Assembly: GCF_937873765.1 (NCBI RefSeq)
Contig: NZ_CALMZC010000037.1
Span: 62,001-126,000, forward strand
Reading direction: 5' to 3'
DNA from: an uncultured Thiothrix sp.
Lineage (GTDB): Bacteria; Pseudomonadota; Gammaproteobacteria; Thiotrichales; Thiotrichaceae
DNA: 64,000 nt
Shown here: in pieces, positions 1 to 64,000 of the stretch
Layout of the letters: each line of letters opens with the position of its first letter
Numbering within the stretch: position 1 is the stretch's first letter
Position numbers and translations under genes: made by a program
Notes under the pieces: generated by a model
Databases searched by the model: none
Seen by the model: the letters and a program-made list of their open reading frames with translations, nothing else
Told to the model about the DNA's origin: nothing

Positions 1-51
1 GCTATTTTGCAGCATCGTCCTAACCCTAATCCGCAGCCTGTACCCGCGTGA
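1..51 (+). CDS. C-terminal tail of upstream gene, probably acetyl-CoA carboxylase beta subunit (partial)
   Basis: The window opens inside a plus-strand reading frame of 16 codons ending in TGA at 49-51. The tail is proline- and asparagine-rich. Its TGA overlaps the GTG start of folC in a GTGA overlap, which indicates translational coupling. In many gammaproteobacteria accD lies directly upstream of folC and ends in a poorly conserved tail, so accD is the expected identity. That rests on gene order only, because too little sequence is present to recognise the protein. Confidence 0.5.
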   Translation, partial: AILQHRPNPNPQPVPA

Positions 52-1346
52 TTAATTCAGCTCCATTCGGTCAGGGTTTAGCAGCGTGGCTGGCTTGGCA
101 AGAAAATTTGCATGTGTCCACGATTGACTTAGGTTTAGAGCGCATTGCTCAAGTAGCGACACGCATGCAGCTCCTCAAGCCAGATTTTCCTATCATTACC
201 GTGGCGGGTACTAATGGTAAAGGCTCAACGGTAGCGCTGCTAACCAGCATACTTCAGAGTGCTGGTTATCAAGTTGGCTCGTATACCTCGCCGCATATTC
301 TACACTATAACGAACGCATCACTTTAAATAGCTTACCCGTTGAAGATAGTCTATTAGTTAAGGCGTTTACTGCGATTGAATTAGCTCGTGAACAGGTTTC
401 TCTAAGCTATTTTGAGTTTGGTACTTTAGCGGCCTTGTGGATTTTTGCTGAGACTAAAGTTGATGTTGCAGTGCTGGAAGTAGGCTTAGGAGGGCGTTTA
501 GATGCGACTAATCTCTGGGATGCCGATGCCGCGATTATTACGGCAATTGGTATTGATCATGTTGAATGGCTTGGGCATAACCGTGAAGTGATCGGGCGCG
601 AGAAAGCAGGGATTGCTAGAGCGGGTAAACCTTTAGTTTGTGGTGACCCCAATCCCCCCCAAAGTATTCGTGAGATCGCTCAAGAAAAGGGTGCTCAACT
701 TCTTCAATTGAGTGATGACTTTCTGTTAGAGCCAGTGACTGCTGAAAGTTTTTCAATCAGTTTGAGGTCGACAGAGGCAGTCATTGAGCATACTTGGCAA
801 AATCTACCTCGCCCTAGTTTGCAAGGCCAAGTTCAGTTAAATAATGCAGCATGTGCAGTTGTGGCTTTACATTGTTTAGCTAAGCGCCTGCCTCGAATAA
901 ATGGTTTGGCTTTACAAAAAGGCATTCTCAATGCCACGATAGCCGGTAGATTACAAAAGTTACAAAGCCAGCCAGATGTTTGGATTGATGTCGCCCATAA
1001 CCCGCATGCGGCGGAAAATTTAGCGAATTGGTTGGAAAATAATCCAATCGCTGGGAAAACTTTTGTGATCTTTTCTATATTAGCTGATAAGGATATCGAT
1101 GGTGTTATTCAATCTTTGCGAGACAAAGTAGACGAATGGCATATATTTCCGTTAGATTCTCCCAGAGCCGCATCTCTTTCTACCCTTGAATCAGCGTTTG
1201 CCTCTGTTAGTTTGCATAATTTTCAAGTTTATTCTGATATTAGTCATGCTTGGAAAACCTTAACTACGAAGACTGCGTCTATAGATAGAGTGGTGATTTT
1301 CGGATCATTTCTGGTAGTATCCCAAGCGTTAGACGGTATTTTTTAA
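48..1346 (+). CDS. folC: Bifunctional folylpolyglutamate synthase / dihydrofolate synthase
   Basis: A cytoplasmic Mur-ligase-like ATPase that joins dihydropteroate to glutamate and then adds further glutamates to folates. The 432-residue length is normal for FolC. The P-loop GTNGKGS lies at residues 54-60, followed by the FolC-typical YTSPH and NERI motifs, the GLGGRLDATN segment in the central domain and DVAHNPH near the start of the C-terminal domain. The start is GTG at 48, overlapping the upstream stop. Gene order folC - SPOR protein - cvpA - purF is conserved in gammaproteobacteria and supports the call. Confidence 0.97.
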   Translation: MINSAPFGQGLAAWLAWQENLHVSTIDLGLERIAQVATRMQLLKPDFPIITVAGTNGKGSTVALLTSILQSAGYQVGSYTSPHILHYNERITLNSLPVEDSLLVKAFTAIELAREQVSLSYFEFGTLAALWIFAETKVDVAVLEVGLGGRLDATNLWDADAAIITAIGIDHVEWLGHNREVIGREKAGIARAGKPLVCGDPNPPQSIREIAQEKGAQLLQLSDDFLLEPVTAESFSISLRSTEAVIEHTWQNLPRPSLQGQVQLNNAACAVVALHCLAKRLPRINGLALQKGILNATIAGRLQKLQSQPDVWIDVAHNPHAAENLANWLENNPIAGKTFVIFSILADKDIDGVIQSLRDKVDEWHIFPLDSPRAASLSTLESAFASVSLHNFQVYSDISHAWKTLTTKTASIDRVVIFGSFLVVSQALDGIF

Positions 1347-1405
1347 GTGCTACGAGCGCAAACCCTCGGCGCATTTGAGTGTATTAATTAAGGAGTATCG
1401 GGACA

Positions 1406-2635
1406 ATGGACAACAAGTCAACGACCAAACGCATGATTGGTGCAGTCGTATTAGTATTAATAGCGGCTTTATTATTAGCGTGGTTGCTAAAAGGTAAAAA
1501 TCGGCCAGCCGAACAGAAAGATCTGATCGCTGAACAAACTCAGGAATCAACACCTATCCTAGGTTTCCCAGGGGTTAAAGAGGAGAATGCACAAAATGGG
1601 GAAGGCAGTTTAGCTGCTGGCTCTGGTACTACGGATCCTGCTGTACAACAAGCAGGTGCTAATCAAGAATACGCTATTGGTTCGACCAATGCAGGTGCTA
1701 ATACAGTAGACCCAGCTCAACAGCAAGCGCAAAGTGTATTAGGTGCACAAGATCCTAATGCTAGTCTGCCCATCGCAGACCCTAATGCTTCCGCTAATAA
1801 TTCAGCCGGTACAACCGCTGCTAATGATCAAGGTACAAGTGCTGGAGCAGGTGCGATAGCTGCAGCCACTGGAGCAGTGGCAGGGGCAGTTGAGTCTGGT
1901 AAGCAGGCTATCCAAGGTATGACGAGCCAAATGCAAAGTGATACTACGGGTTTCCAAGTGCGTGATCCACAAAAAGGTGAAGTACGCGAAGTAGTAGAAA
2001 ATGGTGAAAAACAACCGGGTGTTGGCAGTATGGGAGCCAATGCAACGGCAACCGCTGCTAGATCTACAAGTGGTGATGCTGCTAAATCTGCAAGTGGTAG
2101 TGAAACTGCAAAAGTAGCTGCTGCTGGTTCCAACGTAGGGGCTAGTAGACCCGCTTCTAGTGGTAATACAACGGTGAATACCAGTACTAGAGATCGTCCA
2201 GTAGCGGCCTCAGGTGAGCTTAAACCTGAAAATCCACGCTTGGTGAATGAACGACCAGTTCCCCCTCCATCTGCACAACCACGTAATGCTACAGTGAATA
2301 CACGTACTGCCACGGTTGAGCGGGCTACTACTGTTACTAAACCGGTTGAAAAACCAGTACCAACTATTACCGCAGCTAGCTCTTCAGCCAGTGGTTATGT
2401 GATTCAAGTATTAGCAACTTCAGATAAGACTAAGGCAGAGGGTATTAAGAGCACCATGAGTGGTGAGGGGTATCCAGTCTTTGTTACTAGTGCAAAAGTT
2501 GATGGTAAAACAGTTTATCGGGTACGAGTGGGTACTTATCCGGGTAAAGGTGATGCAGCAGCCGTGCAAGCTAGAATGAAGGCGCGTTATGCACAAAACC
2601 AATATGTGCAAAATAGTTTTGTGACTAAAAATTAA
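1406..2635 (+). CDS. SPOR-domain membrane protein, DedD-like
   Basis: A 409-residue inner-membrane protein. It has a short cytoplasmic N-terminus, one transmembrane segment at about residues 10-28, a very long low-complexity linker rich in Ala, Gly, Ser, Thr, Asn and Gln (about 40-325), and a C-terminal SPOR domain (about 330-409) beginning SGYVIQVLATSDKTKAEGI. SPOR domains bind glycan strands stripped of stem peptides at division septa. Position between folC and cvpA is that of dedD in enterobacteria, but this linker is much longer than in E. coli DedD. The ribosome binding site AAGGAG lies upstream of ATG 1406. Confidence 0.85.
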   Translation: MDNKSTTKRMIGAVVLVLIAALLLAWLLKGKNRPAEQKDLIAEQTQESTPILGFPGVKEENAQNGEGSLAAGSGTTDPAVQQAGANQEYAIGSTNAGANTVDPAQQQAQSVLGAQDPNASLPIADPNASANNSAGTTAANDQGTSAGAGAIAAATGAVAGAVESGKQAIQGMTSQMQSDTTGFQVRDPQKGEVREVVENGEKQPGVGSMGANATATAARSTSGDAAKSASGSETAKVAAAGSNVGASRPASSGNTTVNTSTRDRPVAASGELKPENPRLVNERPVPPPSAQPRNATVNTRTATVERATTVTKPVEKPVPTITAASSSASGYVIQVLATSDKTKAEGIKSTMSGEGYPVFVTSAKVDGKTVYRVRVGTYPGKGDAAAVQARMKARYAQNQYVQNSFVTKN

Positions 2636-2656
2636 GTTGTAAAGGCTAAGCCACGT

Positions 2657-3211
2657 ATGCAACCTTCTGCTGATCTTGTAGATTTAGGTATTCTTGTTTT
2701 AATTATTTTATCTGCATTGATTGGCTTAATACGTGGCTTTGTGCGTGAAGCGGTGTCATTAGCAACTTGGATCGCCGCCGCTGCTTTTGCTTTTCTCTAT
2801 GTCCGCCCCTTGGCGGCTCAATTACCCTTTGCCGTACAGAGTGAGGTATTACGGTTAGGTATTGCGTTTGCCATTATTTTTTTTGGGGTTTTGGTTGCTG
2901 GAGCTATTATTAATTATCTGTTTAATGCAGCCATTTCTGCGATTGGTTTAGGTGGAGTAGACCGTTTTTTCGGTGGTTTGTTTGGTGCTTTCCGTGGCGC
3001 TTTATTAGTTACACTCTCAGTCGTTTTGTTAAGCTTAACCAGTTTGCCAGCTAATGCTTGGTGGAAGAATTCTCGTTTATTGCCTTCTTTTGAGTTAGCT
3101 GCAATAAAATTAAAAAACTATATTCCGGCTGATGTGTCTAATTTCTTAGAAAAAGGTGCTGCTAATCATTTACCTACCCAACAGTCTGCACCTACAGAGC
3201 CTGCTCAATAA
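2657..3211 (+). CDS. cvpA: CvpA family inner-membrane protein
   Basis: A 184-residue integral membrane protein with about four hydrophobic helices. The N-terminus (DLGILVLIILSALIGLIRGF) and the glycine-rich GLGGVDRFFGGLFGAFRGAL segment are typical of the CvpA family, named for colicin V production and linked to envelope homeostasis. It starts 21 bases after the SPOR gene and precedes purF, as in E. coli. The last roughly 20 residues are a polar Gln/Pro/Thr tail. Confidence 0.93.
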   Translation: MQPSADLVDLGILVLIILSALIGLIRGFVREAVSLATWIAAAAFAFLYVRPLAAQLPFAVQSEVLRLGIAFAIIFFGVLVAGAIINYLFNAAISAIGLGGVDRFFGGLFGAFRGALLVTLSVVLLSLTSLPANAWWKNSRLLPSFELAAIKLKNYIPADVSNFLEKGAANHLPTQQSAPTEPAQ

Positions 3212-3316
3212 CTCAAGCAAGTTAACTTGATTTAATAGCAGGACAGCGCTGTGCATGGCTTTTATTAGCCAGAAGGGTAAAATGCCGTTTTGTTTCTGTA
3301 GTTGGGTCAACTGCGT

Positions 3317-4822
3317 ATGTGTGGAATTATTGGGATTGTTAGTCAAGAGCCAGTGAATCAAGCGCTCTATGATGGCTTAACTGTCTTACAACACCGAGGT
3401 CAAGATGCAGCGGGTATTGTCACTAGTGACGGTCGCAAACTCTATCTCAGACGTGACAATGGTTTAGTTAAAGAAGTTTTCCTTGAGCAACATATGCGCA
3501 GCCTGCTTGGTACGATGGGGATTGGGCATGTACGCTATCCAACTGCTGGTTCTTCCTCCTCTGCGGAAGCGCAACCATTTTATGTGAATAGCCCTTACGG
3601 AATATCACTGGCGCATAACGGTAATCTCACCAATGCGGTTGAGTTACGCAAAGATCTCTATATGCAGGATCGGCGGCAGATTAATACTAATTCTGATTCT
3701 GAAATCCTGTTAAATGTATTTGCTCAAGAGCTATTGAAACAAGATGCTTATCATGTGCGGCCTGAGGATATTTTTGCTGCAGTAGCAGGAGTGCATCGAC
3801 GTTGCAAAGGGGCTTATGCTGTGGTGACCATGCTTACCCGCGATGGCTTGGTCGGTTTTCGCGATCCTAATGGGATTCGCCCACTAGTGTATGGCATACG
3901 TGAAACCGTGCAAGGCAATGAGTATATGCTAGCATCCGAAAGTGTGGCTTTAGATGCACAAGGCTATCGTTTAGTCCGCGACATTGAACCGGGTGAGGCG
4001 ATCTTCATCACGCAGGATGGCAAAGTTTTTACTCAGCAATGCAGTGATCATCCACAATACAATACCTGTATTTTTGAATATGTCTATTTCGCCCGTCCTG
4101 ATTCAATCATTGATAATGTCTTCGTGCACAAAACTCGCATGCGCATGGGGCATAAGCTAGCGGAGTATATTCAGCGCATCTGGCCTGAGCATGATATTGA
4201 TGTGATTATGCCGATCCCAGATACTAGCCGAACGTCTGCTTTAGAAATGGCTTATACCTTGGGTGTACCCTACCGCGAAGGCTTGATGAAGAACCGCTAT
4301 ATCGGTCGTACTTTCATTATGCCGGGTCAGAAGCTGCGGAAAAAATCAGTTAGGCAGAAATTAAATCCACTTCATGTCGAGTTTAAAGATAAAAACGTAC
4401 TCTTAGTCGATGACTCCATTGTACGTGGTACCACCTCAGAGGAAATCGTACAAATGGCACGTGATTCTGGGGCTAAAAAGGTCTATTTTGCTTCTGCATC
4501 GCCCCCGATTCGTTATCCCAATATTTATGGGATAGATATGCCGGCGGCGAAAGAGTTAATTGCCCATGAGCGTACCGAAGAAGAAGTGGCTAAAGTGATT
4601 GGGGTCGATCGTCTATTCTATTTGCCCCTAGAGGACTTAGTGGCATCCATTCAAAAAGGAAATCCGCGCCTGCGGAATTTTGATTGCTCCGTATTTACTG
4701 GTGAGTATGTGACCGGTGAAACGGCTGATTATTTTGTCGAATTAGAGGCACAACGTAATGATCAACAAAAACAAAAAACTTCGCTGCGCGATGCTGCCAT
4801 TGACCTGCGCGATAGCGATTAG
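3317..4822 (+). CDS. purF: Amidophosphoribosyltransferase
   Basis: Catalyses the first committed step of purine synthesis, transferring ammonia from glutamine to PRPP. The ATG at 3317 was chosen over the TTG five codons upstream because PurF needs its second residue, Cys2, as the N-terminal nucleophile; the protein then begins MCGIIGIV. The class II glutaminase domain shows the RYPTAG and AHNGNLTN segments, and the phosphoribosyltransferase domain carries the PRPP loop [14 protein letters not shown]. Length of 501 residues is normal. The 3' end overlaps the following L,D-transpeptidase gene by 65 bases. No PUR-box was recognised upstream. Confidence 0.97.
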
Positions 4823-5450
4823 CTTATTTAACATTAATGTGAGTGCAGACAACCAGGTTTATAATCAGCCAGTACCGACTTTTGAGCAGGCTCAAGTCCA
4901 AGATGGCAATATTGCTGGTTTGTTAAGGGATTTACAAGGCCGTTTTCCAAATTACTCTACAGAACAAGTAGTCGTGATTGACGCTAGTAATCAGAAGCTC
5001 TTGCTAATTGAAAAAGGTCAAGTGACTCATCGTTGGGTAATTTCTACTGCTGAAGCAGGTTTAGGTAGTCGTAAAGGCAGCAATCAAACCCCTTTAGGAG
5101 CTCATCGTTTGGCGCAAAAGATAGGTGACGGAGCACCTTTAGGTACGGTGTTTAAAGCCCGTCAAAATACTGGGCGCATTGCGAAAATTTTGACAGCTCC
5201 TGGGGCGCGTAGTGGCGAAGACAATGTCACGACGCGCATCATGTGGTTAGATGGTTTAGAACCGGGTTTGAATAAAGGTGATATGGTCGATTCTTATCAG
5301 CGCTTTATTTATATTCATGGTACAGATGAGGAAGGGCGGTTAGGTGCTCCCGCATCGCATGGCTGTATTCGGATGCGTAATCAGGATGTGATTGATTTAT
5401 ATGATCGAGTCCGCGAAGATACTTTAGTATTCATTGCAGAGCGTAGATAA
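4758..5450 (+). CDS. Secreted L,D-transpeptidase (YkuD fold)
   Basis: A 230-residue periplasmic enzyme of the family that cross-links peptidoglycan stem peptides or attaches proteins to them. A signal peptide (KNKK n-region, hydrophobic core about 12-27, cleavage near residue 30) is followed by a YkuD domain at about 70-228. Catalytic His187 sits in IHGTD, and SHGCIRM at 200-206 contains nucleophile Cys203. The start at 4758 is favoured over ATG 4791 because AGAGG at 4744-4748 is well spaced from it and the n-region charge is kept. This places the start inside purF with a 65-base overlap. It is followed by an intrinsic terminator at 5600. Confidence 0.9.
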
Positions 5451-5599
5451 ATTGAGATGTTAACTGTGTTAGCTAATTGGCAATTTATACCTGTCTTTCA
5501 TGTATGTTGTAACCAAAATGCAGATTTATCTGAGCTAATACTTATTGCTAACCAACAGCGAATGAGTCAATCCTAAGGGAGTTGAGGGGTTCAAATTCT

Positions 5600-5627
5600 A
5601 AGCCGGGAACTCGTCCCGGCTTTTTTA
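5600..5627 (+). terminator. Intrinsic terminator, or attenuator, directly before metZ
   Basis: Perfect 8-bp stem AGCCGGGA (5601-5608) / TCCCGGCT (5614-5621) with loop ACTCG, followed by a T run to 5626. It could end the purF/L,D-transpeptidase transcript. It lies only 16 bases before the metZ ATG, with the metZ Shine-Dalgarno AGGGAT at 5631-5636, so no promoter fits between them. Any metZ transcript must therefore cross this hairpin or begin inside it. Confidence 0.85.
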
Positions 5628-5643
5628 TTTAGGGATTTAAACT

Positions 5644-6825
5644 ATGTATGAAATTGGTGATTGGGAGTTTGAGACTTTAGCAGTACGGGCAGGCCATCAG
5701 CGTACTTCTGAAGGAGAGCATGCAGAAGCAATTTTTCCAACTTCAAGCTTTGTGTTTACAAGTGCTGCAGAAGCTGCTGCACGCTTCGGTGGGGCTGAGC
5801 CGGGAAATATTTATTCACGAATGACCAATCCAACCGTGCGTTATTTTCAAGATCGCTTAGCGGCTTTAGAGGGCGGAGAAAGTTGTGTTGCTACCTCTTC
5901 AGGCATGTCTGCGGTTCTTGCGGTGATGCTGGCTTTTCTAAAAGCGGGTGATCATCTGATTTGCTCTAATTCAGTGTTTGGAACTACTACAGTACTGCTA
6001 CAGAATTATATTCAAAAATTTGGAGTACAGGTCAGTTTTGTCTCGCTCACCGATTTGAGCGCTTGGGAGCAGGCTTTGCAAAGTAATACACGCTTGCTTT
6101 TTGCAGAAACGCCATCAAATCCTTTAACTGAGCTTGTTGATATTCATGCACTCGCTGATTTAGCTCATCGTAATCATAGTTTGTTAGTGATTGATAATTG
6201 TTTTTGTACGCCGGCTTTACAACGTCCGTTGGAATTAGGTGCTGATATTATTGTGCATTCTGCAACCAAGTATCTAGATGGGCAAGGGCGTGCTTTAGGT
6301 GGTGCAGTTGTAGGTGACTCTGAAAGAGTGGGTAAAGATGTATTTGGGGTTTTGCGCTCTGGTGGAGTAGCCATGAGTCCTTTTAATGCGTGGATTTTTC
6401 TAAAAGGCTTAGAAACTTTAAAGATTAGAATGCAAGCACATTGCCAGCAAGCTCTAGTTCTAGCGCAATGGTTAAGTGAGCAGCCTAACATTGAACGCGT
6501 TTATTATCCCGGTTTACCGAGTCATCCACAGCATGAATTGGCAAAAAAACAACAAAGTGATTTTGGTGGAGTGGTCTCTTTTGTAGTTAAAGGTGGACAG
6601 AAAGCTGCTTGGCACGTCATTGATCAGACTAGAATGATCTCAATCACTGCTAATCTGGGTGATACCCGCAGTACGCTTACCCATCCGGCAACCACAACCC
6701 ATAGTCGTTTAACCGCAGAACAGCGTGCATCTGTTGGGATTGAAGATGGCTTGATTCGTATATCAGTAGGCTTGGAGTCAGTCACTGATATTCAACGTGA
6801 TCTAGGGCGTGGGTTAGATAATTAG
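5644..6825 (+). CDS. metZ: O-succinylhomoserine sulfhydrylase
   Basis: A PLP enzyme of the Cys/Met metabolism family (393 residues) that makes homocysteine directly from O-succinylhomoserine and sulfide. The N-terminal segment FETLAVRAGHQRT, the NIYSRMTNPT motif, the TSSGMSA phosphate-binding loop and the PLP lysine Lys209 in HSATKYLDGQGR match MetZ, and the lysine context separates it from typical MetB. Its place after purF matches Pseudomonas gene order. The Shine-Dalgarno AGGGAT lies 7 bases before ATG. A terminator-like hairpin sits just upstream of the ribosome binding site. Confidence 0.93.
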   Translation: MYEIGDWEFETLAVRAGHQRTSEGEHAEAIFPTSSFVFTSAAEAAARFGGAEPGNIYSRMTNPTVRYFQDRLAALEGGESCVATSSGMSAVLAVMLAFLKAGDHLICSNSVFGTTTVLLQNYIQKFGVQVSFVSLTDLSAWEQALQSNTRLLFAETPSNPLTELVDIHALADLAHRNHSLLVIDNCFCTPALQRPLELGADIIVHSATKYLDGQGRALGGAVVGDSERVGKDVFGVLRSGGVAMSPFNAWIFLKGLETLKIRMQAHCQQALVLAQWLSEQPNIERVYYPGLPSHPQHELAKKQQSDFGGVVSFVVKGGQKAAWHVIDQTRMISITANLGDTRSTLTHPATTTHSRLTAEQRASVGIEDGLIRISVGLESVTDIQRDLGRGLDN

Positions 6826-6843
6826 AAGCTAGCGGACAAGTAT

Positions 6844-6873
6844 AAAAAAAGGATGCTTTGAGCATCCTTTTTT
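6844..6873. terminator. Bidirectional intrinsic terminator between metZ and porin
   Basis: The stem GGATGCT (6851-6857) / AGCATCC (6861-6867) has loop TTG and is flanked by seven A on the left and six T on the right. It can therefore act on both strands, serving the convergent metZ (plus) and porin (minus) genes. Confidence 0.92.
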
Positions 6874-6897
6874 ATAATCTTAAATACTAATTCTAAA

Positions 6898-7818
6898 TTA
6901 GAAGTCGTATTTCAGAGCAGCTTTCAGCTTAGTAACTTCGCTGGTAGCTGTACCCAAATCATCATCAGTTTGTTGTGCTTCGAACCATGCAGAAGTCTTC
7001 TTGCCGATTGGCAGAGTATAACCAACAGCGATACTAGTTGGTTTTGCACCAGCATCTAAGTCAGCTTGACCGTAAGCTAAATAAGCGCCCGCATAACCCA
7101 AATGTAAATCGATGGAGTTACCAGTGTTGTCACGGTCTGTGTAAGCAAAGCCATATTCTGCAGGTCCCATTTTGCCGCCTAAGGCAACACCATAGGCCTT
7201 ACTAGTCTCTTCAGCAGTACCGCTGAAGTCTGCATCTTTATAACCGACGCCAACTTTCACAGGACCGGCGTCGAAGCTAGCACCAATTTCGTAACCGTCG
7301 TTATACGTATCATCACCTTGATACATAGTAGCGCCTAAGCCAACTTGACCCACAGTTGTGTCATAAGTTAAGGCTTCACCAGTACGACCAGTGTAGGTAC
7401 CTAAGAAACTTGCACCTGTACCGCCAGCATCCCAAGCGATATCCATTGGCGCGATAACGGTGTTATAGAAGGTGTGATAGTCTTGGCCGATACGGACACG
7501 ACCGAAACCACCTTTCAAACCAACATAAGCTTTACGAGTGCCTAATGCACCGTTTGCATTGTCAGCAGAGTCAGTGTCAACACTGAACTCATAATGGCCG
7601 AAACCTTTTAAGCCGTCAGCGACTTCAGTTTCAGCTTTAAAGCCCATACGTGAATACCAGTTTTGGAATTGTGTAGTAGAAGTAACACCATTGTCAGTGT
7701 TATTGATACCAATACGTACAGAGCCATAGAAAGAAGTACCATCTTCAGCCTGAGCAGCGAAAGAGGTCGCAGCCAAACTTGCCATTGCGATGGCGATTGT
7801 CAGATTTTTCAATTTCAT
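6898..7818 (-). CDS. Outer-membrane porin (gram-negative porin family)
   Basis: A 306-residue outer-membrane channel. Signal peptide at residues 1-24 ends AAQA, followed by EDGTSFYGSVRIGI. The mature part is rich in Gly, Tyr and alternating hydrophobic strands such as KAYVGLKGGFGRVRIGQ, and ends in Phe (LKAALKYDF), the usual beta-barrel insertion signal. These fit the trimeric general-porin family seen in proteobacteria; substrate cannot be inferred. The start at 7818 was chosen because the signal peptide begins MKLKNLT there. A strong promoter is visible upstream and the gene ends in a shared terminator. Confidence 0.9.
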   Translation of the reverse strand: MKLKNLTIAIAMASLAATSFAAQAEDGTSFYGSVRIGINNTDNGVTSTTQFQNWYSRMGFKAETEVADGLKGFGHYEFSVDTDSADNANGALGTRKAYVGLKGGFGRVRIGQDYHTFYNTVIAPMDIAWDAGGTGASFLGTYTGRTGEALTYDTTVGQVGLGATMYQGDDTYNDGYEIGASFDAGPVKVGVGYKDADFSGTAEETSKAYGVALGGKMGPAEYGFAYTDRDNTGNSIDLHLGYAGAYLAYGQADLDAGAKPTSIAVGYTLPIGKKTSAWFEAQQTDDDLGTATSEVTKLKAALKYDF

Positions 7819-7860
7819 AGTAATTTCCCATTCCACCGTTGCATAAACGCAGCGAACTGT

Positions 7861-7889
7861 ATTATAAAGCCAACACTATCGAGACACAA
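7861..7889 (-). promoter_or_regulatory. Sigma-70-type promoter of the porin gene
   Basis: Reading the minus strand, -35 TTGTGT (7889-7884), a 17-base spacer, and a perfect -10 TATAAT (7866-7861). The 5' leader would be about 35 bases to ATG 7818. The rest of the 340-base divergent gap to merR (7890-8113) holds no gene, RNA or repeat that I can recognise. Confidence 0.75.
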
Positions 7890-8113
7890 TTGCTATCCAG
7901 ATAGTTTTTTCGATTTGGTAATCTAACTTACGAAAAAACCTCAGTCTTTCCACCACTTCAAGGCTTTTCGGCTAGCTTGATTATTCGTTAAAAACTCGCC
8001 TTTAAGTTATCTTACCCAGCGTAACACTATGTAGCATAAATGACACTGTTGTAAAAGCCCTACTTTCCTGATGAACGTAAGATTTTGTAGTTATTGCTTA
8101 AATTTAATCCTTA

Positions 8114-8149
8114 TTGACGTATACGTTAACTTATTCTAGTATGCGTTAA
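8114..8149 (+). promoter_or_regulatory. Palindromic operator and probable promoter of the MerR-family gene
   Basis: TTGACGTATACGTTAA at 8114-8129 is a 16-base palindrome with one mismatched pair. Its right half TATACGTTAA (8120-8129) recurs as TATGCGTTAA at 8140-8149, exactly 20 bases or two helical turns on. A possible promoter runs through it: -35 TTGACG at 8114-8119, a 17-base spacer and -10 TAGTAT at 8137-8142. MerR-family regulators usually bind palindromes between or near these elements, so autoregulation, and control of the downstream fatty-acid genes, is likely. Confidence 0.65.
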
Positions 8150-8158
8150 GAGGTGTTT

Positions 8159-8557
8159 ATGCAGCAAAAACTTTGGACTATTTCTGAATTAGCTGATGAG
8201 TATGAAATTAGTGCTCGTACCATACGTTTTTATGAAGACAAAGGGCTATTAGAGCCGCAGCGTGTGGGAGCTAATAGAGTCTATGGTTATAAAGATCACG
8301 CACGTTTGAAGTTGATCTTGCGCGGTAAACGTTTAGGTTTCTCCTTGGAGGAGATCAAGGAGTTCATTGGTTTATATAACACTGAGCTTGATCCTGAGCA
8401 AACTGGTCAATTGCAGTTTTTGCTAAAAAATGTTCGGGAAAAGGTCAGTGTATTAAAACAGCAACAGTTAGACCTAGCGATGACACTGGATGAGTTAATG
8501 AAAATTGAATCAGAGTGTTTAAGTCGTTTGGAGGATGACTCGCTCACAGTTAGCTGA
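8159..8557 (+). CDS. MerR-family transcriptional regulator of the beta-oxidation operon
   Basis: A 132-residue DNA-binding regulator. The N-terminal winged helix-turn-helix reads WTISELADEYEISARTIRFYEDKGLLEP, then a second wing with NRVYGYKDHARL, followed by a dimerisation helix at about 80-125. No cysteine pair for metal sensing is seen, which argues against CueR/ZntR/MerR metal sensors. The closest functional group known to me is LiuR-type regulators of acyl-CoA catabolism, fitting the thiolase gene 50 bases downstream. ATG 8159 follows AAGAGG with a 5-base gap; GTG 8153 is a less likely alternative. Confidence 0.85.
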   Translation: MQQKLWTISELADEYEISARTIRFYEDKGLLEPQRVGANRVYGYKDHARLKLILRGKRLGFSLEEIKEFIGLYNTELDPEQTGQLQFLLKNVREKVSVLKQQQLDLAMTLDELMKIESECLSRLEDDSLTVS

Positions 8558-8607
8558 AGATTAAACCCGTGGCTCCTCATTAATTGACTAATGGATGGAG
8601 AGCAGAG

Positions 8608-9732
8608 ATGAAACAAGTTGTGATTGCAGGTTATGCGCGCACCCCCTTTACTTTAGCGAATAAAGGTGAACTAGCCAGAGTTCGTCCTGATGAATTAGCT
8701 GCTACTGCAGTTAAAGGCTTAGTTGCTAAAACTGGCATTGACGGTAAAGACATCGAAGATTTGATCATGGGCTGCGCTTTCCCTGAGGGTGAGCAAGGCT
8801 TGAACGTAGCACGTTTAGTGGTATTTTTAGCAGGCTTACCGATTTCTGTTGGTGGTGTGACGGTCAATCGCTTCTGCGGCTCTTCTATGCAAGGCATTCA
8901 TCAAGCTGCTGGTGCAATTCAAATGAATGCAGGTCATGCCTTTATTTGTGCGGGTGTTGAGTCTATGACTCGTGTGCCCATGGCAGGCTTTAATCCATCA
9001 CCTAATCCCCAACTTTATGAAGAAACACCCAATGCTTATGTGAGTATGGGGATTACTGCTGAAAATCTTGCAAAGAAATATGGCATTTCGCGTGCTGATC
9101 AAGAAGTTTTTGCGGTGGCTAGCCATCAAAAAGCAGCCGCAGCTCAGCAAGCGGGTAAATTAACAGAAGAAATCATCCCCGTTGGTGCAGTTTCCAAAGA
9201 TGGCTGTATCCGTCCAGAAACTACCCTTGAAACTTTAGCAGGCTTAAAGCTCGCCTTTGATGAAAAAGGTACAGTCACAGCGGGTACTTCTTCACCTTTA
9301 ACCGATGGTGCTTCTGCAACTTTAGTTTGCAGTGAGGAGTTCGCTAAAGCTCATGGCTTGCCGATTTTAGCCAGAATTAAAAGCATCGCAGTTTCTGGTT
9401 GTGCACCTGAGATCATGGGGATTGGACCCGTCTTATCGAGCCAAAAAGCCTTAGAGCGTGCCGGTTTGAGTGTGAATGATTTAGACATTATTGAGCTGAA
9501 TGAAGCATTCTCAGCTCAATCTTTAGCCTGTATTCGTGATCTGAATTTAGATTTAGCCAAAATCAATTTAGATGGGGGGGCGATTGCTTTAGGACATCCT
9601 TTGGGGGCAACCGGTGCACGTATTACTGGTAAGGCCGCATCTTTATTAAAGCGCGAGGGTAAACAGTTCGCGTTAGCTTCTCAATGTATTGGGGGCGGTC
9701 AAGGTATCGCAACCATCTTGGAGGCGGTGTAA
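8608..9732 (+). CDS. Acetyl-CoA C-acyltransferase (thiolase)
   Basis: Thiolytic cleavage of 3-ketoacyl-CoA, the last step of beta-oxidation. At 374 residues it is slightly short for a thiolase. Nucleophile Cys90 lies in VNRFCGSSMQ. NEAFSAQ, GHPLGATGAR and the C-terminal CIGGGQG motif with the second catalytic Cys are all present. ATG 8608 follows GGAG at 8597-8600. Its TAA stop overlaps the ATG of the next gene by one base. The neighbours make it the thiolase subunit of a degradative complex rather than a biosynthetic acetoacetyl-CoA thiolase. Confidence 0.92.
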   Translation: MKQVVIAGYARTPFTLANKGELARVRPDELAATAVKGLVAKTGIDGKDIEDLIMGCAFPEGEQGLNVARLVVFLAGLPISVGGVTVNRFCGSSMQGIHQAAGAIQMNAGHAFICAGVESMTRVPMAGFNPSPNPQLYEETPNAYVSMGITAENLAKKYGISRADQEVFAVASHQKAAAAQQAGKLTEEIIPVGAVSKDGCIRPETTLETLAGLKLAFDEKGTVTAGTSSPLTDGASATLVCSEEFAKAHGLPILARIKSIAVSGCAPEIMGIGPVLSSQKALERAGLSVNDLDIIELNEAFSAQSLACIRDLNLDLAKINLDGGAIALGHPLGATGARITGKAASLLKREGKQFALASQCIGGGQGIATILEAV

Positions 9733-12053
9733 TGGAAATTCGTAAAGTTGCTGTCATCGGCGCGGGTGTCATGGGTACTGGCATTGCCGCGCACATTGCC
9801 AATGCGGGTGTTCCTGTTGTGTTACTCGATATTGTGCCTCAAGGTGCGACGAATCGTAACGTAGTGGCAGAAGCAGCGGTCGAAAAGCTTTTAAAGTCTG
9901 ATCCGGCTGCTTTCATGCACAAGCGCAATGCACGTTTAGTAACGACTGGAAATATTGAAGATCATCTGCATCTGCTAGCCGATTGTGATTGGATTATTGA
10001 AGCGATTATTGAACGCTTAGATCTTAAGCAAAGTTTGTATAAGAAGATTGATGCTGTGCGTCGTGCAGATGCGGTGGTGTCTTCTAATACCTCCACGATT
10101 CCACTGCATGATTTAGTGGCCGGATTGCCAGCAAGCTTTGCTGAGCAATTCATGATTACGCACTTCTTTAATCCGCCGCGTTACATGCGTTTACTGGAAG
10201 TTGCTGCTGGCTCACAAACTAAGCCTGAGGTCGTAGAGCAAGTGAGTCAATTCTGTGACCTTAAATTAGGTAAGGGGGTTGTCGGTTGTAAAGATAGCCC
10301 CGGATTTATTGCTAATCGGATTGGCATTTACTGGATTCAGACCGCGATTTTAGAAGCCATGAATTTAGGGCTGACGGTTGAAGAGGCGGATGCTGTGGTT
10401 GGTAAACCTATGGGTATTCCTAAAACCGGTGTGTTTGGCTTATCCGATTTAGTTGGGATTGATCTAATGCCCCATTTAATGGAAAGCCTGAAGCGTACTT
10501 TACCTGCTGCGGATGCTTTCCATGCTAAAGCGATTATTCCGCCAGTCATTGGCAAAATGATTCAAGACGGTTACACGGGGCGCAAGGGTAAGGGGGGATT
10601 CTATCGCCTGAATCGCGTGGGTAGCGAAAAGATTAAAGAATCGATTAATCTGCAAACCGGCGAATACAGCAAGTCCCGCGAAGGGCGTTTAGATAGTGTG
10701 GCTAATACCCGCAAATTAGCCGATTTGGTTAGCTATAAGGACAAAGGTGGTGAATATGCTTGGAAAGTGCTGGCACAAGTTCTGAGCTATGCTGCGTCTT
10801 TAGTACCAGAAATTGCGGATGATATTCACTCCGTCGATACGGCGATGCGTTTAGGTTACAACTGGAAATACGGTCCGTTTGAATTAATCGATCAATTAGG
10901 GGCTAAAGATTTTGCTGATCGTTTAGCGGCCGAAGGTTCTATTGTCCCAGCTTTACTCAAATTGGCTGCTGAAGTCGGTAGTTTCTATCGGGTTCAAGAC
11001 GGCAAATTAGAGTATTTAACTACCAACGGTCAGTATCAAACTGTGCAACGCCCCGCTGGGATCTTATTACTTGAGGATATTAAGCGCACGAGTAAGTCGG
11101 TGGCGAAGAATGCTTCTGCCAGTCTTTGGGATATTGGTGATGGCGTAATTTGCTTAGAGTTCACTAGCAAGATGAACGCGATGGATCCATTAATCCTCGC
11201 AATGATTCAGCAAGCAATTGGCATTGTTTCCAAAGATTATAAAGCTTTAGTGATTTATAACGAAGGCAGTAATTTCTCGGTAGGTGCTAATTTAGGCTTG
11301 CTGTTATTTGCAGCGAATATCGCTTCTTGGGAGCAAATCGAATCCATGGTCAAAGGTGGGCAAGACACTTATAAAGCGATGAAGTATGCACCTTTCCCGA
11401 TTGTGGGTGCGCCTGCAGGAATGGCTTTAGGAGGCGGCTGTGAAGTTTTACTGCATTGCTCAGCGCTGCAAGCCCATGCTGAAACCTACATGGGTTTAGT
11501 GGAGGTGGGAGTTGGTGTTATTCCGGGCTGGGGGGGGTGTAAAGAAATGCTGCAACGCTGGGTTACCAATAAAAAGCGTCCCAGTGGTTTGATGCCTGCA
11601 GTAATAAAAGTGTTTGAAATGATTAGCACCGCAACCGTTTCTAAATCTGCACAGGAAGCTCAAGACTATTTATTCTTGCGCCCATCTGATGCGATTACAA
11701 TGAATCGTGACCGTTTATTGGCAGATGCTAAAGCTAAAGCCTTAGCGATGGTAGATGGCTATCAAGTGCCTGAGCCAATTGAGCTGAATTTACCTGGGCC
11801 TACAGCACGTACCGCCATGAAAATGGCTGTGAGTGATTTCCGTGCGATGGGTAAAGCCACGCCACATGATGAGGTGGTGTCTAATGAACTCGCTTATGTA
11901 TTGAGTGGTGGCAATACCGATATGGTTGATAAGGTGAATGAAGATCAGTTGCTGCAATTAGAGCGTAACGCCTTTATGAACTTAGTGCGCAATAATAATA
12001 CATTAGCCCGTATGGAAACTATGCTGGAAACCGGTAAACCGCTGAGGAACTAA
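9732..12053 (+). CDS. 3-hydroxyacyl-CoA dehydrogenase / enoyl-CoA hydratase fusion
   Basis: A 773-residue bifunctional beta-oxidation enzyme. The NAD-binding Rossmann motif VIGAGVMGTGIAAH is at the very N-terminus, the dehydrogenase catalytic histidine lies in ITHFFNPPRYM, and two 3HCDH C-terminal domains follow to about residue 440. The enoyl-CoA hydratase (crotonase) domain is C-terminal, with the oxyanion segment MALGGGCE at 564-571. This order is the reverse of E. coli FadB. The start at 9732 is set by the one-base overlap with the thiolase stop; a TTG 16 codons upstream is rejected. Confidence 0.93.
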   Translation: MEIRKVAVIGAGVMGTGIAAHIANAGVPVVLLDIVPQGATNRNVVAEAAVEKLLKSDPAAFMHKRNARLVTTGNIEDHLHLLADCDWIIEAIIERLDLKQSLYKKIDAVRRADAVVSSNTSTIPLHDLVAGLPASFAEQFMITHFFNPPRYMRLLEVAAGSQTKPEVVEQVSQFCDLKLGKGVVGCKDSPGFIANRIGIYWIQTAILEAMNLGLTVEEADAVVGKPMGIPKTGVFGLSDLVGIDLMPHLMESLKRTLPAADAFHAKAIIPPVIGKMIQDGYTGRKGKGGFYRLNRVGSEKIKESINLQTGEYSKSREGRLDSVANTRKLADLVSYKDKGGEYAWKVLAQVLSYAASLVPEIADDIHSVDTAMRLGYNWKYGPFELIDQLGAKDFADRLAAEGSIVPALLKLAAEVGSFYRVQDGKLEYLTTNGQYQTVQRPAGILLLEDIKRTSKSVAKNASASLWDIGDGVICLEFTSKMNAMDPLILAMIQQAIGIVSKDYKALVIYNEGSNFSVGANLGLLLFAANIASWEQIESMVKGGQDTYKAMKYAPFPIVGAPAGMALGGGCEVLLHCSALQAHAETYMGLVEVGVGVIPGWGGCKEMLQRWVTNKKRPSGLMPAVIKVFEMISTATVSKSAQEAQDYLFLRPSDAITMNRDRLLADAKAKALAMVDGYQVPEPIELNLPGPTARTAMKMAVSDFRAMGKATPHDEVVSNELAYVLSGGNTDMVDKVNEDQLLQLERNAFMNLVRNNNTLARMETMLETGKPLRN

Positions 12054-12055
12054 TC

Positions 12056-13846
12056 ATGCCAACTTATCAAACCCCTTTACGCGATATGCGTTTTGCTTAC
12101 AGTGAACTGTTTAATCCAGCGGATATTCAAGCACTACCCGGTTTTGAGGAGGTAAATCATGAGTTGGTGGAAACCATCCTTGAAGAAGCTGGCAAGTTTT
12201 GTGAAAACGTCCTACAGCCTCTGAATCGCTCTGGAGATGAGGAGGGCTGTCATTTCGATAATGGCACTGTAACGACACCTACAGGCTTTAAAGAGGCTTA
12301 TCAAGCTTATTGCGAGAACGGCTGGGGAGCATTGACGACTAACCCGCAATATGGCGGTCAAGGTTTGCCCAATACGGTGGGCACAATGGTTGAAGAAATT
12401 ATCTGTGCAACCAATATGTCCTTCGGTATGTATCCCGGTTTGACGCATGGAGCCTATAACGCCATTGAACATTACGGCACAGAAGCCATGAAAGAACTCT
12501 ATCTGCCGAAAATGGTCGAGGGTGTGTGGAGCGGTACAATGTGCCTGACTGAGCCGCATTGTGGAACAGACCTTGGTTTGTTACGCACTAAAGCAGAGCC
12601 ACAAGCCGATGGTAGTTATCGGATCACAGGCACTAAGATTTTCATTAGTTCCGGTGAGCATGATCTGACAGAAAATATTGTGCATTTAGTCTTAGCGCGT
12701 CTGCCGGATGCGCCTGCTGGAATTAAGGGCATCAGCCTATTTTTAGTGCCTAAGTTTTTAGTTAATGCAGATGCGTCTTTAGGCGAGCGCAATGCTGCCG
12801 TTTGTGGTGCGATTGAACATAAAATGGGGATCAAAGCCTCCTCCACTTGTGTGATGAATTTTGATGCTGCCACCGGCTATCTCGTCGGTACGCCGAATAA
12901 AGGCATGCAGGCGATGTTCGTAATGATGAATGCTGCCCGCTTAGGTGTGGGGATGCAGGGTTTAGGCATCTCTGAAGTCGCTTATCAGAATGCAGTGGTT
13001 TATGCCAAAGAGCGTTTACAAGGCCGATCTTTAAAGGGGGCTGTGCAACCGGATAAGCCGGCTGATCCTTTAGTAGTGCATCCAGATATTCGCCGAATGC
13101 TGTTGACGATGCGCGCTTATACCGAAGGCAATCGGATGCTGGCAGTATGGATGGCGCGTCAGTTGGATATTTCTTTGCATGCCACTGATCTTGTGCAAAA
13201 ACAAACGGCTGAAGACTTTGTAGCTTTAATGACGCCTATTGTAAAAGCATTTATGACCGACTGTGGCTCAGAGATTGCTAATTTAGGTATGCAGGTTTAT
13301 GGCGGTCATGGCTTTATTCGTGAATGGGGGATGGAGCAATTTGTGCGGGATGCGCGCATTTCGCAAATCTATGAAGGCACCAATGGTGTTCAGGCTCTGG
13401 ACTTAGTAGGGCGGAAAATGCCTGCGCATCTAGGGCGGAATTTACGGCCTTTCTTCCATGAAGTGAGCCAATATCTAAGCGATAAGCAAACTGATACCCG
13501 CCCTGAAATTCAGCCGTTCGTACAAGGTTTAGCCAAAGCGTTTGGGCGCTTGCAAACGGTCACGGGTTGGTTGGCTGAAAAAGGTTTATCTAATCCAGAA
13601 GAGGGGGGAGCTGCGGCGACCGATTATCTGCGTTTGTTTGCTTTAGTAACCTTGGCTTATCTCTGGCTACGTGCTATTGAAATTGCTTTAGAAAAACGCT
13701 CAGGCGATGAGGCGTTGTTTTATCAAGCCAAATTGGACACGGCGCGCTTTTATTATGAACGCTTATTGCCACAAACAGGTGCTTTAATGAGCATTATTAT
13801 GTCAGGTTGTGGCAGTTTAATGAGTTTTAATGCAGAGGCATTTTAA
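12056..13846 (+). CDS. Acyl-CoA dehydrogenase, large (DmdC-like) subfamily
   Basis: A 596-residue FAD enzyme catalysing the first oxidation of acyl-CoA. It has the family signature GTMCLTEPHCGTDLG, the FAD/substrate loop GTKIFISSGEHD, and the helical C-terminal half with the putative catalytic Glu near 440 in QIYEGTNGVQ. An extra C-terminal domain makes it about 200 residues longer than classical acyl-CoA dehydrogenases, as in the subfamily that includes methylmercaptopropionyl-CoA dehydrogenase. Substrate is probably a medium- or long-chain acyl-CoA, given the operon. ATG lies two bases after the preceding stop, with GAGGAAC as ribosome binding site. Confidence 0.92.
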   Translation: MPTYQTPLRDMRFAYSELFNPADIQALPGFEEVNHELVETILEEAGKFCENVLQPLNRSGDEEGCHFDNGTVTTPTGFKEAYQAYCENGWGALTTNPQYGGQGLPNTVGTMVEEIICATNMSFGMYPGLTHGAYNAIEHYGTEAMKELYLPKMVEGVWSGTMCLTEPHCGTDLGLLRTKAEPQADGSYRITGTKIFISSGEHDLTENIVHLVLARLPDAPAGIKGISLFLVPKFLVNADASLGERNAAVCGAIEHKMGIKASSTCVMNFDAATGYLVGTPNKGMQAMFVMMNAARLGVGMQGLGISEVAYQNAVVYAKERLQGRSLKGAVQPDKPADPLVVHPDIRRMLLTMRAYTEGNRMLAVWMARQLDISLHATDLVQKQTAEDFVALMTPIVKAFMTDCGSEIANLGMQVYGGHGFIREWGMEQFVRDARISQIYEGTNGVQALDLVGRKMPAHLGRNLRPFFHEVSQYLSDKQTDTRPEIQPFVQGLAKAFGRLQTVTGWLAEKGLSNPEEGGAAATDYLRLFALVTLAYLWLRAIEIALEKRSGDEALFYQAKLDTARFYYERLLPQTGALMSIIMSGCGSLMSFNAEAF

Positions 13847-13855
13847 GTTCTACTG

Positions 13856-13881
13856 AGCTCCTCATCGCAGGGTGAGGAGCT
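13856..13881 (+). terminator. Hairpin after the beta-oxidation operon
   Basis: The 9-bp perfect stem AGCTCCTCA (13856-13864) / TGAGGAGCT (13873-13881) has an 8-base loop, 10 bases past the acyl-CoA dehydrogenase stop. Only a short, broken T stretch follows, so it is a weak or Rho-assisted terminator, or a 3'-end stabilising structure. Confidence 0.5.
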
Positions 13882-13969
13882 TATAATCCTTTCGTGTCCA
13901 TTCATCTGATCTATTTATACAAGCGAATTCGCTCTCCCTAGAATAAAACTTCATGTAACCCTACGCGAA

Positions 13970-14581
13970 GTGTCAATTGTGCGAACCTTAGTCATTCTCA
14001 GTCTCTTGTGTGCTATGAGTTCAGCCTCTGCTGAAATCTATCATTGGATCGATGCAAACGGTAAGCAAGTGTATGGTGATGAGCCTCCAAACAATGCACG
14101 TTCTATACAAGCCGTTGAGTTACCTGTGTTAACTGTAGCAGAAAGCTTCAAGGGTAAACCGAAACCTGTGGAAGCTCAGACTACGGCTAATCAACCCTCT
14201 ACTGCAGAGGCTACAGCTCGTGTGTCCGTTAGCTCAAGCCAAGTCGCAAAGTCTGCTGATGAGTCAACCGCCGCTACGGGTTATGCAAGCTTCAGCATCT
14301 TAGTACCGGGTCGTGACGAGGTGGTGCGTTCTAATGGTGGTAATGTCAAAATCAAAATTGATCTGCAACCTGCCCTAAAGCAAGGGCATGGTATCGTTAT
14401 TTATGTTGATGGCCGCCAAGTCGGTGAAACGACAAATGATAGCTTTGATGTCACCGGTATCGAACGCGGTGAACATAGCGTATTTGCAGTCTTACATGAT
14501 GCAAAAGATGCAGTTTTAGGCAATACCGAGGCAGTGAGTTTTACTATGATGCGTAATTCTGTCATCTCAAGAGTTAATTGA
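13970..14581 (+). CDS. DUF4124 domain periplasmic protein
   Basis: A 203-residue exported protein of unknown function. Signal peptide RTLVILSLLCAMSSASA is followed by the DUF4124 segment EIYHWIDANGKQVYGDEPP, an acidic/Ser-rich linker (about 60-105), and a beta-rich C-terminal domain (about 108-203) with YVDGRQVGET and RGEHSVFAVLHD that resembles an Ig-like fold. The start is GTG 13970 or GTG 13979; both keep the signal peptide. The 3' end overlaps the convergent yggS gene by 8 bases. Confidence 0.8.
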   Translation: MSIVRTLVILSLLCAMSSASAEIYHWIDANGKQVYGDEPPNNARSIQAVELPVLTVAESFKGKPKPVEAQTTANQPSTAEATARVSVSSSQVAKSADESTAATGYASFSILVPGRDEVVRSNGGNVKIKIDLQPALKQGHGIVIYVDGRQVGETTNDSFDVTGIERGEHSVFAVLHDAKDAVLGNTEAVSFTMMRNSVISRVN

Positions 14582-15260
14582 CCATTCTAGCGCCAAAAAT
14601 AGCAGTACCAATACGCACAATAGTAGCACCCTCAGCAATCGCCGCTTCTAAGTCATTAGTCATCCCCATCGATAGAGTATCAAGCTGGAAGCCTTCACTA
14701 TTTAGCTTTTCTAACAAACCTCTTACTGCCGCAAAGGCTTGGCGTTGTTTAGCAAAATCTGCTTCAGGGGCGGGAATGGCCATCAGCCCTCGTAATTGTA
14801 AATTGGGTAGTTTCTGAACAGCGCTGGCCAGTTCAAAAGCTTGTTCCGGTTGCACACCAGACTTGCTGTTTTCAACGCTGATATTCACTTGCAAACAAAT
14901 TTGCAGAGGCCTATCCGCTTGAGGGTTTTGCTCACTCAAACGCTCTGCGATTTTCAAACGGTCTACAGCGTGAACCCAGGTGGCAAGCTCTGCAACTTGC
15001 CGAGTTTTATTGGACTGAATAGGGCCGATAAAATGCCATTCGACCGGATAGTTCGCTAATTGGTGAGCTTTTTCGGCCATTTCCTGAGCGTAGTTTTCGC
15101 CTAAAGCCCATTGCCCGGCTTGCAAAGCTTCCTGCAAAGCAGCTAATGCTTGATGCTTACTGACCGCTAATAATTTAACACTACCTGCGGGGCGTCCATA
15201 TTTAGCTTCAGCCGCGCGAATGCGTTCTCCGATTATCAGAAGATTGTCCTTAATGGTCAT
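14574..15260 (-). CDS. yggS: YggS family PLP homeostasis protein
   Basis: A 228-residue single-domain PLP-binding protein (COG0325) that controls cellular pyridoxal-phosphate balance and has no known catalytic activity. PLP lysine Lys35 is in LLAVSKHQ. ALGENYAQE, WHFIGPIQSNK, VNISVENSKSG and the C-terminal SMGMTNDLEAAI phosphate loop are all present (SMGMS(N/D)D is more usual). It is divergent from pilT with 52 bases between starts, the classic gammaproteobacterial arrangement. Confidence 0.96.
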   Translation of the reverse strand: MTIKDNLLIIGERIRAAEAKYGRPAGSVKLLAVSKHQALAALQEALQAGQWALGENYAQEMAEKAHQLANYPVEWHFIGPIQSNKTRQVAELATWVHAVDRLKIAERLSEQNPQADRPLQICLQVNISVENSKSGVQPEQAFELASAVQKLPNLQLRGLMAIPAPEADFAKQRQAFAAVRGLLEKLNSEGFQLDTLSMGMTNDLEAAIAEGATIVRIGTAIFGARMVN

Positions 15261-15312
15261 ACGTTGTGTTAACTTTGATTAAATCCTAAAAATTATAAAA
15301 AACTTAGTAACG

Positions 15313-16347
15313 ATGGACATTACTCAGCTCTTAGCCTTTGGTGTGAAGAATAATGCCTCTGACTTGCATTTGTCTGCAGGTTTGCCCCCTATGATCCGAG
15401 TTGATGGCGAAATGCGCCGCATCAGCTTACCGGTATTAGAGCATAAGCAAGTCCATGGCATGGTGTATGACATCATGAATGATAACCAGCGTAAAGCCTA
15501 TGAAGAATTCTGGGAGTGTGATTTCTCCTTTGAAATTCCCGGTATTGCACGTTTCCGTGTGAATGCTTTTAATCAAGGGCGTGGCGCAGGAGCAGTTTTT
15601 CGGACGATTCCAAGTAAGGTGCTCACCTTAGAGCAGTTGAATGCACCGACCAGCTTTAAAAAGATTGCAGATAATCCGCGTGGCTTAGTTTTAGTTACAG
15701 GACCTACAGGGTCGGGTAAGTCAACTACCTTAGCGGCGATGATTGATTATAAAAACGATAGTGAATATGGGCATATTCTGACCATCGAAGACCCCATCGA
15801 ATTCGTCCATCAAAGCAAAAAAAGCTTAGTCAACCAGCGTGAAGTGCATCGAGATACACGTAACTTCGAGGCTGCTTTACGTTCAGCGTTACGTGAAGAC
15901 CCTGACACCATTCTCGTCGGGGAGATGCGTGACCTTGAAACGATTCGTCTAGCTTTGACGGCGGCTGAAACTGGGCATTTAGTGTTTGGTACTTTGCATA
16001 CCACCAGTGCACCTAAAACTATTGATCGTATTGTTGACGTGTTCCCTGCTGCGGAAAAAGAAATGGTGCGCTCGATGCTCTCTGAGTCTTTGCAAGCAGT
16101 TATCTCCCAAACCTTATTGCGTAAGCGCAATGGTGGTCGAGTTGCGGCACATGAGATTTTGATTGGTACACGGGCTATTCGTAACTTGATCCGTGAAAAC
16201 AAAATCGCCCAGATGCGCTCTGCCATTCAAACTGGTCAAGGGGATGGAATGCAAACCCTTGATCAGTCACTTCAAGCCTTGGTGATGAAAGGTATTATTG
16301 ATAAAGAAACTGCACGCCGTAAAGCCGATAACCCTGATGCGATTTAA
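15313..16347 (+). CDS. pilT: Type IV pilus retraction ATPase PilT
   Basis: A 344-residue cytoplasmic hexameric ATPase that depolymerises type IV pili. The N-terminal PAS-like domain (1-100) is followed by the RecA-like domain: Walker A GPTGSGKS 130-137, Asp box TIEDPIEF around 160, atypical Walker B ILVGEMRD around 200-206 and His box GHLVFGTLHT 221-230. The C-terminal retraction motif AIRNLIRE is present. No Shine-Dalgarno is obvious before ATG 15313. First of three adjacent PilT-family genes. Confidence 0.97.
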   Translation: MDITQLLAFGVKNNASDLHLSAGLPPMIRVDGEMRRISLPVLEHKQVHGMVYDIMNDNQRKAYEEFWECDFSFEIPGIARFRVNAFNQGRGAGAVFRTIPSKVLTLEQLNAPTSFKKIADNPRGLVLVTGPTGSGKSTTLAAMIDYKNDSEYGHILTIEDPIEFVHQSKKSLVNQREVHRDTRNFEAALRSALREDPDTILVGEMRDLETIRLALTAAETGHLVFGTLHTTSAPKTIDRIVDVFPAAEKEMVRSMLSESLQAVISQTLLRKRNGGRVAAHEILIGTRAIRNLIRENKIAQMRSAIQTGQGDGMQTLDQSLQALVMKGIIDKETARRKADNPDAI

Positions 16348-16377
16348 GCACACAGGTCTGAATGATTAGAAGGAGTA

Positions 16378-17544
16378 ATGTTCTTGGATCGCGATAATGC
16401 AATGGGCTATGTGCAGAAGCTACTGCGCGGCATGCTTGATAAAGGTAGTTCAGACTTATTTATTACAGCCGATGCAGCCCCTTCGGTAAAAGTGAATGGG
16501 GAAATGATTCCGCTCACGCAGAATATCTTGTCAGAAATGAATACACGTATGTTGGTACGTTCGATTATGAATGACTACCAGCTACAACAGTTTGAATCGC
16601 AGATGGAGTGTAATTTCTCGATTAGCCTGCCGGGTACTGCGCGTTTCCGTGTCAATGCGTTTACCCAGCGCGGTTGTTCTGGCATGGTGCTGCGGCATAT
16701 TCCCACCAAAATTCCTAAATTCGAGGATTTAGATTTACCGCCGATTTTACGTGACCTATCCATGACTAAACGCGGCTTAATTATTTTTGTGGGTGCAACA
16801 GGTTCAGGTAAATCCACGTCCTTGGCTGCTATGTTGGATTATCGGAATGAAAATTCCCGTGGACATATTGTCACGATTGAAGATCCTATTGAATTTATTC
16901 ATCAACATAAGGGTTGTTTACTCACCCAGCGTGAGGTTGGCTTAGATACCACTAGCTATGAAGTAGCGCTAAAAAATACTTTGCGCCAAGCACCCGATGT
17001 GATCTTGATGGGTGAGGTGCGTGATAAAGAGACTATGGAATATGCGATTGCCTATGCGGAAACAGGGCACTTGTGTTTAACTACCTTACATGCAAATAGT
17101 GCTAATCAGGCAATCGAGCGGATTCTTAACTTTTTCTCGGAAGAGCGTCATCCGCAGTTATTAATGGATTTGTCGCTCAATCTTAAATCAGTCATTTCTC
17201 AACGTTTGGTCCGCTCGGTGGATGAAAAATCGCGGATTCCAGCGGTGGAAGTCATTATCAATACACCCTTGATGGCTGATCTGATTCTTAAGGGCGATGT
17301 TTCAGGAATGAAGACCTTAGCCTCTAAGTCACGTGAGTATGGCATGTGCACTTTTGACCAAGCCTTGTTTGACTTGATTGAAAAGCGAAAAATCACTGTA
17401 CAAGAAGGTTTACGCAATGCGGATTCAGTCAATGATCTGCGTTTGCGTCTGAAGCTGGAAAGCCGCTTCTCTAAAGAGAACGATTTCTTCCGTGGTACGG
17501 ATCAGCTTGAAATCGAACCTGTGGCGAATAATGTAAGAAGGTAA
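16378..17544 (+). CDS. pilU: PilT-like retraction ATPase PilU
   Basis: A 388-residue PilT paralogue that assists pilus retraction in a PilT-dependent way. Walker A GATGSGKS lies at 139-146, Asp box TIEDPIEFIHQ about 166, Walker B ILMGEVRD about 208, and a His box follows. GSSDLFIT and VKVNGEM near the N-terminus match PilU. ATG 16378 has AGAAGGAG only 2 bases upstream, too close. TTG 16384, two codons in, would have an ideal 8-base spacing, and ATG 16402 is another option, so the exact start is unsettled. Confidence 0.95.
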   Translation: MFLDRDNAMGYVQKLLRGMLDKGSSDLFITADAAPSVKVNGEMIPLTQNILSEMNTRMLVRSIMNDYQLQQFESQMECNFSISLPGTARFRVNAFTQRGCSGMVLRHIPTKIPKFEDLDLPPILRDLSMTKRGLIIFVGATGSGKSTSLAAMLDYRNENSRGHIVTIEDPIEFIHQHKGCLLTQREVGLDTTSYEVALKNTLRQAPDVILMGEVRDKETMEYAIAYAETGHLCLTTLHANSANQAIERILNFFSEERHPQLLMDLSLNLKSVISQRLVRSVDEKSRIPAVEVIINTPLMADLILKGDVSGMKTLASKSREYGMCTFDQALFDLIEKRKITVQEGLRNADSVNDLRLRLKLESRFSKENDFFRGTDQLEIEPVANNVRR

Positions 17545-17547
17545 ACC

Positions 17548-18732
17548 ATGGCTAATCTAATTGAAGAGGATATGCGCCTGTCACCATTATTACACATGAT
17601 GGTAAAGCAACAGGCTTCAGACATTTATTTAACCACCGGTGCGCATGCTTCAGTCAAAGTGCGTGGCTCTTTGCGCAAAATCAGCAGAGAGCCGATGAAA
17701 CCCGGTAATATTCGCCAACTCGCGGAAGAAGTTTTGACCGGTAGTGAAATGGAAACCTTTTATAGTTCTCGAGAGTTTAATAAAGGGATTGCCTTAAAAG
17801 GGATTGGCCGCTTTCGGATGAATTTGTATTTCCAACGTGGCGAAGTTTCAATGGTGGTACGGCATATTCGCAGCAATATCGCTAATCCTGATGATCTCGA
17901 TCTGCCAGCGGTTTTGAAAGAATTGGTGATGCGTCGAGATGGTTTGATTTTATTCGTAGGCTCGACAGGCTCCGGCAAATCAACCTCTATGGCTTCCCTG
18001 ATTCAATATCGCAATGAGCGCCATTGCGGGCATATTTTGACGATTGAAGATCCTATTGAGTATACCTTTCGTCACGGTCAGTCGATTGTCGGCCAACGTG
18101 AGGTCGGTTTTGATACCTTAAGCTATGCTAATGCTATGCGTGAAGCGATGCGCGAAGCTCCCGATATGATTATGGTAGGAGAAGCACGTGATAGTGCCAC
18201 AATGGGAGCAGTCTTGGGCTTTGCAGATACCGGTCATTTGGTACTTTCAACCCTGCACGCGATCAATGTTGTACAAGCTCTAGAGCGGATTTTATACCTG
18301 TTTAGTTCTGAAGATAAAAACCGTGTGTTGATGGATTTATCGCTGAACTTACGTGCGATTGTTGCTCAACGTTTGATTCCTGCCTCCAATGGTGAAGGTA
18401 TTCACTTAGCAGCAGAAGTTTTAGTGAATACCCCGTATGTGACTGAGTTGATTAGAAAAGGCCATTTCAATGATCTGCCTGAGATTATTGAGAAGGGCAC
18501 TTCGGATGGGATGGTGAGCTTTGATCAATCCTTATACCGACTATTGCGGGATAAGAAGATTACTAAAGCACATGCTTTAGAGTATGCCACTTCACGTAAC
18601 AACCTTGAATGGCAAATTAGCTTTGGAAATGGCAGTTTCGCCCCCGATAAAACTAAGCACGCTGAACCTAGCGTCTATGAAAAAGTACTGGAATCGACGA
18701 AAAATAAAATTACTGGCTCTGCAGATGCTTAA
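17548..18732 (+). CDS. Third PilT/PilU-family ATPase
   Basis: A 394-residue PilT-family ATPase beginning 3 bases after pilU. All catalytic elements look intact: Walker A GSTGSGKS 138-145, Asp box TIEDPIEY, Walker B IMVGEARD around 208-215 and His box GHLVLSTLHA. The N-terminal domain has ASDIYLTTGAHASVKVRG, matching the PilU group more than PilT. The C-terminal tail (about 345-394) is polar and unlike the others. Tandem order suggests co-transcription and a role tuning retraction, possibly in a mixed complex. Closest named family member is PilU, but it is a distinct paralogue. Confidence 0.9.
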   Translation: MANLIEEDMRLSPLLHMMVKQQASDIYLTTGAHASVKVRGSLRKISREPMKPGNIRQLAEEVLTGSEMETFYSSREFNKGIALKGIGRFRMNLYFQRGEVSMVVRHIRSNIANPDDLDLPAVLKELVMRRDGLILFVGSTGSGKSTSMASLIQYRNERHCGHILTIEDPIEYTFRHGQSIVGQREVGFDTLSYANAMREAMREAPDMIMVGEARDSATMGAVLGFADTGHLVLSTLHAINVVQALERILYLFSSEDKNRVLMDLSLNLRAIVAQRLIPASNGEGIHLAAEVLVNTPYVTELIRKGHFNDLPEIIEKGTSDGMVSFDQSLYRLLRDKKITKAHALEYATSRNNLEWQISFGNGSFAPDKTKHAEPSVYEKVLESTKNKITGSADA

Positions 18733-18735
18733 AGT

Positions 18736-19383
18736 TTATGTCCAACGAATAATGGGTAAATCCAGCAAGGCTTGCAAATCTTGCTGGTTATCCATCCCCA
18801 GTGGTGCGGGTTGAAGCGGATTGAGAATAATACCGACTAAGTCTAGGTGACGTGCTTGAATAGCTTCAACGCTTAGCAGAATATGATTAATACAACCCAC
18901 CCGATCTTCACTCACTAAGACAATCGGTAGCTTTAAAGTAGCCGCCAAATCGGCATTTAAACCATCATTGGCTAAGGGCGAGTAAAAACCACCAGCGCCT
19001 TCTACATATAGAAAGCTAGGTGGTTTGTAGTTCTTGTGACATTGTTCAGCCAGTTGTTGAATGCTTAACTGCTTACCTTCTAACTGAGCTGCACGCGGCG
19101 GTGAGAGTGGCGCTAACAAGCGATTGGGACAGACTTGGTTTAAGGCTTGAAAACCGCTAGCCGCTAAGGCTAATTTCCACGTATCGGTTTCAGTGATTTG
19201 CTCAGTTGACCAGCCCGACTCTACAGGCTTACGTGGAGTAATCTGTACACCAAGTTGTCGCAAATGCTGTAACAGCCGAGTACCAATCCAAGTTTTACCG
19301 ACACCTGTATCCGTGCCTGTCATAAAAAGACCGGGTAATTGACTAATCTGCTCTAGCCATGTTGCAAAAACACTGGAATTCAA
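18736..19383 (-). CDS. bioD: Dethiobiotin synthetase
   Basis: An ATP-dependent carboxylase forming the ureido ring of dethiobiotin. The P-loop reads FMTGTDTGVGKTW, RKPVESGW is the substrate lysine motif and VEGAGGFYSPL is the Mg/ATP motif. The frame stays open to ATG 19440, but that start leaves 13 bases to the divergent tpm start and adds about 30 residues that BioD does not have. A TATAAT on the minus strand at 19419-19414 would lie inside that extension. I therefore favour TTG 19383 (215 residues), with modest certainty. No other biotin gene is adjacent; bioA is 37 kb away. Confidence 0.85.
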   Translation of the reverse strand: MNSSVFATWLEQISQLPGLFMTGTDTGVGKTWIGTRLLQHLRQLGVQITPRKPVESGWSTEQITETDTWKLALAASGFQALNQVCPNRLLAPLSPPRAAQLEGKQLSIQQLAEQCHKNYKPPSFLYVEGAGGFYSPLANDGLNADLAATLKLPIVLVSEDRVGCINHILLSVEAIQARHLDLVGIILNPLQPAPLGMDNQQDLQALLDLPIIRWT

Positions 19384-19453
19384 TTGAGAAGCTCTGAGTC
19401 GCGAAAATTTTCTATTATACTGTAGGCTCTTCAACTGCATAGCGAGCTTTAAG

Positions 19454-20110
19454 ATGCGCGCCCGATTTTGGCATGAGCGTTGGCAGCAAAACCAAATTGG
19501 TTTTCACCAAGATGAAATTAATCCTTATCTACAAACTTATTGGCCAAAGCTCAAGCTAGCTACAGGGAGGGGCGTATTTGTGCCTTTGTGTGGCAAAAGT
19601 AGCGATATGCTCTGGTTGCGGTCACAAGGCTATCCAGTGTTAGGAGTTGAACTAAGCCCAATTGCGGTCAAAGATTTTTTTGCAGAGCACGGATTAGAGC
19701 CAGAAGTTACTCAACAAGGTGCTTTTGAGTTGTGGGAAGTAGAGGGCTTAAAAATTCTACTCGGTGATTTCTTTCAACTCACAACTACTGATTTGGCAGA
19801 GTGCGAGGCTATTTATGATCGTGCTTCCTTAATTGCTTTGCCGCCGGATATGCGTGAGCAGTATGCGGGGCATCTTCAACAGATCGCAACTGGTAAACCG
19901 AACCTCTTAATCACCTTAGAATACGATCAGACCATCACCGGTGGGCCACCCTTTTCAGTAACGCCTGCAGAAGTGCAGTCCTATTATGCTGCTCAGTATT
20001 ACATTGAGCTGTTAGCGCGCGTCGATATTAGCCACACTCAACATGGCATTATGGCTAAAGGGGCTAAAGAGTTATATGAGGGGGTCTATTTGTTGAAACC
20101 CAAATTCTAG
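19454..20110 (+). CDS. tpm: Thiopurine S-methyltransferase
   Basis: A 218-residue SAM-dependent methyltransferase of the TPMT family. Bacterial members methylate thiopurines and are linked to selenium and tellurium detoxification. The N-terminus FWHERWQQNQIGFHQ and the SAM-binding VFVPLCGKSSDMLWL are diagnostic, followed by VLGVELSPIAV and the acidic-then-IYDRASLIALPP motif. The gene converges on the cpdA-like gene, overlapping its stop by 4 bases. Confidence 0.94.
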   Translation: MRARFWHERWQQNQIGFHQDEINPYLQTYWPKLKLATGRGVFVPLCGKSSDMLWLRSQGYPVLGVELSPIAVKDFFAEHGLEPEVTQQGAFELWEVEGLKILLGDFFQLTTTDLAECEAIYDRASLIALPPDMREQYAGHLQQIATGKPNLLITLEYDQTITGGPPFSVTPAEVQSYYAAQYYIELLARVDISHTQHGIMAKGAKELYEGVYLLKPKF

Positions 20111-20898
20111 GCTTCTAGGTAATGCACTTGTGTGGCAATACGTCCATCTGCGTATAAACTTATTTCACGCCAGCCCGGTTTGGCGTGTTTAAACCCTAAG
20201 CGCGCTTCATCGTGGGTCAACTGCACACAAGTTGCTGGTGTCCCATACACAGCAATAGCTTGGTTTTGATTATTGGCGACTGCACCAACAAATTCAGCAT
20301 GAATATGCCCAAAAGCCACCGCCTTGACTTGTGGAAACTGAGTTAAAATTTCCCAAAACTGCTCAGGCTGTTGTAAACCCATGTTATCCATCCAAGCACT
20401 CCCAATGGGTAATGGATGATGATGTAGAAAAATCAGGGCATGTGCTTCAACGGGCAGTTGCTTGAGTTTGTGGACTAAAATGTCTAACTTTTCTGTAGTT
20501 AAATAACCTTCTCCATGTAGTGGACGGCTGCTATCTAAAAAGAGTAAGTGCCAAGCCCCCAATTGTTTATGGTCTACCAGATGGATATTGGGACTGCTGA
20601 GCTTTGCTTGCATCAATTCAGGGTGATCATGATTGCCGGGTAATACGTAGACAGGCGCTGGGAAGCTGTCTAACTGGCAATTAATCCACTGATAAGTGGC
20701 TGCCGTTTCTTCTTGTGCTAAATCTCCACTCAGCACTAAGGCATTACAGGGTGATTGTTGCTTAAGATGATTAAGAACGCGGATCAATGCTTGATTTGGA
20801 TAGACCGGTAAAGGTGACCAAATAAGATGAGAAGAGTCATCAGCATAGCAGTGGGTATCACTGAGCTGCCAAATGCGTAGCGGAGTCGTTTCAGCCAT
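20107..20898 (-). CDS. CpdA-like metallophosphoesterase (3',5'-cyclic-AMP phosphodiesterase family)
   Basis: A 263-residue calcineurin-like phosphoesterase. All metal-ligand motifs are visible: LSDTH at residues 12-16, LSGDLAQEE, LPGNHDHPE, FLHHHPLPIG and FGHIHAEF. Sequence and length fit CpdA, which hydrolyses cAMP and lowers Crp signalling. Neighbours give no cAMP-specific context. It starts four bases after the stop of the DUF4139 gene upstream, so the two are probably co-transcribed. Confidence 0.88.
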   Translation of the reverse strand: MAETTPLRIWQLSDTHCYADDSSHLIWSPLPVYPNQALIRVLNHLKQQSPCNALVLSGDLAQEETAATYQWINCQLDSFPAPVYVLPGNHDHPELMQAKLSSPNIHLVDHKQLGAWHLLFLDSSRPLHGEGYLTTEKLDILVHKLKQLPVEAHALIFLHHHPLPIGSAWMDNMGLQQPEQFWEILTQFPQVKAVAFGHIHAEFVGAVANNQNQAIAVYGTPATCVQLTHDEARLGFKHAKPGWREISLYADGRIATQVHYLEA

Positions 20899-20902
20899 TG
20901 AT

Positions 20903-22555
20903 TTAAAGCCCAGATAAAGACTGATCTTGCGGATAGCTAATGCTATAACCGTAGTTAAGCTCTACCTTAGCACCTGCCGCTAGCTCACGCACCCAAGTAT
21001 TCACACCTTTCTTATTATCCACATCTTTTGCACTTGGAATATCGCCGGTTAGCGTCACGCTAATATCTGAGTTATTCGCTACGGGAATCATGTCATATAG
21101 TTTGATGCTACGTGTATCCGCATGTTCATTTTGGATGGTGACTTGATAGCTGTAGTCCAAACGCTTGCGGCTGCTTAATAAGCCGGGTTGAGTGGTTTTT
21201 TCAGGGGTCGGTTGAAAGCGAATTTTTACTCGATCGTCCTCACCAAACGCCAGTTTTATGAGCTCACCGGTTTTTAGTTCAGCTAATTGTGAGTTACCAA
21301 TAAAATTGCCATCACGATATAAGGCGATTGATCCCGGAATGAGAGGGGCTTGGCCTGAATAAGTTGCTTCCGTTGTTAAAATAGCTCTTGGATCTAGGCG
21401 AGGAACGCTGCTTAATTGCAGTTTAGCATCCAAGGTTTGATTTTCTAAAGTGACACGCCGCGTATCACTACCTGAAGCGAGTGTCAAAGTACCGGGAACT
21501 TGATACTCAGCATTATAACTGCCAGTCACTAAAGTGCTGTTTTCTTCAAGCATTTTCATCGCAGGCCGCTCTTTTACCATCGTTGGTGCAGGAGCAGCCG
21601 CTGGCATGGCTTCAGCAGCAACCATACTGCGCATCGTATCCGCAGAGGCTTCAGAAATGACGGGTGGTGCATACAAAGAAATTACCCAGCTATTAAGTTC
21701 AGGCAGGGTTGCACTCGCTGTTGGGCGTAAAGTGGACAGATTCACGTTGACATTTGACCAGTCTTCACCAGTACTCTGTTGGATAGCGGCTTGGGTTTTA
21801 AATTGGAGCTTACCAGTACTGCTGTCTAATTCAGCTTCATAGACGGGAGACCAGTTAGCGGCCGGAATTTGATAACTCAAGTTGAGAGTCAGATTGCTAG
21901 GTTGTGTAGCTTTTACATATAAGCTTGCAGTACGGTTACTCGTTTCGCCAGTAGCAATTTGCTCTAACTGCTCTTGGAGTTGAGTCAAACCTTTATCAAA
22001 GTCCTGTAGCGTTTTGTCAGCAGCACGTACTTTGGCTTGCGCTTCAGCCGTTGCTGTTTCTAGAGTCTGCCAAGCTTGCTGCCATTGAGTTAGGGGTAGG
22101 GCAGTTGTACCTTGTGCTGAATTATCTTTGTTAGTTTGTTGCATACCAGTGGCACGAATAAAGGCTAATTGTTGCTCGGCACGAGTTTTGGCATCAGCCA
22201 CCTCCTGACGCTTTTCTTGCCAGCGACGAATTTCTTCTTTTAATTGGCGCTCTTTAACTTGTACCGCATCTGAACTTAATTGTTCAGTGAGTTGTACACT
22301 GCCCAAACTTATTGGATTTGAGCCAGCACCAGACACTCGTAAGGATGTGGCATCCATTTGTAAAGGTAGTCCGGGCAAAATAATTTTAGTCTCTCCAGCA
22401 GCTAAGTTAAGCGTGGCGGTACGCGTAATTCGTGCGCTATTTGGGTATACTGTAACCGCACTAATAGTGGAGTTAGCTTGTAGATCGGCATAAGCAGTTT
22501 GCGGGAAAAACAACACCACTGAAAGACCACTAATCACTGCTAAGCTAATACGCAT
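20903..22555 (-). CDS. DUF4139 / mucoidy-inhibitor (MuiA) family exported protein
   Basis: A 550-residue exported protein of unknown biochemical function. Signal peptide about 1-23 (MRISLAVISG... QTAYA), DUF4140-like N-terminal domain with AVTVYPNSARITRTATLNL, a long coiled coil (about 90-200), and the DUF4139 beta-rich domain from about 210 to the end with LSYQIPAANWSPVYEAELD and STGEDWSNVNVNLST. An Ala/Met/Pro-rich loop lies around 315-340. ATG 22555 is preceded by CGGAG at 10 bases and begins the signal peptide; the frame upstream is rejected. Confidence 0.85.
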   Translation of the reverse strand: MRISLAVISGLSVVLFFPQTAYADLQANSTISAVTVYPNSARITRTATLNLAAGETKIILPGLPLQMDATSLRVSGAGSNPISLGSVQLTEQLSSDAVQVKERQLKEEIRRWQEKRQEVADAKTRAEQQLAFIRATGMQQTNKDNSAQGTTALPLTQWQQAWQTLETATAEAQAKVRAADKTLQDFDKGLTQLQEQLEQIATGETSNRTASLYVKATQPSNLTLNLSYQIPAANWSPVYEAELDSSTGKLQFKTQAAIQQSTGEDWSNVNVNLSTLRPTASATLPELNSWVISLYAPPVISEASADTMRSMVAAEAMPAAAPAPTMVKERPAMKMLEENSTLVTGSYNAEYQVPGTLTLASGSDTRRVTLENQTLDAKLQLSSVPRLDPRAILTTEATYSGQAPLIPGSIALYRDGNFIGNSQLAELKTGELIKLAFGEDDRVKIRFQPTPEKTTQPGLLSSRKRLDYSYQVTIQNEHADTRSIKLYDMIPVANNSDISVTLTGDIPSAKDVDNKKGVNTWVRELAAGAKVELNYGYSISYPQDQSLSGL

Positions 22556-22630
22556 TTTGTCAAAACTCCGAGGTATTTTTTCTTCATTAATGGATATTGC
22601 TAGCATAGCAACAAAAATAGGACTTGGAAA

Positions 22631-23404
22631 ATCATCCAGTTAATTGATACTCACTGCCATTTCGATGATCACAGTTTTGCGCCTGATCGTCTGCAGCTTT
22701 TAAAGGAGATGCAAACTTTAGGTGTAAGTGATTTGATTATTCCGGCGATTACCCAAGCAAGCTGGGATGCTATTCAAACTTTATGCACAAGTCAGGCTGG
22801 ACTGCATGCAGCCTATGGCCTACATCCGCTTTATTTGGCAGAACACACTCAGCAGCATCTCACTATTTTAGCTGATTTTATTCAGGGAAATCGTTTGCAA
22901 GTGATTGCAGTAGGTGAGTGTGGCTTAGATTTTTTTCTGCCAGACTTAGATGTGCAGCGCCAAACTGAATTCTTTAACGCGCAGTTAAAACTAGCCAAGC
23001 AGTTTGATTTACCAGTGATTATTCATGCACGGCGTTCAGTGGATGCCGTTTTGAGTTGTATTCGGCGGGTGGGTGGTTTACGGGGAGTCGTGCATAGTTT
23101 TGCAGGTAGCCTACAGCAAGCCGAACAGCTGATTGCGCAAGGTTTTTACCTAGGAGCAGGGGGAACTTTGACTTATGAGCGTGCCCATCGCCTTAGATAT
23201 GTGTTAAAAACAGTCCCCCTAGAGTTTTTGCTGCTAGAAACCGATGCGCCGGATCAGCCAGATAGCCAATGGCGCGGACAGCGTAATACTCCTTTACGCT
23301 TGCCAGTGATTGCAGAGGCTTTGGCAGAATTGCGGTCTTGTTCTGTAGAGTCTATAGCGAAAGTAACGACTACAAACGCACAAAATTTATTTGGAATTAA
23401 TTAG
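22631..23404 (+). CDS. TatD family metal-dependent deoxyribonuclease, non-standard start codon
   Basis: TIM-barrel hydrolase of the TatD family, about 257 residues when complete. The first ATG in frame (22709) would remove the essential metal-binding HxH, which is encoded just upstream as LIDTHCHFDD. The open frame back to the stop at 22601 contains no ATG, GTG or TTG before that motif. ATC 22631 (AGGA 8 bases upstream) or ATT 22643 are the possible starts; ATC is used here. VGECGLDFF, VIIHARRS, VVHSFAG and LLETDAP complete the active site. A sequence error near the start is the alternative explanation. Confidence 0.85.
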   Translation: MIQLIDTHCHFDDHSFAPDRLQLLKEMQTLGVSDLIIPAITQASWDAIQTLCTSQAGLHAAYGLHPLYLAEHTQQHLTILADFIQGNRLQVIAVGECGLDFFLPDLDVQRQTEFFNAQLKLAKQFDLPVIIHARRSVDAVLSCIRRVGGLRGVVHSFAGSLQQAEQLIAQGFYLGAGGTLTYERAHRLRYVLKTVPLEFLLLETDAPDQPDSQWRGQRNTPLRLPVIAEALAELRSCSVESIAKVTTTNAQNLFGIN

Positions 23405-23914
23405 ATGAAATATTTTTTTCCAGTCTTAATGGGAATTGTCATTTTATTAGGGCTTGGTTTGACACTGACACCGTATCTTGCTGATTGGCTATTACCGGTC
23501 AATGCTGCTAATTATCAGCAAGCTAAACCAAATGATGCACGTCAAGCTGTGGCTGACTGGTTTGATGTGAAGCCGGAGCAAATTAAGTCTGCTCAAGCCA
23601 TTCGCCGTCGTACCAATGAGGGTCATACCAGTTGGCTAGTGTTTGAGGCTAACAGGGAGCCGGTTGCTCAATTTGTAATGAGTGCTCGTTTACAGCAAGC
23701 TAATTTGGATCAAACAGCGCTGCAATCAATTTGGCTCAGTAATCCTCCCCCAGTCATTTGGTGGCAACCGGCCGAGTTAAAGCGTGAAACTTACTTCTCT
23801 GGTAAAACAGAAAACCGTACCCTGACATTGATTTACAATGAGGAACAGCAAAAAGGCTACTTAATGGTTAAGTCTACAGAGACGGCCAATGATAAAACTA
23901 AAAATAGTTTTTGA
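23405..23914 (+). CDS. Hypothetical membrane-anchored protein
   Basis: A 169-residue protein with one N-terminal hydrophobic segment (about 3-23, FFPVLMGIVILLGLGLTLTP), a possible second one at 24-33, and a globular part likely in the periplasm. I do not recognise a domain. Features are WFDVKPEQIKSAQAIRRR and the proline/tryptophan stretch LSNPPPVIWWQP. ATG follows the tatD stop immediately, so it is very probably translated from the same message. It converges on the minus-strand block that begins at 23928. Confidence 0.7.
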   Translation: MKYFFPVLMGIVILLGLGLTLTPYLADWLLPVNAANYQQAKPNDARQAVADWFDVKPEQIKSAQAIRRRTNEGHTSWLVFEANREPVAQFVMSARLQQANLDQTALQSIWLSNPPPVIWWQPAELKRETYFSGKTENRTLTLIYNEEQQKGYLMVKSTETANDKTKNSF

Positions 23915-23927
23915 CAGTCTCCTAAAA

Positions 23928-24590
23928 TTAATTCGCCATACTATTGGGCGTTTGGGGAACTTGGGCTAATAGACGTGCTGCTTTAACCCATTTTGCTACA
24001 GGTACAATACTCTCTTCGCTGATTAGACGTTGAATCAGCTTCAATTGCTCAGTACTGCAAGCGGCTAATTGCTCACAGTTTAGAATACCGAGCATATGCA
24101 TCTTTTGGATACTACTCTGATCAATTCCCTCGAGACAAGCTAAGTCATGGGCTTGAGTAGTTAAGTGGGTGATATTCGCCTGATTAGCAACTAGGACAGG
24201 TATACGCACGTGTTTCTTGAGCAATCGAGTTAAGTCACTTAATCGGCGTAATTGTTGTTCGCGTTTTGCTAGTAAATCAGTGCTTTCTCGCAGTTGATTA
24301 CGGGTATGCATTAATTGTAAACGTAGCTGCTCAAAATTTTTTAAATCAGCGGATTGGGTTAATTGCTTGAGTGCTTGTTCTTTCTCAACTTCACAGTAAT
24401 GAGCGTGTTGATTGAGTTCAGCGAAGTCTTGCTGTAAGCGTTGGTGTGCATAGCGCAAACGGACAAGTTGTTGATAGCAGGCGGTGCGGGAGTGCTGTTG
24501 GAAGAAATGTGCTGTCCACCATCCTAGACCCAAACCTAGTAAAAATAATCCAATACCAAGGGCTGAGAGCTGGAAACTGAGCGCATGCAT
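23928..24590 (-). CDS. Membrane coiled-coil protein with C-terminal helix-hairpin-helix-like domain
   Basis: A 220-residue protein, last gene of the long minus-strand block. The transmembrane helix at about 8-27 contains GLGLGWWTAHF. A coiled coil spans roughly 40-125, and a C-terminal segment (LEGIDQSSIQKMHMLGILNC, then EQLAAC and LKLIQRLI) resembles helix-hairpin-helix domains of the DUF4332 or 5'-nuclease-like type. The same GLGLGWW anchor plus coiled coil occurs in the 32319-32708 gene at the other end of the block. Function unknown. Confidence 0.75.
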   Translation of the reverse strand: MHALSFQLSALGIGLFLLGLGLGWWTAHFFQQHSRTACYQQLVRLRYAHQRLQQDFAELNQHAHYCEVEKEQALKQLTQSADLKNFEQLRLQLMHTRNQLRESTDLLAKREQQLRRLSDLTRLLKKHVRIPVLVANQANITHLTTQAHDLACLEGIDQSSIQKMHMLGILNCEQLAACSTEQLKLIQRLISEESIVPVAKWVKAARLLAQVPQTPNSMAN

Positions 24591-24592
24591 GC

Positions 24593-25342
24593 TTACTCCT
24601 TTAGGACGGTCAATTCAACCCTCCGATTACGCATGCGTCCTGCCTCATCTTCATTACTGGCAACAGGGCGGCTTGCTCCATAACCTTGGGCTTTAATTTG
24701 ATTCAAATCAATACCTTTTGTTAAGAGATATTGAAGCACAGCTTCTGCTTTTGCCTGAGTGAGTGCTGTTTGACCGAGCGCAGTCCCCTGATTGTCGGTA
24801 TGTGCGGATATTTCTACGAGTACTTGCGGGTATGTTTTGAGCAACTCTGCTAATTGATCCAGAATCGGATAGGAGTCTTCGGTTAATACTGCCTGTGTAG
24901 GTATGAAAGAAACTTTACTTAAATCAAGTTGTTCGAGTACATGTTTCTTCGAGGGTGTATATAGTTTACCTAAAGCCAAGTCAGTGGTTTTAGGCTGAGT
25001 GGTTTGACTAGTTTTAGGAGCAGGAGCAATTGTCACTTGATTATGGATAGTCCTTACGCCATCAACACCGCCCACAATTTCTAAAATGGCTTCTAAGGAG
25101 GTTTCTTGAGTTAAAATGCCACTGATATGGCCATCACGGCCTTGAAAGTAGACGTTAACCGTAGGTAAATTAGCTTCAGCTAAAGCGGTTCTTGCTTTTT
25201 GTGCTAAATCATTCTCAATGGTTGATTGTTTCCACAGTAAAGTCAGTCCAGTCAAGCTAAAAGCCATTAATAGCGCCAAAATAGATAAGCGCATAGATAA
25301 GCGCATAAAAATTTGGTGCTTATAGTCATTCTTGCTAGGCAT
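24593..25342 (-). CDS. BON-OmpA domain envelope protein
   Basis: A 249-residue protein with one transmembrane helix (about 18-34), a BON-like segment (about 50-95, VNVYFQGRDGHISGILTQET), and a C-terminal OmpA peptidoglycan-binding domain (about 140-249) with VEISAHTDNQGTALGQ, ALTQAKAEAVLQYL and GRMRNRRVELTV. It is likely inner-membrane anchored and holds the cell wall, as do MotB-type and pilus-anchoring OmpA proteins. ATG 25342 follows GGAG at 7 bases; the upstream in-frame extension is rejected. A 12-base tandem duplication encodes MRLS twice near the N-terminus. Confidence 0.82.
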   Translation of the reverse strand: MPSKNDYKHQIFMRLSMRLSILALLMAFSLTGLTLLWKQSTIENDLAQKARTALAEANLPTVNVYFQGRDGHISGILTQETSLEAILEIVGGVDGVRTIHNQVTIAPAPKTSQTTQPKTTDLALGKLYTPSKKHVLEQLDLSKVSFIPTQAVLTEDSYPILDQLAELLKTYPQVLVEISAHTDNQGTALGQTALTQAKAEAVLQYLLTKGIDLNQIKAQGYGASRPVASNEDEAGRMRNRRVELTVLKE

Positions 25343-25462
25343 AAACAACTCCACTAAGTAGCCTTTATTGAAGACAGACAAAACAACCTGATCAAGCAGC
25401 TTGCCATCAGTTGAGTCAGGTTGGTTACAAAGCTGGGTTTGTGATCGCAACTTTGAGGGTAT

Positions 25463-27031
25463 TTAACTTAAAAATGAGAGAATTTCCCGTGCTTCCTGTT
25501 GTTGACGCTGTCCGCCTTCACGTAACACTTCTTTTAATAAAGAGCTGGCTGCCGTAGAGTCACGCAAGTCTAAATAGGCACGAACAATATCCAACTTGAT
25601 AGCGGCATCAAGGTTATCGTCATTGGCTGCAGCGACTGATTGAGCCGCTACACTAGGTGCTAAAGGTGAAAATTCACTAGTAGTCGATAACTCAGTAAAG
25701 CTAGCCTGTATTGGCATATCGGTAGCAGCAACAGTAGCTGGCGTTACTATTGGTGGATTAGTCGTTGTCTGCTTTGTTTCATGAGTTGGCGTAGTTAGAT
25801 TTTTACTATGGCGTCCCAGTAGCCAACCTACTGGTAGCATGAAAAGAGCTAATAACCAAGGTAACCAAGAACCATGCTGTTTTTCTAAACTGGCTTTATT
25901 AAGTTCAGCATTAGCACGTGCAGCATTAGCAAGTAATAATTCTTTTTGAGAGCTTTCTAATTGTATTTTAGTTTCGTTTACTTGTCCTGTTAAGGCCGCC
26001 ATGGTTTGATCACGCTCTTTTAATTGTTGTTGCGCGGTTTCTAAATCAGCTTGGAGCTTATTTTTATCAGTAAGGAGTTGCTCATTGGCTGCTTCGATCT
26101 CGTCTAATTGCTGCAGCAAAATGGCAGGATCAGGCGCATCCGAATTGGCAGGTGCAGTGTCAGGAGTTGCAGCAACCGGTGGGGATGATGCCGTTACTTC
26201 GGTCGGCTGACCCGCTTGCAGAGTTTGTAGTTGTTGTTTTAATTGATCTCGTTCTTGTTCTAATTGTTTTTTATCAGCAAGAATCTGCTCATTCGCACTT
26301 TCAATTTCATCTAATTGTTGTTGTAGAATTGTCGGATCTAACGTGTCCGTTGAGGTGGCTTCTGGACTGGTACTAGCTGTTTCATTATTTACAGTAGAAG
26401 TCTCTTGGCTAGCGAGCTTAGTTTCTAATTGCTTTTTGTCAGCTTCAAGTGTTTGTAGTTGCTTTTTTAGCTCCTCTTGTTCTGTCAGCAGTTTGTTTTT
26501 ATCAGCTAGTATTTGTTCGTTGGCACTCTCAATTTCATCTAATTGCTGCATCAAGATCGCTGGATCAGGTGCATCTGTCTGTACGTTTTGTGCTGTAGTG
26601 GTTGCTGTTGTAGCTAGGTCTTTAAGCTCTTTAGCTAATTGTTCTTTTTCTGCTTCTAAGGTTTTGAGCTGGCTTTGTAACTTAGCTAGCTCTTTATCAT
26701 CATTAGGGGTACTGGTACTAGCCGTTTCAGGTTTTAGTTCAGGGGTCTGTAGGTTGGGAATCGTAAGCGGATCAGGTAAGAGCAAGGTTTTACCAACGAT
26801 TAGTTGGTGTACGCTTTGATTTTTAAAGCTAGCCAAATTAGCTTCAAAAATGGCTTGGGTTAAAACTTTGCTAGTTTTATAGTTAGGATAATGCTCCGCA
26901 AGAATTGTGCTTAAGGTATCGCCTGCTTTGACTTCAATACTTTTTTCTGCAGCCTGCACTACATTAACAGCATTAAAGGCAAGCAAGCTAATTGTTAAAG
27001 TTAAAGCAGGAACACGCAGCGGGCTATTCAT
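25463..27031 (-). CDS. FimV-like LysM protein
   Basis: A 522-residue inner-membrane protein with the FimV plan. Signal peptide about 1-28, periplasmic LysM-type domain (about 29-90) with VKAGDTLSTILAEHYPN and LIVGKTLLLPD, long coiled-coil/repeat region (about 112-380), one transmembrane helix (about 388-406) and a cytoplasmic C-terminus ending in a TPR-like FimV C-terminal motif (about 472-522, LDAAIKLDIVRAYLDLRD). FimV/HubP proteins are polar hubs for type IV pilus assembly and chromosome or chemotaxis positioning. Shorter than Pseudomonas FimV. Context with a GTPase and Roadblock gene supports a polarity role. Confidence 0.82.
   Translation of the reverse strand: MNSPLRVPALTLTISLLAFNAVNVVQAAEKSIEVKAGDTLSTILAEHYPNYKTSKVLTQAIFEANLASFKNQSVHQLIVGKTLLLPDPLTIPNLQTPELKPETASTSTPNDDKELAKLQSQLKTLEAEKEQLAKELKDLATTATTTAQNVQTDAPDPAILMQQLDEIESANEQILADKNKLLTEQEELKKQLQTLEADKKQLETKLASQETSTVNNETASTSPEATSTDTLDPTILQQQLDEIESANEQILADKKQLEQERDQLKQQLQTLQAGQPTEVTASSPPVAATPDTAPANSDAPDPAILLQQLDEIEAANEQLLTDKNKLQADLETAQQQLKERDQTMAALTGQVNETKIQLESSQKELLLANAARANAELNKASLEKQHGSWLPWLLALFMLPVGWLLGRHSKNLTTPTHETKQTTTNPPIVTPATVAATDMPIQASFTELSTTSEFSPLAPSVAAQSVAAANDDNLDAAIKLDIVRAYLDLRDSTAASSLLKEVLREGGQRQQQEAREILSFLS
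26050..26580 (-). repeat. Three diverged repeats inside the FimV-like gene
   Basis: A roughly 29-residue unit recurs at residues 153-181, 229-257 and 298-326, spaced 69-76 residues. Its core is DPAILxQQLDEIExANEQ followed by xLxDK. Each copy is followed by a coiled coil and a Thr/Ser/Pro-rich linker. The DNA copies have drifted, so this is an old internal duplication. Confidence 0.8.
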
Positions 27032-27782
27032 TTAAGTCACCAAAGTATCCATTAAGTCGATCATGAACTCCGTATCCTCCTGCTGGAGGATTTCCCAATC
27101 GGTGAAGCCTAGATTATGCAAGGCGTCGCGACCTTTTAGATCGGAGCTCATATTGGCCAGTATTGTTTTCAGGGTTTCATGCTCTACTTGTAAATGAGAG
27201 TCTACCAGCAGAACATGTCGAATGTCGTGAATTTGGCTACGAAGTAACTCCCGTAACTGACTACGCACGACCCGAGACAAGCCATCATAAGCTTCTGCTA
27301 AGAAAAAGCCGACATCTACTTTGCCTTGTAGAACTAATTTAGCGACTACTACATAAGTATCAGCAGTGACACTTTGTAGAGTTTGGCGTGTGATATCAGC
27401 TGGCTCTAACAGAATAGAACTTATTGTATTTACATCTGGGGCCTCTGTCACAGCGGCTCGGCAAGTCATTGGCAAATCTTCAATACATTTCACTGGCGAA
27501 TCAATATTGACTGCAATCACTGCCTCATCAGATTTGCCAACAGCGGCGGCAATAGCCTTAAAGCCTTTTTCACGCACCAACATGGCTGCATCAAAAGGAT
27601 TGGCATAGGATAATACCAATTTGATCGCGTTGAATCGCTTCTCGTTGCTTTTGGAAGCTAGGGAATAACTCTAAACGGATGGGGTGACCCCATTGTTTTT
27701 GTAACCAAGTATTAAAAATATACCACCCTGCAATCCGATCAGGACCAATATCAGGGCTTATCGTCATGACTGTGCGCATCAT
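27032..27782 (-). pseudogene. PhnD-like phosphate/phosphonate-binding protein, frameshifted
   Basis: Two adjacent frames together give one protein of about 250 residues. The first frame runs from ATG 27782 and the second continues from near 27616 to the stop at 27032. The break is at CCAATTTG (plus strand, 27616-27623), where one extra base in the A/T run would join REAIQRDQI to LVLSYANPFDAAML. The fold is that of PhnD-type periplasmic binding proteins, yet no signal peptide is present, suggesting a cytoplasmic ligand sensor. No standard slippery heptamer is seen. Either a real mutation or a sequencing error. It overlaps the upstream PAS gene by 4 bases (ATGA). Confidence 0.75.
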
Positions 27783-28240
27783 ACGGCAGTTCCTTCGGTA
27801 TTCATTTGTGCATAAAGTTGAATACATTCCTGTACTTTTGCCCGTGAAGGCTTACGCCGTACTGAGGTATAACCGGTGATGATGCCATGACGGATATTGG
27901 GAATAACAGTGGCATAAACCCAATAGAAACAACCATCTTTGCGTAGGTTTTTGACATATCCATGCCACTGTTTGCCTTGCTGAACCGTGTCCCAAAGATC
28001 TTGAAAGGCGGCGGCAGGCATATCAGGATGGCGTAGAATATGATGTGGACGACCAATCAACTCTGCTTGTTCGTAACCAGACATTTCCACAAATGAAGGA
28101 TTACAATGGGTAATGATTCCTGCTAGATCAGTTCGCGACACAATGAGTTTTCCCTCAGGGAAGGGCACTTCTTCATTTTTGATGAGCACTTGTCGCATAG
28201 TGCCATCGTGATATATCAATTGCACGAATGGACTTATCAT
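27779..28240 (-). CDS. Stand-alone Aer-type PAS domain protein
   Basis: A 153-residue protein that is almost entirely one PAS domain. EVPFPEGKLIVSRTDLAGIITHCNPSFVEMSG, then HHILRHPDMP and KNLRKDGCFYWVYATV, match the N-terminal PAS of the aerotaxis receptor Aer, which binds FAD and senses redox or oxygen. No transmembrane, HAMP or output domain follows. ATG 28240 has GAGAG at about 8 bases; ATG 28198 (MRQVLIKNEE) is the start closest to Aer. Its stop overlaps the PhnD-like start. Confidence 0.82.
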   Translation of the reverse strand: MISPFVQLIYHDGTMRQVLIKNEEVPFPEGKLIVSRTDLAGIITHCNPSFVEMSGYEQAELIGRPHHILRHPDMPAAAFQDLWDTVQQGKQWHGYVKNLRKDGCFYWVYATVIPNIRHGIITGYTSVRRKPSRAKVQECIQLYAQMNTEGTAV

Positions 28241-28323
28241 TGATATGACTCTCTAAGTCGAAATGGATGCTATTTTTAGTTATGGCTTATAGTTAGAAGC
28301 TATCCAAGGAAAAAGCTTATCCT

Positions 28324-28686
28324 TTAGATAAGCTTCGCAATACTTTCTGAAGCACGCTTTACGTCCAAGAAAATTAAACCTAGACGTGCATTGGGTTTAG
28401 CTAATACAGTGACTACCGCGTCTTTGCCTGCGTGGGTCATTAGAATGTAGCCATGGCCGCCTTTGATTAGTACTTGTTCGAGTCCACCACGAGCCAACTC
28501 TTCAGCGGTACGATCCCCTAAAGATAGCATTGCCGCGCTCATCGCACCTACGCGATCCTCATCCATGCCAGCAGGCAACATAGAGGCCATCATTAAACCA
28601 TCGGTGGATAAGACTGCTGATGCTTCAATATCTGCAGACGAGCCATTTAAATCACTGAGTATAGAATGCAGCATTTCAGAGCGCAT
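28324..28686 (-). CDS. Roadblock/LC7 domain protein (MglB-like)
   Basis: A 120-residue single-domain protein. LSTDGLMMASMLP, AMSAAMLSLGDRTAEEL, QVLIKGGHGYILMTHAG and ARLGLIFLDVKRA follow the beta-alpha fold of Roadblock/LC7 proteins. Bacterial members such as MglB act as regulators (often GAPs) of Ras-like GTPases of the MglA type. A GTPase gene lies 0.7 kb upstream in the same block. ATG 28686 follows CTGGAG at about 9 bases. The 84-base gap upstream may hold a separate promoter. Confidence 0.88.
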   Translation of the reverse strand: MRSEMLHSILSDLNGSSADIEASAVLSTDGLMMASMLPAGMDEDRVGAMSAAMLSLGDRTAEELARGGLEQVLIKGGHGYILMTHAGKDAVVTVLAKPNARLGLIFLDVKRASESIAKLI

Positions 28687-28770
28687 TGATAAATCTCCAG
28701 TCGTAATTAATTAAAAGTATATGCAATAATTTGTAATATTTTGTGTTTTTTTGAGCAAACCGTCTAATTT

Positions 28771-29421
28771 TTATAAGGAGCCTAGCTCACTGCTCCCATA
28801 ACGCATCTCCAAAGCCCAAACCAACTGTTTAAAAGCGGGTTGGTTCAACTGTGGGATGCCGCCGATAATTAAAGTGAAACGATTTTGCCCAATATAAATA
28901 GGCCAAAAGCCCACTTCACTATTACCGCTGGCGTCAATCAATCCCCAAGCGCGTTGTCGATAGCCTAGATTACCTTGTAACAACTCTTTATGACGTGCAT
29001 AGACTGCAGTAAGATTCGCGCTTAAAGCCGCTAATTCCTCAGCAGCCTCATGCGGAAATCCAGCACTTCCTAGATAAAGTCCACGACTTTCCGCTAAGAC
29101 TGCTTTACCCTCATCAGATAAAGTGCGAAGTAGTTGTGGTAGTAAACGCTCTAGCGTCTCCGGTGGAGCTTGTTCGCTATGCTCCAAGCCAATAATTAAA
29201 CCTGCTTCCTGCAGCCAATGTACAAATTCGAGAGCGCGTTTTTTCTTTAGATTGCTTAACTCACAAGCAACTTCGGTGTTAAATAGCGGTGTCTGCGGAT
29301 ACTGGAGTAACTTATGGATGAAATCACGCCCTGACTCGGGCGTATTATCTTGGACAGCATAGTAAACACCACCCGGTGTCGCCCCAAGATAGAGATTTTC
29401 ATTAAGAATGTATTCGCTCAT
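28771..29421 (-). CDS. Uncharacterised GTPase-linked protein with winged-helix-like N-terminal half
   Basis: A 216-residue soluble protein I cannot assign to a family. Residues about 35-80 look like a winged helix (FNTEVACELSNLKKKRALEF, then VHWLQEAGLI). Residues 100-216 are alpha/beta with AVLAESRGLYLGSAGFPHE and GFWPIYIGQNRFTLIIGGI, which could be a second Roadblock-like fold. The ATG overlaps the stop of the small GTPase gene by one base, so the pair is translationally coupled and the products probably interact. Confidence 0.75.
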   Translation of the reverse strand: MSEYILNENLYLGATPGGVYYAVQDNTPESGRDFIHKLLQYPQTPLFNTEVACELSNLKKKRALEFVHWLQEAGLIIGLEHSEQAPPETLERLLPQLLRTLSDEGKAVLAESRGLYLGSAGFPHEAAEELAALSANLTAVYARHKELLQGNLGYRQRAWGLIDASGNSEVGFWPIYIGQNRFTLIIGGIPQLNQPAFKQLVWALEMRYGSSELGSL

Positions 29422-29963
29422 CAGGTATTAATCCCAGGGTCGAGTGAGTACAGGAGCGCTTGCACCAAAGCTGTAATATCAGCTCGGCTGCGGGCATCCA
29501 CTTCAAAAATCGGAGCCTTCAGTGATAATTGATCCAGCCATTGGCGGTAGTCATATAGATTAGGCGCACGTTGAATGTCCATGCGTGTTATCCCGACAAC
29601 CATCTGTTGCTGTTCAATGAAGCGACGAAACGCATTAGTGTAAAAGCGCATATCTTGGAACGGATCTTTACGGGTATTATCTAGCAACAGAATGAGGCCA
29701 ATGCCTCCTTTAGTCAGGATGTCCCACATAAAATCAAAACGTTCTTGACCGGGTGTACCATATAAATGGATACGCTCGTTCTCACCTAAGTGAATGAGTC
29801 CATAATCCATTGCTACCGTAGTTTGCGGTTTACGGCTTTTGGTCATATCAGAGGCTTGTTCATCTGTAGTGACGATGGCAATATCGCTAATCGACGCAAT
29901 CGCAGTGGTTTTACCTGCTCCTACTGGTCCAGTAAAGATGATCTTTTTGTTGGTTGTACTCAT
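29421..29963 (-). CDS. Small Ras-like GTPase, COG2229 type
   Basis: A 180-residue single-domain GTPase. G1 GPVGAGKT is at 12-19, switch-I Thr in TTVAMDYG about 49, G3 LYGTPGQERF at 67-76, G4 TRMD at 126-129 and G5-like DAR at 156-158. The usual DxxGQ Asp of G3 is replaced in the LYGTPGQ version, and the usual NKxD is TRMD; both occur in the COG2229 group found with Roadblock proteins in conservon-type operons. Likely a molecular switch regulated by the Roadblock protein. It starts 5 bases after the stop of the receiver-like gene. Confidence 0.87.
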   Translation of the reverse strand: MSTTNKKIIFTGPVGAGKTTAIASISDIAIVTTDEQASDMTKSRKPQTTVAMDYGLIHLGENERIHLYGTPGQERFDFMWDILTKGGIGLILLLDNTRKDPFQDMRFYTNAFRRFIEQQQMVVGITRMDIQRAPNLYDYRQWLDQLSLKAPIFEVDARSRADITALVQALLYSLDPGINT

Positions 29964-29968
29964 AAACC

Positions 29969-31366
29969 TTAGTTTCCGCCCCCTCCGAGTAAGCGTTTCA
30001 ACAGCCGTGAGAATAAGCCACGATTTTTCTTAGGTGTCTCTTTCTCTTGAATTTCGACTTTGCCTTCATCCATTGCCATTAGGCCTAATACGCTAGCTGC
30101 CGTGAAGAAAGCAAAAACATGGCGCTGTGGTATATCGAGCCTTTGCGCGACTTCAAACACAGTTCCCGGACGTTGCTGCCAAATTGCCGCAATACGCATC
30201 ATATGCGGAATAGTTTCAACTCGTGTTAAATTTGGCCAATGCTTTAACACCCATCGCTGATTAAGATTGACATCACGATTCAAGCGTCCATGCGCAGCTA
30301 ACAGGGTTACAGTCCATAGGAGGCTTTCTAAATTGTGGGTATGTTGTTTATCAGCTTGATAGGTTTGTTCTAACGTGGGCATTTCAGCAACAGTTGGCGT
30401 ATACAAGTGTATCTTGCCTGCCTGAATGGGAGTATTGCAAAGGGTTGCAAAGGCGTCAGAGTTCAGGTCAAAACTGCTATAAGCTAGATTAGAGTTAGGC
30501 AACAATAAGATTTGATCATAAGTGTCAAATTTAAGCTGGATAGCAGTACCTGATTGCTTGGCTTGTTGTAAAGCACTCAGCAGTAATTTCAGTAAATAGT
30601 TGTCGGGTGTAAAGCGCTGTATGGCTGCTTGTGCATTGGCGGGATTAACATCAGCTTGTGTACCACAGAGTAGTTTCCAGCGCTGTTCTTGTTGTTCTTG
30701 ATTTTTTTCTGGAGTGGCAATAGTCCCAAAATGTAAGAAGCTATGATTGTCTGCTTCTTCTGTAAGTACTGGTTCAGAAATATCACGAATTAAAGCTTTC
30801 GCAGGGAATATTGGTTTAGGTGGTTCCTTAGGAATGGATGGTATCAGCGGCTTTTCAGCCATAGGCTGTTTGGCTTGAATGATTGTATCTGCGTCATCTT
30901 TATCAAAATCTACTAGCAGTGACGGACGAGCTTTGCGTTGGCCTAAACCAAAAGGTTGTGCGGCTGTATTAGACTTTTGTGCTAAGGATTGGTGTAGAGG
31001 CGTAGCAACACTATACTCTCTCTCAGATTCTGACGCTCTACCTTGCGGTAATAAAGCACGTACTTGTTCAGCGGCATGGGTCAGTGCTTGCGAAGTCAAG
31101 GGTTTAGGTACCCAAATAGTATTGGGCAGTTGGACTTCACGTACTGATAAGACAATGCCTAGCTTATTAGTATCGGTGCGTCCATGCCATTCAAGGTCAG
31201 CACCTGGATGGTCAAAATCAATAATTAAGGTTTCAGCATCTGCTATTGAGGTGACTTTAAACAGTTGCTTGCCAGCTCCTGCAAAGAAAAACTCCAGTAT
31301 TGCACGGTTGTGCGGGCTAATACTAAGCAATGCAATCCGTAGAGGATTTCCTGATGAATTCAGCAT
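29969..31366 (-). CDS. Degenerate-receiver multidomain protein of unknown function
   Basis: A 465-residue protein not matched to a named family. The first 105 residues look like a response-regulator receiver fold (IALLSISPHNRAILEFFF ... WVPKPLTSQALTHAAEQV) but without a clear phospho-acceptor Asp. A low-complexity linker (about 110-215) follows, then an alpha/beta region with LHFGTIAT, and a helical C-terminal part (about 345-450) with a winged-helix-like FEVAQRLDIPQRHVFAFF. The basic, Gly-rich end is LLKRLLGGGGN. It probably acts upstream of or alongside the GTPase encoded next. Confidence 0.7.
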   Translation of the reverse strand: MLNSSGNPLRIALLSISPHNRAILEFFFAGAGKQLFKVTSIADAETLIIDFDHPGADLEWHGRTDTNKLGIVLSVREVQLPNTIWVPKPLTSQALTHAAEQVRALLPQGRASESEREYSVATPLHQSLAQKSNTAAQPFGLGQRKARPSLLVDFDKDDADTIIQAKQPMAEKPLIPSIPKEPPKPIFPAKALIRDISEPVLTEEADNHSFLHFGTIATPEKNQEQQEQRWKLLCGTQADVNPANAQAAIQRFTPDNYLLKLLLSALQQAKQSGTAIQLKFDTYDQILLLPNSNLAYSSFDLNSDAFATLCNTPIQAGKIHLYTPTVAEMPTLEQTYQADKQHTHNLESLLWTVTLLAAHGRLNRDVNLNQRWVLKHWPNLTRVETIPHMMRIAAIWQQRPGTVFEVAQRLDIPQRHVFAFFTAASVLGLMAMDEGKVEIQEKETPKKNRGLFSRLLKRLLGGGGN

Positions 31367-31391
31367 ACGTCCTGCCCGTTATAATTAGTCC

Positions 31392-32111
31392 TCACCAATT
31401 GTTGGCCTCGCTTTGCTGAGCTTTCCAAGTCTCTGAAGGCTCAATACCTGCTGCTATTAATTCAGAAGTCAATTGGTTCAGTTTATCCTTATTGCGCGTA
31501 TATTGGTAAATATTTAAGAGTTCTTGTTCAACAGCAGGGTTGTTGTGACCAGCCAATATTTCTTGCTCTAACAGCTCCTGTGCAATATCGATCTGCCCAT
31601 ATTCTAAACAAGCCTGTGCTTCTTCTAGTACCGAACCGTAATGGCTCGTTTCAACTTGACGCTCTACTGTAATCAGCGAGTGGTTTTTTTGGTTTTCGCC
31701 AGTTGCTAATACAGAGCCTAAACGCCACTCTCGATCTAAACCTTGATAAAAGTCTTCAGTTTGTAATTGCTTAAAAAATTGTACTGCTTCTGGAGACAGG
31801 TAAGGGCTGCATTGTTCCAGCATACGCTCTTTGAGCATTAAACCTGCTTCGTTGCCTAAAGCAAGATACAAGTCCATTAAACTACCTTCCATGCGGTCTG
31901 TCAGATCCTCACTATGAGTCAATAGAATTCTTTGAACATGAGCACGCAGATCTAAAGGGTAGCGGCGAATTTGATGCGATAAAAAACGCCAAGTTTGTAA
32001 AGCATCATAGTTTGGCGAGAGTCTTAAGGTTTTTTCATCCAGAATACGAAAGGCCAAAGATAAGGCAACAGAAGTAACCGAACTTCCACCCGGAAAAATT
32101 TTTTCAAGCAT
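31392..32111 (-). CDS. FimV C-terminal/TPR-like cytoplasmic protein
   Basis: A 239-residue, mostly helical soluble protein. The C-terminal third (about 160-225), SVLEEAQACLEYGQIDIAQE then LLNIYQYTRNKDKLNQLTSEL, resembles the TPR-type FimV C-terminal repeat region. The N-terminal part (RFLSHQIRRYPLDLRAHVQR) is unassigned. It is the first gene of the minus-strand block, preceded by an inverted repeat at 32145-32165, and is divergent from the bactofilin operon. Confidence 0.72.
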   Translation of the reverse strand: MLEKIFPGGSSVTSVALSLAFRILDEKTLRLSPNYDALQTWRFLSHQIRRYPLDLRAHVQRILLTHSEDLTDRMEGSLMDLYLALGNEAGLMLKERMLEQCSPYLSPEAVQFFKQLQTEDFYQGLDREWRLGSVLATGENQKNHSLITVERQVETSHYGSVLEEAQACLEYGQIDIAQELLEQEILAGHNNPAVEQELLNIYQYTRNKDKLNQLTSELIAAGIEPSETWKAQQSEANNW

Positions 32112-32144
32112 ATCAGGCCAAGGGCAGCTAAAAAACTCTAATAT

Positions 32145-32165
32145 TTTATAGTGTTTAACTATAAA
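32145..32165. promoter_or_regulatory. Perfect inverted repeat upstream of the polarity-like block
   Basis: TTTATAGT (32145-32152) and ACTATAAA (32158-32165) are perfect inverse copies separated by GTTTA. The site lies 34 bases before the minus-strand start at 32111, within the 207-base divergent gap, so it could be an operator or a 5'-leader hairpin. Confidence 0.45.
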
Positions 32166-32318
32166 GACGATACAGCTTTTTGAATAATAACCTATAAAAT
32201 GTCACAGAAAATTTTTTTGGATCAATGGCAGCTAAGGTTAAGGTCTAAGGTACAGAGCTTGATGTTACAGCTTTATTAAGTCAGCATGGCAGGCAAATAG
32301 CGGAAACTGGGGTGGAGC

Positions 32319-32708
32319 GTGTTATATCTAATTGGACAAATATTAGTTATTGTTTTAGTTGCAACTTTTGCTGGTTTGGGCTTAGGTTGGTGGTCAAGAA
32401 GCCTCATGGCAGATTTTCGTTCACAAGCGACGACGACTAATGAAGAGGAAATAGATCCTTTTGGCGCGCGCTCACGCTTAGAGCAATGTCATCGGGATAA
32501 TGCTGCATTACGTCGCGATTTGCGCGAAACTGAAGAACAGCTAGAGCAATTGCAAAAAGCGAAGGAACTCACTCGTGAGGGTGATATGGTGGGTCGCTTG
32601 CAGGCTGCCGAGGGGCGGGTTCAGGCGTTATTGGATGATTTACAGGTACGTGATGACACTATTGCGGTACTTGAAAAAGAGCTTGATACCTTACGTGCCC
32701 GCTCATAA
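32319..32708 (+). CDS. Membrane-anchored coiled-coil protein
   Basis: A 129-residue protein with one transmembrane helix (about 4-25, containing GLGLGWWSRSL) and a coiled coil from about 48 to the end (RLEQCHRDNAALRRDLRETE). Start is GTG 32319 with GGGG 6 bases upstream. It lies 49 bases before the bactofilin gene. Same anchor motif and layout as the 23928-24590 protein, but without the C-terminal HhH-like part. Possibly tethers bactofilin or another factor to the membrane. Confidence 0.75.
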   Translation: MLYLIGQILVIVLVATFAGLGLGWWSRSLMADFRSQATTTNEEEIDPFGARSRLEQCHRDNAALRRDLRETEEQLEQLQKAKELTREGDMVGRLQAAEGRVQALLDDLQVRDDTIAVLEKELDTLRARS

Positions 32709-32757
32709 TTAATTAACATGAACTAATAACATAACATTTAACATTGAGGAATTTTAT

Positions 32758-33120
32758 ATGGCTAAAAAGGGAGCGGGCGCAGCTTCTCTGTTTGAAGCTG
32801 ATATCGAGATAGTAGGTGATATCTCATTTGCAGGTGAGCTATATCTGCAGGGACGCGTAAACGGTAATATTATGGCTTCAGGCGAGTCAGGAGCCTCTCT
32901 CTTTTTGCAGGAGCATAGCGAGGTCAATGGTGAGATTCGCGCGCCTACATTGGTAGTTTCTGGGCGAGTTGCTGGAGATATTTACTCCACTCGGCGGGTT
33001 ACTTTAAAATCCAGTGCTGATGTCGTAGGCAACATTCATTATGCAGAAATTTTGGTTGAACAGGGCGCAAGCGTGAATGGTATGCTAGTATCCTTAGGGC
33101 AAACCGAGCAAAAATTATAA
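32758..33120 (+). CDS. Bactofilin (polymer-forming cytoskeletal protein)
   Basis: A 120-residue protein whose core (about 12-112) is the short right-handed beta-helix of bactofilins: IVGDISFAGELYLQGRVNGN, LFLQEHSEVNGEIRAPTLVV, SGRVAGDIYSTRRVTLKSSA. Bactofilins polymerise without nucleotide and place proteins at poles or sites of wall synthesis; in Myxococcus they also act with GTPase polarity systems. ATG follows GAGG with a suitable gap. Short terminal tails are typical. Confidence 0.95.
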   Translation: MAKKGAGAASLFEADIEIVGDISFAGELYLQGRVNGNIMASGESGASLFLQEHSEVNGEIRAPTLVVSGRVAGDIYSTRRVTLKSSADVVGNIHYAEILVEQGASVNGMLVSLGQTEQKL

Positions 33121-33146
33121 AAAGCTAAAAAAATACATCATGTCAC

Positions 33147-33171
33147 CAAAATAGTGCTAGCCTCTATTTTG
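33147..33171 (+). other. Hairpin after the bactofilin gene
   Basis: CAAAATAG (33147-33154) and CTATTTTG (33164-33171) form a perfect 8-bp stem with a 9-base loop, 27 bases after the bactofilin stop. A GC-poor stem and lack of a following T run make it a poor intrinsic terminator; it may be a 3'-end structure. Confidence 0.4.
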
Positions 33172-33284
33172 ATGAGGTTTTACTGTTATACATACATGGT
33201 GTTGTGAAAAAAAAACAGTTATGATGCGGCAGTGCATCAATTAAGTTTCTTCCTGATGTTTTTTTGCTTTTGTGGAGATTAAAA

Positions 33285-33494
33285 ATGAATTATCGTGTTG
33301 TTTTAGCTACTTTAATGGCTGCTTTTGTTTTGACTGCTTGTGGTAAGAAAGAAGAGCCACCGAAAACTGAAGCAGCTCCTGCTGCGACAACTGCTCCAGC
33401 GGCCGCTCCTGCTGATGCAGCCGCAACTGCTCCAGCAGCGGCTCCTGCTGCAACAACTGCTCCAGCCGCTGGCGAAGCTCCAAAGCCACAATAA
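33285..33494 (+). CDS. Small Ala/Pro-rich lipoprotein
   Basis: A 69-residue lipoprotein. The lipobox LTAC places the lipidated cysteine at residue 19, followed by GKKEEPPK and then an almost pure Ala/Pro/Thr tail with imperfect APAATTAPAA repeats. ATG 33285 follows GGAG at about 8 bases. It ends with a strong terminator and stands alone. Function unknown; such tails act as periplasmic spacers or wall-associated rods. Confidence 0.75.
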   Translation: MNYRVVLATLMAAFVLTACGKKEEPPKTEAAPAATTAPAAAPADAAATAPAAAPAATTAPAAGEAPKPQ

Positions 33495-33529
33495 GCTTAA
33501 GTTTATTGAGCTTGCTTGAGTCTTAATAG

Positions 33530-33558
33530 CAGGGTGGATTTCCACCCTGTTTTTATTT
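33530..33558 (+). terminator. Intrinsic terminator of the small lipoprotein gene
   Basis: Stem CAGGGTGG (33530-33537) / CCACCCTG (33542-33549), loop ATTT, followed directly by TTTTTATTT. Confidence 0.93.
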
Positions 33559-33620
33559 GAAATCCCGCATTTATTTTCAGCTCTGGCATAATTCCTTAAT
33601 TGCTTATCAAGGATCATGCT

Positions 33621-33932
33621 ATGTCTTACTACAAACACCATGTGTTTTTCTGTACTAATCAACGCAGCAATGGGGACACGAGTTGTCAGGATTTTCACGC
33701 GGCTGAGATGCGTGACTACGCCAAACAACGCTGTAAAGAGTTAGGTTTGCATAAGGATCAGCAAGTGCGTATCAATAGTGCAGGTTGTTTGAATCGTTGT
33801 GAGCTTGGGCCGGTCGTAGTTATCTATCCAGAGGCTACTTGGTACACTTGGGTCGATAAAACTGATATCGATGAAATCATTGAAAGCCATCTAGTGAATG
33901 GTAAGCCAGTAGAACGTTTGTTATTGGATTAA
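33621..33932 (+). CDS. Thioredoxin-like [2Fe-2S] ferredoxin
   Basis: A 103-residue protein of the (2Fe-2S) ferredoxin family with thioredoxin fold. Four cysteines, at 11, 22, 56 and 60, are spaced as cluster ligands (FFCTNQR, SCQD, SAGCLNRC). Its redox partner is not evident. The start is ATG 33621, seven bases after AAGGA; the frame upstream is excluded. It precedes ubiA by 6 bases, so the two genes likely share a transcript. Confidence 0.9.
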   Translation: MSYYKHHVFFCTNQRSNGDTSCQDFHAAEMRDYAKQRCKELGLHKDQQVRINSAGCLNRCELGPVVVIYPEATWYTWVDKTDIDEIIESHLVNGKPVERLLLD

Positions 33933-33938
33933 GCCGGC

Positions 33939-34802
33939 ATGCAAACTGAGCGTTTAAAGCACTATGGTCGCTTGATTCGTTTCGACCGGCCTATTGGTTC
34001 GTTGTTGCTATTATGGCCTACCTATTGGGCTTTATGGATAGCGGAACAAGGTTTTCCAGGTTGGAAGTTAGTTATTATTTTCAGTCTGGGTACTTTCCTG
34101 ATGCGTTCTGCAGGCTGTGCTATCAATGATATTGCAGACCGTAAAGTCGATGGGTATGTGGAGCGCACTAAGCTACGCCCGCTAGCGACGGGTGCTGTTT
34201 CGGTACAAGAAGCTTTAGGAGTTTTTGGTGGCTTAGTGTTCTTAGCTTTTCTGTTGGTGCTGCAGCTTAATGCTCTGACGATAGGTTTTTCCTTAATAGC
34301 GGTGCTGCTTGCGGCTAGCTATCCTTTTATGAAGCGTTACCATCACTGGCCACAGGTCTATTTGGGGGTCGCCTTTGCTTGGGGGATTCCGATGGCATTT
34401 ACTACTATCCAAAATCAGTTTCCGCCCTTGGTCGCTTGGGTATTACTGCTGGCTAATGTGGCTTGGACAACCGCTTATGACACGATGTATGCCATGTGCG
34501 ACCGCGAAGATGATTTAAAAATTGGTGTCAAATCAACAGCAATTATCTTTGGTGAGCATGACCGCTTAATAGTGGGAGTCCTACAAGTAGCCACTTTAGT
34601 TTTATTGCTGTGGGCAGGCCTCTTGGCTGACTTAGATCTTTGGTTCTGGCTAAGTCTTGTGGTAGCAGCTGGATTTTTTGTTTATCAGCAGTATTTGATT
34701 CGGAATCGTGATCGTTGGTTAAGTTTGCGTGCCTTTTTGAACAATAACTGGGTCGGACTGATCTTGTTTATTGGGATTGTCTTGAGTTATAGCGTGGCTT
34801 AA
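33939..34802 (+). CDS. ubiA: 4-hydroxybenzoate polyprenyltransferase
   Basis: Inner-membrane prenyltransferase of ubiquinone synthesis, attaching the polyprenyl chain to 4-hydroxybenzoate. 287 residues with about eight to nine transmembrane helices. Both Asp-rich motifs are present: NDIADRKVDGYVERTKLRPL and YDTMYAMCDREDD followed by LKIGVKSTA. No chorismate lyase (ubiC) gene is adjacent. Confidence 0.96.
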   Translation: MQTERLKHYGRLIRFDRPIGSLLLLWPTYWALWIAEQGFPGWKLVIIFSLGTFLMRSAGCAINDIADRKVDGYVERTKLRPLATGAVSVQEALGVFGGLVFLAFLLVLQLNALTIGFSLIAVLLAASYPFMKRYHHWPQVYLGVAFAWGIPMAFTTIQNQFPPLVAWVLLLANVAWTTAYDTMYAMCDREDDLKIGVKSTAIIFGEHDRLIVGVLQVATLVLLLWAGLLADLDLWFWLSLVVAAGFFVYQQYLIRNRDRWLSLRAFLNNNWVGLILFIGIVLSYSVA

Positions 34803-34869
34803 CGGTTTTCTGCACTGAGTAAATTCCGCTACAATCGGCATCTTTATGTTCGGAGCTTTAGAGCCTGTT

Positions 34870-35385
34870 ATGTCCAGACAATCTAGTTTTAACCGCGAAG
34901 AGCTATTGCAATGCGGGCGTGGAGAAATGTTCGGTTCCGGGAATGCACAATTGCCCGTACCTAACATGCTGATGATGGATCGCATTGTGCATATTAGTGA
35001 TGAGGGCGGTACTCATGGCAAGGGAGAAATTCTTGCCGAACTAGATATTAAACCGGAGCTTTGGTTTTTTGACTGCCATTTTCCCGGTGATCCGGTAATG
35101 CCGGGTTGTCTAGGGTTGGATGCCATGTGGCAAATGGTCGGGTTTTATCTGGCGTGGTTAGGCAATCCCGGGCATGGACGTGCTTTGGGCGTTGGTGAAG
35201 TGAAATTTTTTGGGCAAGTTTTACCAAAGGCGCAAAAAGTCACTTACAAAATTAATCTGAAGCGCGTGATTACCCGCAAGCTGGTAATGGGAATCGCAGA
35301 TGGTAGTCTAGAAGTCGATGGCCGTGAAATTTATACGGCGCAAGACTTACGGGTCGGTTTATTTACGAGTACCGATAATTTCTGA
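34870..35385 (+). CDS. fabA: 3-hydroxydecanoyl-ACP dehydratase/isomerase
   Basis: Introduces the cis double bond of unsaturated fatty acids in type II synthesis. A 171-residue hot-dog enzyme with catalytic His70 in [19 protein letters not shown] and Asp84 in the same segment. ATG 34870 was chosen because FabA begins MSRQSSF-like; the upstream frame has eight extra residues without a better ribosome site. fabB, its usual partner, is not in the window. Confidence 0.96.
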
Positions 35386-35465
35386 GCACGCAGAACAGCT
35401 AGATAAAGTTAATTTGGATTTATGAATCTCACTTGTCAGCACTTAGTTAGTTTCATAAATAGTGT

Positions 35466-35495
35466 TTGCGGTGAGGGCGTGGGGTTTGCTACCAT
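35466..35495 (+). promoter_or_regulatory. Possible promoter of rpmE2
   Basis: TTGCGG at 35466-35471, an 18-base spacer and TACCAT at 35490-35495, about 45 bases before the start at 35540. Just upstream, ATTTATGAA (35418-35426) and TTCATAAAT (35452-35460) form a 9-base inverted repeat. It is not a recognisable Zur site. Confidence 0.4.
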
Positions 35496-35539
35496 AGCGC
35501 CCTTTTCGTATTAACCGATAAATTTTGAGGACGCTCGGC

Positions 35540-35785
35540 ATGAAGCCCGAAATTCACCCTAATTATAGAGAAGTCGTATTCCAAGATCTCGCCAGCGGCT
35601 TCACTTTTCTGACCCGCTCTACCGTAGAAACTCGTGAAACTATCGAGTATGAAGGTGCTACTTATCCTTTACTGAAAGTAGAGATTTCTAGCCAATCGCA
35701 TCCTTTCTACACTGGCAAACAAGCTGTGAAGAGTACTGCCGGTCAGATCGATAAGTTTAATCGCCGTTTTTCACGCGGCAAGTAA
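35540..35785 (+). CDS. rpmE2: Ribosomal protein bL31, type B (zinc-free)
   Basis: An 81-residue ribosomal protein. [20 protein letters not shown], the TRSTVET segment and [11 protein letters not shown], then [10 protein letters not shown], are typical of bL31. The absence of the CxxC zinc ribbon marks the type B form, which in many bacteria replaces the zinc form under zinc starvation. ATG 35540 follows GAGGA at 9 bases. A single-gene unit, ending in a terminator at 35850. Confidence 0.94.
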
Positions 35786-35849
35786 ATACGAGTTTTGCCT
35801 GAGGTTTCAGGAGTAAAGACACAAAGTATTTAACTTAAGCTTCTAAAAT

Positions 35850-35875
35850 GCCCCAATTTAGGGGCGTTTTTGTTT
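35850..35875 (+). terminator. Intrinsic terminator after rpmE2
   Basis: Stem GCCCC (35850-35854) / GGGGC (35861-35865) with loop AATTTA, followed by GTTTTTGTTT. It lies 64 bases past the stop. The remaining gap to hemY (35876-35987) holds no feature I can support. Confidence 0.85.
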
Positions 35876-35987
35876 CTGGATAAATAGCTCTGGGCAAGTT
35901 TTTGCTCAAATTGCAGTTACCTTTAAATTTAAAAATGCCTTCTATCGATACAAATCACAGATCCTCCTCGCTAGTAGAGTTTAGTTT

Positions 35988-37256
35988 CTAAAAAGTTGGA
36001 GCTGGTTGATAACGACCTTCCACCGCTTTTTTCGGATGTTGTGAGGCGGCTAGTACTAGGCGCTCACCTTGTTGGCGAATACAATAGCGCAAGCCTAGTT
36101 TATAGCAATGTTCGGCATTACGGGTTTCACCCATGATTTCTAAAAGTTCCGCTAGCTCTAAATAGCCTTCTGGGTCAGGAGCTTGATTTAAACTGGTTTC
36201 ATAATAGGATTTAGCAACTCCCCAGAGTTGTTGCTGGCGATGTAAACGCGCTAATAACAATAAACTAACTGGATTTGAGGGCTGTTGAGCTAACCATGTC
36301 TCAGCTTTACGCACCGCTAAAGCCAGATTAAGGTGATCGAGCCGTCCATATAGGTCAGCTAATTGGGGATACCAAGCGTTTGCATGCGCATTACTAATAA
36401 ACTGCTCAGCTAGTTGGTCACCACCGGCCTGATGTAAAGCTTTAGTGTATACTGTCATGGCTTCAGTTTGATCACGAATTGCAGTGGGTAATTTTTTCCA
36501 AAGCGTTTGCAGCTTTTCGGTGTTTTTTTGCCCCGCATACTGACTAAATAAACCGATCAAAGTAGCTGCTTGTACATGACCCATGCTTTCACTGTTTAAG
36601 AGATTAAGCTTTTGTAAATCAGGTAGTAAGTCGAGTAAAGCTTCCCAGTTTTGTTGCTTATACAAAACTTTGGCCAGTAGTTTGGTCACATAGGCATTTT
36701 TAGGAGCAAGACTACGCAGGTTTAAGAGGGTAGCTTGGGCTTGTTCTAATTGTTCGGCCGACAATTGCATCTCTGCTTGCGAAACGCCTACCGCAATTTG
36801 TGCACTATGGTCACTTTCAATCGCTTTTCTTAAAAGCTCATCACGGCGCTCAGGCGCTTCCTGCATATGTGCAGCCCTCGCTGCACCTAAGTAGTTTAAT
36901 AAAGGCGTTTCACTATACTCAGCATGTTCGGTAAGCAATTGCTCTGCCCTATCCCAATGCCCTTCAGTTAATTGAATTAAGCCCTGATTGAGGCAGCGGT
37001 TGGCTTTGGTGTGCAAACGATGATTGCGTAAACGATAATAGCGCTGCCGTAAACCCAGCACTTCACGCACTAAAGTGACGCCTAAATAAAACACAGTACA
37101 AGCACCTAATACTAAGAGAGCTAGGGTAGCGGTGGTGAGTTCATAAACTTGACTGCCCCATTTAATAAAACTTGGACCAGAGTGAGCTAAGATTTGCTGA
37201 GCGACCCAAAATCCACCTAAGCCCAGTAAAACACATAAGAGAATGAAGCGCATCAT
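35988..37256 (-). CDS. hemY: HemY-type membrane TPR protein
   Basis: A 422-residue protein of the HemY_N family. Two N-terminal transmembrane segments (about 1-20 and 40-60) and a cytoplasmic TPR superhelix through the rest (for example QGLIQLTEGHWDRAEQLLTE and LLARLHRQQQLWGVAKSYYE). It has been linked to late haem synthesis and coproporphyrin handling; its exact activity is unproven. The ATG overlaps the hemX stop (ATGA). Distal gene of hemCDXY. Confidence 0.92.
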   Translation of the reverse strand: MMRFILLCVLLGLGGFWVAQQILAHSGPSFIKWGSQVYELTTATLALLVLGACTVFYLGVTLVREVLGLRQRYYRLRNHRLHTKANRCLNQGLIQLTEGHWDRAEQLLTEHAEYSETPLLNYLGAARAAHMQEAPERRDELLRKAIESDHSAQIAVGVSQAEMQLSAEQLEQAQATLLNLRSLAPKNAYVTKLLAKVLYKQQNWEALLDLLPDLQKLNLLNSESMGHVQAATLIGLFSQYAGQKNTEKLQTLWKKLPTAIRDQTEAMTVYTKALHQAGGDQLAEQFISNAHANAWYPQLADLYGRLDHLNLALAVRKAETWLAQQPSNPVSLLLLARLHRQQQLWGVAKSYYETSLNQAPDPEGYLELAELLEIMGETRNAEHCYKLGLRYCIRQQGERLVLAASQHPKKAVEGRYQPAPTF

Positions 37257-38386
37257 GGTTTACGCTCTCCGGCTAAAGTAGCATTGCGTGCTTTTTCCAA
37301 TTGTGCCAAGCTCGCTGAAATATCGGGCAAAGCAGGCTGTAGATTCAATTGATCTAGCTGCAGTAGAGGTTCTATTAAAGTAGTGGCTTGGTTTTTGGGG
37401 TAATAAGCTTGCAAAGTATCACGAATCAAAGCGATTTGTTGATGATAGCTCTGATCTTGGCGTTGCAGTGCCATCAAACGTAGATTCTCTAAACGCAACA
37501 AAAGCAATTGGTGCAAGCTTTGCCGTGACTCGGTATCTAGGGCATTGGCTAAAGGCTGATCGACTTGATGTACAATCACGGCTTCATTCAAGGTATTAAG
37601 CGCTTTTCGTTTATATTCTTGCCAAAGTGAGTGATCTTCATTCGTATTAGCTTCATTCGTCTTAGCGGGACTTGAAGCTGGGCTGGGTAATGATTTCGCA
37701 AGTTGGGTAGACAATTCCAAGCTTAGAGTATTAATGCGTTGAGATAAGTCGATTAAGTCTGGCTCTGCAAAGGCTTCTAAACTAGCAATATCCTTAGCTA
37801 ATTGTTGGCGCACTGGTAAAAAGCTGACTGAACCTAATTTACCTAATAATAAGTCGGCTTCTTTTAGGGCTGCTAAAGCAGCGCCTTTGGTAGCCGTTAG
37901 ATGCAACTCTTGATTTGCCATGCGTAACAGAAAGGCAACTTCTTCAATCTGCCAATCATGTCCGGTTTTGGGTGCTACCGTTTGTTGTAGACGTGCTTGG
38001 AGGGTAGTGATTTGTTGAACTTGTGTGGTCACTGTTTCAGCAAATTGGCGGGTTTCATGATTCATTTGTGCCATTTTTTGTAAGTTTGTATTGGCTTCGG
38101 TAGATAACTTCTCTACTGTTTGATTCACGTCCTTGCGTAAAGACCCTAAAGCGCTGCTGTCCGCTTTTTGGCTAAGTGTTTTGTCTAACTTAGTGATGCG
38201 GACTTGGCTGTCATTAGCCTTAGTATTCATGCGTTGCCAATGTTTGTAGCCCGTAGCAATGCCCACCACGGTGAAAAATAAAGCTAAAAAAGCTATAAAT
38301 AAAGCAAAGCTTGCGCTTTTGGCTTTGGGATGTGAGCTTAGATAGTGTGACTCAGTAAAAGCTGTGGTTTCAGATTTTTCGATCAT
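37253..38386 (-). CDS. hemX: HemX-type membrane coiled-coil protein
   Basis: A 377-residue protein with one transmembrane segment (about 27-48), a long coiled coil after it, and a helical C-terminal domain containing VEEVAFLLRMANQEL-like sequence (EEVAFLLRMANQELHLTATK). E. coli HemX was annotated as a uroporphyrinogen methyltransferase but lacks its motifs; none are visible here. ATG 38386 overlaps the hemD stop as ATGA, which decides the start over an extension 7 codons upstream. Confidence 0.92.
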   Translation of the reverse strand: MIEKSETTAFTESHYLSSHPKAKSASFALFIAFLALFFTVVGIATGYKHWQRMNTKANDSQVRITKLDKTLSQKADSSALGSLRKDVNQTVEKLSTEANTNLQKMAQMNHETRQFAETVTTQVQQITTLQARLQQTVAPKTGHDWQIEEVAFLLRMANQELHLTATKGAALAALKEADLLLGKLGSVSFLPVRQQLAKDIASLEAFAEPDLIDLSQRINTLSLELSTQLAKSLPSPASSPAKTNEANTNEDHSLWQEYKRKALNTLNEAVIVHQVDQPLANALDTESRQSLHQLLLLRLENLRLMALQRQDQSYHQQIALIRDTLQAYYPKNQATTLIEPLLQLDQLNLQPALPDISASLAQLEKARNATLAGERKP

Positions 38387-39150
38387 GCTTCGTTGTCCTG
38401 TTGCCACTGGATTAAGGCCGCCAGCATCGCGTCATCGGCTGGGCTTTTGGCAACAATTATTTTATGTTTAAAGCCGCGTTGCTGAGCATCAGCAGCGATG
38501 CGCTCGCTGCCTACAAGGATAGGGTAGTGATATATCCATGTTTCTGCTGCTAAAACTTGCAAGAGGTTACGCAAAGTCTCACTACTGGTTATACAGATTA
38601 TATCAATACTGTGAGTATCATGGAGTTGTTTTAAGGCTGACGCCGATCCGGTCACACGACGCTGATACACCTTGGCATAGCTCACCTTAGCTCCTCTAGC
38701 ACTAAGGGTTTCGGCTAAGACTTCACGTCCGGTGTCACCACGCACGATTAAAACCTTCTTTCCTGTCAAATCATGTACTGGCGGTAAGGCTAAAAAATCT
38801 TCACTGGTAAAACCCTGTTCAGGGACGAGGCTAGGTTGTAAACCATATTTATTTAAAGCGGCTGCCGTTTGCTTACCAATTGCCCCCAGTTGAGTTGCTT
38901 GCAGACTGCTAAAGTCTTGAAAAAAACTTAAGCCACATGCCACCGCATTAGCACTAATGAAAATAATCCAATCATAGGCTTGCTGGTGAATGGCTAGTAA
39001 ACTATCTGGAGCTTGTTTAGCTGGCTCAATCGCCATCACGGGGAAAAGCTGTGGTTTAGCGCCTGCATTCAATAAGAGTTCATGAAAGCACCCAGCTTGA
39101 TGCGCTGGGCGGGTGACGAGTACTTGGAGACCTGCAAGCGGCAAGTTCAT
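38383..39150 (-). CDS. hemD: Uroporphyrinogen-III synthase
   Basis: Closes hydroxymethylbilane to uroporphyrinogen III with inversion of ring D. 255 residues in two alpha/beta domains; sequence is poorly conserved in this family, but VLVTRPAHQAG at the N-terminus, WIIFISANAVACGL, GKKVLIVRGDTGREVLAETL and ITSSETLRNLL are characteristic. It lies 3 bases after hemC and overlaps hemX. Confidence 0.94.
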   Translation of the reverse strand: MNLPLAGLQVLVTRPAHQAGCFHELLLNAGAKPQLFPVMAIEPAKQAPDSLLAIHQQAYDWIIFISANAVACGLSFFQDFSSLQATQLGAIGKQTAAALNKYGLQPSLVPEQGFTSEDFLALPPVHDLTGKKVLIVRGDTGREVLAETLSARGAKVSYAKVYQRRVTGSASALKQLHDTHSIDIICITSSETLRNLLQVLAAETWIYHYPILVGSERIAADAQQRGFKHKIIVAKSPADDAMLAALIQWQQDNEA

Positions 39151-39153
39151 AGA

Positions 39154-40086
39154 TCAGTGATGAGCTAAACCTAAAACACTCAGGATTTTACCCCCACCTT
39201 GAGTAAGTAAAGAGTCAGCAATTAAAATGCCCAAAGCTTCTGGGTCTTGAGGGTCACCAACCGCTTCTGCTCTAAACAGCGCCGAACCATCTGGATAACC
39301 CAATAAACCTCGCATACGCAATGTTTCACCTTCCAGTTCAGCAAAGCCTGCAATCGGAACTTGGCAGCCACCGTGTAGGCGATGATTCATGGCACGTTCC
39401 GCACGGACGCGAATTAAAGTTTCTGGGTGAATCAAAGGTGCTAATAGCGGCTCGATGCGTGGGTCATTTACTCGACACTCAATCCCAATCGCACCTTGAC
39501 CGACCGCAGGTAAGCTTTGTTCAGGTGATAAATAGCTGGTGATCCGCGCTTCAAATTGCATACGGATGAGTCCAGCCGCTGCCAGAATAATCGCGTCGTA
39601 TTCACCCTTATCTAATTTAGCGAGACGGGTATTAATATTGCCGCGTAAATCTTTAGTTTTTAGATGAGGATAACGTGCTAGCAATTGCATTTGGCGGCGT
39701 AAGCTACAAGTACCGATCACTGCACCTGCTGGCAATTCATCTAAAGATTGATAATTATTAGACACAAAGGCATCGCGAGGATCTTCCCGCTCCATCATCA
39801 CAGCAAGATGCAAGCCTTCAGGAAATTCCATCGGTACATCTTTCATGGAATGCACGGCAATGTCAGCGCTACCTTCCAACATGCCAAGTTCAAGCTCTTT
39901 AACAAATAAGCCCTTGCCGCCAATCCGGGATAAGGGGCTATCGAGAATTTTATCACCACGGGTGGTCATACCTACTAATTCAATGTGTAAATCACTATGT
40001 AAAGCTTGTAAGCGGGCAGCGACATGCTCAGCTTGCCATAAAGCAAGTGGGCTAGTACGTGTGGCAATGCGGATAAGTTCAGCCAT
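39154..40086 (-). CDS. hemC: Hydroxymethylbilane synthase (porphobilinogen deaminase)
   Basis: Polymerises four porphobilinogens to hydroxymethylbilane. 310 residues. [27 protein letters not shown], catalytic-region [14 protein letters not shown], and the dipyrromethane-cofactor cysteine in [12 protein letters not shown] are all present. First gene of hemCDXY. No strong Shine-Dalgarno precedes ATG 40086. Confidence 0.97.
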
Positions 40087-40175
40087 AAAGTCGTGGGGAA
40101 GCCATTAAAACTTTCGCACTTTACGGTAAATAATTTGAGACTTCCAGCAGCACCGTCAAGGACAAGGGGAAGGAT

Positions 40176-40523
40176 TTAGGCGTGGGGTACTAAATAGCGC
40201 ACATCAATATAACAAGAGGGTCGATGGGATAAAGGTGGATAAACATGCAGCCAATAAAGATTATCACGTTTGAGCATACCTTCTTCAATGGCAACCAGAT
40301 CGACTAAACTGCCATTATATAAACGAATCATCACATCGGCATTTTTTGTAGGACTACGCCGACATTCAATGGGTGCATAATTGATTGCGGCAGTATTGAC
40401 TTTATACACAGTCGCTATTGGGCGGCTACTCAAATCAGCAATGGTTAGAATATTGCCATTATCTGCACAAGCAGTCAGTAGGGCAGTACTAAAAATAATG
40501 AAGAGATAAAATATGCCTCGCAT
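40176..40523 (-). CDS. Small lipoprotein with SH3-like domain
   Basis: A 115-residue lipoprotein. The lipobox LLTAC gives a lipidated Cys19. Residues about 55-112 (VMIRLYNGSLVDLVAIEEGM, then YWLHVYP and CYIDVRYL) resemble a bacterial SH3 domain, used to bind wall peptides. Two further cysteines (ECRR and SCYID) could form a disulfide. It stands alone, 89 bases before hemC in the same orientation. Confidence 0.7.
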   Translation of the reverse strand: MRGIFYLFIIFSTALLTACADNGNILTIADLSSRPIATVYKVNTAAINYAPIECRRSPTKNADVMIRLYNGSLVDLVAIEEGMLKRDNLYWLHVYPPLSHRPSCYIDVRYLVPHA

Positions 40524-40746
40524 GCGGTACTCGCTTGTTTTTTACCTATATACCTGCTGGTCACCACAAAGTTTTGGGCAGTTCCCTAAGTCTTCTTCTC
40601 TATTTGGCTCAGAGGCTGAGTTTCGGCAATTGCTTTTGGAATGGAAGCGATGTTTTTACCTCTTATCGGTCATTCATGGTTGAAACCCTCTGGCATTCTG
40701 GCTTTAATGAGCCCAATTTAAGTTTGGGTGTCAAACAGGAGCCAAT

Positions 40747-42042
40747 ATGAAAGTTCTAGTTGTGGGAAGTGGTGGGCGTGAGCATGCCTTAGCATGGAAA
40801 TTAGCCCAATCACCGCGTGTCACTGAGGTACTGGTTGCTCCGGGCAATGCGGGTACAGCTCGAGAATCCAAAATGCGGAACTTACCGATTGCAGCGGAAG
40901 ATATTGATGCTTTGGTGTATTACGCACAAGAGCAAGAGATTGACCTAACCGTAGTTGGCCCTGAAGCACCTTTATCCAAAGGCATTGTGGATCGTTTTCG
41001 TGCAGTCGGTTTGCGCTGCTTTGGTCCTACGCAACAAGCCGCACAATTAGAGTCCTCTAAAGCCTTTGCCAAAGATTTCTTAGCGCGGCATCAGATTGCG
41101 ACGGCTGAATACGCTAACTTTACCGAGGTGGAGCCTGCACTTGCGTATATTCGGGCTAAGGGTGCGCCGATTGTGATCAAGGCGGATGGTTTAGCGGCAG
41201 GCAAGGGCGTGATTCTGGCACAGACTGAAGGTGAGGCGATAGCGACTGTGCAAGATATGCTCGCAGGGAATGCCTTTGGTGCTGCGGGTAGTCGGGTGGT
41301 AGTTGAAGATTTTTTAGTCGGTGAAGAGGCCAGTTTCATTGTGATGGTGGATGGTAAGCATGTCTTAGCGATGGCGAGTTCCCAAGATCACAAGGCACGG
41401 GATAATGGGGATAAAGGCCCAAATACGGGCGGTATGGGGGCTTATTCGCCTGCGCCTGTCGTCACAGCGGCTATGCATGAGCGCATTATGCAGGAGGTGA
41501 TTTACCCTACAGTACGTGGTATGGAGGCCGATGGTATTCCTTATACCGGCTTCTTGTATGCAGGTGTGATGATTACCGCCGATGGCACTCCAAAAGTTTT
41601 AGAGTTTAATTGCCGATTTGGTGACCCAGAAACCCAACCAATTATGGTGCGCTTAAAATCGGATTTCGTCGATTTACTCGAAGCCGCTTTGGATGAGCGT
41701 TTAGATCAAGTTAATGCTGCTTGGGATAGTCGTGCTGCGGTTGGAGTGGTATTAGCAGCAGGTGGTTATCCAGAGACTTATGCGAAGGGTGCAGTGATTC
41801 ATGGCTTAGAGCAAGCCGCACAACTGGCCGGTAAGGTATTCCATGCAGGCACTGCCAATCCAGAGGGACAAGTGCTAACTAATGGTGGCCGCGTTTTGTG
41901 TGCAGTGGGCTTAGGCGATTCAGTCACCGTAGCACAAGCCCAAGCTTATGAATTAGTGAAAGTCATTCAATGGGATCAGGTTTACTACCGGACGGATATT
42001 GGTCATCGAGCGATAGCACGCGAACAGGCACAAGGTTTATAG
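40747..42042 (+). CDS. purD: Phosphoribosylamine-glycine ligase
   Basis: ATP-grasp enzyme of purine synthesis, second step. 431 residues. MKVLVVGSGGREHALAWKL at the N-terminus, APGNAGTA, KADGLAAGKGVILA, and GPNTGGMGAYSPAP with EFNCRFGDPETQ are diagnostic. CAGGAG precedes the ATG by 5 bases. It is not joined to purH, which often accompanies it. No PurR-type operator was recognised; a weak hairpin CCCAA...TTGGG lies just before the ribosome site. Confidence 0.97.
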   Translation: MKVLVVGSGGREHALAWKLAQSPRVTEVLVAPGNAGTARESKMRNLPIAAEDIDALVYYAQEQEIDLTVVGPEAPLSKGIVDRFRAVGLRCFGPTQQAAQLESSKAFAKDFLARHQIATAEYANFTEVEPALAYIRAKGAPIVIKADGLAAGKGVILAQTEGEAIATVQDMLAGNAFGAAGSRVVVEDFLVGEEASFIVMVDGKHVLAMASSQDHKARDNGDKGPNTGGMGAYSPAPVVTAAMHERIMQEVIYPTVRGMEADGIPYTGFLYAGVMITADGTPKVLEFNCRFGDPETQPIMVRLKSDFVDLLEAALDERLDQVNAAWDSRAAVGVVLAAGGYPETYAKGAVIHGLEQAAQLAGKVFHAGTANPEGQVLTNGGRVLCAVGLGDSVTVAQAQAYELVKVIQWDQVYYRTDIGHRAIAREQAQGL

Positions 42043-42112
42043 GGTTTTTACTAGCGAGTGACTAGAGGCATGTTAATTTAATGCTTTAACCTTAACGTAA
42101 AGGTAAATCAAT

Positions 42113-43177
42113 ATGAACTCAGCAGACCCTAAAACAACTTCAGCAGTCAGTTACCCGGATCTACCTATACCTGCGGGTGGAGAAGTGGTTGAAGTTGCTG
42201 CAGGCGTTTACTGGGTGCGCATGCCACTGCCCTTTGCACTTGATCATATCAATCTGTGGTTATTAAAAGATGGTGACAGTTGGGTACAGGTGGATACGGG
42301 TTTAGTTGAAACCAGTGTGATCGAGTATTGGCGTACTCTCTTTGAAACTTATTTAGGGGATGCTCCCGTCAGGCGCTTAATTGTGACTCACCTCCATCCT
42401 GATCATGTGGGCTTGGCTGGTTGGTTGACGCATCAATGGGGCGCGACTTTACATATGTCGCGCACGGAGTATTTACTCTGCCGCACTTTGCTCTCTGATA
42501 CCCATAAAGAAGTCCCCGAAGCGGCTATCCATTTTTATCGGCAGGCTGGATTTGATGATGAGTCGATTGGTATTTATCGCGCTCATTTTGGTGGCTATGG
42601 CAGCTTTGTTGGTGCTTTGCCGGACTCTTATCAACGTTTAGTGAACGGCGATAAGTTTAAGATTGATGGTGTCGACTGGGAAGTGATTATTGGCCAAGGT
42701 CATAGCCCTGAGCATGTCTGTCTGTATTGTGCTGAGAAAAAAGTATTCATTGCAGGTGATCAACTGCTACCAACCATTTCTTCCAATGTGAGCGTTTGGC
42801 CGCTTGAACCAAATGCTAATCCACTGAAAGATTGGATTGATTCCTGCCATCTGCTGCGTGAACGATTGCCGGAAGATGTGTTAGTACTACCCGCCCACGG
42901 CAAACCTTTCTATGGCGCACATCCGCGCTTAGAACGCTTGATTGCCGAGCATGAACAAGCGTTACAAGATTTATATGAATTTTGTGCTGAACCTAAGCGT
43001 GTAGTCGATGTGTTTTCGGTGTTGTTTAAAAATCCCGTGACCAAGCGTACCTTGATTTTTGCAACTGGTGAGGCGCGGGCGCATTTGAATTATTTAGTAC
43101 AGGCTGGCAAATTGCAGGTAAGTTTAGATGAGCAAGGCGTGGGGTATTATCGGCAAGTTTCATCTGGCGTGCGCTAG
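42113..43177 (+). CDS. MBL-fold metallo-hydrolase
   Basis: A 354-residue soluble metallo-beta-lactamase-fold enzyme. The metal motif THLHPDHVGLAG gives His93, His95, Asp97 and His98; further ligands lie in GQGHSPEHV, FIAGDQLLP and LPAHGKPFYG. The C-terminal helical extension (about 285-345, VVDVFSVLFKN...ALTHLNY-like) resembles the winged-helix tail of the LACTB2 subgroup. Substrate unknown. Not a classic antibiotic-hydrolysing enzyme, since it has no signal peptide. Confidence 0.85.
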   Translation: MNSADPKTTSAVSYPDLPIPAGGEVVEVAAGVYWVRMPLPFALDHINLWLLKDGDSWVQVDTGLVETSVIEYWRTLFETYLGDAPVRRLIVTHLHPDHVGLAGWLTHQWGATLHMSRTEYLLCRTLLSDTHKEVPEAAIHFYRQAGFDDESIGIYRAHFGGYGSFVGALPDSYQRLVNGDKFKIDGVDWEVIIGQGHSPEHVCLYCAEKKVFIAGDQLLPTISSNVSVWPLEPNANPLKDWIDSCHLLRERLPEDVLVLPAHGKPFYGAHPRLERLIAEHEQALQDLYEFCAEPKRVVDVFSVLFKNPVTKRTLIFATGEARAHLNYLVQAGKLQVSLDEQGVGYYRQVSSGVR

Positions 43178-43475
43178 CTAATTACTTAATCCTATCTGAC
43201 GCAGATATTTGTTATGCTCATAGGGGCGAACACCAGAGTTGAATCTAATCAGTTCATACTGCTCCGTCACGCATTCCTTTACTAGCGTTTCTCCCAAGTT
43301 TCTCAAAGCTTTTTTCGATTATTACCAGATTTTCTAGCTTCGATAAGCGATCCAAGATAAAAACGCTGTGTTTCAGGTTGTCTAGGATGATTAGAGATGG
43401 TCGGATAAATGCTTCAGGCTAGAGAGGTTGATTTGAATAGACTGCATAAATAACAGCTTATGCTATATTCAATCC
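43178..43475. other. Intergenic region without recognisable gene
   Basis: 298 bases with frequent stops in all frames as far as read. I see no tRNA, hairpin terminator with T run, or strong promoter. The last 40 bases are AT-rich and carry the weak ribosome region of the next gene. Confidence 0.5.
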
Positions 43476-44117
43476 ATGCGTATTCTAGTTATTGTCGGTT
43501 TATTACCTTGTCTAATCGCTGCGAGTCAATTACAACACTTGCAAAGTCCCGCAACGGTAGAACTTGCTGCCATCCAGCATTTACTACCAAAAAACTTCAA
43601 CGTTCTTAGCCTTGCTTCTGGTGACTTAAATACTGACGGAAAACTTGACTATGCGGTTGCGATAGAACGTGCAGCTTCAAAAACCAAACCGGCTCAACGT
43701 CGCTTATTAATCATGGTGAGTGATCCAGAAGTCGAAGGTGGCTTAAAGATTGCCCAACAATACTGGCGCTTTATTCCGCTGCCTAGCGATGAAGGCGTAG
43801 ACCCTCTAGCGTATTTGGCTATCAATAAGGGCTTGATTGAGGTGCAATTTAAGCCGCCGAATGCAGGGCGTTCCTATGTGAATTATACCTTTAAACCAGA
43901 AGGGCGGCGCTTTGTGTTAAGCCATTTTCAGCGTTATAAGGTAAAATCGGCGACTGGCATGTTCAATGAAACAGTGATCAATTTAGATCAAGGTGAACGC
44001 GAGTTCACTTCAGGGAGCATGTCGAGTCCACGGCATCTGAAAAAGGTCGAGCAGTTTAAAGCCAGCCAAACTTGGACGCCTTGCCGGATTGATGACCCCC
44101 TCAATTTCGAGCCTTAA
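43476..44117 (+). CDS. Secreted FG-GAP-like hypothetical protein
   Basis: A 213-residue exported protein with a signal peptide (about 1-17, ILVIVGLLPCLIAAS). SGDLNTDGKLDYAVAIE at about 49-65 is an FG-GAP-type calcium-binding loop found in beta-propeller and secreted proteins, but only one copy is present. The rest is beta-rich (QYWRFIPLPSDEGVDPLAYL). No further family recognised. It precedes the M23 peptidase by 127 bases. Confidence 0.7.
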   Translation: MRILVIVGLLPCLIAASQLQHLQSPATVELAAIQHLLPKNFNVLSLASGDLNTDGKLDYAVAIERAASKTKPAQRRLLIMVSDPEVEGGLKIAQQYWRFIPLPSDEGVDPLAYLAINKGLIEVQFKPPNAGRSYVNYTFKPEGRRFVLSHFQRYKVKSATGMFNETVINLDQGEREFTSGSMSSPRHLKKVEQFKASQTWTPCRIDDPLNFEP

Positions 44118-44244
44118 CACTGCACGGTTTTTGCAAAATATCTTCGTGAAGTTTCCGCAAGCTATCGGTAGGGTCTGCACACTAAAGCGTTAATCTTAGC
44201 GCCTGAGACTACTTGACTCCAACCGAAAGCCTGGAAACGCGAGG

Positions 44245-44766
44245 ATGAGAAAAATAATTGCTTTAATGTTACTGTCCGTTTTCATGGTGGGGTGGTTTAT
44301 CCCAGAGACTTCAAGGGTTCCAGTCAGTGGAGCAACAGCCGCTGACTGGAATCCCCAATCCTTTTGGTATTATCCTTGGGGGCGTTCCGGTACGCATAAA
44401 GGCATTGATATTTTTGCCAAACTAGGTACTCCAGTATTGAGCGCGACCGATGGTTTAGTGCTGAGCACAGGCTTCGATAGCTTAGGCGGTAATTATGTTT
44501 TAGTGCTTGGGGCAAAATGGCGCTTTCACTATTACGCCCATTTGCAGTCCATCGACACAAGTAGCGGACATTGGCTAAAAGCCGGTAACGTATTAGGTAA
44601 GGTCGGCGATTCGGGAAATGCAAAAGGTAAACCACCGCATCTACATTACCAAATTCAAACACTTTTTCCGCAATTAGCGCAGTATCAACCCAATCAGCCC
44701 CAAGCTTGGAATAGACTGTTTTATATTAATCCACATCAGTTTCTAACTCAGCACATAGCATTCTAA
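44245..44766 (+). CDS. Secreted M23-family (LytM-like) peptidase
   Basis: A 173-residue protein, almost only a peptidase domain behind a signal peptide or anchor (about 1-19). Zinc ligands are His51 and Asp55 in GTHKGIDIF and His134 in PHLHYQI, with catalytic His99 (YAHL) and His132. The complete motif set suggests active endopeptidase cleavage of peptidoglycan cross-links rather than a degenerate EnvC/NlpD-type activator. It is 5 bases before the response regulator, suggesting co-expression. Confidence 0.88.
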   Translation: MRKIIALMLLSVFMVGWFIPETSRVPVSGATAADWNPQSFWYYPWGRSGTHKGIDIFAKLGTPVLSATDGLVLSTGFDSLGGNYVLVLGAKWRFHYYAHLQSIDTSSGHWLKAGNVLGKVGDSGNAKGKPPHLHYQIQTLFPQLAQYQPNQPQAWNRLFYINPHQFLTQHIAF

Positions 44767-44771
44767 AGAGT

Positions 44772-45464
44772 ATGAGCAAGCAAATTTTAGTCGTAGATGA
44801 TGATCTGCATATTCGTGAAGTGATTAGTTTTGCCCTCGAAAAAGCAGGGATGACGGTGCGCCAAGCAAGTGATGGACGCGAGGCGGTACAAAGCTTTCGT
44901 GAGCAAGCCGCTGACTTATTAGTACTGGATATTAATATGCCAGAAATGGATGGTTTGGAGGTCTGTCGTGAACTACGCAAAACTTCCAATGTACCTATTT
45001 TATTTTTATCCTCGCGGGATGATGAAATCGACCGGATTCTAGGTTTAGAAATCGGTGGCGATGATTATGTGACTAAGCCTTTTAGCCCTCGCGAATTAGT
45101 TGCACGGATTAATGCCATTTTGAAGCGTTTGCAGCCGACACAAGCAGCACCAGTAGTACAATCGGATGATGTAGTGCGCGGCAAACTAAACATTAGCCCA
45201 CAACAACATTTAGCTGTTTGGGATCAGCAAACGGTGCATTTAACCGCTACAGAATTCGGGATTTTAATGTTGCTCGCACGCCATCCGAATCGGGTATTTA
45301 ACCGTGATCATATTATGCAGCAAGCCTACGATAATAATGTGTATGTCAGCGACCGCACAATTGATAGCCATATACGGCATATTCGCCAAAAATTTGTGGA
45401 TGTAGGCTGTGCGAATATTATTGATACGGTGCATGGGGTCGGTTACAAACTCGCACCATGTTAG
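44772..45464 (+). CDS. OmpR-family response regulator
   Basis: A 230-residue two-component regulator. Receiver domain 1-120 with acidic pair Asp10/Asp11, phospho-acceptor Asp53 (LVLDINMPEMDG) and Lys102 (YVTKPFSP). DNA-binding winged helix about 130-230 with TATEFGILMLLARHP and SDRTIDSHIRHIRQKF. FLSSRDDEIDRILGLEIG recalls the CreB/ChvI group. Its 3' end overlaps the kinase start by 7 bases. Targets unknown; the adjacent peptidase gene is a candidate for envelope-linked control. Confidence 0.92.
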   Translation: MSKQILVVDDDLHIREVISFALEKAGMTVRQASDGREAVQSFREQAADLLVLDINMPEMDGLEVCRELRKTSNVPILFLSSRDDEIDRILGLEIGGDDYVTKPFSPRELVARINAILKRLQPTQAAPVVQSDDVVRGKLNISPQQHLAVWDQQTVHLTATEFGILMLLARHPNRVFNRDHIMQQAYDNNVYVSDRTIDSHIRHIRQKFVDVGCANIIDTVHGVGYKLAPC

Positions 45465-47095
45465 CCAAGACTCGTTTATCTTCTCCAAGGAAACTGCGTT
45501 TTAGTCTGCGTAGCATTCTGCTAATTATGATGTTGACGCTGCTACTCTTGCCGCTAGCCACTTTGTATTTTTTTCGGATTTATGAAAATGAATTAGTTCG
45601 GCAGACCGAGTTAGAGTTGATTGCGCAAGGTGCTACTTTAGCCGCTAGCTATCGGCAGATTATGCGCTTGGCCAATCCTAAAAGTGTCGACTATGGCTAT
45701 GTCTTGGGGTATTCGCCCTTGATTCCGGGGCAGCGACGTTCTTATATGCGTGATGAAACCCTTGATCCTTATTATACACCCATTACCCCTGAATTAGATT
45801 TAGTCAAACCTGTTTATGCTCCGCGTCCCGACGCAATTCCTACACCGCAAGTGGCTGATAAATTTGCTCAGCAAGCCGGTGCTTTGTTAACACCGGTGAT
45901 TTTAAATACCCAACAAGTCATGCTAGCTGGCGTGCGTATTTTAGATATGAAAGGTTTAGTGGTTGCGGGTAAAGAAGAAATGGGGATGTCCTTAGCGCAT
46001 GTACCTGAGGTAAAACAAGCACTAAAAGGTTATTATTCGAGCGTGATTCGCCAGCGCATTTCCGATGAACCACCACCGCCTTTGTATTCTTTAAGCCGTG
46101 GGACACATATTCGGGTGTTTGCTGCTTTTCCGATTATTGAGGGGAATCGCTTACAGGGCGTGGTGTATATCTCACGCACTCCTAAGAATATCCTCAAGCA
46201 TCTCTATTTAGTCCAAGACAAGCTTTATCTTGCAGCGGGTATTTTGCTAAGTTTGGCGGTACTATTAGTGTTGTTTTTGTCTTCAACCCTCTCGCGTCCA
46301 ATTCGTGATTTGATCCGCCAAACGCAGCAAGTGGCAGAAGGTGAGCTGCCTTATGTACAGCCGCTAAAAAGCCCCGTGACCTATGAGTTAGCGCAACTTT
46401 CGGAAAGTTTCGCAAGCATGTCACAAGCACTAGCCGAGCGCTCGGATTATATTCGTCGTTTTGCTTCGCATGTCTCACATGAGTTTAAAACACCGCTAAC
46501 TTCGATGCAGGGTGCATTAGAGTTATTAAATGAGCACATCGATTCCATGCCGCCAGAGCGTCGGCAGCGGTTTTTAGATAATTTACTCAGTGATACCCAG
46601 CGCTTAAAAAATCTGGTCAATCGCTTACTCGAATTAGCCCGCGCGGACGCTTTAGAGCCGAGTAAGCAAACAAGTCAGCTCCCTGAGTTAGTTCGTGCTA
46701 TGCAAAATCGCTATCACGAGCGCGGTTTAGAGATTGAAGCAGACGCTTTACCGTATGTGCCCTTAGCCATAGCGCCTGATACCTTGGAAACAGTCCTAGG
46801 CAATCTGTTTGATAATAGCCTACATCATGGTGCGTCAGCAGTGCGCTTAAGGGCGCAGCCAAGTCCTAGGCAAGATAGTCTAGTGCTTTCAGTCCATGAC
46901 AATGGCGAAGGGATTTCACCAGCCAATCGTGAACGGATCTTTACTCCCTTCTTTACAACCCGTCGCAATGCAGGTGGCACAGGTTTAGGCTTAGAAATTG
47001 TCACCTCACTCCTGAAGGCTTATAACGCCCGTATCCAGCTAGGTTCTGCACAGACAGGTGCAGAATTTATACTGGAATTAGCCTTAGCTTCTTAA
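45458..47095 (+). CDS. Membrane sensor histidine kinase
   Basis: A 545-residue kinase, partner of the preceding regulator. First transmembrane helix about 20-42, large periplasmic sensor about 43-250 (with RRSYMRDETLDPYYTPITPE), second helix about 252-275, HAMP, then the phospho-acceptor His341 in FASHVSHEFKTPLT and a HATPase domain with NLFDNSLHHGAS, DNGEGI and GGTGLGLEIV. All boxes are intact. The signal sensed is not evident. Confidence 0.93.
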   Translation: MLAKTRLSSPRKLRFSLRSILLIMMLTLLLLPLATLYFFRIYENELVRQTELELIAQGATLAASYRQIMRLANPKSVDYGYVLGYSPLIPGQRRSYMRDETLDPYYTPITPELDLVKPVYAPRPDAIPTPQVADKFAQQAGALLTPVILNTQQVMLAGVRILDMKGLVVAGKEEMGMSLAHVPEVKQALKGYYSSVIRQRISDEPPPPLYSLSRGTHIRVFAAFPIIEGNRLQGVVYISRTPKNILKHLYLVQDKLYLAAGILLSLAVLLVLFLSSTLSRPIRDLIRQTQQVAEGELPYVQPLKSPVTYELAQLSESFASMSQALAERSDYIRRFASHVSHEFKTPLTSMQGALELLNEHIDSMPPERRQRFLDNLLSDTQRLKNLVNRLLELARADALEPSKQTSQLPELVRAMQNRYHERGLEIEADALPYVPLAIAPDTLETVLGNLFDNSLHHGASAVRLRAQPSPRQDSLVLSVHDNGEGISPANRERIFTPFFTTRRNAGGTGLGLEIVTSLLKAYNARIQLGSAQTGAEFILELALAS

Positions 47096-47195
47096 GTTCG
47101 CTAGGGTCTAGGCCGTTTTCTTAGAGCGTCGTTTAATCGTTTTTATAGAATGTTTTAAGTTAAACAATTTATTTTTATTTATTGATAACTATCTC

Positions 47196-47201
47196 TATAC
47201 T
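47196..47201 (+). promoter_or_regulatory. Candidate -10 element for the peroxiredoxin gene
   Basis: TATACT lies 69 bases before ATG 47270 in a 174-base AT-rich gap after the kinase gene. No good -35 sits at the right distance and no full OxyR site could be matched, so support is weak. AAGGAG precedes the ATG with a good gap. Confidence 0.3.
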
Positions 47202-47269
47202 GCGCTGCATCAGAACTTGTTCAAGTTTAAGTACTAAAACATTCAGTTGTTAATTTTAAGGAGAAACTC

Positions 47270-48007
47270 ATGTTACCGAATAGTGAAGGCAAAAAAGTTC
47301 CTAAGGTCACTTTCCACACACGCAAAGATAATGCGTGGGTAGATGTTACTACGGATGAATTATTTACAGGCAAAACCGTTGTCGTGTTCTCGTTGCCCGG
47401 TGCATTTACGCCAACTTGTTCTTCTACCCATGTGCCACGTTATAACCAATTGGCGGAAGCACTGAAGGCGAATGGCGTTGACGATATTATCTGTATGTCC
47501 GTGAACGATACTTTCGTCATGAATGAGTGGAAAGCCGCGCAGGAAGCAGACAAGATCACTTTCATTCCCGATGGTAATGGTGAATTCACCCAAGGCATGG
47601 GTTTGTTAGTGGACAAAGATAACCTAGGTTTTGGCAAGCGTTCATGGCGTTACTCGATGCTGGTGAAAGACGGCACTGTGGTAAAAATGTTCATCGAGCC
47701 TGAAAAAGAGGGTGACCCCTTTGAAGTGTCTGACGCTGACACCATGTTGAACTATGTCGCTCCTAAGGCTAATAAGCCATTAGATGTGACGGTATTCACT
47801 CGTTTAGGTTGCCCATTCTGCGCTAAAGCAAAAGCACTGCTGAAAGAAAAAGGCATTGCGTTCGATGAGCTGATTTTAAACAAAGACTATCGCAACGTGA
47901 CTCTGCGTGCGGTGGCGGGTCAAGATTCAGTTCCACAAGTCTTTATCAATGGTGAATACATTGGTGGTTCTGACAAGTTAGAAGCTTGGTTCGCGGCCAA
48001 AGCTTAA
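47270..48007 (+). CDS. Peroxiredoxin-glutaredoxin hybrid (Prx5-Grx)
   Basis: A 245-residue fusion protein that reduces peroxides using glutathione, recycling through its own glutaredoxin domain. Peroxiredoxin part about 1-165 with peroxidatic Cys50 in [14 protein letters not shown]. Glutaredoxin part about 172-245 with [12 protein letters not shown], giving Cys181 and Cys184, and [15 protein letters not shown] binding glutathione. The same fusion is known in Haemophilus and other gammaproteobacteria. Glutathione reductase follows 75 bases later, a coherent pathway. Confidence 0.94.
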
Positions 48008-48081
48008 TCAATGAGTGCTAGCCTGTTGTTCGAGTGGCACAGGCTAGCCACAATGTCCATCGATTCAGTCGAGAGAGTTTT

Positions 48082-49446
48082 ATGAGCCAGCATTATGATG
48101 TAATTGCGATTGGCGCAGGTAGCGGCGGTTTGTCCGTGGTCGAAAAAGCTGCAATTTATGGAAAAAAAGCAGCCGTCATTGAAATGAATGACGATCTAGG
48201 AGGCACTTGTGTCAACCGTGGTTGTGTGCCGAAAAAAGTCATGTGGTATGCGGCTGAGCTAGCGCATACGCAAGAGCAGATGCTGGATTATGGTTTTGAG
48301 ATTAAAACTGGCAAGCTGGATTGGGCTAAGTTGGTCATGAAGCGCGAAAACATGATCAGTGGTATCAATGACTGGTATCAAGATGATTTTCTAGCTAAAG
48401 CAGGCATTGATTTAATTCACGGCCAAGCGCGCTTTCTGGATGCGCATACGCTTGAAGTGGAGGGTGAGTGCTATACGGCTGACCATATCGTCATTGCTAC
48501 CGGCAGCCGCCCGATTGTACCCAAGGATATTCCGGGGGCAGAGTTGGGGATTACGTCCGATGGCTTTTTTAAATTAGAAGAACAGCCGCAAAAAGTTGCT
48601 GTGGTTGGTGGTGGCTATATCGCTTTGGAGTTGGCGGGTGTGCTAAATGCTTTAGGCACAGAAACTTATGTGCTGCATCAAGGCTTTCCGGTGTTGATTG
48701 GTTTTGATGAAATGATCCAACGCGGTTTACGGCGGCAAATGGAAGCCGATGGTTTGATCTTCCATGATAATGACAAAATAGCCAGCGTTGAAAAGCAAGC
48801 GAATGGCAAAATAACGGTGCATTATGCTAGTGGCGACACCTTGACGGACTTAGATCAATTATTGTGGGCGATTGGCCGTGTTCCCAATACCGACGATATA
48901 GGTTTAGACGCCATTGGCTTGAAACCTGCCAAAAATGGCCTGATTGATGTGAGTGACTATCAGGAAACTTCAGTCGCAGGTGTCTATGCCATCGGCGATA
49001 TTATTAATAAGCGTGGTGTGCAATTAACGCCCGTTGCAATTGCTGCTGGTCGGCGTTTGTCAGATCGTTTATTCGGTGGTATGCCAGAGCGCAAAGTGGA
49101 TTACAATCTAATTCCTACCGTGATGTTCACGCATCCACCAATTGGCACGATTGGTTTATCTGAAGAGGCTGCCCGCGAGCAATATGGCGATGCAGTCAAA
49201 GTTTATCAAACCGATTTCAATTCTATGTATTACTCCTTTGTGAAGCATAAAGTGAAAACTTATATGAAGCTGATTGTGGTCGGTGAAGACGAGAAAATTG
49301 TCGGTTGCCACGCGATGGGTAAAGGTGTGGATGAGATGATGCAGGGTTTCGCAGTTGCCTTAAAAATGGGGGCTACTAAGAAAGATTTCGATGACACCAT
49401 TGCTATTCATCCGGTGAGTGCGGAAGAAATGGTGACGATGAGGTAG
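48082..49446 (+). CDS. gor: Glutathione-disulfide reductase
   Basis: A 454-residue flavoenzyme reducing GSSG with NADPH. FAD motif VIAIGAGSGGLS, redox disulfide GGTCVNRGCVPKK (Cys43/Cys48), pyridine-nucleotide motif AVVGGGYIALELAG, FAD motif GVYAIGDIIN and dimer-interface HPVSAEEMVT with the catalytic His. ATG 48082 follows GAGAGAG; the in-frame extension upstream lacks a ribosome site and is rejected. Confidence 0.95.
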   Translation: MSQHYDVIAIGAGSGGLSVVEKAAIYGKKAAVIEMNDDLGGTCVNRGCVPKKVMWYAAELAHTQEQMLDYGFEIKTGKLDWAKLVMKRENMISGINDWYQDDFLAKAGIDLIHGQARFLDAHTLEVEGECYTADHIVIATGSRPIVPKDIPGAELGITSDGFFKLEEQPQKVAVVGGGYIALELAGVLNALGTETYVLHQGFPVLIGFDEMIQRGLRRQMEADGLIFHDNDKIASVEKQANGKITVHYASGDTLTDLDQLLWAIGRVPNTDDIGLDAIGLKPAKNGLIDVSDYQETSVAGVYAIGDIINKRGVQLTPVAIAAGRRLSDRLFGGMPERKVDYNLIPTVMFTHPPIGTIGLSEEAAREQYGDAVKVYQTDFNSMYYSFVKHKVKTYMKLIVVGEDEKIVGCHAMGKGVDEMMQGFAVALKMGATKKDFDDTIAIHPVSAEEMVTMR

Positions 49447-49474
49447 GGGTGTCGCTAGTAAGGGATTTGAAAAG

Positions 49475-49504
49475 AAGACTGCCTTAAAAACGCAGTCTTT
49501 TTTT
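49475..49504 (+). terminator. Intrinsic terminator after gor
   Basis: The stem AAGACTGC (49475-49482) / GCAGTCTT (49492-49499) has a 9-base loop, and its T run extends to 49504. Confidence 0.92.
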
Positions 49505-49794
49505 ATGCATTTTTGTAAAGTAACACTTCAGCTAGCTGGTCTAACTAAACTTTCTTAAAGTTTAATTAATAGTCACCAAGCACACATAACATTACCTTCT
49601 GATTACCAAACCCTTGCTTATCCGTAACTGGACGTTGGCTTAGATCCGCTTAAAATTGTTTGCAGTGATTCTTCCGCAATTAAAACAAAACCAAAATCCT
49701 GAAACCAAATCATCACAACCCACGAAGGTTTGGTGGTAAGGATAATACCCGTCGCACCAGAGTCTGTGACTTTGGTGTTTTTAAATGCTCAGAC
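49505..49794. other. Intergenic region with a startless minus-strand open frame
   Basis: 290 bases between the gor terminator and the next gene stop. On the minus strand 49788-49618 is open for about 56 codons between stops, with protein-like but unrecognised content; its only usable start (GTG/ATG) is in the middle and has no ribosome site. It may be a decayed gene fragment or chance. Nothing else is seen. Confidence 0.3.
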
Positions 49795-50322
49795 TTATTC
49801 GCTTTTTAAGACTACATCCCGATCGCGGCAGCTTAGGGTCACATAATCACCCATTGGGACTTTTGCTTTGAGTCCTAAATACTTCAATTGCGCGGGCATA
49901 TCCACTTTGCTTTCTACTGAGCAGGCATTGTTTTTTGCAAAGTGTTTCAGTGCGTTATCATCGCCATTTAAGCGCACAGTAATACCTGCCCCTTCACTTA
50001 CACAGCAACCAATATATTTGCTCATATACTCTTCTTCGATCATAAAGAGTTCGTGCCCCATGAAGCTTATAGGTTTTTTCACTAAATAATAGTCGGTGTA
50101 ATCGACCCGGATATTCGGCTTTTTATTCACAATACCTGCGCGCATGTAGGCTTGAATCGCTTTGCCTGAATTACCAACGCGCTCGGCTTTAATAGCATCA
50201 TAGCGCAAGACATCAGTGAGAATAGTTTCAAGTTTGCTGTCTGAGTTAGACGCTTCAGCTTGTGCCATTGAAGCCGTTAGCACTAAGACGCAGCTGAGTA
50301 ATAGGGAAGTGGGTTTAAACAT
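49795..50322 (-). CDS. Secreted hypothetical protein
   Basis: A 175-residue exported protein. Signal peptide about 1-22 (LLLSCVLVLTASMAQA). A helical N-terminal part (SDSKLETILTDVLRYDAIKA) is followed by a beta-rich part with four cysteines (two adjacent in YIGCCVSEG, one in NNACSV and one in LSCRDRD) that could form disulfides. No family recognised. A single gene between gor and a LysR gene. Confidence 0.7.
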   Translation of the reverse strand: MFKPTSLLLSCVLVLTASMAQAEASNSDSKLETILTDVLRYDAIKAERVGNSGKAIQAYMRAGIVNKKPNIRVDYTDYYLVKKPISFMGHELFMIEEEYMSKYIGCCVSEGAGITVRLNGDDNALKHFAKNNACSVESKVDMPAQLKYLGLKAKVPMGDYVTLSCRDRDVVLKSE

Positions 50323-50348
50323 GAAAAATCCTCGCTAGTTATTCTTGT

Positions 50349-51254
50349 TTATTCGAGCGCTATCTTAAATAAATGTTCAATCTCGCTTAAGAATATCTGT
50401 ACTTTCGGTACACGTACCCGGCTCGGTGAGTAACAAGCATACAGATACTGACCAAAATTCAGATGCGGCGTGTAGTCACTAAGTACTTCTTGTAACAATC
50501 CTTGCTTGAGCGCATCACCACACAGATAGCGTGGCAGGATCGCAATCCCTTCGCCCGCAAGCGTTGCAGTAAAAATGCTGCTCAACTCATTAAATTGAAT
50601 GCGATTCTGAATCGGAATATGAAATTCATAGCCCGCTGCATCGGTAAGGTGCCAACGATAGTTATCCATGAGCAGATAACTAAAACAGCGATGTTCACTT
50701 AAGTCTGGCGGGGTTTGGGGAATCCCATAGCGTTGAAAATAGTCTGGGGTTGCGCAAATCGCGCGCCTGAGTGCACCTAAGCGCTTGGCAACGACATCTT
50801 CAGGCGGTTGGCGGGTAATGCGTAAGGCAATGTCGAGATTATGCTCCACTAAATCCAAGATTTGATCGGTCAAAATCAATTCACACTGTAAGCGCGGATA
50901 ACGCTCAGTGAATTGTGGCAACAACGGCGTTAAGTATTTGCGGCCCAGAGTTATCGTTGCACTAATCCGCAAAATGCCTTGCGGCTCAGTCGTCCCCAAA
51001 TTTTGCATCGCCACTTCGGTATTGCGCACTGCCACTAAGGTTTGGCGGGCTTGCTGATAAAACACTTCGCCTGCGGGTGTAAGCTGTAATTTTCGATGCG
51101 CGCGCTCAAATAGTTTCGCGCCGAAGCTGCACTCTAAGTCACCGATTTGTTTACTAATTTGCGCGCGTGTACAATTTAAGCGTAAGGCTGCGGCACTCAT
51201 ACTGCCGGTTTCGACGGTTTTTACGAAACTATCCCAACTACTAAGCCATTGCAT
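50349..51254 (-). CDS. LysR-family regulator, likely controlling the adjacent MFS gene
   Basis: A 301-residue LTTR. Helix-turn-helix about 15-45 (GSMSAAALRLNCTRAQISKQ), effector domain about 90-295 with LRISATITLGRKYLTPLLPQ. It is divergent from the MFS transporter gene at 51355, the normal geometry for an LTTR and its target; the 100-base gap would hold its operator. Effector unknown. Confidence 0.9.
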   Translation of the reverse strand: MQWLSSWDSFVKTVETGSMSAAALRLNCTRAQISKQIGDLECSFGAKLFERAHRKLQLTPAGEVFYQQARQTLVAVRNTEVAMQNLGTTEPQGILRISATITLGRKYLTPLLPQFTERYPRLQCELILTDQILDLVEHNLDIALRITRQPPEDVVAKRLGALRRAICATPDYFQRYGIPQTPPDLSEHRCFSYLLMDNYRWHLTDAAGYEFHIPIQNRIQFNELSSIFTATLAGEGIAILPRYLCGDALKQGLLQEVLSDYTPHLNFGQYLYACYSPSRVRVPKVQIFLSEIEHLFKIALE

Positions 51255-51354
51255 GTCAATAATCCGTTGACTGAGTGACGCTGATTATGAGCTATGTTCT
51301 TCGCACTTGTCTCTCTAAAATAACTGCACTTTAAAGCACACCGCAGGATTAGCC

Positions 51355-52572
51355 ATGTTTCAGGCTTTACGCAGACCCGATGTCCTACTCACGACTTTAG
51401 CAGCAGCCGGGATTTTGATGGTCACGATGGGGACACGCCAATCATTAGGGCTATTTGTTGATCCACTTACTAGCAGCACGGGCTTGGCAATCACCACGAT
51501 TAGCTTGGCTTTAGCGATTGGTCAATTCACTTGGGGCGCGATTCAGCCTGTGGCAGGCGCACTTTCAGATCGTTATGGCCCACAAGCAATTTTGGTGTTT
51601 GCGTTAATTCTCTTAGCAATTGGCGTAGGAATTACCCCCTTCATGAGTTCAGGGTTTGGCTTAATTATCTCCTTAGGGTTGTTAATGTCGATTGGCTCAG
51701 GAGCGGGGAGTTTCTCTGTATTAATTGGTGCGGCCGCACAACGTCTGCCAGTGGAAGCACGCGCAGAAGCTTCAGGGGTGATTAATGCGGGTGGCTCTTT
51801 CGGTCAATTCGTCTTCGCCCCGATTATGCAGAAGTGTATTCAAGTCTTCGGCTGGATGGGTGCGATGTGGATGATGATGTTGCTGACCTTAGCTGCTTTA
51901 CCTCTGATTGCGCGTTTAATGGGTAAAGAGAAGTTTGTGCCTGCGCCAAAAATTAATGATGGAGGTGTCTGGCAAGCGATCAAAGTAGCGATGAAAGATC
52001 CCAGCTATTTGCTGTTGCATTTAGGCTTTTTCACTTGTGGTTTCCATATCGCTTTTTTGGTGACGCATTTACCCGGTGAGGTGAATTTATGTGGTTTGCC
52101 AGCAACAGTCGCGAGTTGGTCCTTAGCCATCATTGGTCTGTCGAATATTTTTGGCAGTTTATACGCAGGTTATTGTGTCTCACGCTACCGTAGTAAATAT
52201 GTGTTAGCAGCGATGTATGGATCGCGGGCTTTATTAGTGGCTTGGTATTTAATGATGCCACGCACTGAGTGGACATTTTATATTTTTGCGATAGGCCTAG
52301 GTTTCACTTGGCTTGCAACCGTGCCACCGACCGCAGCAATTGTGAGTAAATTATTCGGAGTGCGTTATTTGGCAACTCTATTTGGTTTAACCGTTTTTAC
52401 TCATCAAATCGGTGGCTTCCTCGGCGCTTATTTAGGTGGTTGGGCAATCACCCACTTCGGCGATTTTACTTGGATGTGGTATGCGGATATTGCCCTAGCA
52501 GCGATGGCGGCGATGGCTAATTTACCGATTCGAGAAGTGAAGGTCATGCGTCCGGTAGTGGCTGCTGTTTAA
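51355..52572 (+). CDS. Major facilitator superfamily transporter
   Basis: A 405-residue inner-membrane carrier with about 12 helices. The MFS loop motif GALSDRYGPQA follows helix 2, and a long central cytoplasmic loop (about 190-215) separates the two halves. TMGTRQSLGLFVDPLT in helix 1 resembles monocarboxylate/oxalate-formate type MFS proteins. Substrate not assignable. The 3' end overlaps the convergent EamA gene by 29 bases. Confidence 0.88.
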   Translation: MFQALRRPDVLLTTLAAAGILMVTMGTRQSLGLFVDPLTSSTGLAITTISLALAIGQFTWGAIQPVAGALSDRYGPQAILVFALILLAIGVGITPFMSSGFGLIISLGLLMSIGSGAGSFSVLIGAAAQRLPVEARAEASGVINAGGSFGQFVFAPIMQKCIQVFGWMGAMWMMMLLTLAALPLIARLMGKEKFVPAPKINDGGVWQAIKVAMKDPSYLLLHLGFFTCGFHIAFLVTHLPGEVNLCGLPATVASWSLAIIGLSNIFGSLYAGYCVSRYRSKYVLAAMYGSRALLVAWYLMMPRTEWTFYIFAIGLGFTWLATVPPTAAIVSKLFGVRYLATLFGLTVFTHQIGGFLGAYLGGWAITHFGDFTWMWYADIALAAMAAMANLPIREVKVMRPVVAAV

Positions 52573-53413
52573 TCTTTTTAGTATTTGAACGCTGCGTATA
52601 CAGTAGGCCCAAACCTGCCAGTGTCACCAGTAAACCACCCCATAGGGCATGCCAACTGGGCAGCTCATGCCAGATGAGAAAGCTCAGCAGCATGCCCCAG
52701 AGCAATTGGGTATATTGCATACTACTGACCGCTGTGGGCGAGCCACGATGAAAAGCGGAAACCACCAATGCCATAGCTAATGCATAGCAAAAGCCACCAC
52801 CCAAACTAATCGACAATGCACTTAAGCTCATAACTTGGTAATGGAAAAGGGTATAAATGCCTGTTACTAATACCACTAGACTCAGGCTATACACTGCGAA
52901 GCTTTGTGGTGTTTCTTGCTCTCGATAGCGTGCAATTAATAGAAAGCTAGTGGCTTCAATAATTGCACAACCCAAAGCAGTCAACAGGGCTAACTTCAAG
53001 TTCCCAAAGCTGGGATTCAGTGTTATATACACGCCAATAAAGCCTAATAGAGTGAACAGTAAGGCTCGTGGTTTGGTGCGCTCTTGGCGAAGTAAGAAAG
53101 CAAACAAGGCCGTAAATAATGGCATGGTTAAAATCAAGGTATAAGCTTCAGCCAGTGGCAGTTCTCCATAACTATAAAAGGCTAGGAGATCTGCAATTAG
53201 CACGAGTACAGCCCGCAAAATATGAATGCGCGGATGCCGAGTTTTTAATAGCTCAAAGTTTGGGTAGGTCCAAATTAATAACCCAAACAAACCAAATAAG
53301 CAGTTAAAAAAAGTGACTTGCAGCAGGCTGTAGCTGTGCAATAACCACTTAATACTTAAATCCATCAAAGTAAAACTAAAAAACCCTAACAGGGCTAAAC
53401 CTACAGCAGACAT
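52544..53413 (-). CDS. EamA/DMT-family transporter
   Basis: A 289-residue protein with about 10 transmembrane helices and two EamA repeats, the first about 5-133 (ending GFIGVYITLNPS), the second about 145-275 (SAFHRGSPTAVSSMQYTQLL, LLVTLAGLGLLY). Drug/metabolite exporter family; substrate unknown. It is divergent from the LysR gene at 53516, which may regulate it. Confidence 0.88.
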   Translation of the reverse strand: MSAVGLALLGFFSFTLMDLSIKWLLHSYSLLQVTFFNCLFGLFGLLIWTYPNFELLKTRHPRIHILRAVLVLIADLLAFYSYGELPLAEAYTLILTMPLFTALFAFLLRQERTKPRALLFTLLGFIGVYITLNPSFGNLKLALLTALGCAIIEATSFLLIARYREQETPQSFAVYSLSLVVLVTGIYTLFHYQVMSLSALSISLGGGFCYALAMALVVSAFHRGSPTAVSSMQYTQLLWGMLLSFLIWHELPSWHALWGGLLVTLAGLGLLYTQRSNTKKIKQQPLPDA

Positions 53414-53515
53414 GACTTATCTCTTTCACTAAAATTGATAGCAGCGAGTGTGCAAGTTACTCTAAAATAAATGAAACGAATCTTTTTCATTTTAAAAACA
53501 AAGAAATTTTATTTT

Positions 53516-54436
53516 ATGGCGATTCCCGCTCATCTGATTGCGCATTTACCTTATTTTGCTGCAGTAGCGAAATATCAAAGCTTTACCTTAGCCGCAGAAA
53601 GCTTATTCGTTTCACAAGCAGCAGTGAGCTATCAAATTCGCCAATTAGAAATGAAACTGGATGTGTTGTTAGTGGTGCGGCAATCAGGGAGTCGGGTTTA
53701 CCTGACGAATGCTGGTTTACAGTTAGCAGCTGAATATCAAACCTGTGAAAAGCGCCTAGAGTCTGTTTTGCAAAGCCTGCAACCGCAAACTCTAACCGGC
53801 ACGTTACGGTTAACCGCCCCTGTTGATTTTGCGAGTAAAGTGCTGCCTTATGTGTTCAGAGAGCTACAAACGCAAGCACCCAAGCTAAAAATTGATCTGG
53901 ATGTCAGTGATGCCGTGGTCGATCTGCTTGCCGATGGTTTTGATTTTGCAATTCGTACTGTGAGCCATGCTGAGCGTTTGCAACATGAGCTACTCGCTCA
54001 GGCACATAAGTCAGTGGTTGCAAGTCCTACTTATTTAATTCAATATCCAACACCGCATAGTTTGAGTGATTTAAAATCTCATCAAGTATTGGTACGCGGA
54101 CTGGGGCAATATTTTAGTTGGAATCAGTTATTAGCGAGTGAGGGTTTGAGCCTCACTAATGACTATCGCACACTTGTCTTAGGCAACACTTTTGCTTTAG
54201 AAGAGGGTGCTAAAGCCAGTTTGGGCTTAGCACTACTAGTCGATTTTGCGATAAAAGAGGCATTGCAATCAGGGCAGCTCGTGCGTGTTTTGCCTCAATT
54301 CACAGAGAAACTCACAACTTCTTTATATTTAAGCTATCTGCCTAGCCCACAAGCTGGTGTATTTAAACAAGTCCTGCAGCAAGCGATTGAGGTTGTGATT
54401 AAGCAGCGCTTTGCTGCAGCGTTTATTGTTGTTTAG
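53516..54436 (+). CDS. LysR-family regulator (GcvA-like)
   Basis: A 306-residue LTTR. The helix-turn-helix begins LPYFAAVAKYQSFTLAAESL and continues FVSQAAVSYQIRQLE, matching the GcvA group. ATG 53516 (MAIPAHLIAHLPYF) gives the usual short lead-in to the HTH; ATG 53471 would add 15 very basic and aromatic residues and is less likely, though neither has a clear ribosome site. It is divergent from the EamA gene and converges on the AMACR-type gene with a 4-base overlap. Confidence 0.87.
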   Translation: MAIPAHLIAHLPYFAAVAKYQSFTLAAESLFVSQAAVSYQIRQLEMKLDVLLVVRQSGSRVYLTNAGLQLAAEYQTCEKRLESVLQSLQPQTLTGTLRLTAPVDFASKVLPYVFRELQTQAPKLKIDLDVSDAVVDLLADGFDFAIRTVSHAERLQHELLAQAHKSVVASPTYLIQYPTPHSLSDLKSHQVLVRGLGQYFSWNQLLASEGLSLTNDYRTLVLGNTFALEEGAKASLGLALLVDFAIKEALQSGQLVRVLPQFTEKLTTSLYLSYLPSPQAGVFKQVLQQAIEVVIKQRFAAAFIVV

Positions 54437-55560
54437 GTGAGTGCGGCATTTGCTCGCAGAGTGGCGATTTGCTCAGGGCTATAGCCTAGCTCTGCTAATA
54501 TGCTATCAGTATCAGCACCCGCTGCAGTCGGCGCAATCGGTGCTTTGGCGGGTGTACGACTAAAACGTGGGGCCGGCGCAGATTGCAAGACATTCTCCAC
54601 ACGCACGAAGCTACCGCGAGCCGCATTATGCGGATGCGCTTCCACTTCGTTAAAATCCAGAACCGGTGCTACACAAGCATCGCTACCTTCAAAAATTGCC
54701 AGCCATTCGGCTAGCGTTTTTTGCCGGAAGATAGTGGCATATTCTTGTGAGCGTGCTGGCCAATTATCTTTGTGATATTGGCTAGCATGGTGTTCAGCCG
54801 GAATACTTGCTTTGGCGAGTAGTTCTTTAAAGAAGTGTGGCTCTAAGGGGGCAACCGACAGATATTTATGATCCGCCGTGGTATAGCACCGATAGAAAGG
54901 TGCACCGCCGTCGAGGAAATTAGCTTCGCGCTGGGTTGTCCACCATTGGCGCGCAAACCAAGTATGCAATAAACCCATCATCGCAGGGACACCATCCACC
55001 ATTGCTGCGTCAATTACTTGGCCTTGCCCTGAAGTATTGCGCTCATACAAAGCGGCTAAAATGCCGAGTAATAAAAACATCGTGCCACCACCGTAATCAG
55101 CGGCTAAATTCAAGGGTGGAACGGGCGGCTGATCGGCTACTCCAATCGGATGTAGCGCACCTGTAATGGCTAAGTAATTCAGGTCATGTCCTGCGGTTTG
55201 GGCTAAAGGGCCGGTTTGACCCCAGCCGGTCATACGTCCATAAATTAGTTTCGGATTAGCGCTTAGGCAAACATCGGGACTTAAACCGAGTTTCTCCATC
55301 ACACCGGGGCGGAAGCCTTCAATTAAAACATCCGCTTGGGCAATCAGTTGTTGGGCGGTTTTTAAACCTTCAGGGCTTTTTAAATTGAGGGCGATGGAGC
55401 GTTTATGGCGACGATTAATCTCAGTAGGGTCAACGGGTGTTGAGGCGCGGTCAATGACAATGACTTCAGCACCTAAATCAGCCAGTAGTTGCCCAGCTAA
55501 AGGGCAAGGGCCAATGCCTGCCATTTCAATCACTTTGAGCTGATACAGTGCTGCGGTCAT
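54433..55560 (-). CDS. CaiB/BaiF CoA-transferase family, alpha-methylacyl-CoA racemase type
   Basis: A 375-residue family III CoA-transferase-fold enzyme. His125 in AGHDLNYLAITGAL and Asp155 in NLAADYGGGTM correspond to the catalytic pair of alpha-methylacyl-CoA racemase, so epimerisation of 2-methylacyl-CoA is more likely than CoA transfer. The N-terminus KVIEMAGIGPCPLAGQLLAD agrees. It may feed branched acyl-CoA into the beta-oxidation genes at 8.6-13.8 kb, though nothing links them physically. Confidence 0.88.
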   Translation of the reverse strand: MTAALYQLKVIEMAGIGPCPLAGQLLADLGAEVIVIDRASTPVDPTEINRRHKRSIALNLKSPEGLKTAQQLIAQADVLIEGFRPGVMEKLGLSPDVCLSANPKLIYGRMTGWGQTGPLAQTAGHDLNYLAITGALHPIGVADQPPVPPLNLAADYGGGTMFLLLGILAALYERNTSGQGQVIDAAMVDGVPAMMGLLHTWFARQWWTTQREANFLDGGAPFYRCYTTADHKYLSVAPLEPHFFKELLAKASIPAEHHASQYHKDNWPARSQEYATIFRQKTLAEWLAIFEGSDACVAPVLDFNEVEAHPHNAARGSFVRVENVLQSAPAPRFSRTPAKAPIAPTAAGADTDSILAELGYSPEQIATLRANAALT

Positions 55561-55766
55561 AAATTTCGCCTTTTATTAGAGAATGGAAAGCCTAAAGTTT
55601 AGCGCATTTGCTGTGCAGAAATCTTGTTGCGAGCCTGTATAGACTGGCGTATAAGAGCCAGCACAGTGTGGAACTTAAGCTCAGCGGTTCAGTCTATCCA
55701 GTAGCAGTTTTACGCCGATTGGGGCTTTAATTAGATTTAGAAAATATATTATTCAGGAAACCGATT

Positions 55767-56195
55767 ATGAAATTAACAAAAACAAACTTAGTCCTCGCGG
55801 CAGTTTTCTTTTGCCTAAGCACAGCACCCGTGTTCGCAGCGGGTGCGACTAATCTACCCGTAGCTACTGAGGCCACAGCAGAAGTTTTAGAAGCGCCAGA
55901 AATCACGGATGAAACAGCCGATGCGTTAGAGGCTGCGAATCCAGAAATGGATCTAGCTGAGCTGCAAGCAGAGATTCGGATTGCTTGTGAAGAATTCGCG
56001 ACTGATGAAAAAGTGGCAGAAGAAAAAATCCCTGAGTTCGTTGATGCTTGTGTTGCTGAAAATATGCCTGCAGAAGAAACCGATGCGATTGAAACTGTAG
56101 AAAGTGGTGTGCCAGCGATTGAAGAAGCTGAACCTGAAGCGGCTGGTGCTGTCACTCAACCGATGGTGACTGGGCAAGCAACTAGCCAAGAGTGA
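55767..56195 (+). CDS. Small acidic secreted protein
   Basis: A 142-residue exported protein. Signal peptide about 1-24 (NLVLAAVFFCLSTAPVFA). The mature part is dominated by Glu, Ala, Asp and Thr with very few basic residues, has a conserved-looking centre ELQAEIRIACEEFATDEKV with two cysteines (IACEEF and VDACVAE), and disordered ends. AGGAAA precedes ATG by about 8 bases, and a strong terminator follows, so it is a real single-gene unit. Function unknown. Confidence 0.72.
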   Translation: MKLTKTNLVLAAVFFCLSTAPVFAAGATNLPVATEATAEVLEAPEITDETADALEAANPEMDLAELQAEIRIACEEFATDEKVAEEKIPEFVDACVAENMPAEETDAIETVESGVPAIEEAEPEAAGAVTQPMVTGQATSQE

Positions 56196-56225
56196 CGCTC
56201 AGCTAAAACTTGGTTATAGTCTAAG

Positions 56226-56259
56226 CGGGGAGAACCAGCAGGTTGCTCCCCGTTTTTTT
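56226..56259 (+). terminator. Strong intrinsic terminator before bioA
   Basis: The outer stem CGGGGAG (56226-56232) / CTCCCCG (56246-56252) stacks on the inner stem AACC / GGTT with loop AGCA and a single bulged G, followed by seven T. Confidence 0.95.
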
Positions 56260-56281
56260 GTGGCTCACCCAGTAGTTTGTT

Positions 56282-57577
56282 ATGAATACATCGACATTTA
56301 ACACAGTCGAGGATTGGCTCAAGTTTGACCGTGAGCATCTTTGGCATCCTTATACCTCTATGCATAATCCCTTGCCCTGTTATCCTGTGGAGTCTGCGCA
56401 AGGGGTACGCTTAAAGCTTGCAGATGGGCGCGAACTGATTGATGGTATGGGCTCTTGGTGGTGTGCGATTCATGGCTATAATCATCCCTATTTGAATGCA
56501 GCTATCCAAACTCAACTGGGTAAAATGAGCCATGTGATGTTTGGCGGCCTTGCTCACGAACCGGCGGCGCGTTTAGGTAAATACCTAGTCGATTTAAGCC
56601 CAGAACCGCTGCAGCATGTGTTCTTAGCTGATTCGGGTTCGATCTCAATTGAAGTGGCGATCAAAATGGCACTGCAGTATTGGTATTCGCAAGGCCAAGC
56701 CCATAAGCAAAAATTACTTACGATTCGCGGGGGGTATCATGGTGATCCCTTTGCCTGCATGAGTGTTTGCGACCCTGTGAATGGGATGCACCATATTTTC
56801 CAAAGTATTCTGCCCAAACAGCTATTCGCACCCCGTCCACAAACTCGCTTTGCAGAGCCTTGGAATCCGGCGGATCTAATCGAATTCGAACGATTACTAA
56901 AAACGCATCAAGCGGAAATTGCCGCGGTGATTTTAGAGCCCATTGTCCAAGGCGCGGGTGGGATGTGGTTTTACTCGCCGGAGTATTTACGCCAAGTGCG
57001 GTGCTTATGTGATGAGTACGAAGTACTGTTGATTCTGGATGAAATTGCTACCGGCTTTGGGCGCACGGGCAAATTATTTGCCTCAGAACATGCAGGAATT
57101 AGCCCGGATATTATGTGTGTGGGTAAAGCGCTGACAGGAGGCTATATGACCTTGGCTGCGACTTTAGCTACCCGCAAAGTCGCGATGGGGATTTCTCAAG
57201 GTGAAGCCCCAATGTTGATGCATGGCCCGACGTTTATGGCGAATCCGCTAGCTTGTGCGGTGGCCTGTGCCAGCATTGAATTACTACTAGCGTCGCCATG
57301 GCAGGCTCAAGTTCAACAGATTGAGGCGATTTTGCAGGAAGAATTATTGCCGGTTTTAAATCATCCGAAAGTTGTGGATGTGCGTGTGCTGGGTGCGATT
57401 GGGGTGATTGAGTTGCATGAGCCAGTCAAAGTCGCTGAAGTCCAAGCGCGTTTTGTCGAAGAGGGGGTATGGATTCGCCCCTTTGGGAAATTAGTTTACA
57501 TCATGCCTGCCTATTTAATGTCTGAGGTCGATTTACGCCAATTAACCCGTGGAATGAAGAGTATTTTAAATGATTGA
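56282..57577 (+). CDS. bioA: Adenosylmethionine-8-amino-7-oxononanoate aminotransferase
   Basis: PLP aminotransferase of biotin synthesis using S-adenosylmethionine as amino donor. 431 residues. [13 protein letters not shown] at the N-terminus, [47 protein letters not shown] and the PLP lysine Lys282 in [10 protein letters not shown] are diagnostic of BioA. The last 8 bases overlap the TauE/SafE gene. bioB, bioF, bioC and bioH are not in the window. Confidence 0.96.
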
Positions 57578-58379
57578 TGTTCAATGGTTTATGGCTTATT
57601 TGGCCTTGGGCGCAGTAGTTGGCTTTTTTGCAGGTCTGTTGGGTGTTGGCGGTGGTGGGATTATGGTACCTGCCTTAACCGCCATGTTTGCCGTCCAAGG
57701 CTTGCCCTTTGAGCATTTGGTACATGTTTCCCTCGCCACTTCGATGGCAGCGATTGTGGTTACTTCGGCGTCAAGTTTGCGGGCGCATCAAAAGCATGGT
57801 GCGATTCAGTGGTCTATTGTTAAAGGCATTACCCCCGGGATTTTGCTGGGTACATTTGGTGCGGCATTACTTGCGGCTTATATTCCTTCTTTGCCGTTGG
57901 CGATTTTCTTTGTTGTCTTTATGGCTTATGTATCTGTGCAAATGTGGCTGAATGTGAAACCTAAACCTTCACGCCAATTACCAAGCCCGTTAGGTCTAAG
58001 TGGAGTCGGCTTAATCATTGGTGGGGTCTCGGCTTTAGTGGCGATTGGGGGCGGTTCCTTGTCAGTACCGTTTATGACTTGGTGTAATGTGAAGATTCAG
58101 CAAGCGATTGCTACCTCGGCTGCGATTGGCTTGCCGATTGCGCTAGCCGGCACGCTAGGCTATTTAGTGAGTGGAATGGGGGTTGAGGGTTTGCCGAAAT
58201 ACACCTTCGGTTTTATTTATTTGCCCGCTGCTGCTTCGATTGCCTTGGTCAGTGTCTTCACCGCACCTTTAGGTGCTAAACTGGCGCATCAATTGCCAGT
58301 GACAACTTTGAAAAAAGTATTTGCAGTTTTATTGATTGGCTTAAGCTTAAAGATGCTGCACACTATTTTAACTCGCTAG
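57570..58379 (+). CDS. TauE/SafE family sulfite/anion exporter
   Basis: A 269-residue inner-membrane protein with about eight helices and the duplicated TSUP fold. [15 protein letters not shown] (repeat 1) and [14 protein letters not shown] (repeat 2) are the family signatures. Members export sulfite, sulfoacetate or related anions. It is translationally coupled to bioA by an 8-base overlap, though no functional link to biotin is obvious. Its end overlaps the convergent flavodoxin-like gene by 4 bases. Confidence 0.9.
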
Positions 58380-58828
58380 AAAATCCCTAATTTCAAGCCT
58401 TCCGCCATGCCTGCGCCTAGTTCGGTACAGGCCTCGAAAAATTCGGTTTTCACTTCACCTTTCATAATTAAGGGCGCTTGGACTTGCCGCCAACGCAAAC
58501 CTAAAATAATTCGCTCCATACTGGTCAAAGCCCCAGTGCCATCATTGCCAGCTTTCACATACAGCGCTATCGGTAGTCCTTGAGTAGATTCCAGACAAGG
58601 GTAATAAATGCGCTCAAAGAAATCTTTGACTGCACCACTCATATACCCGAAGTTTTCGGTCGTGCCTAAAATCAAGGCGCCTGCTTGCAAAATATGTTCA
58701 GGCTGCGCTTCAAACGGCGTCAATACGATCGGCTCAATTTCTGCGGAGGCAGCACCCACAGCAACTGCAGTGCGCAGTTGTAAGGTATTGGGCGAGGGTA
58801 TATTGGCAATAACCAGCAGTGGTTTCAT
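58376..58828 (-). CDS. Flavodoxin-fold NAD(P)H-dependent oxidoreductase
   Basis: A 150-residue flavodoxin-like protein. The N-terminal strand and phosphate-loop region LLVIANIPSPNTLQLRTAV is atypical for the T/S-rich FMN loop, but LILGTTENFGYMSGAVKDFF is the characteristic FMN-contacting segment of the NADPH-dependent FMN-reductase family, followed by YVKAGNDGTGAL. Small for the family. Single gene. Confidence 0.8.
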   Translation of the reverse strand: MKPLLVIANIPSPNTLQLRTAVAVGAASAEIEPIVLTPFEAQPEHILQAGALILGTTENFGYMSGAVKDFFERIYYPCLESTQGLPIALYVKAGNDGTGALTSMERIILGLRWRQVQAPLIMKGEVKTEFFEACTELGAGMAEGLKLGIF

Positions 58829-58928
58829 ACTTTCAGTTTAGCTGTAAATATTTACCCTGTCCTGTACTGAACTTTATCGAAAATGCAACTTTCTAAGTGT
58901 AAGATTATTAATCATAAGAGTTTCATCG

Positions 58929-59279
58929 ATGCAGCGTATCTTTTTAGGTTTAGTTGGACTGTGGAGCTTATTTGCTGTGCAGGCTTGGGCGGGCGATGCC
59001 AACACAGAAATCCAGCATCTGTTGAGTTACATCAGAGCTACGCCTTGTGAGTATGAGCGCAATGGCCTGAAATATAAGGGTAGCGAAGCGGTTGTGCATG
59101 TGCAGCGCAAATACGATTATTTTAAAGACAAGATTAAAACCGCTGAAGATTTCGTGCGTTTATGTGCCACCAAAAGTGAATTAACCGGATTAGCTTATCA
59201 AGTGCAATGCCCCAATGAGGCTAAGCAAACGAGTGCAGATTGGTTATTAACTGAGCTAAAAAACTTTCGTAAGCTTTAA
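58929..59279 (+). CDS. DUF5329-like secreted protein
   Basis: A 116-residue exported protein. Signal peptide about 1-21 (VGLWSLFAVQAWA). The mature part, IQHLLSYIRATPCEYERNG, AVVHVQRKYDYFKDKIKT and SADWLLTELKNFRKL, fits the small DUF5329 family of unknown function. Three cysteines are present in the mature part. It converges on the Rieske gene with a 4-base overlap. Confidence 0.78.
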   Translation: MQRIFLGLVGLWSLFAVQAWAGDANTEIQHLLSYIRATPCEYERNGLKYKGSEAVVHVQRKYDYFKDKIKTAEDFVRLCATKSELTGLAYQVQCPNEAKQTSADWLLTELKNFRKL

Positions 59280-59584
59280 GTGTCCAGATCAAGATAAATA
59301 CGCTGGTCTTTGAGGGTCAAGCGATAAGTTTTTAGTTTACCTTCGGCGGGTTCAGCTACGGCTGCGCCCGTTTTTACATTGAATTGTCCACCATGCAATG
59401 AGCAATGAATAACCTCACCTTTCAAACAGCCTAAATACAAGGAAGAATCTTCATGGGTGCAGTGATCATCGACTGCAAATAATTCACCGTTCACATTACA
59501 AATCAGTACGCGTTGCCCTTGGTCTAGCTCTACACGCTTAGTTTTGCCTAAAGGGATTTCGTTTATACTGCCTACATCAATCAT
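59276..59584 (-). CDS. Rieske-type [2Fe-2S] ferredoxin
   Basis: A 102-residue soluble Rieske protein. Ligands are Cys42 and His44 in DDHCTHEDSSL and Cys61 and His64 in IHCSLHGGQF. Lack of the disulfide cysteines of bc1-type Rieske proteins and its small size indicate a dioxygenase-type electron carrier. No oxygenase subunits adjoin it. Its ATG is only 12 bases from the start of the divergent YeeZ-like gene. Confidence 0.93.
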   Translation of the reverse strand: MIDVGSINEIPLGKTKRVELDQGQRVLICNVNGELFAVDDHCTHEDSSLYLGCLKGEVIHCSLHGGQFNVKTGAAVAEPAEGKLKTYRLTLKDQRIYLDLDT

Positions 59585-59596
59585 TGGGGGATGCTC

Positions 59597-60463
59597 ATGA
59601 ATAGAGTATGGATAATGGGTTGCGGGGATATAGGCCGCCGCGTCGCTCGTTTATATCAAACTCAGGGCGTACAGGCTACTGGTTGGGTGCGTGGGCAAGA
59701 GTCTTTGGTTTTAGGTGAGCAGCAAGGTATTGAAATGCGCCTTGGCGATTTGGATCAAGGTTGTTTTTTCCCGCGCAATGCTTTTGAAGGTGCAGAGATT
59801 TTTTGGTTAATGCCACCACCGAATCAGGGTTTGATTGATAGTCGCTTACGTCGCTTTCTATTAGCCGTGCAAACAGCTCCCAAACGAATTGTGCTGATTT
59901 CGACCACCGGCGTCTATGGCGATTGTGAGGGACGTTGGATTGATGAGTCTGAACTGCTTAAGCCTACGGCTGATCGAGCCAAACGTCGTTTGGATGCTGA
60001 GCTTGCATTACAAGAATGGGGTGAAACCTATCAAGGTGACTGGGTAATTTTACGGGTTCCAGGGATTTATTCAGCCGAGCGCTTACCTTTAAAGCGTCTG
60101 CAAGGTGCTGAGCCAGTTTTATTAGAAGCTGAGGCGCCGTATACGAATCGGATTCATGCTGATGATTTAGCACGGATTTGTGTGCAAGCTATGCAAGTTG
60201 CTCCTCAACGCAGCATCTACAATGCCTGTGATGGACATCCTTCCACGATGACAGATTATTTTAATCAGATTGCAGACTTTGCCCAGCTAGCAAGACCACC
60301 ACAAGTGAGTTTAGCTGAGGCAAGTCGTGCGGTGAGTGCAGGGATGCTAACGTATTTACAAGAGTCGCGCCGGATTCATAATGCTAAGCTGCTAAAAGAG
60401 TTAAATATACAGCTTTTGTATCCAAGCCTAGCCGATGGCTTAAAGGCGATGAGGAGGGTCTAA
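59597..60463 (+). CDS. NAD(P)-binding SDR/epimerase-like protein, YeeZ type
   Basis: A 288-residue extended-SDR-like protein. Rossmann motif VWIMGCGDIGRRVARL, then VLISTTGVYGD with Ser/Thr and Tyr at catalytic-like positions, PGIYSAERLPLKRL and ANRIHADDLARI-like TNRIHADDLARI. Resembles E. coli YeeZ, whose function is unproven. ATG 59597 has GGGG 8 bases upstream and is preferred over ATG 59591, where the gap would be 2. The stop overlaps the next ATG by one base. Confidence 0.85.
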   Translation: MNRVWIMGCGDIGRRVARLYQTQGVQATGWVRGQESLVLGEQQGIEMRLGDLDQGCFFPRNAFEGAEIFWLMPPPNQGLIDSRLRRFLLAVQTAPKRIVLISTTGVYGDCEGRWIDESELLKPTADRAKRRLDAELALQEWGETYQGDWVILRVPGIYSAERLPLKRLQGAEPVLLEAEAPYTNRIHADDLARICVQAMQVAPQRSIYNACDGHPSTMTDYFNQIADFAQLARPPQVSLAEASRAVSAGMLTYLQESRRIHNAKLLKELNIQLLYPSLADGLKAMRRV

Positions 60464-61137
60464 TGTTATTAGTGATTCCTAAGCTCTTAGATGTAGCACG
60501 CTTACAGGAAGTACAGGGTTTATTGCGTCATGCTGATTTTCTAGATGGTAAATTATCTGCTGGCAAAGAAGCGCAACAGGTGAAGCACAATCAAGAATTA
60601 TCCACGAATAGTCCGCAGCGCCGCCGCTTAGATGCAATTGTGATGGCGGCTTTAGTTCAGCATCCGCACTATCAAGCAGCGGTTTTGCCTTTGCGTGTAG
60701 CCAGTGCCTTTTATGTGCGCTATCAAGTTGGCATGGGCTATGGCTTTCACATTGATGATCCTGTGATGGGTCCCATGTCGGGGCGCTATCGGAGTGATGT
60801 ATCGACCACTATCTTTTTAAATGACCCTGAAGACTATCAGGGGGGGGAGTTAGTGATTCGCAATTCTTTTGGTGAACAAGTTATTAAAGCTCCTGCAGGC
60901 TCTGCAGTAATTTATCCTTCCAATACTTGGCATCAAGTTACACCAGTCACTCAAGGTGAGCGGTTAGTGGCGGTAACTTGGGCGCAAAGCTTAGTGAAAA
61001 ATGCAGAGCAGCGTGAATTACTCTATCAATTAGCACAAGCACGTGAAGGGCTATTGACGAAAATGCCCGTTAGTGAAGAGCTTGCTCAACTCAGCACCGC
61101 TTATAGTAACTTAGTAAGAATGTGGAGTGAGGTTTAA
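60463..61137 (+). CDS. PKHD-type Fe(II)/2-oxoglutarate hydroxylase (PiuC/YbiX family)
   Basis: A 224-residue dioxygenase. The iron triad is His96 and Asp98 in YGFHIDDP and His157 in NTWHQVTP, with Arg167 for 2-oxoglutarate. Family members are associated with iron-regulated outer-membrane receptors (PiuC beside PiuA), but no siderophore receptor is present here. It is coupled to the YeeZ-like gene through TAATG. Confidence 0.92.
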   Translation: MLLVIPKLLDVARLQEVQGLLRHADFLDGKLSAGKEAQQVKHNQELSTNSPQRRRLDAIVMAALVQHPHYQAAVLPLRVASAFYVRYQVGMGYGFHIDDPVMGPMSGRYRSDVSTTIFLNDPEDYQGGELVIRNSFGEQVIKAPAGSAVIYPSNTWHQVTPVTQGERLVAVTWAQSLVKNAEQRELLYQLAQAREGLLTKMPVSEELAQLSTAYSNLVRMWSEV

Positions 61138-61153
61138 GAGTGAATGTACTAAA

Positions 61154-61594
61154 TTAAGGGTCTTGATTTTGCTCGGTATAAAGCGCTAATTGCACTTCAG
61201 CTTTATGCTGAGTTTCGACAATTTCTTTAGTTTTCTCATTCTTAATGGCCAAAGCATTCATCTCAGCACGTACTTTAGCAAGGGTTTGATTAGCTTGCTC
61301 CAGTAATTTTTGGGCATTAGGGATAGCGGCACGTAATTGTTCTTCTTGTTGCGCGAGTGCAACTAGTTTGGTTTGATATTCCTGCATCGCTTGGGAAGTG
61401 CAAGTTTGTGATTGTAGGCTTTTGAATAATTCTTCTTGGTGAGTCAGGCGAAACTGCCGAAATTGGTCAACTTTGACAATGGTTTGAGCCAAGTTTCTTT
61501 CAGCGTCTACTACCGCTTGTTTACACTGCATGACTTCAGTTTGCTTTTTTTCCAAGCGGCGTTCACGAATCTTTTGTAGCTCAACAAGGCTCAT
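61154..61594 (-). CDS. sctO: Type III secretion stalk protein SctO (YscO/FliJ-like)
   Basis: A 146-residue all-helical protein predicted as a two-stranded coiled coil ([20 protein letters not shown] through [20 protein letters not shown]). Sequence alone is weak, but length, heptad pattern and position directly after sctN, with a 4-base overlap, are those of SctO, which couples the ATPase to the export gate. It would also be compatible with FliJ, but the gene order V-N-O is non-flagellar. Confidence 0.78.
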
Positions 61595-62922
61595 CCCGTA
61601 AATCCAGCAATTTGCATTAAACGTCCAACGGTTTCTTGAAAACTGGAGTGTTCATCGGGGTCTTGCTTCAAAAATTGGTGGATTGCATTAATTTTATCCA
61701 ATGCTTCATCCGCTTGTGGATCAGCCCCGCGTTGATACTCACCAACACGCACTAAGAATTCGATTTCTTTATGCTTAGCTAACAGCTTGCGCACATGGGC
61801 AGCGGCTTGTCGATGACCCGGAGCTGCAATTCGCTGCATTAAACGGCTTAGACTTCCTAAAGAGTCAATCGCTGGATAATGATTCGAGGAGGCTAAATCA
61901 CGCGATAAAATCACATGCCCGTCCAAAAGGGAGCGCACTTCGTCACCCACCGGATCAGACATATCGTCACCCTCAATCAGCACGGTATAAAAAGCAGTGA
62001 TAGAACCTTGCGCACCACAACCAGCACGTTCAACTAATTTAGGTAGTTCCGAGAAGACCGATGGTGGATAGCCACGCCGCGCTGGGGCTTCACCTGCCGC
62101 TAAACCGATTTCACGCTGGGCGCGTGCAAAGCGGGTGAGTGAGTCCATCATTAATAAGACTTTTTTGCCCTGATCACGGAAAAATTCGGCGACTGCCGTG
62201 GCAACATACGCGGCTTTTAAACGTTCAATCGGTGGGCGGTCGGAGGTCGCAACTACTAAAATGGTGCGTTCCATCCCTGCAGGGCCTAAGGACTCTTCAA
62301 TAAATTCGCGCACCTCACGGCCACGCTCACCAATTAAAGCAATCACATAAACATCTACCTCAGCATGTTTGACTAACATACTGAGGAGTGAGCTTTTTCC
62401 CACACCTGCACCCGCGAAAATACCAATACGCTGACCGACTCCACAGGTAATTAAGCCATCTAAGGCGCGAATACCTAAAACTAAAGGCTCATGCACCATT
62501 TGCCGAGTCAGGGGATCAGGCGGTGAGGCATATAAAGGATAGTATTCTTGAATGGCAATATCTGATTTGCCGCCCATACTTTGGATACGCCCAATACCGT
62601 CTAGCACACAGCCTTTTAAATCTTCCCCCACCCCAACTCGTAGCATTTCCCCAGTCGCAGTGACTTGAGTATGCACAGAGACACCTTGCATATCCCCAAT
62701 AGGAGCAAGCAAAGCAATATTTTGTTCAAAGCCAATCACTTCGGCAGGGACGGGCGGTTCATCACTGCCATTGCGCAGCATGCAGAGTTCACCTAGTTTC
62801 ACTTTAGGAATAATGGCGCGCACGATGGTTCCGGTGACTTGCACAATTCGCCCATGCAGAACTAGCATGTTATGGCTTTTAATAGCTGCTTTCATGCGTG
62901 TAGGAATGTATTCTAAAGACAT
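61591..62922 (-). CDS. sctN: Type III secretion ATPase SctN
   Basis: A 443-residue hexameric ATPase powering effector unfolding at the base of the injectisome. Walker A AGAGVGKS is at 170-177, [15 protein letters not shown], Walker [15 protein letters not shown], and [20 protein letters not shown] are typical of SctN/Fli[21 protein letters not shown] and the direct sctV neighbour favour SctN over FliI. The N-terminal domain (1-90) and helical C-terminus are complete. It starts 8 bases after sctV ends. Confidence 0.92.
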
Positions 62923-62930
62923 AAGTTAAG

Positions 62931-64000
62931 CTACTGTGTCAAACGGATTTCACCAACGGGTTGCACTGAGACATTAGAGGTCAGTTCAGGCAAGGACATA
63001 ATCGGTAGATCAGGAAACTCTGCTGCCAAATGCGTGCGTAAATGTCGACGCAAATCAAGACTAGTAAGAATGACCGGGCGCGGGCCTTCACTAATAAGTT
63101 GACGATTACTCTCTTCTATTCTATGTAAATTATTGACTAAATTGCGGTTCACATCTGGCGTAAGGGCTAGGTGCACACCGGCTGGCGTTTGCCTTACACT
63201 GGATTGTGCAAGTTTTTCACTTTCTGGATCGAAGAGATAAACGGGTAAGCGTCCAGTGCCATTGGTATAGGTATAAGATAGCTGACGTTTCATTCCAACT
63301 CTGACACGTTCGGTCAGTACACCATTATCTTTTTCGGTTTCACCAAATTCGACTAAAGTGCCCAAGATCTGACGCATGTCACGGATTGAAATTCCTTCAC
63401 CTAATAGTCGTTTTAAAATATCAACCATGCGCGTTTTATTCACAGCCCGCTGTGCTTCTTGCACGAGCGTTGCATAACCAGCCGCTTCTAATTTGCCCAT
63501 TAGAGCGTGAATTTCTTGTACACCAATAAACTCAGGGGCTTGGCGACGCAGGATATAGGCTACATGGCGAGTCAGAATCTGACTGGGATTAAGTTTATCT
63601 AAGCCACGGCTTAATACTTGTGGCAAAGCATTTTGGTTAGACGTGTTCGTCTCAGTTTGGGCTAATAGCGGTTTTTTAATCCCTAACTGACCCTGACCCA
63701 CAGGAATGCCATGCACTGAAATACGGTAAGTGTCATCCTCAATCTGCTTAGATAAACTGATACTGATACCTTCCAAGGTAACACCTAGATCCTTATAGAA
63801 GTCTTCACGCACTGATATAAAGTTAGTATTGAGTTCAGGTAAGGAAATACTCTCACGTGCCGCTTCGGGGAGTTCAACTAATACAGGGGCTAAGGGTTGC
63901 ATGACATCCAACGCCTCCATTTCAGCAGAAGAACCACCACCTGCTAATAGCTCAGCACGTTGATTACCAATCACGGTCACTTCTTCGGCTGCACCGAATT
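62931..64000 (-). CDS. sctV: Type III secretion export-gate protein SctV, C-terminal part (cut by window edge)
   Basis: The frame remains open to the right edge, giving about 356 residues of the C-terminal cytoplasmic domain; the membrane part lies outside. EFIGVQEIHALMGKLEA, VDILKRLLGEGISIRDMRQI and LGTLVEFGETEKD are characteristic of the SctV/FlhA nonameric ring. The linker region LEALDVMQPLAPVLVELPEAA-like sequence starts the fragment. Followed by sctN and sctO as in the SPI-1 and Ysc type gene orders, which supports an injectisome rather than a flagellum. Confidence 0.9.
   Translation of the reverse strand, partial: FGAAEEVTVIGNQRAELLAGGGSSAEMEALDVMQPLAPVLVELPEAARESISLPELNTNFISVREDFYKDLGVTLEGISISLSKQIEDDTYRISVHGIPVGQGQLGIKKPLLAQTETNTSNQNALPQVLSRGLDKLNPSQILTRHVAYILRRQAPEFIGVQEIHALMGKLEAAGYATLVQEAQRAVNKTRMVDILKRLLGEGISIRDMRQILGTLVEFGETEKDNGVLTERVRVGMKRQLSYTYTNGTGRLPVYLFDPESEKLAQSSVRQTPAGVHLALTPDVNRNLVNNLHRIEESNRQLISEGPRPVILTSLDLRRHLRTHLAAEFPDLPIMSLPELTSNVSVQPVGEIRLTQ

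Follow-up and report, generated by a model that had tools for sequence, protein, structure and literature searches.

Group 3 MglA GTPases carry GTPGQ as G3 motif, a threonine in place of the G2 arginine, a G4 motif without lysine and DAR in G5 (Wuichet & Sogaard-Andersen 2014, PMC4316618). According to the accessible part of that paper, these systems are found in beta- and gammaproteobacteria together with one or two MglB homologues, and their partner protein consists of a receiver-like N-terminus, a variable linker and a region assigned by Phyre2 as winged-helix DNA-binding-like. The 2014 paper thus already described both the GTPase family and the two-domain partner. For the Group 1 system of M. 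xanthus, the accessible parts of the respective papers describe that MglA-GTP acts on PilB via the TPR protein SgmX (PMC7519303), that the MglA GEF complex is RomR/RomX (PMC9481161), with RomR as the receiver-domain protein of the polarity module, and that the sister GTPase SofG works with the cytoskeletal partner BacP (PMC5595344). In Snodgrassella, alleles of the orphan mglB of a Group 3 system are associated with soft-agar motile flares and with colonisation of the gut, as far as the accessible text of PMC11112851 goes. Judged by titles and the beginnings of abstracts, PMC4316618 and PMC11112851 were the only ones among the open-licence papers listed to cover the operon, and no paper was found there which links FimV to both Roadblock and GTPase. 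As to what Group 3 systems do, the literature found relies on gene neighbourhoods and on indirect evidence from one bee symbiont.

The window analysed here is a stretch of 64,000 nucleotides from an uncultured Thiothrix sp. Its operon runs from a TPR-like protein via a receiver-like protein (RL), a small GTPase and a second Roadblock-bearing protein (B216) to an MglB-like Roadblock protein (Robl120) (Table 1). This order recurs across scattered gammaproteobacterial families, and the genes for an Aer-type PAS protein and a PhnD-like protein often follow next after the Roadblock gene. Judged by motifs and gene set, the window genes fit a Group 3 MglA system. New here is a larger gene set with redox-sensor-like, cell-pole and cytoskeleton proteins, which points to a function in cell polarity or in surface behaviour based on pili. 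On balance, we slightly favour a Group 3 MglA system which would serve as a polarity or type IV pilus switch and in which RL would be a scaffold or an effector.

Table 1. Features of the Group 3-type operon and its neighbourhood (positions in the window)
Feature	Position	Strand	Evidence
Small GTPase, Group 3 MglA-type, 180 aa	29421..29963	-	ORF, Pfam/NCBIfam, motifs in 80 loci
Receiver-like protein (RL), 465 aa	29969..31366	-	ORF, AlphaFold2, structure comparison, conservation in 67 sequences
B216, Roadblock-bearing, 216 aa	28771..29421	-	AlphaFold2, Foldseek, VIA, weak Pfam Robl_LC7
Robl120, MglB-like Roadblock/LC7 protein, 120 aa	28324..28686	-	Pfam Robl_LC7 3.2e-15
TPR-like protein, first gene of the operon, 239 aa	31392..32111	-	Present in 68/70 loci with room
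Aer-type PAS protein, stand-alone, 153 aa	27779..28240	-	PDB match 8dik, Pfam PAS models
PhnD-like binding-protein domain, 195 of ~245 aa	27032..27619	-	Pfam Phosphonate-bd 1.8e-22
FimV/HubP-like polar landmark protein, 522 aa	25463..27031	-	NCBIfam FimV_Cterm 9.6e-11
Bactofilin, divergent, upstream of the operon	32758..33120	+	Pfam Bactofilin 8.7e-24

The GTPase was recognized by the Pfam model Ras (E 1.5e-06, 28.3 bits, cut-off 21.6). It is a single-domain protein below the Group 3 size limit of 240 aa, and its motifs are GPVGAGKT (G1), TTVAMD (G2), LYGTPGQ (G3), the lysine-less TRMD (G4) and VDAR (G5), which contains DAR. Among the 80 closest GTPase loci, GTPGQ was present as G3 in 79, TTV with its threonine in place of the Group 1 arginine in all 80, T[QR]xD in at least 77 and [VI]DAR in 77. 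The first-pass annotation had called the G3 and G4 motifs non-standard. This holds relative to Ras but not within Group 3, where they are typical; the published Group 3 features and the tally of the 80 loci rule them out as a novelty. The GTPase would presumably cycle between GTP and GDP states.

B216 and Robl120, both encoded downstream of the GTPase, each contribute a Roadblock domain, so that two MglB homologues are found nearby, as described for Group 3. The Pfam match of B216 to Robl_LC7 was weak. Its AlphaFold2 model (mean pLDDT 90.5) exhibited a mostly helical N-terminal part, winged-helix-like by eye, and a Roadblock domain at about residues 87-210. Foldseek matched the model to the Roadblock protein 3kye (4.0e-05) and to MglB (6hjm, 5.8e-05), and the VIA rows cover residues 87-210. 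Profile comparison revealed no similarity between B216 and Robl120 or between RL and B216. At 20 of 20 hand-picked loci of the order, Robl120 showed 80-100% identity, in every one above the identity of the GTPase. One further Roadblock gene lies outside the operon in the window genome. The Roadblock proteins may act, as homo- or heterodimer, as GAP or co-regulator of the GTPase.

RL from the window was not matched by any Pfam, NCBIfam or PADLOC model. Its AlphaFold2 model consists of a receiver-fold domain (about residues 8-108), a low-confidence linker (about 116-218), as in the published Group 3 partner, a folded part (219-432) and a basic C-terminal helix (451-459). Within the N-terminal domain the pLDDT was 94-96 for residues 11-60 and 71-100, 85 for residues 61-70 and 83 for residues 101-110. 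The best VIA-align row was the response regulator 6lgq_D with a Z-score of 11.4 and an rmsd of 2.2 over 98 residues, although the rows below tie with it. Foldseek returned nothing below E 0.001; a human Rossmann-fold protein (6.8e-03) came first and CheY second. Model and comparison thus bear out the CheY-like, receiver-like fold that had been proposed for the N-terminus.

The proposal that this domain lacks a phospho-acceptor aspartate did not hold. Strand 46-50 of the model ends in D50, which by strand order we take to occupy the position of CheY D57. Of the 67 aligned RL sequences, 64 have Asp at this position and 3 have Asn, which rules out the missing acceptor. K88 and P89 are invariant, D52 is likewise Asp in 67 of 67, and S74 is Ser in 60 of 67. 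The phospho-acceptor aspartate, the conserved lysine and the Ser/Thr of receiver domains are consequently all present, as D50, K88 and S74. The window protein does lack the pair of acidic residues that binds Mg after beta-1 and has S15-I16-S17 there. Of the 67 family sequences, 10 have Asp at position 15 and 37 at position 17, and all carry Ala or a hydrophobic residue at position 16. As read from the alignment, the departure of RL from ordinary receivers is the acid pair and not the phospho-acceptor.

These residues bear on the possibility that RL is a working response regulator, in which a histidine kinase phosphorylates D50 and thereby gates the GTPase. The conserved Asp50, Lys88 and Ser74 would suit such a role. 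Against it stand the lack of an acid at positions 15-17 of the window protein together with the invariably hydrophobic or Ala position 16, the absence of a helix between beta-4 and beta-5 in the model, and the absence of a kinase domain from the eight operon proteins scanned with Pfam and NCBIfam. We regard a working response regulator as highly doubtful. Although Asp, Ser and Lys are kept, ordinary Mg-dependent phosphorylation is probably not what switches the receiver domain. Since the acid pair is lost, an unphosphorylated signal may still enter RL.

The first-pass annotation had also coupled RL to the GTPase, and the genomic context strongly supports this. The RL frame ends 5 bases before the GTPase frame on the same minus strand, exactly as the annotation had it. 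Gene-run counts were based on the 80 closest GTPase loci, using for each gene only those with enough contig. In 74 of 74 loci a receiver-like gene ended at most 800 bases before the GTPase (median 30), the TPR gene was present in 68 of 70, B216 in 77 of 78 and the Roadblock gene in 73 of 76. At the 20 hand-picked loci of the order, RL, GTPase, B216 and Roadblock occurred together in all 20. A sample of 369 genomes of the class contained RL in 60, the GTPase in 66 and both in 53, and at one locus RL and GTPase form a single open frame.

The proposed role of RL, namely to pass a signal to the GTPase, was weakened as a sole function. Of the 60 RL-bearing genomes, 7 yielded no GTPase at a threshold of E 1e-3, and in three of these RL is still encoded in an operon with both Roadblock proteins. 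Therefore, RL is not merely a feeder of the GTPase. Conversely, 13 of the 66 GTPase-positive genomes gave no RL match. The original version, in which RL without a phospho-acceptor takes an unphosphorylated signal and hands it to the GTPase only, agrees with the lost acid pair, the tight gene coupling and the in-frame fusion, but an Asp is present in the phospho-acceptor position and RL persists beside its Roadblock partners where the GTPase was not found. We judge this version to be very unlikely.

The C-terminal part of RL bears on another alternative, suggested in the accessible text of PMC4316618: RL could be a transcription factor whose receiver-like domain and GTPase control a DNA-binding winged helix, with gene expression as output. 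Besides the published Phyre2 assignment of both regions, residues 389-432 of our model adopt the order helix-helix-helix-strand expected of a winged-helix-like segment, and residues 341-433 carry a mean net charge of +3.2 (67 sequences). However, the helix in the recognition position (window sequence PQRHVFAFFTAASVL) is mostly hydrophobic with a mean net charge of only +0.8, and its aromatic and small residues are conserved in the 67 sequences. In our judgement it looks more like a protein contact than a DNA reader. The first winged-helix row in Foldseek was weak (2yu3, E 0.41) in a search filled by the receiver domain, and the VIA list, itself filled by the receiver domain, contained no winged-helix row. 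A transcription factor appears rather unlikely to us. The middle part of RL may still derive from PATAN/DUF4388, but no sign of this was obtained: DUF4388 was not found at E 1e-5 in 142 genomes of the class and is absent from the families listed for the 67 RL proteins. The hydrophobic moment of the tail is 0.63, and shuffling its 12 residues gave at least this value in 8.6% of cases. The amphipathicity alone is therefore not significant, and conservation of the tail is the better argument.

The PAS protein matched the aerotaxis receptor 8dik best in the PDB (7.2e-36), and its Pfam matches were PAS models only, save one chance-level row. Kinase-family names in the NCBIfam scan arose via the PAS domain only. 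With 153 residues it is PAS only and, unlike a full Aer, has no chemoreceptor signalling domain. Its gene occurred in 50 of the 73 loci with enough contig and was missing in 23. The PhnD-like domain aligned to positions 53-241 of the 242 of the Phosphonate-bd profile. The gene contains a frame break, the N-terminal part lying upstream in another reading frame; relatives begin about 55 aa earlier, and by eye no signal peptide was seen.

The TPR-like protein from the window gave no Pfam match up to E 1, and weak TPR matches were obtained for two of five relatives scanned. Part of it resembles the large FimV of the genome, a 1200-aa frame on another contig, which its profile matches at 2e-13. The 522-aa FimV-like protein, encoded in addition to this large FimV, passed FimV_Cterm (41.6 bits, cut-off 30.65) and stayed below the cut-offs of FimV_core (23.3 bits versus 43.45) and Pfam LysM (19.9 versus 20.9); of seven operon-adjacent FimV-like proteins scanned, all seven cleared one or both of the FimV cut-offs. 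A FimV-like gene lies near the operon in 25 of the 80 loci; likewise in 25 of 80, a bactofilin gene is located 2.4-3.2 kb from the GTPase on its upstream side. Both neighbours occur mainly in Thiotrichaceae and in genomes of the Sphaerotilus type. A tblastn search with the two proteins of the window detected neither in 20 loci of the class, a weak test because FimV diverges fast. In another family, a FimV-like match (4.4e-09) lies beside RL at a locus where the GTPase was not found (L188). PilM, searched at E up to 1e-10, occurred in 63 of 66 GTPase-positive genomes, thus missing in 3, compared to 231 of 303 GTPase-negative ones (Fisher p 1.6e-4, relatedness ignored). This is weak evidence because PilM is common in the class, with 294 of 369 genomes at that threshold and 272 above the family's cut-off.

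In a polarity or pilus switch of the kind we favour, RL would use its folded C-terminal part and its conserved basic tail to connect the core of GTPase and Roadblock proteins with the cell pole or the membrane. As output, the switch would most likely determine where polar surface machinery, for example type IV pili, is placed or how active it is. FimV and bactofilin may be local landmarks in Thiotrichaceae, and the Aer-type PAS protein, where present, would be the likeliest sensor input. A bolder scheme, which we offer as tentative and fairly improbable, is a redox-steered polarity switch without histidine kinases: the PAS protein would signal the redox state to RL and the Roadblock pair, which in turn would set the state of the GTPase (or act on their own where it is gone), and in filamentous sulfur bacteria the FimV paralogue and bactofilin would fix the output at the cell pole. 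The added aerotaxis-type sensor, FimV landmark and bactofilin make the choice between polarity or pili and transcription directly testable, and the GTPase-less operons are a natural experiment on the receiver/Roadblock part alone.

Compared to known systems, the Group 1 module of M. xanthus (MglA/MglB/RomR/SgmX) resembles the operon, as far as the accessible sources describe it, in combining a GTPase and a Roadblock GAP with a receiver-domain protein, a TPR effector and, for the sister GTPase SofG, a cytoskeletal partner. Gene order and partners are not alike, and by the features given in the accessible part of PMC4316618 Group 1 is marked by TVPGQ as G3 and an arginine in G2, whereas the window has GTPGQ and Thr. 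The actinobacterial conservons (Group 2, CvnA-D) share GTPGQ, the DAR of G5 and a Roadblock protein, and the family profile of B216 matched CvnB5 (3leq) weakly (E 0.044). Conservons contain a CvnA-type histidine kinase; the window operon has a receiver-like protein instead. The Snodgrassella mgl locus is likewise Group 3 with several mglB genes, one of them orphan, comparable to the off-operon Roadblock gene of the window genome; PAS, FimV and bactofilin genes are not described in the accessible text of PMC11112851, and its link to the window operon is indirect. The accessible part of PMC4316618 does not mention the TPR, Aer-type PAS, PhnD-like, FimV and bactofilin neighbours, the N-terminally extended Roadblock protein, the retained receiver Asp/Lys of RL or operons without the GTPase. 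With the Group 3 systems described there, the window shares the GTPase motifs, the receiver-like partner with its linker and the MglB homologues.

An AlphaFold2 model of the receiver-like protein was built on 67 sequences. Confidence was mostly high in the receiver-like domain, low in the linker and high in the second part. Residues 8-108 were superposed on response regulators by VIA-align, with 6lgq_D as the best match (Z 11.4, rmsd 2.2, 98 residues) and all 50 listed rows within Z 10.5-11.4. Thus, the receiver-like fold proposed in the first-pass annotation is upheld. In a Foldseek search alone no row fell below E 0.001; a human Rossmann-fold protein came first and CheY second. The modelled domain contains five strands (beta1 9-14, beta2 36-38, beta3 46-50, beta4 69-74, beta5 83-87) and the helices alpha1 (18-29), alpha3 (56-62) and alpha5 (92-105). 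No helix was present from beta4 to beta5 and therefore alpha4, a part of the usual output face of receiver domains, is missing in the model.

The same annotation had noted no evident phospho-acceptor Asp. This is contradicted by D50, which closes beta3 and is Asp in 64 of the 67 aligned sequences (Asn in 3). S74 is located at the end of beta4 and K88 just after beta5; Ser is found at position 74 in 60 sequences, while Lys at position 88 and Asp at position 52 occur in all 67. The window protein lacks the acid pair and carries S15-I16-S17. Among the aligned sequences Asp occurs at position 15 in 10/67 and at position 17 in 37/67, and position 16 is hydrophobic or Ala throughout (67/67). Because the acid pair is gone, ordinary phosphorylation of the window protein seems unlikely from its sequence; relatives may differ. 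The retention of Asp and Lys together with the absence of the acid pair corrects the first-pass annotation.

The operon and its surroundings, part of a genome of 4.01 Mb, are listed below. The coordinates and spacing reported initially for the receiver-like and GTPase genes agree with the open reading frames in the sequence.

Genes of the operon in order of transcription, and the divergent bactofilin gene
Feature	Position in the window	Strand	Remark
TPR-like protein, 239 aa	32111-31392	-	first gene
Receiver-like protein, 465 aa	31366-29969	-	second gene
GTPase, 180 aa	29963-29421	-	third gene
Roadblock-bearing protein B216, 216 aa	29421-28771	-	fourth gene
Roadblock protein, 120 aa	28686-28324	-	fifth gene
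PAS protein, 153 aa	28240-27779	-	sixth gene
PhnD-like protein	27619-27032	-	seventh gene
FimV-like protein, 522 aa	27031-25463	-	eighth gene
Bactofilin gene	32758-33120	+	divergent, upstream of operon

The PhnD-like gene has a frame break close to the N-terminus when compared with intact relatives (window 27600-27780, minus strand), which is due to either gene decay or a sequence error. In B216 a mostly helical N-terminal part, winged-helix-like by eye, precedes the Roadblock domain (87-210), which Pfam hardly detected (32/72 members at E up to 0.1). The PAS protein resembles the PAS domain of an aerotaxis receptor (8dik, 7.2e-36), and the RHP[DE]MP motif, a flavin-site motif, is kept in 44 of 54 relatives.

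Conservation was determined at 80 GTPase loci from named genomes, the best 80 of at least 588 confirmed matches, counting neighbours only at loci with enough contig. The receiver-like gene was present at 74/74, TPR at 68/70, B216 at 77/78, Roadblock at 73/76, PAS at 50/73, PhnD-like at 48/70 and FimV-like at 20/63 of these loci. Of 63 Thiotrichales genomes, 60 contained receiver-like matches. All 20 hand-picked loci of this order contained the receiver-like, GTPase, B216 and Roadblock genes, and 19 the TPR gene. At 20 gammaproteobacterial loci chosen for having the receiver-like gene, tblastn detected the GTPase at 16 and B216 at 13. Across 369 genomes sampled from the class, the receiver-like protein was found in 60, the GTPase in 66 and both in 53. 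Two loci (L138, L157) show a tandem pair of receiver-like matches before the GTPase. Beyond what the accessible text on such systems describes (PMC4316618), the operon is larger, and polarity genes flank it in two lineages.

In seven genomes of the class sample that have a receiver-like protein, no GTPase match reached E 1e-3, the best being 0.0013. In three genomes from two families (G162, G207, G378; loci L092, L187, L191) the TPR, receiver-like, B216 and Roadblock genes adjoin one another. Their operons contain no GTPase and leave no room for one between the receiver-like gene and B216; the rest of each genome likewise gave no GTPase. Although the G378 assembly reaches only 79% completeness, one contig carries its operon. 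In some genomes the receiver-like protein persists beyond the GTPase. The C-terminus of the receiver-like protein is a conserved basic helix (aligned stretch 440-465, mean net charge +5.2), and a comparable tail is present in the three operons without GTPase. At the other extreme, the receiver-like protein and the GTPase share one open frame in Candidatus Thiothrix singaporensis (L104:7519-9531, plus strand); this frame stems from a metagenome assembly and is possibly a sequence error.

Seven FimV-like neighbours from six loci, including two Sphaerotilus and one Burkholderiaceae genome, were scanned and all passed at least one of two FimV cut-offs. Bactofilin was located upstream of the GTPase at 25 of the best 80 of at least 588 loci, divergent at 19 (Thiothrix, Thiolinea, Leucothrix and kin) and co-directional at 6 (five Sphaerotilus, one Burkholderiaceae genome). 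At the latter six (L128, L132, L134, L135, L139, L143) the operon is accompanied by the co-directional bactofilin and a FimV-like gene. The filamentous Thiotrichaceae possess the same operon and FimV-like gene, but a divergent bactofilin; shared ancestry or transfer may account for this likeness. Since tblastn found neither gene at 20 class loci, and one FimV-like match stands beside the receiver-like gene in a further family, the FimV and bactofilin links are mostly lineage-bound. This match is an open frame directly 3' of the receiver-like gene (L188:5631-7612, plus strand), in a genome where the GTPase was not found.

The non-standard G3 and G4 motifs of the GTPase are present as first annotated, but their oddity had already been published: the accessible text on Group 3 MglA gives GTPGQ in G3, Thr in G2, a Lys-less G4 and DAR in G5 as its marks (PMC4316618). 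The window GTPase has all four. Among the best 80 of at least 588 loci GTPGQ occurs in 79, [VI]DAR in 77 and a T[QR]xD-type G4 in at least 77. The same text describes a neighbour whose receiver-like N-terminus is joined by a variable linker to a C-terminus that resembles a winged helix, and proposes transcription as output (PMC4316618). System type, receiver-like partner and odd motifs were thus described in 2014, and the initial finding is a pointer to a real, conserved system. A further Roadblock gene on the same contig outside the window (locus L196, G000 contig C37:148189-148416) is possibly an orphan MglB as reported for Group 3 systems.

In the 369-genome sample PilM was found in 63/66 GTPase-positive versus 231/303 other genomes; its absence from G097, G366 and G377 may reflect assembly gaps. 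This co-occurrence fits a type IV pilus output and is no proof of it, because PilM is common in the class. According to the available portions of the respective papers, MglA-GTP of Myxococcus acts on the pilus ATPase PilB by way of a TPR protein (PMC7519303), the receiver-domain protein RomR belongs to the GEF complex (PMC9481161), BacP is the cytoskeletal partner with which SofG works (PMC5595344), and in the Group 3 system of Snodgrassella orphan-mglB alleles associate with motile flares (PMC11112851). With its GTPase, Roadblock partners and receiver-fold protein next to a polar landmark and bactofilin, the system resembles the Myxococcus polarity module and may work in a similar way.
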